From assembly GCA_947259315.1 (NCBI GenBank), contig CAMYLR010000009.1, positions 1 to 64,000 on the forward strand: a stretch of 64,000 nt of DNA, in the 5' to 3' direction. The position numbers and the translations under genes are program-made. Every line of letters begins with the position of its first letter. Position 1 is the stretch's first letter. The notes beneath the pieces were generated by a model. That model searched no databases. It saw nothing but the letters and a program-made list of their open reading frames with translations, and was not told the origin of the DNA. Shown in pieces: positions 1 to 64,000 of the stretch. The stretch is from an uncultured Gemmatimonadales bacterium (GTDB taxonomy: Bacteria; Gemmatimonadota; Gemmatimonadetes; JACCXV01; JAHWKZ01).

Positions 1-353
1 ATGAGGAGCTCGGTTTCCGGCTCGGTCATGGGCACGATGCCCGTGTCGAGCACCACCGTCGCTACACAGATCGAATTCGACCCGGACATCGGTGGCGTGC
101 CGGCCGGCTCCATGATGATCCAGCCGATCTGAGCCTTCGGGTCCTTCGGCGGAACCAGCAGATTCACGTGCCGAAAAACTCCGCCGCGGGGCTCGTAGAG
201 CACGAAACGCCGCAAACAATCATCCTTCTCGATGAAAGAGCGCTGCTCCCACAGCGTGTCGCCCGGCGGCGGCGCCACCCCTCCGACGATCACGTCGCCG
301 ACTTCCCCTTCCGCATGGCAGCTCACCACGTGAATGACTTTTGACGTTCTCAT
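1..353 (-). CDS. Proline racemase / trans-3-hydroxyproline dehydratase family protein (partial, runs off window)
   Basis: Reverse translation from ATG at 353: [37 protein letters not shown]...[17 protein letters not shown]...[33 protein letters not shown]; typical proline racemase family N-terminus (MSGSNxIC). Confidence 0.85.
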
Positions 354-378
354 AAACGTGTCATGATGCGTGCGGCTC

Positions 379-1047
379 TCACGCCGGCGGCCCACCCCAA
401 TCGTCGTCATGCTCCACGACGCGGTCGATCCAGCTAGCGACGCGAACATCATCGTCGAGCCGAAAGTGGTCTGCGAAGAACCGCCAGATCGGGCTCTGCT
501 CGGCGAACCGCTCGGGCGGGCGCGTGGGCAGCAGGTTACACGCCAAGACGATGTCGTAGATCGACATCGCGTCGCCCACCAGCCAGGCTCGATTCGCGAG
601 CCGCCGCTCCAACCGCTCAAGAGCAGTTCGCATCGCTTCTCGCGCTTCGGCGATCGCCGCCTCCTCACGATCGGCTTCCGGCTTCCGGAACTGAGGCGAT
701 AACCCCCACTGGATCCTGAGGATCTCGGGGCTCAGGTTGGCGAGCAGCGCCTCGGCTGTCTGGATCTCGTCCCGCGACCCCGGCGTCAGGCTCGGCGCGT
801 CGCGATAGTTGGCTTCCAGGTAGTGAAGGATCGCCAAAGAGTCCCGCATCACGACGTCGCCATCGATCAAGATCGGGATCATCGGCCAACTGGCAGCGGC
901 GAGCATCGGCTCACGGTCGGCCGCCATCATCTCCTCGATCTCGTACTCGAGGCCCTTGTAATTGAGGCCCACGCGGACCTTTACGGCGTTGGGAGAGCGG
1001 TGGAACTCGAGCAGCTTTCGCATGGCGGGCAAAGGTAGCCGGGTCAC
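379..1047 (-). CDS. Glutathione S-transferase family protein
   Basis: [28 protein letters not shown]...[21 protein letters not shown]: thioredoxin-fold GST N-domain. Confidence 0.8.
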
Positions 1048-1131
1048 GTTCCGGTGGCCCCCAACGCTCGGGGCAGGTAAAATCTCGGCCCCCGAACCGC
1101 TGTTCCTGCATGGACTTCAGCCGGCGACGCG

Positions 1132-2160
1132 ATGACCGAGCACCGTCTCACCCTGACCCAACACCTGCTGCGGGAAGTCCAATCCGGAGCCGCTAGCGCT
1201 GACATCGATGCGATCCTCGCCGAGATCGCCACCGCCTGCAAGGAAGCCCGCGCTCAGCTGGCCCAAGTCGGTTTGGGACCGCTGGCCGGGATGCAGGGCG
1301 CCATCAATGTCCAGGGTGAGGCCGTTCACAAGCTCGACTGGTTCGCCAACAACCTCTTTGTCGAGCATTTCGAGGGTTCCGGTTTGCTCTGCTCGTTGAT
1401 CAGCGAAGAGCTCGAAGAAGTCCACCACTTCGACGACGATTGTCCGAGCGCTGGCCATACGATGTGCATCGACCCAATGGACGGTTCGTCCAATCTCGAC
1501 GTCGATGGCGTAGTGGGAACGATCTTCGCGATCCGTCGGAAGGCTACCGAAGAACACCACGATAAGCCGAGCCAGGTGTACCGTCCGGGTACTGAGCAGC
1601 TGGCCGCGGGCTACGTACTCTACGGACCCCAGACGATGCTCGTCTATGCCGCCGGTGGAAGCGTCCACGGGTTCACGCTCGACACCGCGGTGGGCGAGTT
1701 CTTCCTGTCCCACCCGGACATTCGCATCCCCGACTGCGGCAGCGAGTTTTCCGGCAATTTGTCGCGACTGGCGGCGTGGAACCCGGCGTTCAAGACGTTT
1801 GTGGGACACCACAGCCATGGCGGCGACGGAGAACCGTATTCGCTGCGTTACATCGGCGCGCTGGTCGGAGATTTCCACCGCATCTTGTTGCGCGGTGGCG
1901 TGTTCTTCTACCCCGGCGACGTCAACAATCGCCAGGGCAAGCTTCGGCTGCTCTACGAAGCCGCACCGTTAGCCCATGTGGCCGAGGCAGCCGGCGGAGC
2001 AGCCACAGACGGCGCTCAGCGCATCCTCGAAATCGTGCCCAACGCGTTGCATCAGCGCACTCCGCTCGTGATCGGGAGCCGCGACGAGGTCAACGCCATT
2101 CAATCGCTGCTGGCCGGTGCGACGCCGGCAGCCGTTGCATCGAAAGGAGCCAGTTCATGA
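1132..2160 (+). CDS. fbp: Class I fructose-1,6-bisphosphatase
   Basis: TLTQHLLREVQ, DPMDGSSNLDVDGVVGTIFAI motif, GKLRLLYEAAPLAHVAEAAGG. Confidence 0.92.
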   Translation: MTEHRLTLTQHLLREVQSGAASADIDAILAEIATACKEARAQLAQVGLGPLAGMQGAINVQGEAVHKLDWFANNLFVEHFEGSGLLCSLISEELEEVHHFDDDCPSAGHTMCIDPMDGSSNLDVDGVVGTIFAIRRKATEEHHDKPSQVYRPGTEQLAAGYVLYGPQTMLVYAAGGSVHGFTLDTAVGEFFLSHPDIRIPDCGSEFSGNLSRLAAWNPAFKTFVGHHSHGGDGEPYSLRYIGALVGDFHRILLRGGVFFYPGDVNNRQGKLRLLYEAAPLAHVAEAAGGAATDGAQRILEIVPNALHQRTPLVIGSRDEVNAIQSLLAGATPAAVASKGASS

Positions 2161-3134
2161 ACCCCGAAACCGCCACTATGACGCCCGCTCAGGCCGCCGG
2201 CGAAACCGCAGCGCCCGGTGGGCGCGTGGAAGAGATCCTGTCGTACTACCCGAGCGACAACGCCGGGACGCGAACCAACATCCGGCGGTTGCTCAACCAC
2301 GGACGATTGGGTGGAACGGGACGTCTGGTGATCCTGCCGGTTGATCAGGGGTTCGAGCACGGTCCGCACCGGTCGTTCGCCGTCAACCCGCCGGCTTACG
2401 ATCCCGAGTACCACCCGAAGTTCGCCCTAGCCGCCGGGATGTCGGGGTACGCCGCACCACTCGGATTCATCGAGGCGATAGCCGGGAACTACTCGGGCCA
2501 TCTGCCGCTGATCCTGAAGCTCAACAACCACGACTTGCTGTTCGCCGAGAACGATCGCATCCCAGCGGTTACGAGCTCCGTCGAGGCGGCGGTGCGTCTC
2601 GGCTGCGTGGCGATCGGGTACACGATCTACCCGGGGTCGGCGTACCGAAACGAGATGTACGAGAAGCTCCAGTACCTGGCCGAGGACGCCAAGAGCGCCG
2701 GGCTGGCCGTCGTCGTATGGTCGTACCCGCGCGGGTCGGGGATCACCAAGGATGGTGAGACGGCGCTCGACGTTATCTCTTACGCTGCACACCTCGCCTG
2801 CCAGATGGGCGCTCACATCGTCAAGGTCAAGCTCCCGGCCAGCCACCTCGAGCAAGACAAGGCGAAGGAGGCGTACGTCGAGGCCGGTGTCGCAACCGAG
2901 TCGGTCGTCGACCGCGTGCGCGTGGTGACCCAAGCGGCGTTCGCCGGCAAGCGGATCGTCATCTTCTCCGGCGGTTCGAAGCGTGGCGACGAGCCGTTCT
3001 TCGATGACATCCGCGGCATCCGCGACGGCGGCGGGTTCGGCTCGATCATCGGCCGCAACACTTTCCAGCGTCCGTGGGACGACTCGCTCGAGTTCATCGG
3101 CAACGTGATCGACATCTACCGGGGAGAAGCGTAG
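2157..3134 (+). CDS. fbaB: Class I fructose-bisphosphate aldolase (DhnA/FbaB type)
   Basis: ATGA overlap with fbp; LVILPVDQGFEHGPHRSFAVNPPAYDPEYHPKFALAAGMSGYAAPLGFIE; VKVKLP; FSGGSKRGDEPFFDDIRGIRDGGGFGSIIGRNTFQRP. Confidence 0.9.
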   Translation: MNPETATMTPAQAAGETAAPGGRVEEILSYYPSDNAGTRTNIRRLLNHGRLGGTGRLVILPVDQGFEHGPHRSFAVNPPAYDPEYHPKFALAAGMSGYAAPLGFIEAIAGNYSGHLPLILKLNNHDLLFAENDRIPAVTSSVEAAVRLGCVAIGYTIYPGSAYRNEMYEKLQYLAEDAKSAGLAVVVWSYPRGSGITKDGETALDVISYAAHLACQMGAHIVKVKLPASHLEQDKAKEAYVEAGVATESVVDRVRVVTQAAFAGKRIVIFSGGSKRGDEPFFDDIRGIRDGGGFGSIIGRNTFQRPWDDSLEFIGNVIDIYRGEA

Positions 3135-3147
3135 AGCGTCGGGCCGC

Positions 3148-3618
3148 TTGACCCACGCCTTCCAGGACAGAATCCCCGACAACCTGTGTTTTGGGTGCGG
3201 GCCGGGGAACGTCGACGGGCTCCAGATCAAGAGCGTCTGGTCGAGCACCGGCGAGTCGGTGTGCACCTACCAGCCCGAGCCCCATCACGCCGCCGGACCA
3301 CCGCAGTTCGTAAACGGCGGTATCCTCGCCACGCTGATCGATTGCCACGCGGTTTGCACGGCGATCGCCTTTGCGTACGAATCGGAAGGCCGCGAGATCG
3401 GTTCTGATCCGCCGATCTGGTACGCGACCGCGTCGCTGGAGGTGCGCTATCTGCGACCGACGCCGATCGAGGTGCCGGTCGAGGTCCGGGCCCGGATCGT
3501 CGACTCCGACGATCGCAAGACGCGGTTGAGCTGTACGCTAACTTCGCGCGGCAACACGTGTGTCGAAGGAGAAATCGTCGCGGCTCGGGTCCCCGCCGAT
3601 TGGCGAGGAGACAACTAG
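3148..3618 (+). CDS. PaaI-like hotdog thioesterase family protein
   Basis: NLCFGCGPGNVDGLQIKS...FVNGGILATLIDCHAVCTAI...ASLEVRYLRPTPIEVPVEVRARI; TTG start. Confidence 0.75.
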   Translation: MTHAFQDRIPDNLCFGCGPGNVDGLQIKSVWSSTGESVCTYQPEPHHAAGPPQFVNGGILATLIDCHAVCTAIAFAYESEGREIGSDPPIWYATASLEVRYLRPTPIEVPVEVRARIVDSDDRKTRLSCTLTSRGNTCVEGEIVAARVPADWRGDN

Positions 3619-3619
3619 A

Positions 3620-4870
3620 TCAGAGCAGGTGGATCGCGACTTGGCCCAGCAGCCACGCGCACCCCAGCCCACCGTAGATCCCCAAGACGTAGCCCGAAAC
3701 CCCCATCAGCAGCCCAATCGGCGCCATCGCCGGGTGGTACACCCCGGCCACCACCGGCGCGCTCAGCGCGCCACCGACGTTGGCCATCGACCCGGTCGCT
3801 ACGAAAAACAGCGGCGCTCGAATCAGCCGTGCCACCAGCATCAGCAAGCCGACGTGGATCGCGATCCAGAGCGCACCGGTCGCCAAGAACAGCGGCGCAT
3901 CGACGATCGCCTTTAGATCGCCCTGGGCGCCGATCGCGGTCACCAACAGGTAGAGCGCCACGAACCCAACGCTCGACGCCCCGGGTCCTTCGAGATCGCT
4001 GATTCGCGTGAACGACAGCGTCAGCCCAAGCGTCGTGACGAGCACCACCGCCCAGGTCGTATGGCTGATGATCTTGGGGTCGCCGAGCTCCGGCATCTGC
4101 TCGCCGAGCAACACGCACGCGTAAGCCGCCACAAACCCGACCCCGACGATCATCGCCAGATCACGGATCGTGATCGGTCGCCGAATCGCCTCGTACTTGG
4201 CAGCCAGCGCGGCGTTCGTCTCCTCGATTAGCGATGTGTCGGCGTGGTTCCAGCGGTCGAAACGCAACTGGTACGCCGACAGAAAGAGCAGCACGCCCAT
4301 CCAGCCGTAGCCCACCACCGTGTCGACGACGATGATCGGACCGAACATCGCTTCGGGTGTCTCAATCGACTCGGCCACTGCCACCAGGTTCGCGGTGCCG
4401 CCGATCCACGAGCCCGACAGCGCGCCCAAACCCTTCCACGCGTCGGGCGGCAACCACGTGCCAAACACCGCCAGCGCTATCGGACCGCCGATAATGATCC
4501 CCGCGGTGCCGGTGAGCATCATGATCGTCGCCGGCCGGCCGAGCTTGAGTAGCGCGGGCACGTCGACGGTGACCATGAGCAAGAACAACGACACCGGAAG
4601 CAGGTGCCGCACCATCCAGTCGTAGGCCGGAGAGTCCGCGGGCGTGATGCCGAGCGTAGTCGATACCATCGGCACGAAGTACGCCCACAAGATCGCGGGA
4701 GCGATCTCAAAAATCCGCGCTAGCGGCTTGAGTCCCGATAGCCAGTAAACCACACCCAGCACACCGGCCAGGTAGACAAAAACAGCGGTCGGATCGTTGA
4801 TCAAGGGGTGGCCACCGATCAGCCCGGGTAGCGCAGTGAACCGACGCCCGCTCCGCCGGCGCCGTAACAA
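3620..4870 (-). CDS. DUF819-like polytopic membrane protein
   Basis: About 10 hydrophobic segments; GSWIGGTANLVAVAE and MANVGGALSAPVVAGVYHPAMAPIGLLMGVSGYVLGIYGG; exact start uncertain. Confidence 0.7.
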   Translation of the reverse strand: MLRRRRSGRRFTALPGLIGGHPLINDPTAVFVYLAGVLGVVYWLSGLKPLARIFEIAPAILWAYFVPMVSTTLGITPADSPAYDWMVRHLLPVSLFLLMVTVDVPALLKLGRPATIMMLTGTAGIIIGGPIALAVFGTWLPPDAWKGLGALSGSWIGGTANLVAVAESIETPEAMFGPIIVVDTVVGYGWMGVLLFLSAYQLRFDRWNHADTSLIEETNAALAAKYEAIRRPITIRDLAMIVGVGFVAAYACVLLGEQMPELGDPKIISHTTWAVVLVTTLGLTLSFTRISDLEGPGASSVGFVALYLLVTAIGAQGDLKAIVDAPLFLATGALWIAIHVGLLMLVARLIRAPLFFVATGSMANVGGALSAPVVAGVYHPAMAPIGLLMGVSGYVLGIYGGLGCAWLLGQVAIHLL

Positions 4871-4983
4871 AGGATTTGGAACAACGCGTACCCCAACAGG
4901 GCGAACACGCCAAGACCGGCCAGCGCCATCAGTGTCCCACAGTTGAAGTAACGGGACACGTCAGACGAGTCGTGCGGCCGGAA

Positions 4984-5286
4984 TCAAATCTTTGCTTGCC
5001 GAATCGAACTCGCGCCTGGCTTACGCCGCCGCTTGCCGGTCAGGATATAGTCCACGTCGAGACCGGCACGCCCCGAGAGACCGGCTAGATACCAGTACGA
5101 TCGTGGGATACGACCGTTCTCGTAACGACTGATCATCTGCTGGGTGTAGTCGGTCAAAGCGGCAAGCTGCGCTTGCGTCATGTTCCCGCGGGCAGCACGT
5201 AGCCGGGTGGCCATGCCCTCGCGGAACTCCTCGAACGATGCTTCCATGACCCTCCTTTGACCCGTCGGGGTATTCATCACCTCCAA
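4984..5286 (-). CDS. XRE-family helix-turn-helix regulator
   Basis: MATRLRAARGNMTQAQLAALTDYTQQMISRYENGRIPRSYWYLAGLSGRAGLDVDYILTG. Confidence 0.8.
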   Translation of the reverse strand: MEVMNTPTGQRRVMEASFEEFREGMATRLRAARGNMTQAQLAALTDYTQQMISRYENGRIPRSYWYLAGLSGRAGLDVDYILTGKRRRKPGASSIRQAKI

Positions 5287-5347
5287 CGGATCAAGTCACA
5301 TTTTACGCCTGTACTAGTATACGCGACCACCGTAGATTCCTCCGTTC

Positions 5348-6952
5348 ATGACAGACCCTCAAACCGTCATCGATAACATCGTCAGCGGGCTGAAGCCCCT
5401 GGCGATAGCGGTCAACCGTGCGTGGTGGGATGCCGCTGTAAGCGGCGATGCCGACGCGTACAGCCGGCTGACCGATCTCCGCGACGCCCTCGACCGGTAC
5501 TGGGCCGACGACCAACGGTTCAACCAGCTCGAAACGCTCCACGCCGCACCGCCGGACGACCGGTTGCTCGCCCGATCGATCGAGCTCCTGTATTTGAAGG
5601 CTTTGCCGCGCCGGGTCGAGCCCGAGCTCAGTCGTCGAATCAACGCGTTGTCGTCGGACGTCGAACGGCTCTTTTCGACGTATCAACCGCTGTACCAGGG
5701 TGAACCGCGCTTGTTCGGCTACATGGAGGAAACGCTCAAGCGCGAGCGCGATCCGGCCAAGCTCGAGGAAGCGTACGAGGCAACCAAGGCGGTGGGCCCA
5801 GCTCTCGCGTCACAGCTGCACGAGTTGGTTGAGCTCCGGAACGAAGCCGCTCGCGAGTTGGGCTTTCCCGACTTCTACCACATGCGCCTAAAGCTGGAGG
5901 AGCAAGACCCCGACGACGTGGCGCGATTTCTGGAGAATGTCGAGGCGGACACGGCCCAACCGTTCGCGGACACGAAGGCCGAGGTCGACGACCGCTTGTC
6001 CAACCGTTTTCGCATCAAACCGACCGAGCTCATGCCCTGGCATTACCAGGATCCGTTCTTTCAAGATCCCCCAGACGTCTTTGAAGCCGACCTCGATGAA
6101 GTCTACGAATCGGCCGATTTGATCAGCGTTGCAGAGCGTTTCTTCACCGGGATCGGGTTGCCCGTCAGCCACGTCCTGGCGCGCTCGAGTCTCCACGAAG
6201 CGGTCGGGAAGGACCCACACGCGTTCGCCACCGACATCGATCGCGAAGGGGACGTTCGGATTCTCTTGAACCTCCGTCCCAACGAACGGTGGATGGGGAC
6301 CACCCTTCACGAATTGGGACACGCCGTATACGACGACGGTATTGCACCCGAGCTACCATGGGAGCTGCGCCAACCGGCACACACGCTCACTACCGAGGCG
6401 ATCGCCATGCTGTTTGGCCGACTGTCACGCAGCACAGAGTGGCTGCAAGAGATGGCCCTGATCGATTCGGACCTGGCCGCGCGACTGGCCGGCCCCGCCG
6501 CGAAAGAACTCCGGAGCGCAATGCTCTTCTCCGCCCGCTGGATTCAGGTCATGGCACACTTCGAGCGTGCTATGTACGCCCAGCCAAACCAGGATCTGAA
6601 CGCGCTCTGGTGGCGGCTAGTTGAGCGGTTCCAGGGACTCACCCCACCGCCTAGACCCGCGGGTGCCGCGGATTACGGAGCCAAGATCCATGTCGTTGCG
6701 GCCCCGGTTTACTACCACAACTACCTGTACGGGGAGTGCTTCGCGTCACAGATCGACGCCCGCTTGAACACCGAAGTGCTGAGCGGTGAGGTGACGTACG
6801 TCGGCAACAAAGATGTCGGGGCGTGGCTAACCGAGCACATCTTCCGGCCCGGCGCTGGCTCTCATTACGACGAGCTCGCCCGAGCTGCCACTGGCGAGGC
6901 GGTCGGCTCGAAGGCGTTTGGGGAGCAGTTCTTGGTCGGGCGAGCGGCTTAG
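5348..6952 (+). CDS. M2-family (ACE-like) metallopeptidase
   Basis: TTLHELGHAVYDDG (HExxH), DFYHMRLKLEEQD, TEAIAMLFGRLS. Confidence 0.8.
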   Translation: MTDPQTVIDNIVSGLKPLAIAVNRAWWDAAVSGDADAYSRLTDLRDALDRYWADDQRFNQLETLHAAPPDDRLLARSIELLYLKALPRRVEPELSRRINALSSDVERLFSTYQPLYQGEPRLFGYMEETLKRERDPAKLEEAYEATKAVGPALASQLHELVELRNEAARELGFPDFYHMRLKLEEQDPDDVARFLENVEADTAQPFADTKAEVDDRLSNRFRIKPTELMPWHYQDPFFQDPPDVFEADLDEVYESADLISVAERFFTGIGLPVSHVLARSSLHEAVGKDPHAFATDIDREGDVRILLNLRPNERWMGTTLHELGHAVYDDGIAPELPWELRQPAHTLTTEAIAMLFGRLSRSTEWLQEMALIDSDLAARLAGPAAKELRSAMLFSARWIQVMAHFERAMYAQPNQDLNALWWRLVERFQGLTPPPRPAGAADYGAKIHVVAAPVYYHNYLYGECFASQIDARLNTEVLSGEVTYVGNKDVGAWLTEHIFRPGAGSHYDELARAATGEAVGSKAFGEQFLVGRAA

Positions 6953-7743
6953 TCTCCGCGCTGTAGCAGCCACACTGCGGCCGCGATCGAGGACTCCAGG
7001 ACCTCGCACTCCGCCACCTGCGACTCCACGTAACCAGCCAACCGATCCGCGTGCTCCGGAAAACGCTCCATCAAACCCTTCGCGCGCACTTGGATGCGCC
7101 GGTTGTTCTCACGGTTACACGCTTCGACCTCGCTTTGGGGAATAAGCGTTTCTTGCAACAACTCGTCACCGTGCCGGGTCAGCAACTGGTGGGTCTCTTC
7201 CCGTGACGTGTAATGGTCGTAACCGTTTCTCTCCATCGCGTGTTCGGAGGCGAGAAACCCGTCGTCAATGACGATGTACCCGTTGGAGCGGACGATCCGC
7301 CTGAGCTGGCCGATACAACGATCGAAGCCACCTAGCGCGCCGCCGAGTGCCGCCCAGACGACGACATCGAATCGGCTGTTGGACACCAACAAGTCGCGTG
7401 CGTCCGCGACCCTAAACTCGCACCGATCGTCGACCCCTTCTCGCCGGGCACGCTCGCGCGCCTCGCGGATAAACGGCTCGAACAAGTCCACGCCGAGCAC
7501 CCCAAAGCCGAGGTCTCGCGCCAGCCGTATACCGATCGCCCCCTTGCCACACCCCAGATCCAGCACCCGAGTCGAACTCGGCAGCCCGCGGGCGCCAAGC
7601 ATTTCGGCGATCACCGCGGGCCAGCTGCCCAGCTCCCAGATGTCGGCCAAGAGCTCAGAGAGAAACGGCAGCAGGTCTGGTGTAGTCTCGAGAGCCGCCG
7701 CTATCTGGCGCTCTTGTTCGTCAGTCAACCGTGCGCAGTGCAT
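6949..7743 (-). CDS. Class I SAM-dependent methyltransferase
   Basis: STRVLDLGCGKGAIGIRLARDLGFGVLGVDLFEPFIREARERA. Confidence 0.85.
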   Translation of the reverse strand: MHCARLTDEQERQIAAALETTPDLLPFLSELLADIWELGSWPAVIAEMLGARGLPSSTRVLDLGCGKGAIGIRLARDLGFGVLGVDLFEPFIREARERARREGVDDRCEFRVADARDLLVSNSRFDVVVWAALGGALGGFDRCIGQLRRIVRSNGYIVIDDGFLASEHAMERNGYDHYTSREETHQLLTRHGDELLQETLIPQSEVEACNRENNRRIQVRAKGLMERFPEHADRLAGYVESQVAECEVLESSIAAAVWLLQRGD

Positions 7744-7779
7744 CGCTCGTTGTGGTGCTCGTCGAGCTCGAGAAAGTCG

Positions 7780-8829
7780 CTACGGAACGATCGCCCGTGC
7801 GATCGTATTCGTGTCGGTCCCGAACCACAGCGCACGCGTTGGCGGGTGGAACACCATGTGGCGCACGACGTGCCCTCCGCTGGGGACCTCGGCGCTGGCG
7901 ATAAAGTGCTCCGCTTGGGGGTCGAAGCCGATCAATCGGTTCGGGATCGCACCCGTCTCGACGAACCACAATCGATCGCGATCGTCGGACGCCATCGCGT
8001 ATGGCCGCGCGTTCCGGCCGCCGGGGATGGGCCACTCGAGAAACGACTCGCTAGCGGGATCGAAGCGTCCCAGGAACCCTTCGGCGTAATCCACGTACCA
8101 CACCGCCCGATCGGAGGTTAGCGCCAGCCGCCGCGGGCGGGCCCCAGACCGCGGCAACTCGAACTCGCGCAGTGTAAGACCCGACGGATCCACGGTCGCC
8201 AGCTTGTTGCTTCCGAACTCGGCGACCCATGGCCGACCATCGGGATCGACGACGATGCCGTACGGTCTCGCGCCTGCGGTCGGCACGCGCACGATGTCGA
8301 CGTCCCCAGTCCCGATCGCCAATCGACCGATCATGTTGCTGTGTTGGACGCTGAACCAGATGTCGCCCACCGGGTCGAAGATCAACGTGTGCGGATCGGC
8401 CGCCCCTGCGGGCATCGCGGTCTTGACGATCTCGCCGGTCGATGGATCCAAGCGACCGATGTGAGCAGCCTTATTGCCGGCGTACCACACCGTCCCGTCT
8501 GCGGCGACGATCACGTTGTGGGGACCGGCGCCCGAGTCGAGCGGGAACCGCTGGAAAATCCCAGAGGAGGGATCCAGCGCGGCTACGTAATCACCGGTCT
8601 GGCCGACAAACCAAATCCGTCCGTCCGGACCGACAAACGGGTCGCGTGGGCGGGTGGTCTCCCACGGCACGGGCCACTCTTCGATCGCCAGTGAGTCTCC
8701 ATCGGTGATCGCTGGCGCCCCAACGGACTCATCGCTTTTCGCCGGTGCCACGTCATGCTGATCCGGCGACGCATAACCGCCACATCCCACCAGCGCGCAC
8801 ACAGAAGCAACACACAGAAGCCGATTCAC
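7780..8829 (-). CDS. Virginiamycin B lyase-like (streptogramin lyase) beta-propeller lipoprotein
   Basis: GTG start in a TAGTG overlap with the upstream GMC gene: VNRLLCVASVCALVGCGG lipobox; repeated IGRLDPSTGEI / DGRPWVAEFGSNKL blades. Confidence 0.7.
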   Translation of the reverse strand: MNRLLCVASVCALVGCGGYASPDQHDVAPAKSDESVGAPAITDGDSLAIEEWPVPWETTRPRDPFVGPDGRIWFVGQTGDYVAALDPSSGIFQRFPLDSGAGPHNVIVAADGTVWYAGNKAAHIGRLDPSTGEIVKTAMPAGAADPHTLIFDPVGDIWFSVQHSNMIGRLAIGTGDVDIVRVPTAGARPYGIVVDPDGRPWVAEFGSNKLATVDPSGLTLREFELPRSGARPRRLALTSDRAVWYVDYAEGFLGRFDPASESFLEWPIPGGRNARPYAMASDDRDRLWFVETGAIPNRLIGFDPQAEHFIASAEVPSGGHVVRHMVFHPPTRALWFGTDTNTIARAIVP

Positions 8830-10496
8830 TAATGCACTCTCGCTGTTTGACAGAGGTGGTCGGCTAGACGAATAGCCATCGCCACAATCGTCAACACCGG
8901 ATTCGCGTGGCTGCCGGTCGGGAATACCGATGGACTCGCGACATAAAGATTGTCTACCCCGAACACCCTGCAATTGGTATCGACGACTCCGTCTTCCCCG
9001 CGCACTGCCATCCTCGTGGTTCCGATCTGGTGTCCTCCAAAACCGATCTGCCGCTCGATATGGGCGCGGGGGTCATCTGTCGCGTACGTGAGAGTGCCGA
9101 CACCCGATTCTTCAAGCCGGTCCTTGATTATCTGATGCGCTTTCAGGATGCTCTCAACGTCAATGTCTTTGTAGCGCATTGAAACATGCAGCCGGCGCAG
9201 CCCGTGCTCATCCAACTCGTCGTTCAAGGTCACTTGGCTTTCCGGGTGCGGTGCGTGCTCCACGTGATACCAAAGAGAGAAACGGTTGTCTTTCTTCTCA
9301 AGGATAACCGACGGCAGCTTTCGCTTGCGAATCAGTCGTTTGTAGATCAGCCGTGGAGCGGACGCCACCAGTTTGGGCAGCCCGATGACGATGTTCCGCA
9401 GATGCGCTGCGTAAACGCCAGGCCCGAACTTACCGTAAGCCAACTCGGCGCTGTACTCAGCCGGGATACGGAGCGCAACAGCTCTCAGACCCTTAGCCCA
9501 AAACAACAACGACAGCACCGGATCACGGTGCCCGGGATCATGAAGCGGAGGATCGTGCAGAAACGCTCCAAAATTGAGAATCTCGGCTTCTCTTTGAGCG
9601 TCGCCTGAGATCTGAAGTCGTCGCCTGCAGTAGATACCCTCAGCGTCCACTTCGTAGCGGTTCACGATCCTGATCTCCTTCTTGAAAGCGATCTCCGCGA
9701 TCGCGCCGGATATGTGGGTCATGAAGTATTTACCGAGCAGGCCGGATTCGTTCCCGATACCTGCAGGATGCAACTTGCTCGGTTGTAGCAGGTGCCGGGT
9801 GACCTCGAGGGCGCCCATGGCGAGAACGTACGACCGAGCCTCACAGGTGAAGCCGGCGCCGGTCTTTGTAACACACGACACCTTCGCCACCTTTGTCGGA
9901 TCCCCGGAGAACCCAATCCTCACGAGGTGTGAATGCATTATCGCTCGCAGGTTCGGCGAGTCTTTGATCTCTCGACGATATTTTTTCCCAAAGTCGGTCG
10001 GCAGGCTCCATTTCTCAACCCGATCCGTCGTGAGGACGTCGTCCTTGAAACCCTCGATCAAGTCGGGCGGCTCGTTTGGCAACACAGTCGCGACGTCGTA
10101 GGAGAAAGCCGTCCCTATGTCGAGATAATCTTGGCTTCGGCGATAGTATTCTTCTAGGTCAGATCGTTTGAGAGGCCAGCCGCTATCGCTGACCCAGGAT
10201 CGCTTCTCAAAGTCGATCGGATCAAAGGGGATGCATCGCCCACCCCAGACCGTCGTCGTACCACCGAACCTCCGCATTCGGGCCCGTTCGAGAGGGATGT
10301 TCCAATCGTCGGTGCCCTTATAGAGCCGCTGGTAGCGAGAGCTGTATCGAAAACCTCCACCAGGAATCAGCACGACATCAACTCCAGCCCGGGCCAGTTC
10401 TATGGCCACCGTGATCCCAGCCGCCCCAGCACCTAGGACACAAACCTCAGCACGCACCTCGTCTCTATCCGAGATTTTCGAGTGGTCTATGATCAC
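8829..10496 (-). CDS. GMC-family oxidoreductase
   Basis: VCVLGAGAAGITVAIELARAGVDVVLIPGGG; RRFGGTTTVWGGRCIPF; C-terminal SPSVFPTGSHANPVLTIVAMAIRLADHL. Confidence 0.85.
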   Translation of the reverse strand: MIIDHSKISDRDEVRAEVCVLGAGAAGITVAIELARAGVDVVLIPGGGFRYSSRYQRLYKGTDDWNIPLERARMRRFGGTTTVWGGRCIPFDPIDFEKRSWVSDSGWPLKRSDLEEYYRRSQDYLDIGTAFSYDVATVLPNEPPDLIEGFKDDVLTTDRVEKWSLPTDFGKKYRREIKDSPNLRAIMHSHLVRIGFSGDPTKVAKVSCVTKTGAGFTCEARSYVLAMGALEVTRHLLQPSKLHPAGIGNESGLLGKYFMTHISGAIAEIAFKKEIRIVNRYEVDAEGIYCRRRLQISGDAQREAEILNFGAFLHDPPLHDPGHRDPVLSLLFWAKGLRAVALRIPAEYSAELAYGKFGPGVYAAHLRNIVIGLPKLVASAPRLIYKRLIRKRKLPSVILEKKDNRFSLWYHVEHAPHPESQVTLNDELDEHGLRRLHVSMRYKDIDVESILKAHQIIKDRLEESGVGTLTYATDDPRAHIERQIGFGGHQIGTTRMAVRGEDGVVDTNCRVFGVDNLYVASPSVFPTGSHANPVLTIVAMAIRLADHLCQTARVH

Positions 10497-10523
10497 GTAT
10501 CAGTTCTGGTGGGAATAGGTCGC

Positions 10524-11408
10524 CTACTCGATCTCGCGGGCTATTTGGCTGACTCGCGCCACGAACTCTGGAGCCACATCAATTGACGTCGTATTGGCAT
10601 CTACATGTTCAACTGTTCGCATTCCAACGAGTGCCACGCTGACCTCCGGAATGTCCAGTGCAAACCGTACAAGTGCAGCCGCGACCTCGTCCGTGCCTTG
10701 TTGAGCGTCGTCGGCTTCAAGTCGCTCAGCGATTCCCGCAAGCAGCGTGCCTGATCCAAGCACTTGGCGGGCTATGACCGCTGTCCCAGTCTCCGCGGCA
10801 AGCGAGAGCGCCGGCTTCGCCCCGCTGAGCGTGCAGGGATTGAGTTCGAGTTGAACACAGTCAACCCCGCAGTCGCGTATGGCCACACGAGCATCTTCAG
10901 GTGACCGTGTAGATACGCCATAGAACCGGATCATCCCTCGATCCCGGAGCTTGGTTAGGGTCTCGATCCAGGCTTTGTCTTCGAGCACTTCGACCGGCGG
11001 GCTGTGGAGCATCATGACATCCAGATAATCCGTGCCAAGCCGCCTGAGACTGCGCTCCACTGCTGACTCTATGTACTTCGGCGCATACCGATCAGACGCA
11101 GGCGACGCCGGGAATAGCGGCAGCCGCTTGAGCACCTTGTCTCCGAGCGTGGCCGGAAGACCGGCTTTCGTAGCGATCATGATCTCGCCGCGTCTGCGAC
11201 CGACCGCCCGTCCCAACCATCGCTCAGCCCATCCGGCCCCGTAGCTGTCCGCCGTATCAAAAAAAGTGACCCCACGGTCTATGCAACGATTGATAACCCT
11301 TTCGACGGGAGCGAATGCCCTCGGCCCCGAGAGCGGGTTCAACCTGCTGGTTCCCAGACCAAGAGCTGAGACTCGAACGGCGTGTCTTCCGAACGGGCGT
11401 AGATCCAT
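10524..11408 (-). CDS. Aldo/keto reductase family protein
   Basis: MDLRPFGRHAVRVSALGLGTSRLNP; FFDTADSYGAGWAERWLG; DYLDVMMLHSPP; annotated start chosen at internal ATG. Confidence 0.85.
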   Translation of the reverse strand: MDLRPFGRHAVRVSALGLGTSRLNPLSGPRAFAPVERVINRCIDRGVTFFDTADSYGAGWAERWLGRAVGRRRGEIMIATKAGLPATLGDKVLKRLPLFPASPASDRYAPKYIESAVERSLRRLGTDYLDVMMLHSPPVEVLEDKAWIETLTKLRDRGMIRFYGVSTRSPEDARVAIRDCGVDCVQLELNPCTLSGAKPALSLAAETGTAVIARQVLGSGTLLAGIAERLEADDAQQGTDEVAAALVRFALDIPEVSVALVGMRTVEHVDANTTSIDVAPEFVARVSQIAREIE

Positions 11409-11449
11409 AAAACCAAGGTTATCACTGCTGATCGCGCTGGCAAAGCCTT

Positions 11450-12841
11450 TCAGCTGGCGAGAAGTGCCCCGCCCAACGGCTTCAACTTCGCTGTGAAATG
11501 CCGTAACGTAGGTGGCGCCTCGACGATCACGAGCCCGCGTATCCGGCTCCGCAGGTCGTTTACGTGCGCCACGACCTCGCACAGGTAGTCGACGTGGCTC
11601 TGCGTGTACACGCGACGCGGGAACGCGAGGCGAACGAGCTCCATCGGCGCCGGTTTCTCCGATCCATCCGGTTGATGTCCAAACATCACCGAGCCGATCT
11701 CGACCGATCGCACGCCGCCCTCGGCGTACAAGACGACCGACAGCGCCCACGCCGGAAACTCGAGCGGCGGGATATGCGGGAGCATCGCCTTGGCATCGAT
11801 GTAGATCGCATGCCCTCCGGGTGGCCGCACGATCGGAATCCCGGCTGCCATCAGCTTGTCACCGAAGTAGGCGACCGAACGGACCCGGTACCGTAAGTAC
11901 GCCTCGTCCAGCGCCTCGAACAGACCGAGTGCGACCGCCTCCAGATCGTGTCCGGCGAGGCCGCCGTAGGTCGGGAACCCCTCGGTCAGGATCAACTGGT
12001 CACGACAGTCGTGGGCGAGGTCGTCGTCGTTGAGCGCGAGAAAACCGCCGATGTTCGTCAGGCCGTCTTTCTTGGCGCTCATCGTGCAACCATCGGCGTA
12101 CGAGAACATCTCCTTCGCGATCTCGAGCGGGGTCTTGTCGCCGTATCCTTCCTCGCGTTGTTTTATGAACCAGCTGTTCTCGGCGAAACGACACGCATCG
12201 AGAAAAAGCGGGATGCCGTGATGACGGCAGAGCTCGCTCACAGCACGGATGTTCGCCATGCTCACCGGTTGACCCCCGCCCGAATTGTTGGTCACCGTGA
12301 CGAACACCATCGGCACATTCCCACCTTCACTCTCCAGCGTGTCGGCTAGCGCCGCGACGTCCAGGTTCCCCTTGAACGGATGCTCGACCTCGGGATGGAG
12401 CGCCTCGGCGATCGGCAGGTCACGCGCCTCAGCGGACTGCGCTTCGATGTTGGCCCGCGTGGTATCGAAATGGGTGTTGTTTGGCACGATCTGTCCCGCG
12501 CTCACCGCCGCGCCAAAGAGGATGTGCTCGGCGGCGCGCCCCTGGTGGGTCGGGAGCACGTGCTTGAAACCGGTGATCTTACGCACCGCGTCCCGGAACC
12601 GATAAAATGACCGCGCACCGGCGTACGACTCGTCGGCCCGCATGACCCCCGCCCACTGTTCGGATGACATCGCGCCGGTGCCCGAATCGGTCAGCAAGTC
12701 GATCAGTATGTCCTCCGCCTTGACCCGGAAGAGGTTGTAGTGGGCGTTCCGAAGCGCCTCGATGCGCTCCTCACGGTTGAGCTGGCGAATCGGCTCGACG
12801 GTCTTGATTCGAAACGGCTCGATGATCGTTTGAAACTCCAT
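11450..12841 (-). CDS. Tryptophanase / tyrosine phenol-lyase family beta-eliminating lyase
   Basis: EPFRIKTVEPI...ILIDLLTDSGTGAMSSEQWAGVMRADESYAGARSFYRF...VLPTHQGRAAEHILFGA; SAKKDGLTNIGGFLALN (PLP lysine). Confidence 0.88.
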   Translation of the reverse strand: MEFQTIIEPFRIKTVEPIRQLNREERIEALRNAHYNLFRVKAEDILIDLLTDSGTGAMSSEQWAGVMRADESYAGARSFYRFRDAVRKITGFKHVLPTHQGRAAEHILFGAAVSAGQIVPNNTHFDTTRANIEAQSAEARDLPIAEALHPEVEHPFKGNLDVAALADTLESEGGNVPMVFVTVTNNSGGGQPVSMANIRAVSELCRHHGIPLFLDACRFAENSWFIKQREEGYGDKTPLEIAKEMFSYADGCTMSAKKDGLTNIGGFLALNDDDLAHDCRDQLILTEGFPTYGGLAGHDLEAVALGLFEALDEAYLRYRVRSVAYFGDKLMAAGIPIVRPPGGHAIYIDAKAMLPHIPPLEFPAWALSVVLYAEGGVRSVEIGSVMFGHQPDGSEKPAPMELVRLAFPRRVYTQSHVDYLCEVVAHVNDLRSRIRGLVIVEAPPTLRHFTAKLKPLGGALLAS

Positions 12842-12854
12842 CACACAGCCTTCG

Positions 12855-13445
12855 TTAATCGCTGGAAGAGACCGGCTCGAGAGCGGCGAGCTGCTCGAAC
12901 TCACGGACGAGATCGCCGCGACCGGCGCGCTCCAGCGCCGGAAACAAGATCTGGATCGGGAGCGCGACGCGACGCGCGTTACCGCCCGGCGGTTCCGGGT
13001 TGAACAGCACCAGGCCTATGACGAGCTCGTCTCCGTCGTCTGGACTCGACGTCAGAGCTTCGCGTAGATCGGCCGTCGAGACGGCGGGCACGACGCGCGC
13101 GTCAACACCGGTGAGATTCGAGACGCCAGCGCCATCCATCGTCAAACCGCGATCCCGCGGGACCACTGCTTCGAGCGCCTCGTCTACGGCTTTCTTAAAA
13201 GGATCCGCCAGCCGATCGTCGGCGATGACGCTGTTCCGAGCGGGACGATACCACTGATCGCCGGGTACGCGGTCGACCGGCTCGCCGGTCAGCACGCGCA
13301 CCGCTTCGCGGCGGTTGGCGTCGTACTCCCGATTGGCGCTGAACGTAGGTCCCTCGCCCTTACGCAGCAGGACGAGGACCGTCACCATTCCGGCCAGGAA
13401 GAGAACCGATATGACCAGCACGGCGACGCCAAGTAGCGGGCCCAT
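12855..13445 (-). CDS. Hypothetical membrane-anchored protein
   Basis: Single N-terminal TM (MGPLLGVAVLVISVLFLAGMVTVLVLLRK) plus soluble domain; no family recognised. Confidence 0.55.
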   Translation of the reverse strand: MGPLLGVAVLVISVLFLAGMVTVLVLLRKGEGPTFSANREYDANRREAVRVLTGEPVDRVPGDQWYRPARNSVIADDRLADPFKKAVDEALEAVVPRDRGLTMDGAGVSNLTGVDARVVPAVSTADLREALTSSPDDGDELVIGLVLFNPEPPGGNARRVALPIQILFPALERAGRGDLVREFEQLAALEPVSSSD

Positions 13446-13508
13446 CGATGAGCGCTAAACCGTTGCGATCGGCTTGCCAACCCGCCGGTCCGGCATTACC
13501 GTCGCGCG

Positions 13509-13709
13509 ATGGTCAAAGACACGATCCAAAAGGTGCTGGCCAAGTTCATCCCGTGGCGCCCCTGGTTGGCGCTAGCGCTGCTGCTGATCGGTATAGCGAT
13601 CACGATCCCGGCCTTCAAGAACCATAGTCTCTGGATGGCTCTCGCGGGTGCGCCGTTCCTCGGCGGGGCGCTCGGCGTGTTGCTGATTCCACTCCCGTAC
13701 CCGCGGTAG
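13509..13709 (+). CDS. Small two-TM protein
   Basis: 66 aa, LALALLLIGIAITIP ... FLGGALGVLLIPLPYPR. Confidence 0.4.
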   Translation: MVKDTIQKVLAKFIPWRPWLALALLLIGIAITIPAFKNHSLWMALAGAPFLGGALGVLLIPLPYPR

Positions 13710-13716
13710 GAAACTC

Positions 13717-14199
13717 CTAAGACGTTCCGTCGTGTTCGTGTCCCGGTGGTTCGGGTGTAGGCGTGCCCGGCAGCCCCTGGCTGTACTTCGCCTCGACCAA
13801 TGCTCGAATCTCCGGTAACGGCATCCCCGCCGCGTGTTGTACCTTCGCCTCCCGGGCGACATCGAGACAGATCGTTCAGCCAAACCCCATCAAGTCGATG
13901 TCGACCCGCGGCACGGGCCCGCTTCGATCGATCGCGTCGACGAAGCAATCGTAGGCGGAGATGTGAGGCGGGGATTCATCCTCACAGCCGCAGTAGCACG
14001 GGATGTACTCGAGCACCTCCGGATGCTTGGCAGCGAAAACGTAGATCTCGACGATGTCCTCCGGCACTTGATCCATGATCACCGGGAACTCGACCCCGTC
14101 GATCAGAACCCAATCGGCGGAAGTAGACACTCGATCGCCGCCGGCTTCGCCACAACCCGCCGCGATACAGATCAAGAGGCCAAGGACAGACATTCGCAT
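13717..14199 (-). CDS. PCYCGC-motif lipoprotein with in-frame TGA (candidate selenocysteine) at 13876-13878
   Basis: MRMSVLGLLICIAAGCGEAGG lipobox; HPEVLEYIPCYCGCEDESPPHISAYDCFVDAIDRSGPVPRVDIDLMGFG[TGA]TICLDVAREAKVQHAAGMPLPEIRALVEAKYSQGLPGTPTPEPPGHEHDGTS then TAG; the frame continues coherently after TGA. Confidence 0.65.
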
Positions 14200-14444
14200 A
14201 GGGCGACTAATATATCTGTTCGCGACCACACGCGTCGACTGCAGCGTCCATACGCCCTCTGCCGTCCAAGGAGGGGACTTTCCCCTCAAAAAAAAGGGTT
14301 TCTACTACAGCACTGGTTCCAAATTTCCGACTCCAGGTTGAAGAGGCTCCTGACCGACAAATCCCCTCACAAACCATAGGATCAAACGAAACGCCAGCGA
14401 GCAAGGGTGACAGAACCGAAAGCAGGCAAACTGTGAGGAGGACA

Positions 14445-15284
14445 ATGAGAACTCCGGGGCTATTTGTTGTGGGTCTTTTCCTGTCGGGCTGCGCTAGTCA
14501 AGACAACCCAACCGCGCTCGCCGACCTCAATCCGGTAGCGGAGTTCGAGGTCGAGCTTGCAGAGGTGGAGACGATGCAAGCAGTTGAGGTGCTCGTCAGC
14601 GTGCGCGAGGGTGGTAGCCCGATGCGGCTGAGGAACGCGCGGCTCGAGGTTCAGTCCCCCTCGGGGCCCACGCAGCTGATCCCGCTCGAGTCCGACCCCC
14701 ACGGATACGGCGCGCATGTGCGCTTCTACGAGCCGGGTGAGCACCATCTCCACCTCCACGGGCAACCCGAGAAGAACCACCTGTCACGAGAGATGGGTGA
14801 GCACGACCTCCACGTCGAGCGTCAGCACCTCGAGGTCAGCGACCACCGGTTCGAGATCGCGGTGAGTCCGGCCCCGATCATCGTCGGCGCACCCGGCCGC
14901 GTGATCCTGTACGCGTGGGAGCTCGAGCACGATGGTGGCATCGGGCACGAGGCCGAGGGCGTCGAGTTACACGCCACGCTGCACATGCCGAATGACGCCG
15001 AAGTACGACTCGAGTTTGCAGAGGTCGAGCACGGGCAGTACGAGGCTGCCGCCGTCTTCCCGGTCGCCGGATCGTATGGCCTCCAAGTCGAAGTCGAGGC
15101 CGACGATCACGGGGACGAAGATGACGGACACGATGACGAGGGCGATGACCACGGTGACGAGGGCGACGATGATCACGCCGACGGTGAGGACGACGACCAC
15201 GGCGCGGAGTTCGAGATTCACGTGCCATCCTTGACCGGCGAGATCGTAGACGACGGAGGGGACGATGACGGCCATGGGCATTAA
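14445..15284 (+). CDS. FixH/YtkA-like lipoprotein with Asp/His-rich C-terminal tail
   Basis: GTGAGGAGGACAATG start; lipobox FLSGCAS; two YtkA-like repeats; DDHGDEDDGHDDEGDDHGDEGDDDHADGEDDDHG. Confidence 0.65.
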   Translation: MRTPGLFVVGLFLSGCASQDNPTALADLNPVAEFEVELAEVETMQAVEVLVSVREGGSPMRLRNARLEVQSPSGPTQLIPLESDPHGYGAHVRFYEPGEHHLHLHGQPEKNHLSREMGEHDLHVERQHLEVSDHRFEIAVSPAPIIVGAPGRVILYAWELEHDGGIGHEAEGVELHATLHMPNDAEVRLEFAEVEHGQYEAAAVFPVAGSYGLQVEVEADDHGDEDDGHDDEGDDHGDEGDDDHADGEDDDHGAEFEIHVPSLTGEIVDDGGDDDGHGH

Positions 15285-16413
15285 GCAGTCGGCGCGCTGG
15301 TGGTCCGGCATATTCTGTCTGGCACTCGCGCTTGCGCCCACAGATCTACTGGCTCAGGAAACCGAAGCGGTCGAGGAAGAACCGGTCGGTGAGCGCGTCG
15401 TGCCCACCAACGCGTTTCTGGTTTCGGGCTACGGCACCGTTGGGTATGTAGCGCGGCTGGAAGGCGAAGACGAGAATGCGTTTACAGCCAGTTTCAGCCC
15501 GATCCTGTTATTCCAGTTCCAGGATCGGATTCTCTTCGAAGCCGAGTTCGAATTCGAGTTGACGGAGGGTGTAACGGAGACCGGACTCGAGTACGCACAA
15601 CTCGACTACGTCGCGACAGACAACCTGACCGTTACAGCCGGCAAGTTCTTGGTTCCGTTCGGAGTTTTTGGAGAGCGACTACACCCGACCTGGATCAACA
15701 AGTTCCCTAGCTCCCCACCGATCTACGGCCACCACGTAGCCGAGTTCGGTGTCGAGCCCCTGTTTCCGATTCTCTCCGACGTCGGAATCATGGGACGCGT
15801 GACCATAGCTCCGGAACCGTGGCAGATCAGTCTTAACGGTTACGTGACTCAGGGCCCCGCGCTCGAGGGTGAATTCGATCTCGAGGACGAGGAGGAGTTT
15901 CACGCACCGGAGTTCGAGTTCCCCGCCTCCTCCGCAGACAACAACACGGGCAAGATGCCAGGTGCCCGCATCGACGTTGCTCTCCCGCCTTGGTTCGAGG
16001 TGAACGGATCGTTCCTGAACGGGGACTACGACGACGAAGGGGTGTTGGACCTAACCGGGTGGAACATCGCGGCCGAATTCCGCCACTCCAATTTCGAGGC
16101 GCGCGGAGAGTATTTGCAGGTGCGCCAGGAGCTAGAGACGGAGGAAGGTTTTCCAACCCTCAGGCGACACGGGTTTTACGCCCAGGCTGCCTACCGGTTC
16201 GGACCGTGGGAACCGGTCTTCCGCTGGACGAAGATTTTCGACGACAAGCTGGAAGACGATAAGGTCGCCGAGGGCGCCCGACAGATCGGCATCGGGATCG
16301 ACTACTGGTTCAGCCCTTCAGTTGCCGTGATGGCGGGTTTCGAGCTGAATGACGAGTCAGGTGTAGAGCTGGACAACGATCGATTCGTGATCCATGTGGG
16401 CTTCGGCTATTAG
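15265..16413 (+). CDS. Outer-membrane beta-barrel / porin-like protein
   Basis: Signal peptide then alternating beta strands: VSGYGTVGYVARLEGEDENAFTASFSPILLFQFQDRILFEAEFEFELTEG; C-terminal FVIHVGFGY. Confidence 0.7.
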   Translation: MTAMGIKQSARWWSGIFCLALALAPTDLLAQETEAVEEEPVGERVVPTNAFLVSGYGTVGYVARLEGEDENAFTASFSPILLFQFQDRILFEAEFEFELTEGVTETGLEYAQLDYVATDNLTVTAGKFLVPFGVFGERLHPTWINKFPSSPPIYGHHVAEFGVEPLFPILSDVGIMGRVTIAPEPWQISLNGYVTQGPALEGEFDLEDEEEFHAPEFEFPASSADNNTGKMPGARIDVALPPWFEVNGSFLNGDYDDEGVLDLTGWNIAAEFRHSNFEARGEYLQVRQELETEEGFPTLRRHGFYAQAAYRFGPWEPVFRWTKIFDDKLEDDKVAEGARQIGIGIDYWFSPSVAVMAGFELNDESGVELDNDRFVIHVGFGY

Positions 16414-16425
16414 GAGAGTGGGATA

Positions 16426-17067
16426 ATGAAGGCTATTAACAGAGTTCGAGCCTCACGCTCGCTAGGGTGCTTTCTGGCCGGGGTTTCGCTCCTCCTACCG
16501 ACCTCGGCCGGTGCACAAGACTCGAATGAAGCTGAGCTAATCATGAGCGGCGCTGCGGTATATGGGAAGATGTGCGGGCGTTGCCACAACCCGAGGTCCC
16601 CGATCGAGCGAAGCGACCGGGAGTGGGTCACGATCATCGCGCATATGCGGGTTCGCGGCAATCTCACCGGTGGCCAGGTTCGCCAGATTCTCGCTTTCCT
16701 ACAGGCGACAAACACCGACCCCGGCCAGCCAACGCCTATCGCGTCGAGTGCCGACGTAGTGGAGGGCGCTGGCACACCGGGAGCCGTTAATGGCGAACTG
16801 GAGGCTCCGATCCGGCTAGATCTGGCAGAACGAGGTGGCCAAGTGCTCCGCGAGAAGGCTTGCCTCGGGTGTCACGTGCTCGGTGGCGAGGGTGGGAACG
16901 TCGGACCAAAATTAGACGGCGTGATCGATCGTCGAGATCTCGGGTACCTCCGGCGCAAGCTACGAGATCCGACGTTTGACAACTCGACCTCGATGATGCC
17001 AAACCTTGCGCTCTCGCAAGAAGAGGTCGAAGCGATCCTCGCGCACCTTGCCAAAAAGCGAGAATAG
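16426..17067 (+). CDS. Diheme c-type cytochrome
   Basis: Signal peptide; CGRCH and CLGCH heme motifs. Confidence 0.85.
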   Translation: MKAINRVRASRSLGCFLAGVSLLLPTSAGAQDSNEAELIMSGAAVYGKMCGRCHNPRSPIERSDREWVTIIAHMRVRGNLTGGQVRQILAFLQATNTDPGQPTPIASSADVVEGAGTPGAVNGELEAPIRLDLAERGGQVLREKACLGCHVLGGEGGNVGPKLDGVIDRRDLGYLRRKLRDPTFDNSTSMMPNLALSQEEVEAILAHLAKKRE

Positions 17068-17120
17068 ACACCGGGACACGGCTCTGCAGCCGTGTATGTA
17101 ACCTTGAAGAGAGGTGGATT

Positions 17121-17756
17121 GTGGTTCGCATCTTGATGGGTATCGTCGTGGTCGTCCTTGTTAGTAGCGGGATTAGTGGATGCGAAACAAGGGATGAACA
17201 AACGCCCAGCGTCGCCAGCGAGTCAATGGAAGGTCCGATGACGGAAGAGGACCGTGCCCCGGGCCCTGCCGAGCAACCACAACCAGAGGAACCATCCCCC
17301 TCGAAGGTTGATCAGGAGCCGACGACAGAGGAAGTCGCAGACGTGACCCGGCAGCCGCGGCCCGAGAACACGGACCGCGCCGATGGTGGTGACGATACCG
17401 CTGGTGAGCGCGAGCCCGCCTCTGAGGACGAGGCGATGGCCCCAGCTCCTACCGAACCAGCCGGCGATTGTGCAGCGATCTCCCAGGCGTTAGTCGACCA
17501 GGGGCGAGAGCTTTTCGCTGGCAAGGGGAACTGCGCCGCATGTCATGGAGCCGGTGGCGAGGGCGGACCTGTCGGGCCTGACTTGACGGATGAGCAATGG
17601 ATCAACGCGGACGGGACTCTCGGTTCTATCGCGGATGTCGTGCGCTCCGGCGTGACGGAGCCTAAAGAGTTCCCCGCCCCGATGCCCCCCCTGGGGGGCG
17701 CTGCTCTGAGCCCGGAAGAGGTGTGCGCCGTCGCTGCGTATGTGCACTCACTCTAG
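17121..17756 (+). CDS. Monoheme c-type cytochrome lipoprotein-like with Pro/Glu-rich linker
   Basis: GELFAGKGNCAACHGAGGEGGPVGPDLTDEQWINADGTLGSIADVVRSG; N-terminal SSGISGC. Confidence 0.82.
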   Translation: MVRILMGIVVVVLVSSGISGCETRDEQTPSVASESMEGPMTEEDRAPGPAEQPQPEEPSPSKVDQEPTTEEVADVTRQPRPENTDRADGGDDTAGEREPASEDEAMAPAPTEPAGDCAAISQALVDQGRELFAGKGNCAACHGAGGEGGPVGPDLTDEQWINADGTLGSIADVVRSGVTEPKEFPAPMPPLGGAALSPEEVCAVAAYVHSL

Positions 17757-17821
17757 CCCGCGGTGTTTGACATCCCTGCATTGACTGCAAAGCCACAATA
17801 TCCCAACTAACGCGTTGACTG

Positions 17822-18856
17822 ATGCAGATTGAGGACCAAGCAATCGGTCGCAAGACGACTCGGCTGACGGATCGGCTGGCCCTACACGGCCTCGACTACG
17901 CCATCCCGACCGTGGCGACACGGCTACCGTACTTCCTGGGCGCGATGACACTAACCGCTATTGTCATCCTGGCCGCTACGGGTGCATACCTGGCCCAGTT
18001 CTACCAGCCGTCCCCCTTCGGGGCGCATGCTAGTGTCGTATACATCATCGAAGTCGCCCCGTTTGGCGACCTCGCCCGCAACCTCCATTGGTGGGCCGCC
18101 AACGCTGTAGTAGCGTCCATTCTCCTCCACCTTACGTGGGTATTCTATCGCGGCTCGTACCGCGTACCTCGTGAGTTGACGTGGTGGGTTGGGGTGGGAA
18201 TGCTGGGGTGCCTGTTCCTGCTCTTTTTTACTGGCACCACCTTGCCAAACGACCAAGAGGGATTCGAGGCTCTGGCCCATAACCTCGCGGCTGCCGAGTG
18301 GATGGGGCCGCTCGGGGTGGTCCTGACGCACGCGTTCACGCGCAGCACCCCGCTACTGGCACGACTCTATGCCCTTCATATCTCGGTCCTCCCGCTGGCG
18401 CTCTTCGCGCTACTAGGAGTCCATCTGTACCTCATCCGGTACCTGGGCATCCACACGCACCCTGGTGAAGAGCGCCACGGGGCGACATTCCGCAAGCATT
18501 TGCAGCGAATGACTGCCTATGGCCTCTGGCTTGTGGCAGGCCTGATTGTGGTGAGTCTCGTCTGGCCACGCGAGCTGGGGTATCCGGCGGTGGCGGGAGC
18601 AGAGGTGACCAAGCCGCCACTGCCGTTTCTGTGGCTGGTGGCACTCGAGAACCAGTGGGGCATCACAGCCCTGGCGCTCAGTATGCCGGTGATCTTTCTG
18701 ATGTTGGCTGCTCTACCACTAGTGGACAGGCGGGCTGTCGACTCGCGGCGTGGTATGCGCTGGCGGGCAGGTGGGGCACTGCTCGCCTGGACCGTGTTGA
18801 TCGCACTCACGCTGATCGCCGCGCTCGTGCCGCAGCAGCAACACCTCGGGATGTAG
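17822..18856 (+). CDS. Cytochrome b (bc/b6f type) with subunit-IV-like C-terminal helices
   Basis: NLHWWAANAVVASILLHLTWVFYRGSYRVPRELTWWVG; ALHISVLPLALFALLGVHLYLIR; two His pairs for bis-heme. Confidence 0.85.
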   Translation: MQIEDQAIGRKTTRLTDRLALHGLDYAIPTVATRLPYFLGAMTLTAIVILAATGAYLAQFYQPSPFGAHASVVYIIEVAPFGDLARNLHWWAANAVVASILLHLTWVFYRGSYRVPRELTWWVGVGMLGCLFLLFFTGTTLPNDQEGFEALAHNLAAAEWMGPLGVVLTHAFTRSTPLLARLYALHISVLPLALFALLGVHLYLIRYLGIHTHPGEERHGATFRKHLQRMTAYGLWLVAGLIVVSLVWPRELGYPAVAGAEVTKPPLPFLWLVALENQWGITALALSMPVIFLMLAALPLVDRRAVDSRRGMRWRAGGALLAWTVLIALTLIAALVPQQQHLGM

Positions 18857-18864
18857 AAAGTGAG

Positions 18865-19386
18865 ATGATGCGAAAACGTAGTGGTGTGCTAGTGGTCATC
18901 GTGACGATGGCGTTCCTAGTGGTCGGGCAGTCATCCGCCAGTGGCCACGGGGCTGCGATCAGGCTCGCAGCAACGGTCGTCACGGCCGGGGACTCGTTAG
19001 CGCTCACCGGCGAAGGACTAGGTGAAAGCGCCGATATCACGTTGGTGCTCGAAAGCGCCTCGTTTGAGACCGTCCTGGCGGCCGTTCGAGGTGACGACCA
19101 CGGCCGCTTCGCGACCGTCGTCCGGATACCCCCGGAGGCACCGCCCGGCGCGTATCGCGTGGTGGCCACCGCCGGCGACGACACCGCGACCGCCGACCTC
19201 GTGGTGACTCGCGCAACAGCCGATGAGAAGGAACTTTCGGATCCCGGGCAGCAAACGTTGGATGGGGCGAGAGCGGACGCGCTCGAGCTCGACCGCCGAC
19301 GCCTGCCTGGCGAAGCAGGCTTGGCCTGGGGAGTGGCTCTGTTGCTGGTGGTGCTGGGCCTCTGGCTGAGCCGGAAAAGAGAATAG
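18865..19386 (+). CDS. Secreted C-terminally anchored Ig-like/IPT-like domain protein
   Basis: Signal peptide ASGHGAAIRLAATVVTAGDSLALTGEGL; C-terminal TM plus KRE. Confidence 0.5.
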   Translation: MMRKRSGVLVVIVTMAFLVVGQSSASGHGAAIRLAATVVTAGDSLALTGEGLGESADITLVLESASFETVLAAVRGDDHGRFATVVRIPPEAPPGAYRVVATAGDDTATADLVVTRATADEKELSDPGQQTLDGARADALELDRRRLPGEAGLAWGVALLLVVLGLWLSRKRE

Positions 19387-19414
19387 AACCCCACGGGCAC
19401 TCAGGAATAAGAGG

Positions 19415-19678
19415 ATGACCGGATTCCATGGATCACACAGCGCGGTATCGCACACCCGCGCCCTAGCGATCACGGGGTGGCTCACGGGCATCTACTTCGT
19501 CGTCGAGCTCGGGATCGGGGTCTGGACAGGTTCCGTTGCCGTGATTTCCGACGCCTTTCACACGTTCTCTGCCGTTGGCGGTGTGCTCATCGCGCTGGTG
19601 GCAGGCCGGATCGCCGCACGTCCGGCAAGCACGACGCAGGATCGCGGCCTGAGCACGGGCGGGTGCCCGAGTGCCTGA
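19415..19678 (+). pseudogene. Truncated cation diffusion facilitator (CDF/CzcD-like) N-terminal fragment
   Basis: ITGWLTGIYFVVELGIGVWTGSVAVISDAFHTFSAVGGVLIALVAGRIAARPAST is CDF TM1-TM2; ORF then loses similarity and stops; the remaining TMs are absent. Confidence 0.65.
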
Positions 19679-19680
19679 CC

Positions 19681-20982
19681 TCAAAAACTGTACTTCAACC
19701 GAACGTGCAGTCGGCTGTTGTCGTCGAAGTCTCCAAAGAATGTGTCTTGTCGCCCACCGAGCAGGTCCAGGTCTATCAAGAGCTCGGCGCCGTCTGCGAA
19801 CGACCACCTACCACCCGGTTGTACGTACCAATTCCGGGTCCCGACGTTGTACACGCCTTCGACTTTCACCAAGCTGAAAGGACCCAGCTCGAGATCTACC
19901 TTCCCGAGCAACGATCTGCGAAAGACGTGGTTCAAGTCGGTGTCACGGAGCGTCGAGTGCCGGTCCGGAACCTGCACTTCGTGACTCCACTCCAACAGAA
20001 CGAACAGATCGCGGTCCCCGACCAAGTCGTTGAGGGTATAATCGCCTCCGACTACATAGTGTAGGTACGGATCATCGATCGCCGGGTCGGTCCCACTCCA
20101 GTCCGATGTCAGGTAGTAGGCCCCCTCGCCATGCACGCCTACTGAACCCAACGTCGTGGCGAAATCCGCCCCAATCGCGCGACGGCGGTGATACCGCGGC
20201 TCAACCAGGATCCGGGCCGCGGAAAGGGTCGAGTCAACGGAAGTCTCGGTGTGCAGGGCCGGCAGATCGTCGAGTCCGTCGAACCAACTCAGCGAAACGT
20301 CCCAGCTGCCGAGAATTCCAGTGACCCGTAGCGCGTATTGAAATCGGTCGAAGCCCTGGTCGGGCAATACGTCGTCCGCAAACTCGTAAGAGGCTCTGAC
20401 AAAGGGCGGACCTAATGCGGGAAAGGAGGGGTTCGGCACCGTCGCCGGCAGATCAGGCCACCACCTTGATTCGGAGTCCGGCAGGACGCTGGCCCGGAAA
20501 GAAGGCGCCAACACCGCCTCGACAGACCAGTCGCCCGAGTAGTACGTCACCAACCCCGAGAGGAGACCGAGCTGTTCGTCGTCGGTATCCAGGATATCCG
20601 AGAAATCCCAAGCCGTCAGGTTGTCGGTTGGGTTTACCGCGTCCGCACGTCCCCACGCGAAGATCTGACGACCGAGCCGCAGATCGACAGGGCCTAAATA
20701 GAGATCGACGTACGCTTCGTCCAAGGACCAACGGTTTCGCGACCAGTCAGCCTGATCCAAGCGGAACTCCACGGCCGAAAAAAAGTGGGCCGCCTCCCCT
20801 GCGTCATGGCTTGCCTCGGCCTGCAGGATAAGCTGATTTCGCCCGTTGATCCGCGCACCATCCGTTCCCTCGAAGTAAGTCAGGTTGTCGTACTCGACGA
20901 ACCCTCCCAAGCGCGTCTGCGCCGACACCCACGAAGGGGTCCCCGCAAAAAAGACAAGCGCGCCAAACAACAGCGACCGCAT
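19681..20982 (-). CDS. Outer-membrane beta-barrel protein (DUF1302-like) linked to the MMPL transporter
   Basis: Signal peptide ...VSAQTRLGGFVEYDNLTYFEG; beta-barrel with terminal LHVRLKYSF; operonic with LolA-like and MMPL genes. Confidence 0.65.
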   Translation of the reverse strand: MRSLLFGALVFFAGTPSWVSAQTRLGGFVEYDNLTYFEGTDGARINGRNQLILQAEASHDAGEAAHFFSAVEFRLDQADWSRNRWSLDEAYVDLYLGPVDLRLGRQIFAWGRADAVNPTDNLTAWDFSDILDTDDEQLGLLSGLVTYYSGDWSVEAVLAPSFRASVLPDSESRWWPDLPATVPNPSFPALGPPFVRASYEFADDVLPDQGFDRFQYALRVTGILGSWDVSLSWFDGLDDLPALHTETSVDSTLSAARILVEPRYHRRRAIGADFATTLGSVGVHGEGAYYLTSDWSGTDPAIDDPYLHYVVGGDYTLNDLVGDRDLFVLLEWSHEVQVPDRHSTLRDTDLNHVFRRSLLGKVDLELGPFSLVKVEGVYNVGTRNWYVQPGGRWSFADGAELLIDLDLLGGRQDTFFGDFDDNSRLHVRLKYSF

Positions 20983-20985
20983 GCG

Positions 20986-21777
20986 TCACCTGCGCCTCAG
21001 GTATCGCTGAGTGAAATACTCCTCGGGCACGCCTTCGTCGATATGGTAGCTGGAGATCTCGAGCACCGTACGGCTGCCCCCGAGTATGTCCTCCATCGTC
21101 AAGCGGTAGGCGCGCCATTTGTCCGTCCCTGGGACCGGACGCACATCTTCTGCGTTGAGCCGCTTCAAGAACGTGCCATCGCGCCCGTAGAACTCGGATC
21201 TGCGCATCACACCGTTCTTCTTGTCGATCCAGAGCTGCCGGCCGCCGTAAGCGGTCTCTTCGATCTTCTTAGGATCCGTCGGAGTCGCCTCTACCACCCA
21301 GGTCTCCGACTTTTCCACAATCTCCGATCCGGCCAACCGGTACTCGTAGGAATCCAGCCTCTCCGGCTCCAGGTCCTCGAATGAGAAGTCAGTGCCGACG
21401 AAGCTGTCCCGCTTGTCAGCGCCGGCGATGCGCCGTGTCTTTCTGAGGGCTGGCAGATAGAGCCAGTTGTCGTCTTCGCGACCCAGATTCTCGATCGAGA
21501 GAAAACCGGTGCCCTCCACGTCGGCCGGCGATTGGAAACGTATGAGTTGCATCTGCGTGTCATCGCTGCGCGTCTTTGTCCACATGACGATGTCGCGCTC
21601 CCGAGTCCCGCCGCGGGCGCTGATGATCGTCATCCGGATCTCCGCCTCGGTGTCCTGGGTGCGATCCTGCATCTTATGAGTTTCCATCACTTCCCTGCCA
21701 GTCGGCGGGACCTGGGCGATCGCCGGGGCGGCCAGCAGCGGAACTGCGAGACCAAAAAGAGCGAGTTGCTTCTTCAT
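20986..21777 (-). CDS. Outer membrane lipoprotein-sorting (LolA-like) protein
   Basis: MKKQLALFGLAVPLLAAPAIAQ; MTIISARGGTRERDIVMWTKTRSDDTQMQLIRFQSPADVEGTGFLSIENLGREDDNWLYLPALRKTRRI. Confidence 0.78.
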   Translation of the reverse strand: MKKQLALFGLAVPLLAAPAIAQVPPTGREVMETHKMQDRTQDTEAEIRMTIISARGGTRERDIVMWTKTRSDDTQMQLIRFQSPADVEGTGFLSIENLGREDDNWLYLPALRKTRRIAGADKRDSFVGTDFSFEDLEPERLDSYEYRLAGSEIVEKSETWVVEATPTDPKKIEETAYGGRQLWIDKKNGVMRRSEFYGRDGTFLKRLNAEDVRPVPGTDKWRAYRLTMEDILGGSRTVLEISSYHIDEGVPEEYFTQRYLRRR

Positions 21778-24380
21778 ATCACCTCCCCTTGCCCGTTTGG
21801 CGCTTTGCGGGTCTCGATCCCGAGCAAAGCAGGCAGCAACACCAGAGCCAGGGCGGCCGCGATCAGCATGCTTCCGGCCACCATCCAACCGATGTGAATC
21901 ACGGGCCAGAAACTGGAGACGAGCAACACGAGAAAACCTGTTGCCACGGCAAGCGAGTTGAACACAATGGCCCGCCCCGACGTAACTATGGTCTCCCGAA
22001 CCGCCGCGTCTACGGATCCGCCCTTCGCATGCGCCGTCTCGTACCGCCACAGGAAATGCACGCTGTAGTCGATACCAATACCCAGAACGATACTGGCGAT
22101 GAGTGCCGTGACGGCGTCGAGGAAAATCCCGAAGGCAGCCAACAGGGCAAAGACCATGAGAATCGTTACCACGAGCGGGAGCAAACCGAACAGCCCCCGC
22201 CGCACAGAGCCGAAAATCAAGACCAACAAAATGGCGATGACGACCAAAGCCAGACCCAAACTCTTGAGCTGGCTCGGGATGATCAGGTCGTCGGCCACGA
22301 TGCACAGATTGGAGCACCCGGCGAAGGAGACATCAGCGTCGGGAGCGAACTCCCGCTGGGCAAAATCGATCGCGGTCTGCCGTACTTCCCTGAGATGCGG
22401 GGTGTGGTCGGTTCGGATCTGGGCGACAACGTTGGCCTTGCTGTAGTCGAAGTTGGCCAACTTGAGGATATCGTCGCCACCAGCGTTCTCGTACAGCAAC
22501 AAGTACTGGGCAATCAGATCACGCCCGTTGACGTTAACCTCGCGTTCGATCTCAATCTCCATGCCGTCGACCTCTTGCCAGTCCGTCTCGAGCACCTGCT
22601 CTCGTTCGAACGGGATCCGGTTGAATGCGGGATCAGCGTTGTTCATCACGTAGTGGATCCGTCGGACGTAGTCTGCGAGCGAGGTCGTGTAGCCGACCAG
22701 AACCCGCGCCTCGAGCGAGTCCTGGAGCGCTGCCATCTTGCTCAGGACCTCGGGCTCCTTGAGGCCGTCCGGCCTTCCCGTGTCGATCACGACGTTAAGG
22801 ACCTCGGTCCCGCCGAACCTCTCGTTGATCAACTCGCTGGCTTGGACGATTTTGCTCCGCGTCTTGAAGTATCCGACCATCCTGCTCCCGACTTGGATGC
22901 GCGGGAGCATCAGGGCCGCAACCGCAGACGCCGCCACCGTGGCGATCACTACCCAGCGCCGGTGCTGAATCGCGATTTGGCCGATACGCTCGAGGAACTG
23001 AGTAACTCGACCGCCGGCCGTCACGAGGGAACGACCGTGGGGTGGTTCCATCAGTTTCAGCATGGCCGGGATAAAGGTCAGCGAGAAGATCAACGCCGCG
23101 AGTACGCCGACCGAGGTAAAAATTCCGAAGTCGCGGATCGACGCCACACTGGAGATGGCTAACGACCCAAAACCCGCCATGTCGGTCAACGAGGTGAAGA
23201 TCACCGGAGCGCCCATCGCCCTCATCGTCGCAACGATCGCCTGATCACGATCCCGATGCCGAGCCCACTTGAGCTGATACTCAGTAATCACGTGAATGCC
23301 ATCGGCGATCCCAATGGCAACGAGGATGATCGGCATGACCGAGGTCATTAGCGTCAGCGGCCGCCCGACCATCGCCATAACGCCCAGGGTCCACACAATC
23401 GAGACCAGCACCACTGCGAGGGGGATCAGCGCGCCCTTGATCGTCCGAAACGCAAACCACATCACAACGATCACCAGCACGATCACAAGCGGCATAAGGC
23501 GCGCCAGGTCGCCGCCCATGTACTTGGTGGTGTAAACGTTTACCATCGGTACGCCCGCCAGGTGGACCTCCTCCGGTCCCTCGTACGGCGACGCGAGTGC
23601 CTCGAGTTCCCGGAAGAGAGCGTGTGCGAGGTCGATGTGGTCGTCGTAATAGAAGGACAGCTCGACGAGGATCACGGTGCCTGTGCTGTCTTCCGACACG
23701 AGACCGTTCACGAACATCTCGTTCTCGAATACGGTAGCCGTCAGCGCAGCCAGCTCGTCACCAGACTCGGGAACAGAGCTCATGGGCGGGTGAACATCGA
23801 GCCCGGATTCAGTCGCGGTGATATTGTCCACCTGCGCCAGGCTGATCACGTCGCTCACGGGCGAGAGTTTCAATCGGAGCTCGTCGACAAAGGTCCGAAA
23901 ACCCGCGTTCACGGAATCGATATCCGCTTCCTCGATAGCGATCCACAGGTTGTTCACGGGACCGCGGTCCGACGCGCCGAGGCCATCTTCGAGGATGCCC
24001 TGGATTGGTCTTTGGTACGGTGGTCCCAACCGATCCGCCCAAGCCTCGAGGCGCTGGGCGTCACGATCGGTCGCAACGGCTAGACCCCAGATCTCTTGGG
24101 TGAGGTCGCGGACTTTCGTTAGGGTACGCGGGTTGAAAACACCGTCTTCGTTCAACAGCGCGACCAGAATCAGCTCGCGGCTGTCGAACACCTGCTTTAT
24201 CTCGTGGTCTTGCGTGACCGCCGGATGACCCTCGGGGAAGAACGCCTCGATCGAGCTGTTCAGCTCGACGCGCCTTGCTTGCCAGCCGAGGAAGACTGTA
24301 AGCGTTGCGATGGCGGCGATGACCCACAGAGGGTGGGCGAGGATCAGACGGTAGAAGCGCTCGCTCACCACTCCGGCCAT
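21774..24380 (-). CDS. MMPL/RND-superfamily transporter
   Basis: 868 aa, two large periplasmic loops, ~12 TMs; ALIASIVLGIGIDYSVHFLWRYETA; VAIGIADGIHVITEYQ. Confidence 0.85.
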   Translation of the reverse strand: MAGVVSERFYRLILAHPLWVIAAIATLTVFLGWQARRVELNSSIEAFFPEGHPAVTQDHEIKQVFDSRELILVALLNEDGVFNPRTLTKVRDLTQEIWGLAVATDRDAQRLEAWADRLGPPYQRPIQGILEDGLGASDRGPVNNLWIAIEEADIDSVNAGFRTFVDELRLKLSPVSDVISLAQVDNITATESGLDVHPPMSSVPESGDELAALTATVFENEMFVNGLVSEDSTGTVILVELSFYYDDHIDLAHALFRELEALASPYEGPEEVHLAGVPMVNVYTTKYMGGDLARLMPLVIVLVIVVMWFAFRTIKGALIPLAVVLVSIVWTLGVMAMVGRPLTLMTSVMPIILVAIGIADGIHVITEYQLKWARHRDRDQAIVATMRAMGAPVIFTSLTDMAGFGSLAISSVASIRDFGIFTSVGVLAALIFSLTFIPAMLKLMEPPHGRSLVTAGGRVTQFLERIGQIAIQHRRWVVIATVAASAVAALMLPRIQVGSRMVGYFKTRSKIVQASELINERFGGTEVLNVVIDTGRPDGLKEPEVLSKMAALQDSLEARVLVGYTTSLADYVRRIHYVMNNADPAFNRIPFEREQVLETDWQEVDGMEIEIEREVNVNGRDLIAQYLLLYENAGGDDILKLANFDYSKANVVAQIRTDHTPHLREVRQTAIDFAQREFAPDADVSFAGCSNLCIVADDLIIPSQLKSLGLALVVIAILLVLIFGSVRRGLFGLLPLVVTILMVFALLAAFGIFLDAVTALIASIVLGIGIDYSVHFLWRYETAHAKGGSVDAAVRETIVTSGRAIVFNSLAVATGFLVLLVSSFWPVIHIGWMVAGSMLIAAALALVLLPALLGIETRKAPNGQGEVI

Positions 24381-25516
24381 GGCAGGACGATGCTGACAAA
24401 GAGCACGAGGGCGACCCAGGCAAGCACATGGCGGCTCCCATCAACGGTAAGGAGCTCGTTTCGCGCTGGCGGATGGTCTAAACCGACAACCGCCCACGCG
24501 ATCAGACCCCAGACGAGCCAGTGGTGGGAGTAGAGAAAACCCGTCACAAACATGAGGGTGAGAAAAGAAACCCCGAGCATGCGGGCGCGACGGCGGCCAA
24601 GAAGACTATAGGCGATATGCCCTCCGTCCAATTGGCCGATGGGTACCAAGTTCAGCGCTGTGACCAAGAGCCCCAGCCAACCGGCAAAAGCGATCGGGCC
24701 GAGTCGGACAGGTTCGAGGATGGATTCGCCACCGGCGAGCTGAAAGAGAACCGCGAAAAGAAAAGAAGAGGCGGGGACCATTCCATGCGCGGCGCCACGG
24801 GCCTCCGTGGCCGCCCCGAACAAGACTGCGACGACGGCGACAATGAAGCCAGCTAGAGGCCCGGCGATCGCAATGTCGAGGTACTGGCGGCGATCCTCAA
24901 CCGGTCCCTCCATTCGTATCAAGGCGCCGAATGTCCCAAGAAAAAACGGAGCAGGGATGAAGTACGGCAGGGTTACCGGGACACCACGACGCCTTGCCAC
25001 GAGGAGGTGCCCTAGCTCATGGATGCCCAGAATCGATAGTAGAGCGAGGGCGTAGGGTAGGCCCACAGCCCATCGACTCGGGGAGGCCAAAAGGTCGACT
25101 CCTTGATGAAGAGCGCCAGCCCATGTGGTCGTGACAAGCGTTCCAACGACCAGCAGGACGTTCAACATTTTGTTCTGGCGAAGCTGAGGTTGCCTCTTTG
25201 GAACTTGTCTCGCTACGACAACGACGTGGCCATCGCGCGCGTCTGTGAGCCACAGGTCGTAGCCGCGCTCGCGGCATTGCCGAGCGATGCCACGAAACTC
25301 TTCGGCGGTGTTGGGCATCGGTGTACCGTAGAAAAGAACCGCGGAGTCCCGGCCTTCCATGCCAGTTATGCGAATCAGTTTTCCAACGCAATCCTCGACC
25401 TGTTCAGCGACCCAGTATGCATCTCCAGCTCGTCGCTCCGTTGAACCGCAGCCGCTTCGACCAGTCACCGTACGGTGAACATCTGCTGGCAGGCCTGTTG
25501 TCAGCTTCTCCGACAT
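24365..25516 (-). CDS. Site-2 protease (M50) family membrane protease
   Basis: LLSILGIHELGHLLVARRRGVPVTLPYFIPAP (HExxH) and NLVPIGQLDGGHI; start codon uncertain. Confidence 0.82.
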   Translation of the reverse strand: MSEKLTTGLPADVHRTVTGRSGCGSTERRAGDAYWVAEQVEDCVGKLIRITGMEGRDSAVLFYGTPMPNTAEEFRGIARQCRERGYDLWLTDARDGHVVVVARQVPKRQPQLRQNKMLNVLLVVGTLVTTTWAGALHQGVDLLASPSRWAVGLPYALALLSILGIHELGHLLVARRRGVPVTLPYFIPAPFFLGTFGALIRMEGPVEDRRQYLDIAIAGPLAGFIVAVVAVLFGAATEARGAAHGMVPASSFLFAVLFQLAGGESILEPVRLGPIAFAGWLGLLVTALNLVPIGQLDGGHIAYSLLGRRRARMLGVSFLTLMFVTGFLYSHHWLVWGLIAWAVVGLDHPPARNELLTVDGSRHVLAWVALVLFVSIVLPWPEW

Positions 25517-25523
25517 ACCTCTA

Positions 25524-25567
25524 ATTTTGCGTTACGATGGATGAAGGCGCGGTGAGGGGATCATGAA
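25524..25567 (-). promoter_or_regulatory. TTCA triple-repeat box plus -10, upstream of M50/MMPL operon
   Basis: Minus strand: TTCA-N7-CTCA-N7-TTCA-N12-CAAAAT. Confidence 0.55.
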
Positions 25568-25620
25568 AGGGGCTTCATGAAAGACCCGATCAGGATGTCA
25601 GCTATAGTTGGAGGGTCTGG

Positions 25621-26301
25621 ATGCGAATTTTAGTAATCGAGGATGATAGAAAAGTCGCGGGGTTTCTCGAGAAAGGACTTAGAGAAGAAGGATACTCAGT
25701 AGATGTCGCCTTCGACGGGGACGAGGGAGAGACCAATGCTTACGTCTACGACTACGATGCGCTGGTCGTTGACGTCATGCTGCCTGGGAAGAACGGGTAC
25801 GAGATTGTGCGCGGGCTACGAAAGGAAGGGAGATCAGTCCCGATACTCCTACTCACCGCCAGAGATTCGACTGAGGACGTTGTCCGCGGGTTGGATGCAG
25901 GGGCGGACGATTACTTGACCAAGCCGTTCAGCCTCGACGAGCTGTTAGCCCGAGTCCGAGCACTCGCGCGTCGAGGAGGGTCCGGCCGCCTGGACCGCCT
26001 CATATACAACGACTTGGAGTTGGACAGGATTCAGCACTTAGTCCGCCATCGCGGGGAGCTGCTGGATTTAACACCAAAAGAGTTCCAGCTACTCGAGCAC
26101 TTTATGCTCCACCCGGAGGAGATCGTACGTCGCACGGAGCTTCTTGAGAAAGTGTGGGATCTGCAGTTCGACCCAGGGTCGAACGTGGTCGACGTTCACG
26201 TCGGCAATCTGAGGCGCAAGCTTCGCGCAAAAGGAGCCGGCGGGCTCATCACAACGGTCCGCGGCGTCGGCTTTATGCTGCACGAGGGTGAGTCGGGGTG
26301 A
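25621..26301 (+). CDS. OmpR/CusR-family response regulator
   Basis: MRILVIEDDRKVAGFLEKGLREEGYSVDVA...DALVVDVMLPGKNGYEIVRGLR; winged helix NVVDVHVGNLRRKLRAKG. Confidence 0.92.
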   Translation: MRILVIEDDRKVAGFLEKGLREEGYSVDVAFDGDEGETNAYVYDYDALVVDVMLPGKNGYEIVRGLRKEGRSVPILLLTARDSTEDVVRGLDAGADDYLTKPFSLDELLARVRALARRGGSGRLDRLIYNDLELDRIQHLVRHRGELLDLTPKEFQLLEHFMLHPEEIVRRTELLEKVWDLQFDPGSNVVDVHVGNLRRKLRAKGAGGLITTVRGVGFMLHEGESG

Positions 26302-27764
26302 AACGATCTTTCCGATTCCAGCTGGCGGCCCGGTTTACGGGCATGATGACAGCCGTGCTCGTCAGCGTCGCACTACTCAGCTACCTCTCCATACGTGAAA
26401 CCCTAGACCGACAAATCAACGCGACATTAGTCAACGTCGCTTCCATCCAGGCGGCATCTGTTACCGAAGCGCCAAGCGGCGAGATGAAGATCCGGGAGTG
26501 GGAAGTGACTCCATCGGAGGCAGCCTCGATCCGGGATCTCAGTCGATATACGCAGGTTTGGTCGGCCGAAGGGAGTAGCCTGTTGCGTACGCGGTACTTG
26601 ACTGAGGACCTCCCGCTGGACACGACGGCGCTTCTGGCAGCTAACGGAGGAGAAACGGTGAGGGTTGGGCAGGAGTTCCAAGGAGGCCCGATCCGATCGC
26701 TCTACTACCCGCTGGGTCGCTTCGGGTCGCCTCACGAACCTCACGTTTTGCAGGTAGCCGCTCCACTGGACGCGAGGGACCGAACCCTCCGCCGTCTTGC
26801 CCTGCTGCTGTCCGTCATTACTCTGGTCACCGCGGCGGGCGCGTTCGCGGGCAGTTGGTGGCTGGCTGCAACAGCGGTTCGTCCTGTCAAGGAGATCATC
26901 GGGCAGGCAGAGGAGATAAGAGCTGGAACGCTTGAGCGCCGTCTGACAGCCACAACCGACACCCTCGAGGCAGATCGGCTAATTCAGGTCCTGAACACGA
27001 TGCTGGAGAGGCTCGACGCCGCGTTCGAGGCACAACGTCGGTTTATAGCCGATGCCAGCCACGAACTCCGGTCTCCGCTGACGGCGATGCGCGGTGAACT
27101 CGAGTTGGCCCGCCGACGCGAGCGCAACCCCGAGGAATACCGTGACGTCATCGACAGCGCGTTGGAGGAAGTCGACCGATTATCAAGAACGACAGGAGAT
27201 CTGCTCACACTCGCTCGCTCGGACGCCGGTGTCATGCAACTCCGGATCAAGCACGTGAATGTTGATCAGTGTGCGGCGCGGGTCGTGGATCGGATGCGCA
27301 CTTTGGCAAATTCTCTGGGGGTAGTCATCGCGCTGGATGCACAGGGGGGGGCACCTGTTTATGCCGACCCGGATCTGATCGAACGGCTCATCCAGAACCT
27401 TATAGAAAACGCAATCAAGTTCACACCGAAGGGTGGCTCGGTAACGGTACACGTCGATAGAAGGAACGATGACGTCGAGATCGATGTGTTGGATAGCGGG
27501 CCGGGTCTCCCATCAACCGATCTCGAGCGCATTTTTGAGCGTTTTCACCGCGTTGACGAGTCTCGAACGCGGGCCCATGACGGTTCCGGGAGTGGTCTTG
27601 GCCTCACGATCGTGCGCACGATCGCGCATCTCCACCACGGGGATGTGAGTGCCGCAAACCGCCCGGAAGGCGGCGCACTGTTCCGTGTTCGCCTTCCAGT
27701 CACACCAGAGGCGAACCTCACTTCCCGCGGTCAAGACGAGGGCCACTCTCAGTCCACCAAATAG
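26298..27764 (+). CDS. Sensor histidine kinase (CusS-like)
   Basis: ATGA overlap with response regulator; HAMP; FIADASHELRSPLTAMRGELELA; NLIENAIKFTPKGG; GSGSGLGLTIV. Confidence 0.92.
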   Translation: MKRSFRFQLAARFTGMMTAVLVSVALLSYLSIRETLDRQINATLVNVASIQAASVTEAPSGEMKIREWEVTPSEAASIRDLSRYTQVWSAEGSSLLRTRYLTEDLPLDTTALLAANGGETVRVGQEFQGGPIRSLYYPLGRFGSPHEPHVLQVAAPLDARDRTLRRLALLLSVITLVTAAGAFAGSWWLAATAVRPVKEIIGQAEEIRAGTLERRLTATTDTLEADRLIQVLNTMLERLDAAFEAQRRFIADASHELRSPLTAMRGELELARRRERNPEEYRDVIDSALEEVDRLSRTTGDLLTLARSDAGVMQLRIKHVNVDQCAARVVDRMRTLANSLGVVIALDAQGGAPVYADPDLIERLIQNLIENAIKFTPKGGSVTVHVDRRNDDVEIDVLDSGPGLPSTDLERIFERFHRVDESRTRAHDGSGSGLGLTIVRTIAHLHHGDVSAANRPEGGALFRVRLPVTPEANLTSRGQDEGHSQSTK

Positions 27765-27790
27765 CGTCGGGGTTCGCTTCTCTTCAAGCG

Positions 27791-30253
27791 CTACACTCGA
27801 ACCCCACGTAACCGAAGAGAATTCCCGACCACTGAAACGGAACTGAAGCTCATCGCCGCCGCTGCGATGATCGGGCTCAGGAGGATCCCAAAGAACGGAT
27901 ACAAAAGTCCCGCCGCCACCGGAACCCCCAAGCTGTTGTAAACAAAGGCGAAGAACAGGTTCTGCCGGATGTTGCGCATGGTCACCCGGCTCAGGCGCGT
28001 CGCTCTGACGATGCCGCGGAGGTCACCCTTGACCAGCGTCACCCCGGAACTCTCCATCGCGACGTCGGTTCCTGTTCCCATTGCGACACCGACCTGGGCC
28101 TGCGCGAGAGCTGGGGCATCGTTGATCCCGTCGCCGGCCATGGCCACCACTCGTCCTTCGGCCTGAAGGCGCTTAACGACGTCAGCCTTTTGATCGGGAA
28201 GCACTTCGGCAACGACCTCGTCAATTCCCAGCCCTTTAGCCACCGCTTCCGCAGTTGTCCGGCTGTCGCCGGTCAGCATGGTGATTTTGACTCCTTCCCC
28301 GTGGAGGCGGCGGATCGCCTGCGGTGTCGTGTCCTTGATCGGATCGGCGACACCAACAAGCCCGGCAACGATTCCATCGGCGGAGACGTACATCACGGTC
28401 TGACCTTCGGCGCGCATCGACTCTGCTCGCTCGGCCAGAGCACCGGGGTCGATTCCGAGTTCGTCCATCAGTTTGAGGTTACCGAGAGCCACGACGCGAT
28501 CTTCGATCGCTCCCTTTACTCCTTTTCCCGTTACCGACTCGAAAGACGCGGCTTCGACGAGGGACATCCCTCGGTTCGCCGCGCCTTCAACGATGGCCGC
28601 GGCCAGGGGATGCTCGCTACCTCGCTCAAGGCTCGCTGCCAAACGCAACAACTCCTGCTCGTCGAATTGCTCGGCGGGCACCACACTCATCAACTTGGGC
28701 TTGCCGAGCGTAAGGGTTCCCGTCTTATCCACAACGAGGGTGTCCACCTTCCTTAGCACTTCGATAGCCTCGGCGTTCTTGAATAGAACCCCGAGCGTCG
28801 CACCTTTGCCGGTAGCGACCATGATTGACATCGGCGTCGCGAGACCTAATGCGCACGGACAAGCGATGATCAAAACCGCGACGGCGTTGATTAGGCCGTA
28901 CGCCAAGCGCGGCTCGGGCCCCACGAGCCCCCAGACGATGAACGTGAGCGCCGCGACCAGAACGACCACGGGAACGAAGTAGCCCGCTACGACGTCAGCG
29001 AGTTTCTGAATCGGTGCGCGGCTCCGCTGAGCCTCGGCGACCATGCGGACGATCTGCGCAAGCAGTGTGTCCGCACCGACGCGATCTGCCCGCATGGTGA
29101 GCGACCCCGTACCGTTTACCGTCGCGCCGATCAAAGCGTCGCCGGGACCTTTCTCGACTGGAATCGGCTCGCCCGAGATCATCGACTCGTCGAGCGCGCT
29201 GGTCCCTTCGAGCACCTCTCCGTCGACGGGCACCTTCTCGCCCGGGCGGATGCGCAACCGATCACCAGGCTGCACCTGGTCGAGCGGCACGTCTTCTTCG
29301 GAGCCATCGTCTCGAAACCGGCGAGCCGTCTTCGGAGCGAGACCCAGCAGGGCCCTGATCGCGGCACCGGTCTGGCTTCGCGCTTTGAGTTCGAGAACCT
29401 GGCCGAGGAGAACGAGGGTCACGATGACGGCCGCGGCCTCGAAGTAGACAGCCACGTCACCCTCCGGTCCCCGGAATGAGCGCGGAAAAATGTCGGGCAG
29501 AAGGGTGGCTATCACGCTGTACAGGTAGGCCACACCGACCCCGAGACCGATGAGCGTAAACATGTTCAGGTTACGAGTGACAACGGATCGCCAGCCGCGT
29601 TCGAAGAACGGCCACCCGCCCCACAAGACGACCGGCGTCGCCAACAGGAGCTCGATCCAGGTCAGCGCTCGCGGTGAAGCCACCCGATCCAGGAAACTGA
29701 CCGGTAAGAAATCGGCCATTGCGATGACGACCAGGGGGACCGTGAGGATTGCGCTTACCCAGAAACGCCGTCTCATGTCCGCCAGCTCGGGATTCTCTTC
29801 GTCCTCCGTTACCGTCCGTGGCTCGAGGGCCATGCCGCAGATCGGGCACGAGCCTGGTTCGTCGCGGATGATCTCGGGATGCATGGGACAGGTCCACTCT
29901 GTGCGCGTCGGAGGAACCGCCGTCACTTCGGCCTCAAGAGCCATGCCACACTTGGGGCACGGGCCGGGGCCCTCTTGACGAACATCGGGGTCCATCGGGC
30001 AACTGTACGTGACGTCGGTGGAGGCGCTCGTCTCCTCGCAATGCGTTGAAGTTGCTTGCTTCGTGGTTTCTCCTCCGACAAAACCCTGTGGAGACTGACG
30101 AAACTTGGACTGGCAATGAGAGCTGCAGAATGTATAAACCGCACCATCGTGAGTTTCTTGAAGCTCCCCGTCCGGATCCACGGTCATCCCGCAGACGGGA
30201 TCAATAACCCTCGTACCGACTTCTGGCTTCCCGGATGTCCTACTCACCATCAT
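27791..30253 (-). CDS. Copper-translocating P1B-type ATPase with N-terminal YHS and two heavy-metal-binding (CPMxP/CPxCGM) domains
   Basis: [10 protein letters not shown] (YHS); [25 protein letters not shown] and [64 protein letters not shown]. Confidence 0.9.
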
Positions 30254-30261
30254 CCTCCTGT

Positions 30262-31248
30262 TTATGTCTCGTGCCGACGCCCCTTCGCTGACCCGTTTCC
30301 AGTCGGACTGTATGTCTCTTCTCGTCGTTGATATCGAGCGCGTCCGGATGGCAAACACTGGCGAGCTACCTGGTTGCGCCTGAGCACCTGCGTGATCCGT
30401 CCGCGGTTGGCCCGAACCACGCGCACACCAGCCGCGACGCACTCCCGTCGAGCGTCGAGATCGAAAGTGTCGATGATTCGACCGAACTCCGGTCTGAGCA
30501 CGAGGTCGGCTTCCTCAAAGCGCAGCTTCGCATGGTGCCGATAACATATCTCCGTTGCACGCACCAGAGCCCGCCACCCATTCGTGATGTCGCGCGCAGT
30601 CCCGAACTGACTCGGATCTACAACAACCACGGGACATCCAAAGCCTCGCGCCACGTCGATCGGGGCGACATCCACGTACGCGCCGTCCGCGAGAAGAGCA
30701 CTTCCCCTCTCCAGCGGAGCCGCCACGCCGGCGAGAGCGGAGCTGGCATAAACTGCCCTAGCCGCGTTACCCGACCGCAAAATGACGCGCTCCCCGGTGA
30801 AGAGGTCCGTTGTGCCGATGGCGATCTGGACCCGGCCATCTTCCAGATTCTTGCCCGCCGTGAGCACTTCGAGAAGATCCAAGGCTCTCTCAGACGCCGT
30901 GGCTCCACGTCCCCACTCGAGAATCAGATCGTGCACCGCCCGCAGATGACCCCAAAGGACCCGCACCTTCTGAACCGGGCTCGCTGTGGCGTCGAGTCGA
31001 GAGAGGGGGCCCGGAAACTTGCTCGTGTCCATGTCCAGGAGGGTGTCGTACCAGTTCTCGCGAAGCGCATACGTTGCTGCGACGACAGCCCCCATTGACA
31101 CGCCCACCACGGCGCTGGGGCTAGATCCCTGCGTTTCCAGCGCGCGCAGCACTCCGACATGCGCGAAGCCGCGGGCCCCACCACCTGCGAGCACCAGTGT
31201 GAAAGATTCACGGCCGGGTCGGGCGAAACGCGCTTGGTGATCGATCAC
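30262..31248 (-). CDS. Patatin-like phospholipase family protein
   Basis: [37 protein letters not shown] (GxSxG); LLADGAYVD (DGA/G). Confidence 0.85.
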
Positions 31249-31436
31249 CTTCGGGACCCCCTACGCTTGCGGTGCCGCTTCTTGCTCTCCACCCGTACGT
31301 ACTCGTCAGGGTCATCTTCGAACATCGATTGACATTGTGGGCAACAGAGGTAGAAAAGCTTCCCGTCCTGTTCAACCGTGGCATACGCTTTGTTGGGGTT
31401 CATCCTCTTACCACACACAGGATCGTACTTAAACAT
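31245..31436 (-). CDS. YHS-domain protein (copy 1)
   Basis: MFKYDPVCGKRMNPNKAYATVEQDGKLFYLCCPQCQSMFEDDPDEYV. Confidence 0.8.
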   Translation of the reverse strand: MFKYDPVCGKRMNPNKAYATVEQDGKLFYLCCPQCQSMFEDDPDEYVRVESKKRHRKRRGSRR

Positions 31437-31540
31437 GGTGTCTTCCCTCCTCCTTCAGCGTGGTTGTGCGGCGTGCCGGCGGTCTCCTCGCCCTGGGAAC
31501 GACCGCCGGCACTTCACAATCCCACTCGGTTGACCGCAAG
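31300..31540. repeat. Direct tandem duplication unit 1 (~241 bp) carrying YHS copy 1
   Basis: Aligns at constant 241-bp offset with 31541-31780, including 3' intergenic sequence (GTGCCGGCGGTC...GAACGACCRCCGGC...TCACTCGGTTGACC). Confidence 0.75.
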
Positions 31541-31677
31541 TACTCGTCAGGGTCACTTTCAAACATCAACTGACATAGTCGGGAACAGAGGTAGAAAAGC
31601 TCCCCGTGCTCCTCAACCGTGGCATACGCCTTGGTGGGGTTCATCCTCTTACCACACACAGGATCGTACTCGAACAT
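31429..31677 (-). CDS. YHS-domain protein (copy 2, with C-terminal extension)
   Basis: MFEYDPVCGKRMNPTKAYATVEEHGELFYLCSRLCQLMFESDPDEYLRS... Confidence 0.78.
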   Translation of the reverse strand: MFEYDPVCGKRMNPTKAYATVEEHGELFYLCSRLCQLMFESDPDEYLRSTEWDCEVPAVVPRARRPPARRTTTLKEEGRHHV

Positions 31678-31780
31678 GATCCTTTCCTCCTTCTGGCGTG
31701 GTCGTTGCGCGGGGTGCCGGCGGTCGCTTGGCGCTTGGAACGACCACCGGCTTTTCACCATTTCACTCGGTTGACCAACG
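31541..31780. repeat. Direct tandem duplication unit 2 (~241 bp) carrying YHS copy 2
   Basis: See unit 1. Confidence 0.75.
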
Positions 31781-31783
31781 GCC

Positions 31784-32410
31784 TCAGTGCTCGTGCTGTT
31801 CACCTTGCAGAGCCGAATCGCCTGGCGTACTCATGCCATCCGGCGTCATCATCCGACACCCTTCGCCGGCCCTCATCATCATGCGTTGCCGGGTGACGCG
31901 CATTCCATAGTGAAGGTTCGAGCGCTGCTCGGCGTTCAGGACCTCTAAGGCCTGTTGGCCTGCCCGGGCCATCGAGACCTGCATCTGGACATGGCGGTTG
32001 GCTGCCGCGTTCAGAGCGGACTCGTAGCTGGAGAAATCTGGCTGCTCTCCCTCGAGCGCTTCTTTCGCCCGTTCGTGCAGGGAACGCATTTCGCTCATGA
32101 TCGACTCGTGGGTCGCAGTCGTTTCCTTCTTGATGGCCTCGATCTGTTCCATTTGGTCGTCGGTGAGTCTCAACGCATCCCTCTGGTGAAGGATCATGGA
32201 CGGATTCGGTCCAACCATCATCATCCCCATCATTCCACCGCCGGACTTCATCATCTCCTCCATCATTCTGCTGCCCGGAGCCATACCAGGCATTTCCACC
32301 GGTGGCTGGGCGGGTTCTCCGTCGGGGTGATGTTCCTGCCCCCAAACGAGCGGGGGGCCGACGAGAAGGGCCGCCAGCAGCAAGGAGCACAGGATCGTAT
32401 CGCGTTTCAT
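31784..32410 (-). CDS. Spy/CpxP-like periplasmic protein, Met/His-rich
   Basis: Signal peptide; MMEEMMKSGGGMMGMMMVGP; LRLTDDQMEQIEAIKKETT; LNAEQRSNLH. Confidence 0.7.
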   Translation of the reverse strand: MKRDTILCSLLLAALLVGPPLVWGQEHHPDGEPAQPPVEMPGMAPGSRMMEEMMKSGGGMMGMMMVGPNPSMILHQRDALRLTDDQMEQIEAIKKETTATHESIMSEMRSLHERAKEALEGEQPDFSSYESALNAAANRHVQMQVSMARAGQQALEVLNAEQRSNLHYGMRVTRQRMMMRAGEGCRMMTPDGMSTPGDSALQGEQHEH

Positions 32411-32484
32411 GGGATCCTCCTGAGATCTTGTTTAGTCCAGAGGCGGGCTTCAAACCGGCCTCATGAGAAGCCTCTATATTGGCG

Positions 32485-32528
32485 AGAATATCCGCGGCCG
32501 CATGAAGCGGGTCTGAGATCGGCATGAA
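32485..32528 (-). promoter_or_regulatory. TTCA triple-repeat box plus -10, upstream of Spy-like/YHS/patatin/P-type ATPase operon
   Basis: Minus strand: TTCATGCCGATCTCAGACCCGCTTCA-N12-TATTCT. Confidence 0.75.
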
Positions 32529-32589
32529 GAAACGTTAGCTAAAGGATCCAAGCCAGCCGTCCTAGGCCGGTCAAGCGCTTGAAGGCGTC

Positions 32590-32633
32590 TTCATGCACAT
32601 CTCACTTTCCCTTCAGAGGTTCCGGACTACCCT
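32590..32633 (+). promoter_or_regulatory. TTCA triple-repeat box plus -10, upstream of cusCBA-like operon
   Basis: TTCATGCACATCTCACTTTCCCTTCA-N12-TACCCT. Confidence 0.78.
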
Positions 32634-32700
32634 CTGATCAACTTTCAAAAGAGAGGACTCTCGTTTAATGAACATCCTTGCCAACATTGGGTCTTAGGGT

Positions 32701-34020
32701 ATGAGCTCAGCACTCGGTGGCGCGGTCCATCCCGCCTTTGTTCTACTCTGCTGCACGATTCTCCTCCCCATAGGCTCCCAACCGGTGCGGGCACAATCGG
32801 ACGGGTTGACGCTGGCGGAAGTATACGAGCTTGCCCGCGAACAAAATCCGCTTATCGCGGCCGCCAGCGCCCTCGCCGACGCCTCGGAAACGATGGAGCG
32901 ATCGGCAGGATTGCCACCCGACCCCGTCTTCCAGATCGGAGCCACCAACCTCCGCTTGCCTGAGTTCTCGGCGGATATGCCTAACTCGATGGCGCCAGCG
33001 ATGATGCTTATGCAGACGGTTCCGTTCCCGGGCAAGCTGTCCCTGGGTCGCCGGATCGCCGGCCAGTCGACCGCCATTGCCGAAGCGGATGCTATGGAAA
33101 CCTGGTGGGAGGTGCGGGCTGCAGTGGCAAAGTCGTTCTACGATGTCTACGCGGCGGATCGCCAGCTCGAGGTAATGCGGAATACGCTGAGGCTCCTCGA
33201 GGACTTCGAACGCGTCGCCCGGGCGATGTACGACGCTGGTTCAGGTCGTCAGAGCGACGTGCTGCGAGCCAACGTCGAGGTGGCCCGGATGGATTCCGAG
33301 ATCGCCCGCATGGTGGCGATGCGAGAGGTCGGGGCGTCACGACTCAATGCGCTGTTGAATAGACCGGCGGACACGCCCGTTCCCTCTCCCGTCCTGCCGG
33401 AGCTGCCGCGCGACACACCCGATGCACTCACCCTCAGGGCATGGGCGGAGGATACGCGGCCGATGCTCGAGGCGGGGCGGACGGGGGTGGATCGAGCCGA
33501 GACGCGACGAAACCTAGCGGGGAAAGAGATCTGGCCAGACTTCGCGATCGGCCTTCAGTACGGCCAGCGCGAGAGGGATACGGGAGGAACCGCGCGGATG
33601 GGGGGCGTCTTGGTTGGGATCAACGTGCCGATTTTCGCCAGCGCTAGGCAACTTCGATTGCGCGATGAGGCGGCCGCGATGCAGAACATGGCCGAAGCCC
33701 AGTTGACAGACATGCGCGCTCAGGTGGACGCGATGATCGGAGTGCTATTGGCCGACCTAGCACGAGCCCGGACACTCATCTCGCTTTACCGACAAGAGAT
33801 TCTTCCACAGGCCAAAGCCAACGTCGAGTCCTCGTTCTCGTCCTATCGGGTCGGCAGCGTGGACTTTCTGACGCTGGTCGATGCGCAGCTGATCTTGGAC
33901 CGCTACGAAGAGGAATACTACGAACTGCTTGCGGAGTACGGCTCTGACATCTCCGAGCTGGAGATGACGATCGGCCGCGAGCTGCCCATGACCCGAGAGC
34001 TACTCGCGGAGGTTCAATGA
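32701..34020 (+). CDS. TolC/CusC-family outer membrane efflux protein
   Basis: LTLAEVYELAREQNPLIAAASALADASETMERSAGLPPDPVFQIGATNL; coiled-coil repeats; followed by MFP and RND. Confidence 0.88.
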   Translation: MSSALGGAVHPAFVLLCCTILLPIGSQPVRAQSDGLTLAEVYELAREQNPLIAAASALADASETMERSAGLPPDPVFQIGATNLRLPEFSADMPNSMAPAMMLMQTVPFPGKLSLGRRIAGQSTAIAEADAMETWWEVRAAVAKSFYDVYAADRQLEVMRNTLRLLEDFERVARAMYDAGSGRQSDVLRANVEVARMDSEIARMVAMREVGASRLNALLNRPADTPVPSPVLPELPRDTPDALTLRAWAEDTRPMLEAGRTGVDRAETRRNLAGKEIWPDFAIGLQYGQRERDTGGTARMGGVLVGINVPIFASARQLRLRDEAAAMQNMAEAQLTDMRAQVDAMIGVLLADLARARTLISLYRQEILPQAKANVESSFSSYRVGSVDFLTLVDAQLILDRYEEEYYELLAEYGSDISELEMTIGRELPMTRELLAEVQ

Positions 34021-35255
34021 GTTCGAAGAAACAGCTGATCTTGTCGTTTTCCCTTGTCGCCATCGCCGGCGTCGTCGTGCTTGTCTACGTGATCAGCGGG
34101 GGAGCCGAAGACGCCGGTAGCTCAACTGGGGGACACGACCACGCCGCCATGGCGGCTACCGACGACGAAGGACAGCCGGTCCACCTGGACGACGAAGGCG
34201 CCGGCCGAATCGGCGTTACCTACACGACCGTACAACGAAAGATACTGGATCGCACCGTCCGAACCGTAGCAACAGTTACTTACGACGAAACACGGCTCAC
34301 CAACGTAAACCCCAAGATCGAAGGCTGGGTCGAGAGACTATACGTCGATTTCACTGGTGCCCCCGTTCGCCGGGGGCAGCCGCTTCTCGACATTTACAGT
34401 CCGATGCTGGTCTCGGCTCAGGAAGAACTCATTCTTGCGCGTCGACTCATGGATGAATCTGCCCGCGAGCCCGGGACCCGGGCAACACAAAAGGCTAAAG
34501 AACTCCTCGATTCGACACGACGACGGCTCGCGTACTGGGATATCCCCACGGACGAGATCGCCAGAATCGAGGGGAGTCGAACCCCGCAGAAGACCCTCAC
34601 CTTGCGTGCGCCAGCGAGCGGGATCGTCATCGAAAAGGATGTCCTCGAGGGTACGCGTGTCATGCCAGGAATGGACCTCTATACCATCGCTGACTTGTCA
34701 ACCGTGTGGGTCGAAGGAGAGGTGTTCGAGAAAGATCTATCGCTGGTCTCCGAGGGGCAGCCCACTTCGGTGACTTTGGAGGCCTATCCCGGGGAGACGT
34801 TCTCTGGCGAGGTAACCTATGTCTACCCCACCGTTTCCCTCGAGGCGCGGACGGGACGTATCCGAGTCGAACTGTCAAACCCCGACCTTAGGGTCAAGCC
34901 GGGGATGTATGCCACCGTCGAACTCGAGGCCCCTACGACCCAAAGTGTGTTAGTCGTCCCGCGGGCGGCCGTCCACGCTACCGGAGAGAGATCGTTTGTT
35001 TTCGTTCGTAGAGAGGACGGGATGTTGGTCTCGCGAGAAGTCACGACGGGTCTTGTGTCAGACCCCGAGATCGAGATCCTTGAGGGCCTCGATGAAGGAG
35101 AGCAGATCGTATCGGCGGCGAACTTCCTGATCGACGCCGAGTCAAGCATGGGCTCTGCGATCGGCGCGATGCCTGGCATGGAGATGGAGACGCCCGAGCC
35201 GCCAACCGAAGAGACGGCGCCTGACCACCAGTCGCACACCGCCAAAGGAAAGTAA
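34017..35255 (+). CDS. CusB-like efflux RND periplasmic adaptor
   Basis: VERLYVDFTGAPVRRGQPLLDIYSPMLVSAQEELILA; LRAPASGIVIEKDVLEGTRVMPGMDLYTIADLSTVWVEGEVFEKDL. Confidence 0.92.
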   Translation: MSSKKQLILSFSLVAIAGVVVLVYVISGGAEDAGSSTGGHDHAAMAATDDEGQPVHLDDEGAGRIGVTYTTVQRKILDRTVRTVATVTYDETRLTNVNPKIEGWVERLYVDFTGAPVRRGQPLLDIYSPMLVSAQEELILARRLMDESAREPGTRATQKAKELLDSTRRRLAYWDIPTDEIARIEGSRTPQKTLTLRAPASGIVIEKDVLEGTRVMPGMDLYTIADLSTVWVEGEVFEKDLSLVSEGQPTSVTLEAYPGETFSGEVTYVYPTVSLEARTGRIRVELSNPDLRVKPGMYATVELEAPTTQSVLVVPRAAVHATGERSFVFVRREDGMLVSREVTTGLVSDPEIEILEGLDEGEQIVSAANFLIDAESSMGSAIGAMPGMEMETPEPPTEETAPDHQSHTAKGK

Positions 35256-35258
35256 CCG

Positions 35259-38200
35259 ATGCTTCCTCGAGTCATCGAGTGGTCCGTCGCAAACAAGCTC
35301 ATCATTCTCGTGCTGGCGACGTTCGTCGTCGCGGCCGGGATCGTGGCTATGCAGCGAACCCCGCTCGAGGCTTTGCCGGACCTGTCCGACGTCCAGGTAA
35401 TCGTCCAAACGGATTACCCCGGTCAAGCCCCACAGATCGTCGAAGACCAGGTCACGTACCCCGTTGCCACCGAGATGCTGAAAGTCCCCGGAGCCCAGAC
35501 AGTGCGCGGATATTCGTTCTTCGGCGTGTCTTTTGTTTACATCATCTTCGACGATGGTGTCGACCTTTACTGGGCACGTAGTCGCGTTCTCGAGTACCTG
35601 TCGGCTATCCGCGGCAAGTTACCCACCGATGCCGAACTCTCACTCGGACCGGACGCCACCGGCCTCGGATGGGTTTACCAGTACGTGGTGGAAGACACCA
35701 GTGGGACGCGTTCGCTCGCGGATTTGCGCACGCTACAAGACTGGTATCTGCGATATCAACTCACCGCCGTTCCGGGTGTCAGCGAGGTAGCCTCCGTAGG
35801 CGGCTTCGAAAAGATGTACGAGGTCACTCTCGACCCGGTGAAGCTGCGCGGGTTCGGGATCTCTGTCACACGGGTCATGCAGGCGATTCGGAGGTCAAAC
35901 GAAGACGTCGGGGCCATGATGGTCGAGCTTACCGAGCGCGAGTTCATGGTCCGCAGTCTCGGCTATCTGCAGGAAGTAAAGGATATCGAGAACGTTGTCG
36001 TTGGCTCGACAGTGAACGGCACGCCGGTCCGGGTAGCCGATATCGCCAGTGTGCAGTTAGCACCCAACGTCCGCCGTGGTATCGCAGATTACAATGGGCG
36101 AGGTGATGTCGTCGGCGGGATCGTGATCATGCGATTCGGAGAGAACGCCCTGACCACGATCGAACGGGTGAAGAACAAGATCGAGGAGATCAAAACCGGC
36201 CTCCCTGCTGGAGTCGTCATTCATCCGGTCTATGATCGTTCGGACTTGATCCACGATGCGATCGCAACACTCAAGGAAAAACTGCTCGAGGAGACGATCG
36301 TCGTGGCGCTCGTCTGCCTGGTCTTTCTGGCCCACGCACGGAGCGCCCTGGTGGCGATCCTGACGCTGCCGCTGGGCATCCTGATGGCCTTTATCGCGAT
36401 GCGGGTGTTGGGTTTGGGGGCCGACATCATGAGCCTGGGAGGGATCGCGATCGCGATCGGGGCGATGATCGACGCTGCCATCGTCATGATTGAGAACATG
36501 CACAAGCACCTCGAGCGGGCGGTAACCGAGAAGCGCGAGCTGGCTCGGGCCGAAGGACTCTCATTCAGTGATGACGGTCGGCTAGGCACGTCCATACTTA
36601 CGCCTACCGAGCGGTGGGGCATCGTGGTTCGCTCCTCCAAGGAAGTCGGACCAGCGCTGTTCTTCTCCCTCCTCATCATCACCGTGTCATTCTTGCCTGT
36701 GTTCACCCTCCAGGCGCAGGAAGGCAGGCTTTTCAAGCCGCTCGCCTGGACCAAGACGCTTGCCATGGCCGCCGCCAGCTTGTTGTCAATCACAATTGTC
36801 CCTGTTGCCATGGGGCTATTCGTGCGGGGGCGGATCCGTGCGGAGGAAAGAAACCCCATCTCGCGGATGCTGGTACGGATCTACCGACCAGCGCTCGACT
36901 TCGTCCTTCGATATCGCTTGCCCGTCGTAGCGGGCGCGATCGCATTGTTGATCCTCAGCTGGATCCCGTTCAAAACAATCGGGTCGGAGTTCATGCCACC
37001 GCTGAACGAGGGGTCTGTTCTCTATATGCCGACGACCCTCCCGGGGATCAGCATAGCCCGAGCGGGCGCCGCGCTCCAGCGCCAGGACAGCATCCTCGTC
37101 GCCATGCCAGAAGTCGAGAGTGTTTTCGGCAAGGCCGGGAGAGCAACCACGGCCACGGACCCGGCGGGGCTCGAAATGTTCGAGACCACGATCACACTCA
37201 AGCCCGAGAAGGAATGGCGTGAGGGCATGACGATGGAAAAGCTGATCGAGGAGATGGATCAAGCGATCCGCTTCCCCGGCATCACAAACTCCTGGACCAT
37301 GCCGATCAAAGGCCGAATCGACATGCTGGCGACCGGAATCCGTACTCCCGTGGGGATAAAGATCTTTGGATCCGACCTTGCCGAGCTCGAGCGCATCGGG
37401 AAAGAGATCGAGCAGGCGATACCGATGGTGCCGGGCACGCGTTCCGTGTTCGCGGAGCGAGCCGTTTCAGGTTACTACCTCGATATCGATATCGATCGGG
37501 TGGCAGCCGCGCGTTACGGCCTCAACGTCGAGGACATCCAGGCCGTAGTCAGCTCGGCAATCGGTGGTATGACGATCACACAGACGGTCGAGGGCAGGGA
37601 ACGCTACGGTGTGCGACTCCGCTATCCGCATGAACTGCGGGATCAACCGGAGAAGCTCGCCGAGATCCTCATCCCGGTCTCGTCGCGAAGGGGCAATCAG
37701 TCCCGTATGACACAGATGGCGGCGATGGGCGCTGCGACGCCCCGCAGCACAGCAGGCGGTCAGGATGCCCCAGCCCCCGGGCCGGCTCAGATCCCGCTCG
37801 GCCAGGTGGCCACCATACGTCAGGTAAGCGGGCCGATGGCGATCAAGACGGAAGGTGCATTCCCGACGGCTTGGGTGTTCATCGACGTAACCGGTCGCGA
37901 CATCGGCTCCTATGTGTCGGATGCCAAGAAGATGGTGGCGGAGATGGTGGAGCTGCCCCCGGGCTACACCCTCCAGTGGTCGGGCCAGTTCGAGTACATG
38001 CAGCGCGCCAAGGAAAAGCTCCGTTTGGTCGTTCCGGCGACATTGCTGATCATCATGCTCCTGCTTTACTTCAATTTCAAGAACGTCAGCGAGACGCTGA
38101 TCGTTATGCTCTCGCTTCCCTTCGCGTTAATCGGTGGCGTCGTGTTCATGGCGGTCCTGGGATACAATTGGTCCGTGGCCACTGCTATTGGCTTCATCGC

Positions 38201-38624
38201 CTTGGCGGGGGTGGCCGCCGAAATCGGCGTCGTGATGCTGGTGTATCTGGATCAGGCGTACGAGAAACGCCGTCGGACAGGTGGCCTGCGTGACCACCAG
38301 GATCTTCTTGCCGCAATCCGCGAGGGGGCGGGACAACGCTTACGGCCGGTGATCATGACCGCCACAGCTGTGATCGGCGGTCTCCTCCCCATTCTGTGGG
38401 GGCAGGGCACCGGTGCCAGCGTGATGAAGCGGATCGCCGCCCCGATGGTGGGCGGCATGGTATCAGCCACGCTTCTGATCCTACTCGTAGTTCCGGTCAT
38501 CTACTCGTTCTGGAGGGGGCGGTCGTTGGCCGCTGAAACCGGCGAGTCGGACGCGGACGAGAGATCGTCGATGCGAGAGCCCGAGCCCGTTTTGGTCGGT
38601 TCCGGTGCAAGGAGATCGCCATGA
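35259..38624 (+). CDS. cusA: CusA-like heavy-metal efflux RND transporter
   Basis: 1121 aa; TPLEALPDLSDVQVIVQTDYPGQAPQIVEDQVTYP; SYSFFGVSFVYIIFDDGVDLYWARSRVLEYL-type HME-RND signature; IGAMIDAAIVMIENMHKHLE. Confidence 0.92.
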   Translation: MLPRVIEWSVANKLIILVLATFVVAAGIVAMQRTPLEALPDLSDVQVIVQTDYPGQAPQIVEDQVTYPVATEMLKVPGAQTVRGYSFFGVSFVYIIFDDGVDLYWARSRVLEYLSAIRGKLPTDAELSLGPDATGLGWVYQYVVEDTSGTRSLADLRTLQDWYLRYQLTAVPGVSEVASVGGFEKMYEVTLDPVKLRGFGISVTRVMQAIRRSNEDVGAMMVELTEREFMVRSLGYLQEVKDIENVVVGSTVNGTPVRVADIASVQLAPNVRRGIADYNGRGDVVGGIVIMRFGENALTTIERVKNKIEEIKTGLPAGVVIHPVYDRSDLIHDAIATLKEKLLEETIVVALVCLVFLAHARSALVAILTLPLGILMAFIAMRVLGLGADIMSLGGIAIAIGAMIDAAIVMIENMHKHLERAVTEKRELARAEGLSFSDDGRLGTSILTPTERWGIVVRSSKEVGPALFFSLLIITVSFLPVFTLQAQEGRLFKPLAWTKTLAMAAASLLSITIVPVAMGLFVRGRIRAEERNPISRMLVRIYRPALDFVLRYRLPVVAGAIALLILSWIPFKTIGSEFMPPLNEGSVLYMPTTLPGISIARAGAALQRQDSILVAMPEVESVFGKAGRATTATDPAGLEMFETTITLKPEKEWREGMTMEKLIEEMDQAIRFPGITNSWTMPIKGRIDMLATGIRTPVGIKIFGSDLAELERIGKEIEQAIPMVPGTRSVFAERAVSGYYLDIDIDRVAAARYGLNVEDIQAVVSSAIGGMTITQTVEGRERYGVRLRYPHELRDQPEKLAEILIPVSSRRGNQSRMTQMAAMGAATPRSTAGGQDAPAPGPAQIPLGQVATIRQVSGPMAIKTEGAFPTAWVFIDVTGRDIGSYVSDAKKMVAEMVELPPGYTLQWSGQFEYMQRAKEKLRLVVPATLLIIMLLLYFNFKNVSETLIVMLSLPFALIGGVVFMAVLGYNWSVATAIGFIALAGVAAEIGVVMLVYLDQAYEKRRRTGGLRDHQDLLAAIREGAGQRLRPVIMTATAVIGGLLPILWGQGTGASVMKRIAAPMVGGMVSATLLILLVVPVIYSFWRGRSLAAETGESDADERSSMREPEPVLVGSGARRSP

Positions 38625-38962
38625 AGAGAATCGAGATCATTCTCCGTACAGAATGCGTCGAGCGAGTCGTCAGGGGTCTGCGCGAAAACGGGGTGCCACG
38701 ACTCACGATCACGCACGTTCATTCTTTAGGCTCGGGAGTCGATCCGGAGCACTATCGTCTTTCTTTCGAAGAAGGCGCGGCGTACACGGAGAACGCGAAA
38801 ATCACGCTGGTGGTGAAGGCAGAAATGGCACCCTCGCTAATCGAACTCGTCCGAACGCGTGCTTGCACAGGTCACCAAGGGGACGGCGTGATCTTCGTCT
38901 GCGACGTAGAGCGTGTGGTCAAAATCCGCACCGGAGAAGAGAATGCTTTGGCTCTACTGTAG
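38621..38962 (+). CDS. PII-like protein associated with heavy-metal RND operon
   Basis: KRIEIILRTECVERVVRGLRENGVPRLTITHVHSLGSG...ITLVVKAEMAPSLIELVRTRACTGHQGDGVIFVCDVERVVKIRTGEENALALL; ATGA overlap with cusA. Confidence 0.8.
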   Translation: MKRIEIILRTECVERVVRGLRENGVPRLTITHVHSLGSGVDPEHYRLSFEEGAAYTENAKITLVVKAEMAPSLIELVRTRACTGHQGDGVIFVCDVERVVKIRTGEENALALL

Positions 38963-38974
38963 GAGGCACATAAG

Positions 38975-39253
38975 ATGATCGCCATACAAGATGCGGGTAG
39001 CTGGCACCACGAGGGGCTCTACATGGGTGTCCACTGGTTATGGTGGCTCCTTTGGATCGCCCTCGTGGTGGTCCTAGGGTGGGCCTTCGGGCGTCTCTTC
39101 GCCGATCGCAGAGGGGCCAGAAGGGAAGCGGAAAGGACGTTGCAGGCCGAATCGATGCTACGCGAACGGCTCGCGCGTGGGGAGATCGACGAAGAGGAGT
39201 TCGCGCGGAAGATAACCGCGCTGCAGACATCACGCGGAGACCGAGACGCGTGA
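38975..39253 (+). CDS. SHOCT-domain membrane protein
   Basis: TM segment then AESMLRERLARGEIDEEEFARKITALQ. Confidence 0.75.
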   Translation: MIAIQDAGSWHHEGLYMGVHWLWWLLWIALVVVLGWAFGRLFADRRGARREAERTLQAESMLRERLARGEIDEEEFARKITALQTSRGDRDA

Positions 39254-39289
39254 TTTCGGATCAGATAAGCCCCATGGTTCGAGAGGCGG

Positions 39290-39318
39290 TTGACGTCTCT
39301 GCGGCCGGCAGGTAGAAT
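39290..39318 (+). promoter_or_regulatory. Sigma-70-type promoter of the his operon
   Basis: TTGACG (39290-39295), 17-nt spacer, TAGAAT (39313-39318). Confidence 0.7.
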
Positions 39319-39325
39319 CGACCCA

Positions 39326-39400
39326 ATGATCGTTTGCCTCGCTCACGCTCACCATTACCACATCCCCGGCCATCTGCCGGAATCGGAGGCGAGCGGCTAG
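39326..39400 (+). CDS. hisL: His operon leader peptide MIVCLAHAHHYHIPGHLPESEASG
   Basis: 24-codon ORF (below the ORF-track size cutoff) with 6 His codons, 5 of them within 10 codons; immediately upstream of a terminator and hisG. Confidence 0.75.
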   Translation: MIVCLAHAHHYHIPGHLPESEASG

Positions 39401-39462
39401 ACTCACGACTTGGAATCATTGGAGAAACCGCCCGCTTCCGGAATCGGAGGCGGGCTTTTTTT
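39385..39462 (+). promoter_or_regulatory. His operon attenuator: antiterminator/terminator alternative hairpins
   Basis: Terminator GCCCGCTTCC-GGAATC-GGAGGCGGGC then T7 (39430-39462); GGAGGCGAGCGG (39385-39396) can alternatively pair with CCGCCCGCTTCC (39428-39439). Confidence 0.75.
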
Positions 39463-39499
39463 GTTGCTGGTTCCGGACGCGGCTAATCAAAGGAATTCA

Positions 39500-40375
39500 A
39501 TGGAAAGATTGAACAGTGATAACCTACGGATCGCGGTGCAGAGCTCTGGACGGCTGGCCGACGATTCGGTTGCGCTGCTCCAGGGTGCGGGGATCGATTT
39601 TGACGCCTACAGCCGGAAGTTGTTCGCGTCAGCTCGCAACTTTCCGATCGAGATTCTATTTGTGCGCGACGACAACATCCCAGAATACGTCCAGGATGGG
39701 GTCGCCGATCTAGGAATCGTGGGCCGCAACCTAGTTGTCGAACGCCAAGTAGAAGTCGACGAGGTCCTGTCGCTTGGGTTCGGCCACTGTGTACTTGTCA
39801 TCGCTGCTCCGCGTGGCGGCCCGATCGCCACCGTAGACGACATCACGGAGCGGCGGATCGCAACCGCCTATCCTGCTACACTCGCGCGGTATCTAAATGA
39901 GCGCGGTATTTGCGCATCGATTGTCGAGACCGCCGGTGCGACCGAGCTGACGCCGGCGCTCGACGTTGCCGACGCGATCTGCGATCTGGTATCCACAGGA
40001 ACGACGCTGCGGGTGAACGACCTCGCGCCAATCGACACGGTGCTCGCGTCTGAGGCGGTCCTGATCGCCCACCGTGGGTCCCGCGTCGACGCCCACGAGC
40101 GTGATATCAACCGGCTCTTGCTACGCCTCCGAAGCCTACTCGCCGCCCGCCAGACGAAATACATAATGGCGAACGCTCCGGTCGATGCTCTCCCCCGTAT
40201 CCGCAGTGTCTTGCCTGGTCTTCGCAGCCCAACGGTGATGCCGCTCGATGATGAGGGCTGGGTCGCGGTCCACGCTGCGATCCCCGAGGAAACGTTCTGG
40301 GATTCGATCGAGGCGCTGCGCGAGTCGGGCGCGAGCGAAATCCTCGTCACCGAAGTCGAGAAGTTGATCCAATGA
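39500..40375 (+). CDS. hisG: ATP phosphoribosyltransferase
   Basis: LRIAVQSSGRLADDSVALLQGAGIDFD...VRDDNIPEYVQDGVADLGIVGRNLVVE. Confidence 0.93.
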   Translation: MERLNSDNLRIAVQSSGRLADDSVALLQGAGIDFDAYSRKLFASARNFPIEILFVRDDNIPEYVQDGVADLGIVGRNLVVERQVEVDEVLSLGFGHCVLVIAAPRGGPIATVDDITERRIATAYPATLARYLNERGICASIVETAGATELTPALDVADAICDLVSTGTTLRVNDLAPIDTVLASEAVLIAHRGSRVDAHERDINRLLLRLRSLLAARQTKYIMANAPVDALPRIRSVLPGLRSPTVMPLDDEGWVAVHAAIPEETFWDSIEALRESGASEILVTEVEKLIQ

Positions 40376-41679
40376 ACGCCGCAATCCTCACGCTCACGCT
40401 GCCCAGGTACACGGCCCGCACGGTAGCTGACGCACGCGAGCTCCCGCCGTTCGTCCGAAGGTCGGCAGTGATCGAAGACGCACGGGTTGAGATCAGTCCG
40501 ATCGTTGCGGATGTCGCGGAGAGGGGCGACGCCGCGGTCCGGTTTTGGTCACGGAAGCTCGACGGCACCGCTCCCGATCCGCTCGCCATCCCGCTCGACG
40601 GTGCTGGCGCCACCGTCGCGCCCGTCGCTCGCGAAGCGCTCGCGCTTGCCGCCGAGCGTATTAGCCGGTTTCATCGTGCGACCGCCCCGGCACCGGTCGT
40701 CGACGCGGCCGACGGGCTACGACTGTCTCGGCGGTTTGAGCCCTACCGGCAGGTGGGCGTATACGTGCCGGGTGGGCGAGCCATCTACCCGTCGAGCGTC
40801 CTCATGCTCGCGATCCCGGCTCGCGAGGCGGGCGTCAAGCGAGTCGTGTTAACAACGCCACCCGGGCCCGGTGGCACCATTCCGGACTCGATCCTCTACG
40901 CCGCCGCGCTCGCCGGTGTGGATCAGGTGTTCGCGATCGGCGGCGCACAGGCGATCGCGGCACTCGCCTACGGCACCGAGACCGTCCCGGCCGTCGACTG
41001 CATCGTCGGTCCGGGAAACCGATACGTCACCGCCGCCAAGACATTGGTCACCGACCGGGTCGCGATCGACGCTCCGGCGGGTCCGAGTGAGATCGCGCTT
41101 CTCGCCGATAACACCGCAACGCCGGCGATCGCGGCGGCCGACATTGTAGCCCAACTGGAGCACGACACCGACGCGCGAGCCCTGGTGGTTACGCCCAACG
41201 CCGCTTGGCTCGACGCGGTCGACCTCGCCCTGGCAAAGTGCCTCGATGGCCTCGATACGGCGGCCACCGTGCGTGCAGCGCTGGCAGCGAGTGCCGCGAT
41301 CACGGTACCCGACCTCGCGGTCGGCGCCGACATCGTGTCTGCCTGGTCACCTGAGCACTTGGTGGTGTGGGTTGAGGAGCCCGAGTCGATCGTCGCGCGA
41401 ACGCGCCACGCGGGGGCGGTATTCGTCGGCGGAGGTGCACCGGTAGCGCTCGGCGACTACGTCGCTGGGCCCAGCCACACCTTGCCGACAGGAGGTGCGG
41501 CTCGCTGCTGGGCGGGGGTCGGCACCGACACGTTTGGACGCTGGGTTAGCGTGATCGAGGAGGGATCCGCAGCAGTAACCGCCGACCTCGCTCGCGCGGC
41601 TGCAGTCCTTGCCGATCTCGAGGGACTACCGGCTCACGCCGCATCGCTTCGGCTTCGATGCAAGAAGGACGACGAGTGA
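40372..41679 (+). CDS. hisD: Histidinol dehydrogenase
   Basis: VGVYVPGGRAIYPSSVLMLAIPAREAGVKRVVLTTPP; DCIVGPGNRYVTAAKTLV; GPSEIALLAD. Confidence 0.95.
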   Translation: MNAAILTLTLPRYTARTVADARELPPFVRRSAVIEDARVEISPIVADVAERGDAAVRFWSRKLDGTAPDPLAIPLDGAGATVAPVAREALALAAERISRFHRATAPAPVVDAADGLRLSRRFEPYRQVGVYVPGGRAIYPSSVLMLAIPAREAGVKRVVLTTPPGPGGTIPDSILYAAALAGVDQVFAIGGAQAIAALAYGTETVPAVDCIVGPGNRYVTAAKTLVTDRVAIDAPAGPSEIALLADNTATPAIAAADIVAQLEHDTDARALVVTPNAAWLDAVDLALAKCLDGLDTAATVRAALAASAAITVPDLAVGADIVSAWSPEHLVVWVEEPESIVARTRHAGAVFVGGGAPVALGDYVAGPSHTLPTGGAARCWAGVGTDTFGRWVSVIEEGSAAVTADLARAAAVLADLEGLPAHAASLRLRCKKDDE

Positions 41680-43328
41680 GCGTGCCGCGCCCCAGCCGCC
41701 GACTGGCCGCGTTCACACCATACGAGGCCGCCGGAAGCACTCAGCGGAAGGGGATCCTCCTCGACGCAAACGAGAATGCCTGGGGACCGGCGATGCCCGA
41801 CCCCACCGTGTCCGACCTACACCGCTACCCCGAAGCCACGCATGGGGAGTTGTGCCAGGCGCTGGCGCGGTTCGCCGGGGTCGCCGTTGACCGCGTCGCC
41901 GCCGGCAATGGGTCCGACGAGGTGTTGGATTTGATCCTGAGGGGGTTCGCTGACCCTGGTGACGCGGTCGCGCTCGTCGAGCCGACCTACGGCATGTACC
42001 GTACGGCGGCGACCCTGAATGACCTCGTCGTCCGCTCAACAACGCTTCTCGCTGACACGGCACCACCGTTCACGCTCGATTCCAACCGGTTCCTCGAGAC
42101 CGCGGCCGGTTGTCGGATTGCGATTCTTTGCTCGCCCAACAACCCAACCGGCAACCGGTTTGACGACGACGACGTTCGTTACGTGATTGAGGGATTCGAT
42201 GGGTTGGTGATAGTAGACGAGGCGTATGTCGAGTTCGGTGACCGCCCCAGCCTCGCCGTCTGGACCGAGGAGTACCCGAACCTGTGCGTGCTACGAACTC
42301 TCTCGAAGGCTTGGGGGCTGGCAGGCATCCGGATCGGCTACGCTGTGGCCTCCTCTCAGGTCGTCGAAGTGATCAACCGGATTCGTCCGCCCTACAACGT
42401 GAGCCGCACATCGACCGCGATCGCGGTCCGTGCGTTGGCCGAGCCGGAACGGCTGCGCCAATGTGTCGGCGCTGTCGTCACCGAGCGTGGACGCCTGGCG
42501 CGCAACCTTCGCGCGCTCGGGTTCGAGCCTTATCCCTCCGACGCCAACTTCCTTCTCGTTCCCTACCCGCAAGCGACGGAGCTGGTGGAGCGAATCGCCA
42601 ACGACTGGGACGTACGGATTCGCGACCGATCGGGTCTTCCCGAGTTGGAAGGTGCGTTCCGGGTTACCGTCGGGCGCTCGACTGAGAACGACCTTCTGGT
42701 AGCCGCCCTGAGTGGCAGTGCTCCAAGCACGGATGTGGCAACGATCGGGCGGCGAGCGACAATTCGACGCACCACGTCCGAGACTCGGATCTCTGTGGCG
42801 GTCGAACTCGACGGGGACGGGGAAACAGCGGTAGCGACCGGAGTCGGCTTCTTCGACCATATGTTGACGTCACTACTCCGACACGCGGGCTTCGACTGCA
42901 CGATCGCAGCTACCGGCGACCTCCACGTTGATCCCCACCACACGGTCGAGGACGTCGGAATCGCACTTGGACAGGCGCTTGACTCCGCGCTTGGCGACCG
43001 TCGCGGGATCGGGCGCTACGGTTTCCTGCTGCCGATGGACGAGTCCGTGGCAGAGGTAGCCCTCGACTTGTCGGGTCGTCCCCTGTTTGAGTTCAACGGC
43101 GTGTTCTCGAGTAATCACGTCGGCGAGCTGCCGACGAACCTCGTCCCAGAGTTCTTTCGTGCACTTGCCGTCAACCTCCGCGCGACCCTGCACGTTACGC
43201 TGCGCCGCGGTGGCGACCCGCACCATGAGGTTGAGGCTTGTTTCAAAGCCGTCGGTCGCGCGCTCGGTGATGCAATCAAGCGGGACAAGTCGAGTGAAAA
43301 CGTACCGTCCACAAAGGGGGCCCTATGA
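41676..43328 (+). CDS. hisCB: Fused histidinol-phosphate aminotransferase / imidazoleglycerol-phosphate dehydratase (HisC-HisB)
   Basis: N-terminal HisC: LLDANENAWGP, SPNNPTGNRF, RTLSKAWGLAGIRIGYA; C-terminal HisB: VGFFDHMLTSLLRHAGFDCTIAATGDLHVDPHHTVEDVGIALG; one uninterrupted ORF; GTG start overlapping the hisD stop. Confidence 0.9.
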   Translation: MSVPRPSRRLAAFTPYEAAGSTQRKGILLDANENAWGPAMPDPTVSDLHRYPEATHGELCQALARFAGVAVDRVAAGNGSDEVLDLILRGFADPGDAVALVEPTYGMYRTAATLNDLVVRSTTLLADTAPPFTLDSNRFLETAAGCRIAILCSPNNPTGNRFDDDDVRYVIEGFDGLVIVDEAYVEFGDRPSLAVWTEEYPNLCVLRTLSKAWGLAGIRIGYAVASSQVVEVINRIRPPYNVSRTSTAIAVRALAEPERLRQCVGAVVTERGRLARNLRALGFEPYPSDANFLLVPYPQATELVERIANDWDVRIRDRSGLPELEGAFRVTVGRSTENDLLVAALSGSAPSTDVATIGRRATIRRTTSETRISVAVELDGDGETAVATGVGFFDHMLTSLLRHAGFDCTIAATGDLHVDPHHTVEDVGIALGQALDSALGDRRGIGRYGFLLPMDESVAEVALDLSGRPLFEFNGVFSSNHVGELPTNLVPEFFRALAVNLRATLHVTLRRGGDPHHEVEACFKAVGRALGDAIKRDKSSENVPSTKGAL

Positions 43329-43954
43329 CGGGCGCACCGCGCCTCGTCGTCGTCGACTATGGCGCGGGAAACCTCCGCAGTCTCGGTGGCGCGCTCGACC
43401 GAATCGACGCCAACTGGCGGTTCGCGAGGGAGCCGTCTGATCTCGACGCGGCCGACGGGATCGTATTGCCGGGAGTAGGCTCGGCTGCACCCGCCATGCG
43501 CGTACTGCGATCGCGTGGTCTTGATCGCGCGATCGTCGGGAGCCATGCTCCCCTACTCGGGATCTGCCTCGGCATGCAGATCCTTTGCGAGCGATTGACA
43601 GAGGACGAGCCCGTCACCGGACTGGGCATCGTTCCAGGCTCGGTCGAGTCACTCCCCGACACTGTCAAGCGGCCACATATGGGCTGGAACCGAGTGATAC
43701 TCACTGCACCTGTCCGGACCGAGGCAAGGGGCATCGAGCGAGCGCTCGAAGATTGGTTCTACTTCGCCCACTCGTATGCCGTCCGTTGTTCGTCTCGCCA
43801 CGTGGTCGCGACCACATCGTACGGTGGCATGGTCCCCGCCACCATCACGACCGGCCGCGCTTGGGGCGTCCAGTTCCATCCCGAAAAGTCGGACCGTGCC
43901 GGCCTCGCGCTGCTGGCCGCATTCCGAGACTTCTGCCGAGGAGCGAAAGCATGA
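43325..43954 (+). CDS. hisH: Imidazole glycerol phosphate synthase glutamine amidotransferase subunit
   Basis: VVDYGAGNLRSLGGALDRI; PLLGICLGMQILCE; GVQFHPEKSDRAGL. Confidence 0.95.
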   Translation: MTGAPRLVVVDYGAGNLRSLGGALDRIDANWRFAREPSDLDAADGIVLPGVGSAAPAMRVLRSRGLDRAIVGSHAPLLGICLGMQILCERLTEDEPVTGLGIVPGSVESLPDTVKRPHMGWNRVILTAPVRTEARGIERALEDWFYFAHSYAVRCSSRHVVATTSYGGMVPATITTGRAWGVQFHPEKSDRAGLALLAAFRDFCRGAKA

Positions 43955-44697
43955 AAGTCACGCCAGCGATTGACATACTTGGCGGGAGGTGCGTTCGACT
44001 GTTCCGTGGCCGTTATGATCAGGCCACTGTATATGACGATAACCCACTGGCAGTCGCGCAGAGGTTCGTGGCTGCCGGGGCACCTGCCCTTCATATCGTT
44101 GATCTAGACGGCGCACACGCCGGCAAGCCATGCGTACTCGATGTAGTCCGCCGAATCGCGGCCGTTGGCGTGCCGGTTACCCTTGGCGGCGGGATTCGAA
44201 CCCGCGCGGACGCTCAAGCGGCATTGGCGCACGGAGCAGCCAGAGTGATCGTCGGAAGCCGTGCAGTAGCGGAACCGGCGTGGCTAGCACGTCTACTAAA
44301 CAAGCTTGGACCGGCCGTCTTGGTCGGCGCGCTCGACCTCGACAACGACGCGATCCGCATCAATGGCTGGACTCGCGTTGCCCCGGGGGTGTCAGGCAGC
44401 ACCGTGTGGGACGCATGGGTGGCAGCCGGACTGAGCCACGCGATCGTCACGGATACCCTACGCGACGGCACGCTCGGCGGCATCAACAGCGCGACCTACC
44501 ACTCTTTCGCTGACGGCCCGATCGCGGTCACCGCAGCGGGCGGCGTTGGGTGCTCGAGCGATCTCGACGATCTCGCTGTGACCGGCGTCGCTGGCGCCGT
44601 CGTCGGGCGCGCTATCTACGACGGTCACATCCCGCTCACCGAACTTGAGCAACGACGGTGGGTGTGGTCACCGCGCAACCGGAGAGAACGCGCCTAG
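43951..44697 (+). CDS. hisA: 1-(5-phosphoribosyl)-5-[(5-phosphoribosylamino)methylideneamino]imidazole-4-carboxamide isomerase
   Basis: MKVTPAIDILGGRCVRLFRGRYDQATVYDDNPLAVAQRF; LGGGIRTRADAQAALAHGAARVIVGS. Confidence 0.94.
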   Translation: MKVTPAIDILGGRCVRLFRGRYDQATVYDDNPLAVAQRFVAAGAPALHIVDLDGAHAGKPCVLDVVRRIAAVGVPVTLGGGIRTRADAQAALAHGAARVIVGSRAVAEPAWLARLLNKLGPAVLVGALDLDNDAIRINGWTRVAPGVSGSTVWDAWVAAGLSHAIVTDTLRDGTLGGINSATYHSFADGPIAVTAAGGVGCSSDLDDLAVTGVAGAVVGRAIYDGHIPLTELEQRRWVWSPRNRRERA

Positions 44698-45467
44698 TGC
44701 TCGCCCGGCGCATCGTTCCGTGCCTCGACGTCGCCCATGGCCGAGTGGTGAAGGGGATCCGTTTCGTTCAGTTACGCGATGCCGGCGATCCCGCCGAGCA
44801 GGCCGCGCGCTACGCTGCCGATGGCGCCGACGAGATCGTCGTCCTCGACATCGCGGCGACGCCAGACGATCGGAGCACATCACTGGCCACAATCGGGGAA
44901 ATCGCCGAACGAGTGTTCGTGCCGCTCACGGTCGGCGGTGGCGTGCGCGCCGTCGACGACGTCATTGCGCTGTTGCGCGCTGGCGCTGACAAAGTGTCGA
45001 TCAACACGGCCGCCGTGCGACGTCCTGCACTCCTCGCTGAAGCAAGTCGAGTGGTCGGATGCCAGGCCGTCGTAGCCGCCATCGATGCGGTACGAACTCC
45101 GACAGGGCAACGAGTGGTAGTCGACGGTGGACGTACGATGACCGAGCGGTCTGTCGTCGAATGGGCAGTCGAAGCGGTCGAGCATGGGGCGGGAGAGATA
45201 CTGCTGACCGCACTCGATGCCGACGGGACGCGTGACGGGTACGACATCGAGTTGACTCGGGCGATCGTAGACACGGTGCCTGTACCCGTCATTGCATCGG
45301 GCGGCGCCGGCGGGCCAGCGGATTTTCTCGCGGCATTCCTCGATGGTGGTGCAGACGCAGCGCTTGCCGCCTCAATCTTCCACTTCGGTCATTGCTCAAT
45401 CCCCGAGCTCAAGACATACCTGGTAGCCAACGGGGTGCCGATACGCCCAAGCGAGGGAAGGCAATGA
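44697..45467 (+). CDS. hisF: Imidazole glycerol phosphate synthase cyclase subunit
   Basis: LARRIVPCLDVAHGRVVKGIRFVQLRDAGDPAEQAARYAADGADEIVVLDI; TAGTG overlap start chosen (alternative GTG at 44658). Confidence 0.93.
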   Translation: MLARRIVPCLDVAHGRVVKGIRFVQLRDAGDPAEQAARYAADGADEIVVLDIAATPDDRSTSLATIGEIAERVFVPLTVGGGVRAVDDVIALLRAGADKVSINTAAVRRPALLAEASRVVGCQAVVAAIDAVRTPTGQRVVVDGGRTMTERSVVEWAVEAVEHGAGEILLTALDADGTRDGYDIELTRAIVDTVPVPVIASGGAGGPADFLAAFLDGGADAALAASIFHFGHCSIPELKTYLVANGVPIRPSEGRQ

Positions 45468-46114
45468 CACGCCTCGAGGCTCCTGGCTGGCCGTCGACAG
45501 CGGATCCCTCTGCACTCCTCCCGGCGATCGTCCAGGACGCCGACACTGGCGCCGTTCGAATGCTGGCGTGGGTCAACGCCGATGCCTACCGTCGGATGGT
45601 GATGACCGGCCGCGCGACGTTCTTTAGTCGCTCGCGCTATCTAGTGTGGGAGAAGGGCGAGACAAGCGGGAACACGTTGCTGGTCACCTCCCTCGCGTGG
45701 GATTGCGACCGGGACGCACTCCTGGTAAAGGCGCGAGCGGTTGGGCCGACATGTCACACAGGAGACGAGACGTGCTGGGGAAGCCTCTACGATCCGACCT
45801 GGATCGGCACTCTCGCCAGGCTGACAGCAACGATCGAGGCTCGTGATCGCGAGCGACCAGAGGGGTCGTACACCGCCCGACTGCTCAGCGACGGCGTATC
45901 GCAGTGTGCTGCCAAGGTCGTCGAGGAGGCAGGCGAGGCGGCGGTCGCCGCCCTCACAGAGGGTGCCGACCGATTCGCCGAAGAGGCCGCCGATCTTTGG
46001 TACCATCTCCTAGTGCTCGCGCGCGCTGTCGGCGTCGAGCCAACGGAGATCGCCCACCGGCTCGCCGTCCGCGGTAACCCTCAAGACTGGCGGCTTGATG
46101 GCGATCGATCGTGA
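45464..46114 (+). CDS. hisIE: Bifunctional phosphoribosyl-AMP cyclohydrolase / phosphoribosyl-ATP pyrophosphatase
   Basis: AIVQDADTGAVRMLAWVNADAYRRMVMTGRATFFSRSR; GPTCHTGDETCW; C-terminal KVVEEAGEAAVAALTEGADRFAEEAADLWYHLLVL. Confidence 0.93.
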   Translation: MTRLEAPGWPSTADPSALLPAIVQDADTGAVRMLAWVNADAYRRMVMTGRATFFSRSRYLVWEKGETSGNTLLVTSLAWDCDRDALLVKARAVGPTCHTGDETCWGSLYDPTWIGTLARLTATIEARDRERPEGSYTARLLSDGVSQCAAKVVEEAGEAAVAALTEGADRFAEEAADLWYHLLVLARAVGVEPTEIAHRLAVRGNPQDWRLDGDRS

Positions 46115-46167
46115 CGAGCTGCTCCTGGTACCCGACGACCCATAGCCGCCCTAACTGTCAACATTTC

Positions 46168-46211
46168 TTCATTCTGGCTTCAGCCCCCTTTCACAGGGCG
46201 CCACTTACGCT
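46168..46211 (+). promoter_or_regulatory. TTCA triple-repeat box plus -10, upstream of truncated oxidoreductase/HMA/ICMT genes
   Basis: TTCATTCTGGCTTCAGCCCCCTTTCA-N12-TACGCT. Confidence 0.75.
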
Positions 46212-46228
46212 TGGCGCTGAGACGATCA

Positions 46229-46695
46229 TGGAATCACGCGATAACGGCTCGCGTCCCAGGGGCCAGCGTTCCGCAGCGACTCCCCCCATGAGTCGCAGCT
46301 GGGACTTCATCGTAGGAGGCGCCGGGCCGGCCGGGAGCCGAGCGGCCGAGCTGCTGGCTCGGCGAGGCATCTCGGTGCTGCTGCTCGATCCCAAGGCTCC
46401 CTGGGAGAAGCCCTGCGGGGGAGGCCTGACTGCCGCTGCCCTGCGAAACACGCCGGTGCTCCGGGAGTTGCAAGCAGAGACGGAGACAATCTCGGAAGTC
46501 TTGGTGGTCGCCATCCGTGCCGGCCGCGTTCTACGCGTCTCGCTCCCGCCTGTAGGAAGCGCGCCCCGGCCGCCTGGGCTCGCTCGAGGCCCCAGCGGGA
46601 CAGCCTCAGACGGCTCAGCGTCTCGAACGGGTTACGGAGCGGGATTACCACACTCACCCCGCCCAGGGGCGCGGTTCTCCTGGGGTCACTGCTAG
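46229..46695 (+). pseudogene. Truncated FAD-dependent (geranylgeranyl reductase-like) oxidoreductase
   Basis: WDFIVGGAGPAGSRAAELLARRGISVLLLDPKAPWEKPCGGGLTAAALRNTPVL then similarity is lost after ~110 aa and a stop follows. Confidence 0.6.
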
Positions 46696-46832
46696 ACGCG
46701 GCGAACGAGCACCGGTCACTGGGCGGTGCCGTGATACGCGGTCTGATCTCGCGGGCTCCGGCGAGACTTCCCTCACACCCTGATTGTGACTGCCCGTCGG
46801 ATGTCGTAGCCGCGAGCCGCTAAGAGGAAACG

Positions 46833-47375
46833 ATGCCCAAGTCAACGAATCTCTCAGCCGCGCCAGCAACATCGATGAACGGTGTCGCAGGGTCCTGCTG
46901 TGAGAGCGACCGAGTGGTGGCATGGGGCGAGCCACAGGTCGTCGAACTCTCTCTTGCAGGAGCGTCGGGCTCCAAGGAGTCACCGCGGCTGGCCGAGAGA
47001 ATCGAGCACCTTCCCGGCGTGCTCCGGGCCTTGGCAAACCCGATCACTGAGCACGCTGTGATTGAGTTCGATCCGCGAGTTACGCGATTGGATGCCATCG
47101 TCCATACCTTGGAGTCCTCGGGTTTGAAGTTGGACCACACCGTTTTCCGCTGGTACCTCCGTATGCCGGGAGTCGCGTGCGCCGCATGCGTCCATCGGAT
47201 CGAGGAGGCGATCGACCGTGTGCCCGGCGTCTTGGGCACGACCGCAAACCCCAAGCTGCAGAGGATCGTGGTGGAGTATGCGCCCAGGCACATCGACTTT
47301 GGCGGGTTGCGCCGGGTACTGGAGAGCCTCGATACCCACTCAGGCGGTTGTTGCAAGCGCGCCAAGGAGCGTTAG
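46833..47375 (+). CDS. Heavy-metal-associated (HMA-like) domain protein, two ferredoxin-like repeats
   Basis: RIEHLPGVLRALANPITEHAVIEFDPRVTRLDAIVHTLES and MPGVACAACVHRIEEAIDRVPGVLGTTANPKLQRIVVEYAPRHIDFGGLRRVLES; only the second has CAAC; C-terminal GGCCKRAKER. Confidence 0.72.
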   Translation: MPKSTNLSAAPATSMNGVAGSCCESDRVVAWGEPQVVELSLAGASGSKESPRLAERIEHLPGVLRALANPITEHAVIEFDPRVTRLDAIVHTLESSGLKLDHTVFRWYLRMPGVACAACVHRIEEAIDRVPGVLGTTANPKLQRIVVEYAPRHIDFGGLRRVLESLDTHSGGCCKRAKER

Positions 47376-47465
47376 CGACTGCCACGCACCTTTGTGTGCA
47401 TCAACCGGGGCGCGGAGCACAAGCGGTTGGACCAGCGTGACGAGCGGCTGAGGGAGGAGCACCCA

Positions 47466-48155
47466 ATGAATCCTGCAACGACAACCGGCTTTTGGCAGCT
47501 CACGGTCATCATGGTGGTGATCGCCTCGTGGCTTCTCTATCGCTACGTGGCGCCCAGCGGGTGGAGGGAGTGGAGCCGGGCAGGGCTCGTCCAGGCGTTC
47601 ATAATCGCTCTCTACGCCGAGATGTATGGCTTCCCGCTCACCATCTATCTCTTGAGTGGATTCCTGGGTTTTGACATCCCCTGGCTTCACCAAAGCGGTC
47701 ATCTCTGGGCGACTCTTCTGGGATGGGGCGCTCTTGGCGCGATGATTGAGATGGTCGTCGGCTATGCCTTTGTCTTCTTCGGTATCTCGGTGTTGATCGA
47801 GGGGTGGCGCGAGGTCTACCAAGCGAGTCGTGAGGGACGCATGGCCAGCGAGCGCCTCTACGGGGTGGTTCGGCACCCGCAGTACACGGGGATTTTCCTG
47901 GCGATCTTCGGGCAGCTCATCCACTGGCCGACGATCCCTACACTGGTCTTGTTCCCAGCGATTATCTGGGCGTACCACCGTCTAGCGAAGCGCGAAGAGG
48001 CTCAGATGGTCAACCGATTTGGAGAGGTATACCTCGATTACCGTCGCCACGTCCCCATGTTCTTTCCACGTCGCGGAGAGTGGCGGCGGCTGCTCGACGC
48101 GACACGTCCGCAGACAGTTGGGGACGAAACGATACTGTCCAAGAACTCTGGGTGA
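47466..48155 (+). CDS. Isoprenylcysteine carboxyl methyltransferase (ICMT)-like membrane protein
   Basis: LYGVVRHPQYTGIFLAIFGQLIHWPT...AKREEAQMVNRFGEVYLDYRRHVPMFFPR. Confidence 0.78.
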   Translation: MNPATTTGFWQLTVIMVVIASWLLYRYVAPSGWREWSRAGLVQAFIIALYAEMYGFPLTIYLLSGFLGFDIPWLHQSGHLWATLLGWGALGAMIEMVVGYAFVFFGISVLIEGWREVYQASREGRMASERLYGVVRHPQYTGIFLAIFGQLIHWPTIPTLVLFPAIIWAYHRLAKREEAQMVNRFGEVYLDYRRHVPMFFPRRGEWRRLLDATRPQTVGDETILSKNSG

Positions 48156-48180
48156 TCACCTGAGCGGCTCTAAAGAAACC

Positions 48181-48224
48181 TTCAGTTGTATCTCACCCTC
48201 GGTTAAGGAGCCTTGGGCTACCGT
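48181..48224 (+). promoter_or_regulatory. TTCA triple-repeat box plus -10, upstream of Rieske gene
   Basis: TTCAGTTGTATCTCACCCTCGGTTAA-N12-TACCGT. Confidence 0.75.
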
Positions 48225-48259
48225 GGTCTCAAGACCGAGGACGACGAAAGAGAACTCGC

Positions 48260-48721
48260 ATGATCGCGGCGAAAACCGAAAAGAGTGGAGCATCCACTCG
48301 CAGAAGGTTTATCAGCTGGTTGCTCGGCACCAGCTTGAGCGCGCTCGTGCTGGCGGTGTTCTACCCCGTCGCGCGTTATATCACTCCGCCAGCGACGGCC
48401 GAGCCGGCAACGGCTACCGTCACGCCTCCGCTCAGACCGGACGAGTTACTGCCGAACTCGGGCCAGATCTTCAAGTTCGGAAGCCAGCCCGGGATCCTGA
48501 TCCGAACCCCGGCTGGCGAGCTCCGAGCGTTCACCGCGATCTGTACACACCTTGGTTGCACCGTACAATATCGGCCGGATCTCGGTCATATCTGGTGCGC
48601 ATGTCACAACGGTCACTTCGACTTAAACGGCATCAACATTGCGGGTCCGCCCCCCCGCCCCTTGGAGCCGTACGTCGTCAATGTCCGAGGCGACCAGATC
48701 GTGGTTAGTAAGGAGGCGTGA
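48260..48721 (+). CDS. Rieske [2Fe-2S] protein
   Basis: N-terminal TM with RRRFISWLLG; CTHLGCTVQYRPDLGHIWCACHNGHFDLNG. Confidence 0.9.
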   Translation: MIAAKTEKSGASTRRRFISWLLGTSLSALVLAVFYPVARYITPPATAEPATATVTPPLRPDELLPNSGQIFKFGSQPGILIRTPAGELRAFTAICTHLGCTVQYRPDLGHIWCACHNGHFDLNGINIAGPPPRPLEPYVVNVRGDQIVVSKEA

Positions 48722-48801
48722 AGATGAGGCGATGCGGAAACGCGGCCTCTAGTTAACCGAGAGCGCCGTCGACTGATCGCTTAAGAGTCTGACGCTCAGC
48801 T

Positions 48802-49494
48802 CTAGACCGGCCGTCTCCAAGTAAAGTGGTCGTAGACGCCAGACCAGTACATGCCAAAGGCGACCGCGAAGGCTAACTCCTCGATCGGGATCGGGCCGAT
48901 CAGCACTCCCGAGAGCGCGCCCAGGTTCCAGACGCGCTCCACGTAACCCGGCGAGAGCCACTCGAGGCCGATCACGAAGGCAGCGTAGTAAGCCAAGAAT
49001 AGAGCACCTCCTACCCACGTCTTCGTCTTAAGGTCAGGTCGGCAGAGCACAGTGGCGACGGCGCCGACTATCATGGCGGTAATACCCGGATAGATGGGAT
49101 TGACCGGTAGAAAGAAGAGAACGGGGAAGACGACAAATGGGGCCACGAGGGCCTTATGGTGATGCCGATGCAGAGGTAGGGCACGCTCCCCATCGGGAAG
49201 TGGCATAAGCCTCGCGCCTGTCAGCACGTTATAAAGCACGGCACCCACGCCACCAATACCAAAGCAGAACACAAGACTCTCGAGGTCGAAGCCGGTCGTG
49301 CGTGCCAGATTGAACAAGCTTGGCGGATTCCAGTACTCCGGAACGAACAGCGGTTCGGTGAGACCAAAGGGCGTCGTGAAGACGCTCGCCCACACCATCA
49401 CGCGGCGGTGCGCCGGAAACCCGACCCACAGCACAACCCAAGGGATCAGGAACGCCGCCGCCCACGCAAACCAAACATACTGCTCGTCGATCAT
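48802..49494 (-). CDS. Lycopene cyclase domain-containing membrane protein
   Basis: VFTTPFGLTEPLFVPEYWNPPSLFNLARTTGFDLESLVFCFGIGGVGAVLYN; LIGPIPIEELAFAVAFG. Confidence 0.75.
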   Translation of the reverse strand: MIDEQYVWFAWAAAFLIPWVVLWVGFPAHRRVMVWASVFTTPFGLTEPLFVPEYWNPPSLFNLARTTGFDLESLVFCFGIGGVGAVLYNVLTGARLMPLPDGERALPLHRHHHKALVAPFVVFPVLFFLPVNPIYPGITAMIVGAVATVLCRPDLKTKTWVGGALFLAYYAAFVIGLEWLSPGYVERVWNLGALSGVLIGPIPIEELAFAVAFGMYWSGVYDHFTWRRPV

Positions 49495-49598
49495 CGCCCC
49501 CCGCCTGATCGTATCGCCTTAATCACTGGGTACTCTGTGATTGTGAAGTACCCATTCACATGGAGATACGCACGGACGAGCGCGACTGCGTTATCCAT
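49491..49598 (-). pseudogene. Short ORF remnant MDNAVALVRAYLHVNGYFTITEYPVIKAIRSGGGR, TGATG-coupled to the lycopene cyclase-domain gene
   Basis: Resembles the N-terminus of a conserved hypothetical family (AYLxxNGYFTVTEYPV), then stops; below ORF-track cutoff. Confidence 0.4.
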
Positions 49599-49664
49599 CG
49601 CACCACTGCACAGAGGCCCTCCTACTCAATCATTCCCGGACCCAGAGCCACTGACATGAAGGCG

Positions 49665-50246
49665 TCATATCTGGCTCAAGAGCCCGCCGAAGCCCATAAA
49701 GGCTAAAGAGAGAATCCCAGCGATGATGAACACGAGGGCGGCTCCCTTTGCAATCTCCGGGACTGAGGAGAACTCGATCTGCTCCCGGAGTGCCGCCATG
49801 AGGACCAGCGTCAGGGTGAGTCCTGCTCCGGCACCCAGAGCGAAAGAGAGGCCCTCGAGAAAGTTGTAGCCGCGATTGGTCTGGAATATTGCAAGGTACA
49901 GGATCGCGCAGTTCGTGGTAATCAGCGGCAGGAACATGCCGAATTCGCGGAAGAGCTTTGGGCTCAGCTTCCTAATCGCCATCTCGACGACCTGTACCAC
50001 CGAGGCGATCACAACGATGAAAGAAATGAGCCGCAGGTGTGGGGCAAAGCCCAGGATGAACGTGTTCAGAATCCAGGTGAAGACGGCTGTTACGACCAGC
50101 ACAAATATGTCTGCTGCTCCCATACGCAGCGCCGTCGAAACACGCGCCGAGACACCCATGAATGGGCAGAGGCCTAGAAAGTAGAACAGCGTGAAATTGT
50201 TCACGACCATTGCGGAGATGAAAATCCAGACGAGGGTGTCCATCAC
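49665..50246 (-). CDS. rnfA: RnfA/RsxA-like electron transport complex subunit
   Basis: FISAMVVNNFTLFYFLGLCPFMGVS...MAIRKLSPKLFREFGMFLPLITTNCAILYLAIFQ. Confidence 0.9.
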   Translation of the reverse strand: MMDTLVWIFISAMVVNNFTLFYFLGLCPFMGVSARVSTALRMGAADIFVLVVTAVFTWILNTFILGFAPHLRLISFIVVIASVVQVVEMAIRKLSPKLFREFGMFLPLITTNCAILYLAIFQTNRGYNFLEGLSFALGAGAGLTLTLVLMAALREQIEFSSVPEIAKGAALVFIIAGILSLAFMGFGGLLSQI

Positions 50247-50863
50247 GTCACCTTCTGAGGGTCGAGCGCCAGAGACCGCTTCATCACTCTGCTCGAACGG
50301 TGATGGCGATAGGAAGCGAAACCGAGAAGGATGAACCCGATCGTGAAGAATCCCCCCGGGGGTAGCGACATGATCACCCAGGGCTCAAAAGAAGGGCCGA
50401 ACACGTTTACTCCCAGGAGGGCGCCACTTCCTAACAATTCCCGGATTCCCCCCATCATCAGAAGCGCTATGACGAAGCCGAAGCCCGTTCCTGCCGCATC
50501 AACAACAGCCCGACCAACCGGTTGTCTGGATGCGAAGGCCTCCTGCCGACTGAGAATCATGCAGTTAACGACGATTAGATAGATGTAGGCCCCCAGCGCC
50601 TTGTGGATATCGGGGACGACCGCCGCCATCACCATCTCGACGATGGTCACGAATGTGGCGATGATTAAGACGTAGCTCGCGATTCTCACCTCGTGTGGAA
50701 TGATGCGTTTGAATACCGATACGAGAAGGCTCGAGCTGATAAGCACGAAGAAGGTGGCGATGCCCATCGCCAGGCTGTTGGCGACCGTGCTGGTCACAGC
50801 CAGGGCGGGGCATAGACCTAATGCCTGACGAAAGACGGGATTCTCCCGCCAAACTCCCCGCAT
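50243..50863 (-). CDS. rnfE: RnfE/RsxE-like electron transport complex subunit
   Basis: GVWRENPVFRQALGLCPALAVTSTVANSLAMGIATFFVL...LGAYIYLIVVNCMILSRQEAFAS; ATGA overlap with rnfA. Confidence 0.9.
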   Translation of the reverse strand: MRGVWRENPVFRQALGLCPALAVTSTVANSLAMGIATFFVLISSSLLVSVFKRIIPHEVRIASYVLIIATFVTIVEMVMAAVVPDIHKALGAYIYLIVVNCMILSRQEAFASRQPVGRAVVDAAGTGFGFVIALLMMGGIRELLGSGALLGVNVFGPSFEPWVIMSLPPGGFFTIGFILLGFASYRHHRSSRVMKRSLALDPQKVT

Positions 50864-51069
50864 GAGGTCGTCCTGAAGGGAACTACTTGCACTCCCAATC
50901 GAAGCGGCCCCTGCGTGACCGCAGTGAGACCCTCTGATTATATCTTCGGAGGTCGCTCGCCTTCTCATGACAGACCCACCCTCTCACGCTTCTTGCCTTT
51001 GCGTGTGCGTGGAGAACGTCACAACCGGATTCGGGCACGCGTGAGCTGGGACGTGGCGGGACCCTCCTG

Positions 51070-51333
51070 CTAGGCGGACGAGACCCATCGCTTCGCGAGC
51101 TGGTTGTGGATCGGCACGAAAACGAGGCCGGCGTACGCTCCGTAGAGAAACGACTCCACCAGCCCGATCAGAAAGCCCAACGGCGTGAGCCACTCGAAGC
51201 CTGGAAGGACAGCCTCCAGAAACCCCGTCATGTGGAGCCCCTCCGGGACGACGAGACCGTATAACACGCACACCAGAAACGTGACCGCGCCAAAGAGCGC
51301 TAGCGACCACGTAACGACTTTAACGCTCAACAC
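51070..51333 (-). CDS. DUF5676-like two-TM membrane protein
   Basis: LSVKVVTWSLALFGAVTFLVCVLYGLVVPEGLHMTGFLEAVLPGFEWLTPLGFLIGLVESFLYGAYAGLVFVPIHN; GTG/TTG start after GGGAGGAGG; the ORF track's upstream extension overlaps another gene. Confidence 0.7.
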   Translation of the reverse strand: MLSVKVVTWSLALFGAVTFLVCVLYGLVVPEGLHMTGFLEAVLPGFEWLTPLGFLIGLVESFLYGAYAGLVFVPIHNQLAKRWVSSA

Positions 51334-51493
51334 CTTTTCCTCCTCCCTCGCCCGTCGGGGAGTCGTCGTGCCCGTGACCCGGTCCGCCGTGTCCGTGTCC
51401 GCAACCACCGTGACCGCCGTGCATTCTTGTGTGCATCAACAAGAACACCACCGCGATCACGATCCAGAACCAATTCTCGAGCAACCAGTCCAC
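51320..51493 (-). CDS. Small His/Gly-rich single-TM protein (DUF2933-like)
   Basis: 57 aa, not in ORF track: VDWLLENWFWIVIAVVFLLMHTRMHGGHGGCGHGHGGPGHGHDDSPTGEGGGKGVER; overlaps the start of the DUF5676-like gene. Confidence 0.6.
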   Translation of the reverse strand: MDWLLENWFWIVIAVVFLLMHTRMHGGHGGCGHGHGGPGHGHDDSPTGEGGGKGVER

Positions 51494-51540
51494 TCTCAGC
51501 TCCCTTCGTGCTTACGCGCGGATTCGGTCGACCATAGAAC

Positions 51541-51584
51541 AGGGTAGAACGGGGCTTGTGAACCGGGTGTGAAGGCGCGATGAA
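51541..51584 (-). promoter_or_regulatory. TTCA triple-repeat box plus -10, upstream of DUF2933-like/DUF5676/rnfEA
   Basis: Minus strand: TTCATCGCGCCTTCACACCCGGTTCA-N12-TACCCT. Confidence 0.75.
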
Positions 51585-51659
51585 GGATTCTTAACCGGCT
51601 GCTGCTGCGCGACACGAGCGACATCCTCTCTCGCTCCCTAGAGCGACATAAAAGACATC

Positions 51660-51703
51660 TTCATTCAAGGTTCACGCCGCCTTCAGAAACTCGCGCTTAC
51701 ACT
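51660..51703 (+). promoter_or_regulatory. TTCA triple-repeat box plus -10, upstream of DUF1573/CcdA-fusion genes
   Basis: TTCATTCAAGGTTCACGCCGCCTTCA-N12-TACACT. Confidence 0.75.
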
Positions 51704-51871
51704 CGGTCGTCAGCGGGAGGTACATGAGAATGGGAGGCACATCAATCTGTTCGCAATTACGGAGGATCTCTCCAGGAACCGCACACCCCAGATGGCGGCT
51801 GCGAAACACTGCTGAAACGTAATAGCCCTGTAACCGGTTTTCGGAATTGGACTCTCGGTGGTCTCGCAGGC

Positions 51872-52237
51872 TTGATCCTGGCGGTTGCCTGCAGCCCAGC
51901 GACTCCTGTGATCGACATAGAGACTACCGCGATTGAACTTGGCGAGATCGACCCGCAACCCGTTGAGACAACGGTCGGTGTATCCAACGTCGGTCGTGGT
52001 ACGCTCCACATCCTCGCCACTCCCACGTCCTGTGGTTGCACCCGTGCGTGGGTTGCGGACTCGGTGCTGGCGCCGGGAGCCAGCACCATCCTGACTATCC
52101 GCTACGACCCGACAACGATGAGCCCTCCAGATACAGGACCGATACACCGAGGCGTTTACGTCCGAAGCGACGATCCTGAGCGTCTCGAGGTCGAGATCCA
52201 TTTGCAAGCCGTCGTTTTGCCCTCCGGTAGACTATGA
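51872..52237 (+). CDS. DUF1573-like lipoprotein (start uncertain, probably upstream)
   Basis: LILAVACSPATPVIDIETTAIELGEIDPQPVETTVGVSNVGRGTLHILATPTSCGCTRAWV...GASTILTIRYDP. Confidence 0.75.
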   Translation: MILAVACSPATPVIDIETTAIELGEIDPQPVETTVGVSNVGRGTLHILATPTSCGCTRAWVADSVLAPGASTILTIRYDPTTMSPPDTGPIHRGVYVRSDDPERLEVEIHLQAVVLPSGRL

Positions 52238-53436
52238 TCGCCACTTTAGTGCTTTCGGCGGTCCTCGCGTCAAGTACGCAAGCGGCGCAAGACTCGGCGC
52301 TTGTCTACTACAACGAGGCCTGTCGAGACTGTGTGCAATACGTTCAGAGCCAACTTCGCCCCCTGCTCGCCGAGTTGGGTGTCGAGCCGGTTCGTGTACG
52401 AGATTATCTCAACGAACCTGGTGCTCGCCGCGAACTCTTCCAACGCAGTCGCGAAGAGGGTGTTCCGCTCTCGGTTCAAGGGCACCTCACCGTCTTCATC
52501 TCCAAGGATGTGATCCTTGAGGGTCACGTCCCCGCCGCTCTCATCCGGGAGGTGTTGAACCCCGCGCTCAGATCGCGCTACGAGAAGATCGCCGTCCACC
52601 AAGACGCAATGCCGGAGATGGGACAACCGGTCACGCATTACAAGGTGTGGTCGCCGGGTCGGCCCGTGGTGACGTATGAGATAGGTGCTCCAGTCGTCCG
52701 CTACCTGGAAGAACACGCGCCTGCTACCGGTTGGGAGACTGAGATCTCGTCTGGTACCGATTTTCGCGCTCTTCTTCCCACCGTATTGGCCACAGGGTTG
52801 GCCGATGGCCTGAACCCCTGCGCATTTGCGGTACTGATTCTGTTCCTCGGGGTCATGTTCACCTTGCGCCGCACGCGCGCATCGATCCTGGCGGTGGGCG
52901 GGATCTTCATCGGCATGGTCTACGTTGCTTATTTGGGAATCGGGCTGGGCCTGCTCCGTGCGTTGACCTTATTCGAGAGTCCGCATTTTCTGGCCCAGGC
53001 GGGAGCATGGCTGGCGATCGCGTTGGGGCTGATCAACATCAAGGATGCCTTCCGGCCAGGTTGGGGTTTCTCGCTTCGGATCCCCGCGGCGGGACACCGT
53101 GCCATTAGGCGGTGGCTGGAGAAAGGAACGCTCACGGCTACAGCAGTTGGGGGTTTCCTTGTCGGCCTTTGCACCTTCCCATGCTCGGGCGGGATCTATG
53201 TAGCAATCCTCGGGCTACTCGCGGTCGAGACGACCTACGCCCAGGGACTCGGCTATCTGCTGGCGTACAACGTTGCTTTCGTTGTTCCGCTGCTCGTCAT
53301 ACTCGGCTTTGTATCGGATCGGCGTACAATGGGCGCGCTGGGTCGCTGGGAGGCACGCAACCTCAGGGCGTTCAAGGGACTGACCGGACTCGTCATCGTC
53401 GCACTAGGCGTGGGAATTCTGCTTTGGCTGGGCTGA
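52234..53436 (+). CDS. Thioredoxin-like domain fused to CcdA/DsbD-type transmembrane domain
   Basis: N-terminal YYNEACRDCVQYVQSQL (CxxC); TM domain GLADGLNPCAFAVLILFLGVMF and GFLVGLCTFPCSGGIYVAILGLL. Confidence 0.82.
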   Translation: MIATLVLSAVLASSTQAAQDSALVYYNEACRDCVQYVQSQLRPLLAELGVEPVRVRDYLNEPGARRELFQRSREEGVPLSVQGHLTVFISKDVILEGHVPAALIREVLNPALRSRYEKIAVHQDAMPEMGQPVTHYKVWSPGRPVVTYEIGAPVVRYLEEHAPATGWETEISSGTDFRALLPTVLATGLADGLNPCAFAVLILFLGVMFTLRRTRASILAVGGIFIGMVYVAYLGIGLGLLRALTLFESPHFLAQAGAWLAIALGLINIKDAFRPGWGFSLRIPAAGHRAIRRWLEKGTLTATAVGGFLVGLCTFPCSGGIYVAILGLLAVETTYAQGLGYLLAYNVAFVVPLLVILGFVSDRRTMGALGRWEARNLRAFKGLTGLVIVALGVGILLWLG

Positions 53437-53498
53437 GAGGGCCTCGCCAAGCCGTGTCCCTACGTTGCAGGCCGGATGTGAGGGATGTTGAAGAAACC

Positions 53499-53542
53499 TT
53501 CAGTTGTGCTTCACGCTCGGTTAACGGGCGTGCGCGCATCCT
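53499..53542 (+). promoter_or_regulatory. TTCA triple-repeat box plus -10, upstream of second DUF1573 gene
   Basis: TTCAGTTGTGCTTCACGCTCGGTTAA-N12-CATCCT. Confidence 0.72.
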
Positions 53543-53615
53543 AGTTCAAAGCCGATAGCGCCGTGTGTCATTGTCACACGGATTTGTCAGGACGATTTCT
53601 ACCTTGGAGGGTGAT

Positions 53616-54155
53616 ATGTGGAAGGGAACAACGGCGGCACTCTTGGCCGCGATAGTGATAATCGCGGCGGGTTGTTCGGATCGTTCCGGGTCGGATTCCA
53701 AGTCAGCCACCGAGTCCCCGCGGCCGTACTCAGAGCTAGCGGGGGCCGGAGATGTGTCTACTGGCAGCACCGCCCTCCATGCAGACCGCACGCGCTATGA
53801 TTTCGGTCGTATTCGTGTTCTTGGTGGCGATGTGGAGACGGTCTTTCAAGTCTCCAACGGTTCTCCGAATCCTGTCAATCTGGTTTCGGTGTACACGTCC
53901 TGTGGCTGCACAACAGCAGTGCTTGAGTTTGAGGATGGCTCTCAACAAGGCCCGTTCGGCATGCCGGGCCATCAGCTGCCAACGCACTTGAAGCGATCTC
54001 TGCGACCCGGAGAGAGTGTTCTAATCCGGGTCGTCTTCGACCCGGCAGCTCACGGACTTGAAGCACTGGGGCCGGTAGTACGGGCAATCACTTTACAAAC
54101 TCAGAACGGTGGTGAGCTGCAGCTCGCAATCGCTGCGCAGGTTGTTCGGGCGTAA
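53616..54155 (+). CDS. DUF1573-like lipoprotein (second)
   Basis: MWKGTTAALLAAIVIIAAGCSDRSG lipobox; YDFGRIRVLGGDVETVFQVSNGSPNPVNLVSVYTSCGCTTAVLEF...RPGESVLIRVVFDP. Confidence 0.78.
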   Translation: MWKGTTAALLAAIVIIAAGCSDRSGSDSKSATESPRPYSELAGAGDVSTGSTALHADRTRYDFGRIRVLGGDVETVFQVSNGSPNPVNLVSVYTSCGCTTAVLEFEDGSQQGPFGMPGHQLPTHLKRSLRPGESVLIRVVFDPAAHGLEALGPVVRAITLQTQNGGELQLAIAAQVVRA

Positions 54156-54309
54156 AGAAGGCGGGGAATCTTGGTGGTCCCCGTGACTACCAACTTCGTT
54201 CACAAGACATCATCACAGCGTATCATATCTCCGACAGAAAGGCAGAACGGTTGACGATCACCCGCCTCACGGTGCATTGTGAAAAGGAGTCCACATAAGT
54301 CTGAAGCTC

Positions 54310-54669
54310 ATGTTGGCTGAATATATTCCGGTCGTTTTCCTCCTCTTTCTCGGGATTGCCGTCGGCGCGGGAATGATCGCGATGTCCCACTGGATGGGCC
54401 CCAAGACGTCGCGCGACCCGGTCCACGATTCGCCGTACGAGTCTGGTATAGTACCGACCGGTGACGCCCGCCGCCGGTTCAACGTGAAATTCTACATCGT
54501 GGCGATGCTGTTCATCCTCTTCGACGTGGAAATCGTCTTCATTTTCCCGTGGGCGGTTCAGTTTCAACGGTTGGGCGGGTTTGGGCTCTTCGCGATGCTG
54601 TTGTTTCTCTTGATTCTGACGATTGGACTCGTGTACGAGTGGAGGAAGGGGGCTTTGGAGTGGGAATGA
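54310..54669 (+). CDS. nuoA: Orphan NADH-quinone oxidoreductase subunit A-like protein
   Basis: MLAEYIPVVFLLFLGIAVGAGMIAMSHWMGPKTSRDPVHDSPYESGIVPTGDARRRFNVKFYIVAMLFILFDVEIVFIFPWAV; no other nuo genes in the window. Confidence 0.88.
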   Translation: MLAEYIPVVFLLFLGIAVGAGMIAMSHWMGPKTSRDPVHDSPYESGIVPTGDARRRFNVKFYIVAMLFILFDVEIVFIFPWAVQFQRLGGFGLFAMLLFLLILTIGLVYEWRKGALEWE

Positions 54670-55070
54670 GCTTGGAGCCGACCGATCAGGGTTTTTGCAC
54701 GTTCTCAACCTACTCGCGTGAGCGGAGCCGGAGCCTGTCCCAGTAGGGCGTGGAAACCTGAGTTCGTAGGGCTTTACACCACAAGCAGGAACTAACTTCC
54801 ACCGCGTGATGGGACCGTGCCCTGCGACCCCGCGTCGCATGTACACGGCCTTCACATTTTCATTCGAATACGGAATCGAGAATGGTTTCGCATACTCGTT
54901 ATTGCTTTGGCAGCCTCGGGAGTGATGCTCCAACCGGGGGCTCTTCGTGCCCAAGATCACGACCATGGCAACGACCGGCACTTGGCCCGCGACGGGCACC
55001 ACGGCGGCTTCCGACACAAACGCGAGCCGCGCGGATTAACTTTACTGTAATGATGGTCGGTCCAAACGAC

Positions 55071-55484
55071 ATGCGACGCATCCCCATAGTCGCCAGCCTC
55101 ATGCTGGTTCTAGCGACCGGTTGTGCGATCTCAGACGACGACGTCACCGGGCCGGTGGCGTCGGGCGACTGGGGCGGGGTCGGGATCTCGATGGTCGCCA
55201 CCGAGCAGGGAGCTCAACTCGAGTTCGATTGCGCTTTGGGGGAGACCTCGGAGCCGTTGGTGCTCGACCCCGATGGCGGCTTCACGCTGGACGGAACGTT
55301 TACACCCGAGCACGGCGGGCCGGTGCGCGAAGACGAAGTTCTGGAGAGCGAGCCCGCCAGCTACGCGGGCGTTGTCGACGGCGACCGAATGACGCTCACG
55401 ATCCACCTGCTGGAACGCGGCACGATCAGTGGCCCCTTCGCGCTCGAGCGCGACGGAACGGCGATCCTGCGAAAGTGTCTGTAG
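55071..55484 (+). CDS. Hypothetical lipoprotein
   Basis: MRRIPIVASLMLVLATGCAISDDD lipobox. Confidence 0.55.
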   Translation: MRRIPIVASLMLVLATGCAISDDDVTGPVASGDWGGVGISMVATEQGAQLEFDCALGETSEPLVLDPDGGFTLDGTFTPEHGGPVREDEVLESEPASYAGVVDGDRMTLTIHLLERGTISGPFALERDGTAILRKCL

Positions 55485-55488
55485 CGCT

Positions 55489-57240
55489 CTAGCGGCGCGC
55501 CAAGTCGCGCCCTTCGACGATAATGGCTCGATTCGCGACGACGCGCGACGAGTCGGCGAACCTCACCGTCAACTCCAGCGTGTACTCGCCGGCGGAAAGC
55601 TCGGGCAGCGACACCTCGAGCGACCGCGGGTAGACGAACGTCCCCACCGGGATCGACTCGTTCCACTCCAGCGCGACCGAGTCGGTATGATCCGCGGCCA
55701 GGTTCAGCGTCGATCCGAGTTTGCGCCAAAAGCCCCGCCGCTCGTCCTTCAGCGCGACCGCGATCGCTACCTCGTGTGGGCGGCCGGTACCCGGGTAGAG
55801 CTCCCAGTAGACGCCTAGACGCTCCCCCGACCGGACGTGCGTCGAACCCCGTGCGCGGGGAACCGCCTCCTCGAGCGAAGCCGGCAGCTCGCCTGGAGAT
55901 TCGAGCAGCAGCAAGTCGCTGACGACCGGCCGTCGGGTCGGGGCGCCGCTGATCGGCAGCCCGTAACGGGCGCGAGCCGCGCGGGCGGCCTCCGGTGCCA
56001 GCGCCTCGACGCTGACGATCGACGGTGCCCACGGAACCTGGAGCTCGAGCACGCCGCGCGGCTCGGTCGTCTGGTATTGGGTGGCGTGAGGAAGTTCCGT
56101 TGGCTCAGACGTGACCACCAACGACGCTTCGACCGGGTCCCCTGCGCGGATCGAATCCGACACCTCCCAGCCGGCCACCACGACCGCTTCGCCACCGCGC
56201 CGGAAAACAGCCAGCTGGTGGTCGAGCTCGAAGACGTTCCCGGCATAGCCCGGCGCGTACGATGTGCGGGCACCCTCGTCGTCGAGCGACCACTCGCCGG
56301 GCGCCACACGGGTGGGAGCTTCGAGCACCCAAGCCGCGGGTGTGAAACACCGCTCACCCGGCGGGTCGTGCCCAATGATGCCGGGCCTGGTGATCGACCC
56401 CAAGCCACCGCTGCGACGCCGGATCCGCTCCCAACCGACCGGCCAGCCGTACCGCACGAGCACTTCTCGCATGTCTTTCCCCCACCGCATCTCGAACGGC
56501 GAACGAGCGTTCTCGAAGATCCGGTCCTGCACGTGACGGGCGAAGTGCTCAGTCAGCCGGTCGTTGCCGGGTACGGCGTAAAAAGGGTCCGCCAGCCACC
56601 AGAGGCGGCGCACGAAGGCTTCGCGCTCCGTGGGGTCCAGGCGCCGATAGGTGCGCCGAGCATCGCGGTCGAGCAGATCGCTCGGGTCGAGCCATCGCTC
56701 CCGACGAGCGCTCGGCATCATCGCCAACGCCGTATCAAACGTCTTTTCGGCAGCTATGAAGTCGTCGGCTGCGTGGAGCGCGAGCCCCCGTAGCGCGTGA
56801 CACCACCATGGCTCCGCCCGGCAATCAGCCAGCCGATCCACTGCGCCGTCGGGGTCCCCGGCCTCGATCGCGTACCACACCCGCTGACCGGCGATCCACG
56901 AGTCACCGGGTAACCGTTCTGCGGCCCGGTCGAGCGCTGCGAGCAGCCGCTCGCGCGCCTGACCGATCGCCTCGGGCTCGGGCGGGGGGACCCACGTCTC
57001 ATCGCCGTCGTCGATCAGGAGCAGCCGCCCCACGACCTCGTCTTTTGGCGAGCGTGCGCGTTCCCACCCCCACGGCAGTCCGGCCACGCGGAACTTCTCG
57101 AATCGGTACTGGGCCTGACGCGCATTCTCGTGCACGGCCGCAGAATCGACCGCGCTGCTTGCGGCCTGCGCGTGCGCCTCCCCGATGCCCCAGTGAAGCC
57201 ACGTGAGCACCATGAACACGAGGCCAGGGTACCGTCTCAT
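55489..57240 (-). CDS. GWxTD domain-containing secreted protein
   Basis: REAFVRRLWWLADPFYAVPGNDRLTEHFARHVQDRIFENARSPFEMRWGKDMREVLVRYGWPVGWERI. Confidence 0.7.
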   Translation of the reverse strand: MRRYPGLVFMVLTWLHWGIGEAHAQAASSAVDSAAVHENARQAQYRFEKFRVAGLPWGWERARSPKDEVVGRLLLIDDGDETWVPPPEPEAIGQARERLLAALDRAAERLPGDSWIAGQRVWYAIEAGDPDGAVDRLADCRAEPWWCHALRGLALHAADDFIAAEKTFDTALAMMPSARRERWLDPSDLLDRDARRTYRRLDPTEREAFVRRLWWLADPFYAVPGNDRLTEHFARHVQDRIFENARSPFEMRWGKDMREVLVRYGWPVGWERIRRRSGGLGSITRPGIIGHDPPGERCFTPAAWVLEAPTRVAPGEWSLDDEGARTSYAPGYAGNVFELDHQLAVFRRGGEAVVVAGWEVSDSIRAGDPVEASLVVTSEPTELPHATQYQTTEPRGVLELQVPWAPSIVSVEALAPEAARAARARYGLPISGAPTRRPVVSDLLLLESPGELPASLEEAVPRARGSTHVRSGERLGVYWELYPGTGRPHEVAIAVALKDERRGFWRKLGSTLNLAADHTDSVALEWNESIPVGTFVYPRSLEVSLPELSAGEYTLELTVRFADSSRVVANRAIIVEGRDLARR

Positions 57241-57310
57241 GACGTGAACGATACTGTTCGATGGTCAGAATCGCCCGCGAACGGTAGGTTTCCCATTGCT
57301 CGTCCATACA

Positions 57311-59270
<1,960 letters not shown>

Positions 59271-59327
59271 CCGGGCGACCGGTCATATAACGCACGTTCG
59301 GGCCACACTCACCTACAGGAACGCCGG

Positions 59328-59849
59328 ATGGAACGCGTCGAACTCGAAACCGAGCTCGAGCGGCATCACGCCGACGCCTTTGGCTGGGCGCTCCGGTGTT
59401 GCCACGGCAGCCGAATGGCGGCCGAGGATGCACTCCAGGCGAGCTACCTGAAGGTGCTCGACGGGAGGGCCCGATTCGAAGGCCGATCGAGCTTTCGAAC
59501 CTGGCTCTTTGGCGTCATCCGGCGGACCGCGGCCGAGCAGCACCGATCGTCCAGGGTCAGTCGCCTGCTGCCGCTCCACTTGTTGGACGGCCGCTCGGAG
59601 AGCGCCGACTCAAGGATCGACCCGGCGACCGCGATCGTGCGCTCGGAGTCGACACGCCGACTGGTCGCAGCGCTCGACCGGTTGCCTCCACGGCAGCGCG
59701 ATCTGTTGCACCTGGTGTTCTACCAGGAGCTGACGATTCGTGAAGCGGCCGAAGTGTTGGGCGTCTCGATCGGCACCGCGCGAACGCACTACGACCGCGG
59801 AAAGAAAGGCGTCAGAAAGTTACTGGAGGAAGAGGAGCAAGATGTCTGA
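59328..59849 (+). CDS. ECF-type RNA polymerase sigma factor
   Basis: AEDALQASYLKVLDGRARFEGRSSFRTWLFGVIRRTAAEQ; ALDRLPPRQRDLLHLVFYQELTIREAAEVLGVSIGTARTHYDRGKK. Confidence 0.88.
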   Translation: MERVELETELERHHADAFGWALRCCHGSRMAAEDALQASYLKVLDGRARFEGRSSFRTWLFGVIRRTAAEQHRSSRVSRLLPLHLLDGRSESADSRIDPATAIVRSESTRRLVAALDRLPPRQRDLLHLVFYQELTIREAAEVLGVSIGTARTHYDRGKKGVRKLLEEEEQDV

Positions 59850-60276
59850 GAACAGCCCCCGGAACGACGACTCGGAGCGCGATCTGCGCGATGAGTTCGC
59901 TCGGCTGAGAGACGAAGAGCGCCGTCAGGCGACGCCCTTCCACGACGTCCTTTCGAAGCCGATCGAGCCTCCGCGACCGGCCCGCGCTTCGTGGGTCCGG
60001 ATCACGGCCGCGGCGGCGGTGCTAGCGCTGATCGTCGGGTTGACGATCTCGCGGGCGCGTTGGACCACCCCACAGGGTCCCGTCGCGGGCACCGATCAAG
60101 CCATGGAGATCGTTGACCTCGGAGCGACGTCGTGGACTTCACCGACCGATTTCTTGCTCGAGCTCCCGAGCCAAGCGCTGCTCGAGGAAGTCCCCGAGCT
60201 TGGTCGGACCGGCGGGGTGATAGGGGGCAGAGAACATCCAGATCACGACCCGATCGAACGGAGGAGTCGAACATGA
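59842..60276 (+). CDS. Putative membrane-anchored anti-sigma factor
   Basis: Overlaps sigma gene; acidic N-terminus, single TM WVRITAAAAVLALIVGLTIS; C-terminal short periplasmic domain. Confidence 0.6.
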   Translation: MSENSPRNDDSERDLRDEFARLRDEERRQATPFHDVLSKPIEPPRPARASWVRITAAAAVLALIVGLTISRARWTTPQGPVAGTDQAMEIVDLGATSWTSPTDFLLELPSQALLEEVPELGRTGGVIGGREHPDHDPIERRSRT

Positions 60277-60701
60277 GTTGGATTCGCGCTATCACGATCG
60301 GCGCCCTCGGGTTGGCCACGCTCGTCGGCCCGGTCACCGCTCAGGAAGCAGACAGCGGTTTCGAAAGTCATCTGTTTCCGCCGGATCTCGTCATGCGACA
60401 CCAGCAGGCGGTCGCCTTGACGGCTGCGCAAAGAGATCAGGTGTCACAAGCGATCCAGGAGCTGCAGGCCGACGTTCAACAGCTCCAGTGGGACATGTCG
60501 GCGGCCGCTGAGGAGCTCACCGCTTTGGTCAGCGAGACGGAGGTCGACAGGTCAGCCGTCTTGTCGCAGGTTGATCGCGTTCTCGACATTGAGCGCCAAA
60601 TCAAGCGCGCTCACATCGCGATGCTGGTAGAGGTCAAGAACACGCTGACGCCTGAGCAGCAGGGGTTGCTGCAGGAATTGCGATCCGGGCCAGCGGAGTA
60701 G
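60273..60701 (+). CDS. Spy/CnrX-like periplasmic helical protein
   Basis: Signal peptide; LFPPDLVMRHQQAVALTAAQRDQVSQAIQELQADVQQLQWDMSAAAEEL...LTPEQQGLLQEL. Confidence 0.65.
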   Translation: MSWIRAITIGALGLATLVGPVTAQEADSGFESHLFPPDLVMRHQQAVALTAAQRDQVSQAIQELQADVQQLQWDMSAAAEELTALVSETEVDRSAVLSQVDRVLDIERQIKRAHIAMLVEVKNTLTPEQQGLLQELRSGPAE

Positions 60702-60705
60702 AACC

Positions 60706-61152
60706 TCAGCCTAGCTCTTGGAACGTCGCCCTGGAGAACGTGAAGAACTGCGAGCGGCGGTTCTCCCACCGGCGGTGCTCTTCCAACAAGAAGCTTCGTT
60801 CGAGGCTTAGAGCGATCGCCGGCTCGACAGTCGTCGTGCCCCCCTGTCGCCGATTGACCGCGTTGGCGTAGAGACCGATGACCGTGTTGCCAACGTAACC
60901 CTCGTTAAGATCACAGAAGATGTCCTGAACGTCGCGGAACACCGCGCGCACGATCTGATCGTGGGGCGGTCGATCATCGAACCGGTAGTTGTAATGAGCG
61001 AAGTCGATCTCGACATCGAAACGCCCAGTGCACCCCTGCGCGTACTCCTCGTCGATGTCGTCCTGCGAGACGATCGTGATCCGCTTCATAAAACCGTCAT
61101 GAAAGCCGTTGAAGTAGTCGAGTACCTCCCGTGCCTCATCAACACTCGACAC
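60706..61152 (-). CDS. Hypothetical protein
   Basis: VSSVDEAREVLDYFNGFHDGFMKRITIVSQDDIDEEYAQGCTGRFDVEIDFAHYNYRF; GTG start chosen to avoid long overlap with the neighbouring gene. Confidence 0.5.
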   Translation of the reverse strand: MSSVDEAREVLDYFNGFHDGFMKRITIVSQDDIDEEYAQGCTGRFDVEIDFAHYNYRFDDRPPHDQIVRAVFRDVQDIFCDLNEGYVGNTVIGLYANAVNRRQGGTTTVEPAIALSLERSFLLEEHRRWENRRSQFFTFSRATFQELG

Positions 61153-61180
61153 TTCGAAGGTCTTAGCGGCGGCTGTCAGG

Positions 61181-61657
61181 CTACTCCTGGGGTGGTCCGT
61201 CGATGGTGTCGGGCACGCTCTTGCGGAACCGTCGACCGCGCGGCTCGCCGTCCCGATCACGCGGTGGTCGGGGACCACGAAGACCCGGCGGCCGCATGAA
61301 ACCCGGCCGCATCCGCGTGCGCGCCTCGAGTCGCTCTTTCTGCTCTTCGGTCAATATCGGATCCAGCTCGGCGCGAACGGAATCGCGGAGCGCCTCCATC
61401 TCGCTGTGCGACCGCTCCAGTATCTCGTGAAATCTGGGGCCCATCCGCTCGATCACATCGTGGATCGCCTCCGCCTGCTCCTCGTCCTCGGGCCGGATCG
61501 CGTGCTCGAGAAAGAACTCGAACCCGCCCGGGCGCCGGAGCTCGGTCAACTGTTGCAACCGCCGGTTGACGATCGCGCCGGAGATGACCCCGCCCAGCAC
61601 GATCCCGATCAGCAAGGTGGCACTCAGGATGAGGACCGATTTCGTGCGCGCTCGCAT
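61181..61657 (-). CDS. Spy/CnrX-like membrane-anchored periplasmic protein
   Basis: N-terminal TM, IRPEDEEQAEAIHDVIERMGPRFHEILERSHSEMEALRDSVRAELDPILTEEQKERLEA. Confidence 0.65.
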   Translation of the reverse strand: MRARTKSVLILSATLLIGIVLGGVISGAIVNRRLQQLTELRRPGGFEFFLEHAIRPEDEEQAEAIHDVIERMGPRFHEILERSHSEMEALRDSVRAELDPILTEEQKERLEARTRMRPGFMRPPGLRGPRPPRDRDGEPRGRRFRKSVPDTIDGPPQE

Positions 61658-61987
61658 TTACGCCCCCGAGAGCAGGAACAAGGTTTCAAGCGATTGCGAA
61701 GGGATTCCGAGCACGGACTCCAGGGTCGACGTGTAAAGGCCCAGGTCGCCCGGCTCCATCACGTTGTACGCGCTGACCGCGATCGCCAACACGACCGCGG
61801 CGGCCGCAACGCGCATAAACCCCCAACGCAGGGCGGCGTCGATCGACTCGAGGCCGTTACTGGTTTCCTCCCTCTCGATCCGCCGCATCACACGCGACGC
61901 GAAGAAGGGTCCGAACCGGCTCGGCTCGCCACCATCCAACCACTCGCGAAATGTATTCAGACGATCGTCGTTCATCTGACTGTTCAT
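61658..61987 (-). CDS. Putative anti-sigma factor (single TM)
   Basis: MNSQMNDDRLNTFREWLDGGEPSRFGPFFASRVMRRIERE; TM; directly downstream of ECF sigma gene. Confidence 0.6.
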   Translation of the reverse strand: MNSQMNDDRLNTFREWLDGGEPSRFGPFFASRVMRRIEREETSNGLESIDAALRWGFMRVAAAAVVLAIAVSAYNVMEPGDLGLYTSTLESVLGIPSQSLETLFLLSGA

Positions 61988-61991
61988 TCTC

Positions 61992-62588
61992 CTAAGCCTC
62001 ACCTACAAGCGGATCAAGCACCGCTTCGAGCTTGTCTAGCGCGCGCGACAGACGCGACGTGACGGTACCCACCGGCAGTCCCAATATCTCCGCCGTCTCC
62101 CGCGTCGAGTACCCCTCGATCATACGCAACACGACAACCGATCTATGATCGGCCTTGAGCGTTTGGATCGCGGTCCGCACGAGTTCGGCGCGTTCTCGCG
62201 CGTCGATCTCTTCGCCAGCGTCGTGCACGGGTTGGGTCAACATCACTTCTTCCTCGTCACGGCTCACAAAGCGTTTCGTCCACCGCTGCCGTCGTTTGAT
62301 CGCGTCGAGTGACTGGTTGATCGCGATCCGCGTCAGATAGGTGGCGATCGACGACTCTCCACGGAATCTGTCCAACGAGCGATAGAACCGGATGAACGTT
62401 TCCTGGCCGGCATCCTCCGCCTCTTCCGTGTTGCCGAGCATTCCGATCACCGTCGCCGCCACCCGCCCCTCGTAGCGCTCGACCAACTGCCGAAACGCGG
62501 AATCGTCTCCGCGCCGAGCACCATCGAGGAGCTCCTCGTCAGTTGGTTGAACTTCAGCTCGTTTGCGTTCGCTCGTCGGTCCCTGCAT
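61992..62588 (-). CDS. ECF-type RNA polymerase sigma factor
   Basis: DSAFRQLVERYEGRVAATVIGMLGNTEEAEDAGQETFIRFYRSLDRFRGESSIATYLTRIAINQSLDAIKRR; GYSTRETAEILGLPVGTVTSRLSRALDKL. Confidence 0.92.
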   Translation of the reverse strand: MQGPTSERKRAEVQPTDEELLDGARRGDDSAFRQLVERYEGRVAATVIGMLGNTEEAEDAGQETFIRFYRSLDRFRGESSIATYLTRIAINQSLDAIKRRQRWTKRFVSRDEEEVMLTQPVHDAGEEIDARERAELVRTAIQTLKADHRSVVVLRMIEGYSTRETAEILGLPVGTVTSRLSRALDKLEAVLDPLVGEA

Positions 62589-62676
62589 GCAGATGTCGGG
62601 TCGCGGCCCGCGACCAAGTCCTTGGCGTCGATTCTAGGTCGCGCGAGCGATGTCGCAAAACCGTTTCTCGGCACCA

Positions 62677-63606
62677 TCAGACGCCACGGAAGCCACCGAA
62701 CGGGCCTCGGGGACCGCGCCCATCTCTTTGAAACGCACCCGCGCGCAACGCGTGGTAGAGGCTTCCGATCTCCATCTGCGTGTCGGACAGGATCGCTCCA
62801 ACGGCTTCGCGATGCGCTGCGATCCGCTCGGCGATCGAAGCATCGCCGAGGGGCGCGCTCATCCGTTGTTCTTTGAGTGTTTCGAGCTCGGCGATCTGTG
62901 CGTCGGTCAGCCCCAGCACCTCGATCCGCACCGCCTTCGCTTCCTCCATGAACGTCTCCCGCTGGGCGCGATGTTCGTCGAGCGCCGCGCGCTGCTCATC
63001 GGTCAGCAGAGGATCGATCTCCGCATGCACGGCCTCACGGAGCTCCTGTGCCTGGGCGCGAAACTCCTGTGGTGTGATCTCGCCGCTGCGCAGCTGCGCG
63101 TGCAAACCCTCGAACTGGGACCGGAACGATTCCAGCACTTCGCGTATCGCCTGCCGCTGCTCATCGGTCGCGTCCGGCAGGAGGCGCCCCGGCCCGCCTC
63201 GCGGACCATGGCCAAACCGGCCTCGGCCGTGGCCAAACGCGGGCCGATCTCCACCCCTGGCGGCGATCTGCTCGAGCCGTTCCGTCTGCCGATCGACGAT
63301 CTGTTCGATCTGCTCGGCGGTCAACGTGGCGTGGAGCTCGCCCGCCAGGCGCCAGAGCGCACCGGGCTCACCCATCCGTTCGCCAAAGCTGGCCGCCAGC
63401 TCATTGACGGCGGCGGTCTGACCCGAGGTCAGCGACAGACCCTCGGTGACGCCCGCCAGGAGCCCGTCGACGTCGCCGGCGGCGATTTCCTGCCCACCCG
63501 TGTCGTCGGCCAGATCGGTGACCGCCTCGTCGCACGCCGACAGGCCAAATACCAACACCACGAGCGTCGCGATCTTCCCATGGCGGCCTCTCTTCCAAAA
63601 CCTCAT
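62677..63606 (-). CDS. Spy-like LTxxQ-repeat lipoprotein
   Basis: LVVLVFGLSACDEA lipobox; repeated LTAEQIEQI, TDEQRQAIREVL, LTDEQRAALDEHR, LTDAQIAELETL. Confidence 0.65.
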   Translation of the reverse strand: MRFWKRGRHGKIATLVVLVFGLSACDEAVTDLADDTGGQEIAAGDVDGLLAGVTEGLSLTSGQTAAVNELAASFGERMGEPGALWRLAGELHATLTAEQIEQIVDRQTERLEQIAARGGDRPAFGHGRGRFGHGPRGGPGRLLPDATDEQRQAIREVLESFRSQFEGLHAQLRSGEITPQEFRAQAQELREAVHAEIDPLLTDEQRAALDEHRAQRETFMEEAKAVRIEVLGLTDAQIAELETLKEQRMSAPLGDASIAERIAAHREAVGAILSDTQMEIGSLYHALRAGAFQRDGRGPRGPFGGFRGV

Positions 63607-63819
63607 AACGCCCTCCCTATATCTAAGCATTCATGTTCACGCCTTCCAAAACTCTAGCTTCATCTGTCCCTTAGACCCCGGATCGGGTGACTCCATTCCC
63701 ACCCCGACTCGAGCCGATCGGGATTGGACGCTTGGGAGTGGATCGCCTCTTCGGGGCTTCTAATGGAATGACTGAACGACGATACGGAATCGATGACATC
63801 TAGAAAGGAGAGTCCAACG

Positions 63820-64000
63820 ATGTTCAATCTCAGGACCCTGCTTCTCGTGGCGGTGATGCTCGGTGTAGCGATACCGGCTGCGGCGCAGGAGCGAGGAAAG
63901 AGGGGCGGCCCGCCCGGGGATCCCACCGCCCACATCGACCAGCTAATCGACGAGCTCGATCTCTCCGCCGATCAAGCGTCCCAGGTGCGTCCGATCCTCG
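63820..64000 (+). CDS. Spy-like periplasmic protein (partial, runs off window)
   Basis: MFNLRTLLLVAVMLGVAIPAAAQERGKRGGPPGDPTAHIDQLIDELDLSADQASQVRPIL. Confidence 0.6.
   Translation, partial: MFNLRTLLLVAVMLGVAIPAAAQERGKRGGPPGDPTAHIDQLIDELDLSADQASQVRPIL

Follow-up and report, generated by a model that had tools for sequence, protein, structure and literature searches.

An in-frame TGA codon in a PCYCGC-family lipoprotein-like gene of a Gemmatimonadales bacterium: a predicted selenoprotein from a branch beyond the NCBI family model

Does the TGA codon that interrupts a lipoprotein-like reading frame in an uncultured Gemmatimonadales bacterium end the protein, or is it read as selenocysteine? The question is raised by positions 13717-14199 on the minus strand of the window, which is the whole stretch of 64,000 nucleotides that was analysed. 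The sequence there reads MRMSVLGLLICIAAGC...IPCYCGCEDE...MGFG-TGA-TICLDVAREAKVQHAAGMPLPEIRALVEAKYSQGLPGTPTPEPPGHEHDGTS-TAG. Read from 14199 down to 13717, the frame opens with an ATG start, a hydrophobic N-terminus and a PCYCGC motif, and the TGA that follows is separated from a TAG stop by 52 codons.

The reading frame and its family

The features of the locus are as follows.

13717..14199, minus: PCYCGC-family lipoprotein-like gene; 160 residues when TGA is translated as U, with one in-frame TGA and then a TAG stop
14152..14199, minus: N-terminal signal with a lipobox-like I-A-A-G-C (codons 12-16), a putative lipoprotein signal on sequence only
13984..14001, minus: PCYCGC motif, from the translation; its cysteines are invariant in the alignment
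13876..13878, minus: in-frame TGA at codon 108, predicted to encode selenocysteine; the column is TGA in L024/L064, L025, L038 and L089, and TGC or TGT in eight PCYCGC-type Cys homologues
13867..13878, minus: UxxC motif, U-T-I-C, the counterpart of the family CxxC, from the multiple alignment and the homologue sequences
13845..13859, minus: candidate upper stem-loop of a bacterial SECIS element, UCGCC-CGGGA-GGCGA; 21 nt from UGA to loop, in the same register in five of five TGA genes
12855..13445, minus: downstream neighbour of 196 aa; no Pfam match, with a similar protein downstream in L064 (ORFs compared by eye)
14433..15284, plus: divergent upstream neighbour, a His-rich envelope protein, weakly YtkA-like (PF13115, E = 7.5e-4, a match that misses the curated cut-off)

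The encoded protein is probably an exported lipoprotein. The original prediction had assigned it to the PCYCGC family (Pfam PF13798), and the profile indeed matches the read-through protein in a single stretch that spans the TGA, with a score of 84.2 bits (E = 1.1e-23; residues 37-151 against profile positions 42-151) and a gathering score of 25 bits. A search with this profile across the whole genome gave a single match, flagged as containing one TGA, and that match is the window gene. The order of motifs in the family, PCYCGC and then CxxC, is reproduced in the window protein as PCYCGC and UTIC. As can be seen in the alignment, the U replaces the first cysteine of the conserved CxxC, which is where the in-frame TGA had been expected to fall. 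The PCYCGC lipoproteins of the Bacillales (PF13798; for example in Priestia, Paenibacillus and Geobacillus) display the complete pattern that the original prediction gave for the family, namely PCYCGC, a later CxxC and an EIR...Y ending, and in this they resemble the window protein. Unlike the window gene, they carry cysteine at the selenocysteine column and have no hairpin after it.

Selenocysteine had already been predicted within PF13798. The listing in PMC13188914, which cites Zhang and Gladyshev 2007, places a "CYCXC family protein (hypothetical protein OS_HP4)" with a UxxC motif under this Pfam family, a list from 2022 (PMC9312934) likewise gives OS_HP4 with UxxC, and "CYCXC family (seleno)protein" is the name of the NCBIfam model NF041379. 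The original prediction knew of no published selenocysteine member, and as a claim to novelty that statement does not stand against these entries. From the UxxC motif, we infer that the selenocysteine of OS_HP4 lies at the homologous CxxC. OS_HP4/NF041379 and the window protein thus belong to the same Pfam family and have one selenocysteine in a UxxC motif, in both cases predicted from sequence alone. They differ in that the window protein has PCYCGC rather than CYCXC and a longer spacer before the UxxC.

NF041379 gives 60 bits for the window protein and 55.7-75.4 bits for the remaining selenocysteine members of its branch, all below the equivalog cut-off of 90; a protein from the shorter CYCxC group exceeds that cut-off with 98.7 bits. 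By these scores the window protein is related to the equivalog and is not filed as a member of it. The window gene is, on our reading, a selenoprotein gene in a new branch within an already known selenoprotein family, a branch missed by the annotation pipeline because its scores of ~56-75 bits fall short of 90.

The TGA codon in homologues and the sequence that follows it

The original prediction had proposed to look for cysteine at the TGA column in homologues and for other TGA-containing orthologues; cysteine is conserved there, and such orthologues exist. Four further genes have TGA at this column. They are found in G003 (L064; MGFG-U-GICIEIAREAK), in G005 (MGFT-U-TICLDVARVAR), in G224, which belongs to another family (HALG-U-GICVDITRDV), and on the plasmid NC_011961.1 of Thermomicrobium roseum DSM 5159 (MTFG-U-GICIDITRDV). 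Note that L024 and L064 are identical in sequence and are counted once; a contig scan for further copies gave only L064. The corresponding Cys forms read HALGCSICVDIT in G032, G227 and G071 and HAIGCSICVDIT in G089, and those on four Bacillales plasmids GTRCGVC, GTKCGAC, GTTCSTC and ATKCGVC. The shorter CYCxC group has CxxC throughout at this position, and the column is cysteine in all other family members that were read. In most of the weaker matches flagged with one TGA, this TGA is apparently the normal stop codon that closes the match; the sequences read cover the loci that were fetched.

The codons beyond the TGA had been described as a normal protein rather than random read-through, and the comparisons bear this out. 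Between the window gene and L064, pN/pS is 0.36 over 47 codons after the TGA and 0.43 before it. The differences after the TGA are distributed as 11, 8 and 27 over codon positions one, two and three, such that 27 of 46 are in the third position. With the G005 copy the signal is weaker at that distance, with a pN/pS of 0.60 over 32 codons. By these measures purifying selection acts on the codons beyond the TGA. Not all relatives stop at this position; in the other TGA genes the frame continues with conserved sequence.

The gene in T. roseum (L089:3884-4336, corresponding to NC_011961.1 573004-573456) has the same PCYCGC...UxxC architecture and hairpin register as the window gene. The RefSeq entry, WP_012642643.1, is cut at the in-frame TGA, in contrast to the 160-residue read-through of the window gene. 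Since the conserved C-terminal part follows in frame and the hairpin is shared, WP_012642643.1 is probably a mis-annotated selenoprotein. The search for selenocysteine genes in this strain covered the plasmid alone, where it gave neither selB nor a tRNA-Sec above the cut-off. No paper on selenocysteine in T. roseum was found; the genome paper is silent on selenium, and others name the species in passing. With these genes, a barely described selenoprotein family reaches the Gemmatimonadota and a cultured thermophile, in a branch beyond the NCBI model.

The hairpin UCGCC-CGGGA-GGCGA named in the original prediction is present, and the distance of about 16 nt given there applies to the start of the stem; the loop lies 21 nt after the UGA. 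In all five TGA genes the stem has 5 bp or more and closes a 5-nt loop at 21 nt, with the loop following CG[G/U]N[A/U] (CGGGA, CGGGA, CGUGU, CGUGA and CGUGA). Across five pairs in five sequences, 25 of 25 cells are paired, and sliding the partner strand destroys the pairing. Compensatory changes occur in two of the five pairs (G-C to A-U and G-C to C-G), and RNAalifold, unprompted, returned the same helix in the TGA genes. At the same place the eight Cys homologues form 0-2 pairs, and the hairpin is absent. Such U/C pairs, with the hairpin in the U forms only, provide a clean natural comparison for the rules of bacterial SECIS elements.

The geometry given for these elements in PMC13188914 is a stem of 4-16 bp, a loop of 3-9 nt with a G in the first two positions and a spacing of 16-37 nt, and the window hairpin agrees with it (5 bp, the 5-nt loop CGGGA, 21 nt). 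The same source gives a minimum free energy limit of -7.5 kcal/mol, of which the 22-nt window hairpin falls slightly short at -7.1 kcal/mol. Stretches of 39-45 nt reach -7.9 to -8.7 kcal/mol, but their best fold is another helix. When the TGA genes are folded singly, the minimum free energy structures differ, and 88% of synonymous recodings of the 45-nt window stretch fold at least as well. The argument for the hairpin is therefore one of comparison and not of energy. Synonymous recoding of the same peptide yields the hairpin core in 0.7-7% of cases per gene. For the window gene the value is about 7%, and thus its hairpin taken alone is weak evidence; multiplied over three independent sequence groups, treated as unlinked, the values give about 3e-5. 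The exact hairpin register is not shared by the selD gene of the window genome.

Selenocysteine machinery and the alternatives to insertion

The genome from which the window derives (2.4 Mb, 96% complete) contains the selenocysteine genes that the original prediction called for: selA at 472 bits, selB at 372 bits (cut-off 242), selD at 366 bits and a tRNA-Sec with the anticodon TCA at 75 bits. Its selD (L009, G000:C6:214406-215329) has one in-frame TGA, at CAGU, and probably encodes a selenoprotein itself; UGA recoding would thus serve at least one other gene in this genome. A tRNA-Sec with TCA was found in each of G003, G005 and G224, selA in G003 and G224, and selB in G005 and G224. Many genomes with the Cys form also have selA, and hence the presence of the machinery is not enough to predict the U form.

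On the basis of the U/C column, the selenocysteine genes, the shared covarying hairpin and the purifying selection after the TGA, the product of the window gene is almost certainly a selenoprotein in the PCYCGC/CYCXC family (PF13798), with selenocysteine insertion itself as the inferred step. In the proposed mechanism, the ribosome would reach the UGA at codon 108, where SelB, docked on the hairpin a short way downstream and carrying Sec-tRNA-Sec, would insert selenocysteine with no termination. The outcome would be the full 160-residue protein. Its UxxC, where a pair of C-terminal helices begins, could together with the PCYCGC cysteines provide a thiol-selenol redox site, a soft-metal site or both.

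Were the TGA a true stop, the gene would encode a truncated or decaying PCYCGC protein. Such a fate would fit an accessory gene that can be lost, and the relatives G001, G002 and G004 have no such gene. It would also fit the G005 copy, in which an additional in-frame TAA (L025:1631-1633) lies 21 codons before the TGA codon, in a column that is tyrosine or leucine in relatives; because of this TAA, the G005 copy may be a pseudogene or decaying gene, or may reflect an assembly error. The conservation of the 52 codons after the TGA under purifying selection already makes truncation of the window gene unlikely. With TGA at the same codon in four further genes, including one from a different phylum, with the selenocysteine machinery present and with a shared hairpin in the TGA genes only, we consider it very improbable.

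Slighter still is the chance that a cysteine codon, TGC or TGT, was misread as TGA. The window does come from a 33-contig assembly, but five genes that were sequenced separately have TGA in one and the same column, one of these genes resides on a complete replicon of a cultured strain, and the hairpin is restricted to TGA genes. A reassigned TGA, or one read in another way, for example as tryptophan or by near-cognate suppression, carries an equally small probability: the in-frame TGA is all that speaks for it. The homologous residue is cysteine and not tryptophan, a tRNA-Sec with TCA is present, and TGA serves as the normal stop of other window genes (11450-12904 and 19681-20982, for example), such that it is not generally reassigned.

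Gene neighbourhood, fold and evolution

Beyond the His-rich YtkA-like gene, the window encodes a porin-like protein, two c-type cytochromes and a cytochrome b. A CusA/CzcA efflux gene ends just upstream of the family member in G005 and is located nearby in G032 and G071, and a fragment of a copper P-type ATPase lies near the L064 gene. A cupredoxin adjoins the Cys form in G032, and a multicopper oxidase adjoins a Priestia homologue. The gene directly downstream in G224, G227 and G071 (L090, L093 and L094) encodes a Fer4_5 membrane protein, about 495-506 aa long, which is found beside both Sec and Cys forms and is possibly a functional partner. These neighbourhoods, some members of which are only loosely linked, suggest a role in envelope copper or heavy-metal handling, redox chemistry or electron transfer. 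For a family called "unknown function," they provide a first testable hint, pointing to copper or heavy metal at the envelope.

A search of the PDB by sequence gave no relative of the window protein. The AlphaFold model, built from two sequences, has a moderate mean pLDDT of 70.9, and the U residue is positioned just ahead of the helix pair, which has pLDDT values of 81-95. A Foldseek fold search of the PDB gave no significant match; the highest probability in the list, 0.41, belongs to CcmH (2hl7) at a nonsignificant E = 1.5. In the CcmH/NrfF periplasmic thiol oxidoreductases, too, a CxxC precedes two helices joined by a G-[KMQ]-[SP] turn, with a tyrosine after them. An hhalign comparison with E. 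coli CcmH/NrfF gave a probability of 25-32% over 34-35 columns, which cover the helices only and leave out the CxxC. The likeness to CcmH/NrfF is a lead only.

In a tree of 23 members the selenocysteine forms occupy at least two places. The window gene groups with those of G003 and G005, the G224 gene has the four Cys forms from family f7 as its neighbours, and the T. roseum gene stands apart. Two changes of the Sec/Cys label are needed on this tree, which fits both a change from Sec to Cys in f7 and two gains of Sec, and a single origin of the Sec forms is compatible with these two changes. A broader reading, which we regard as possible but somewhat unlikely, is that the PCYCGC-proper branch represents an old selenoprotein lineage that spans two phyla, the Gemmatimonadota and the Thermomicrobiota, and in which the Cys forms derive from ancestral Sec forms. 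Its members would function as selenol-based copper, heavy-metal or redox factors of the envelope and would have been truncated at the UGA by annotation.

Two other elements were observed in the window, both on the plus strand. Positions 19415-19678 encode an 87-aa fragment, apparently truncated, that matches the beginning of the profile for CDF cation-efflux proteins (positions 3-62 of 285). Positions 57303-57405 contain a TPP riboswitch that scores 69 bits, above the Rfam gathering score.
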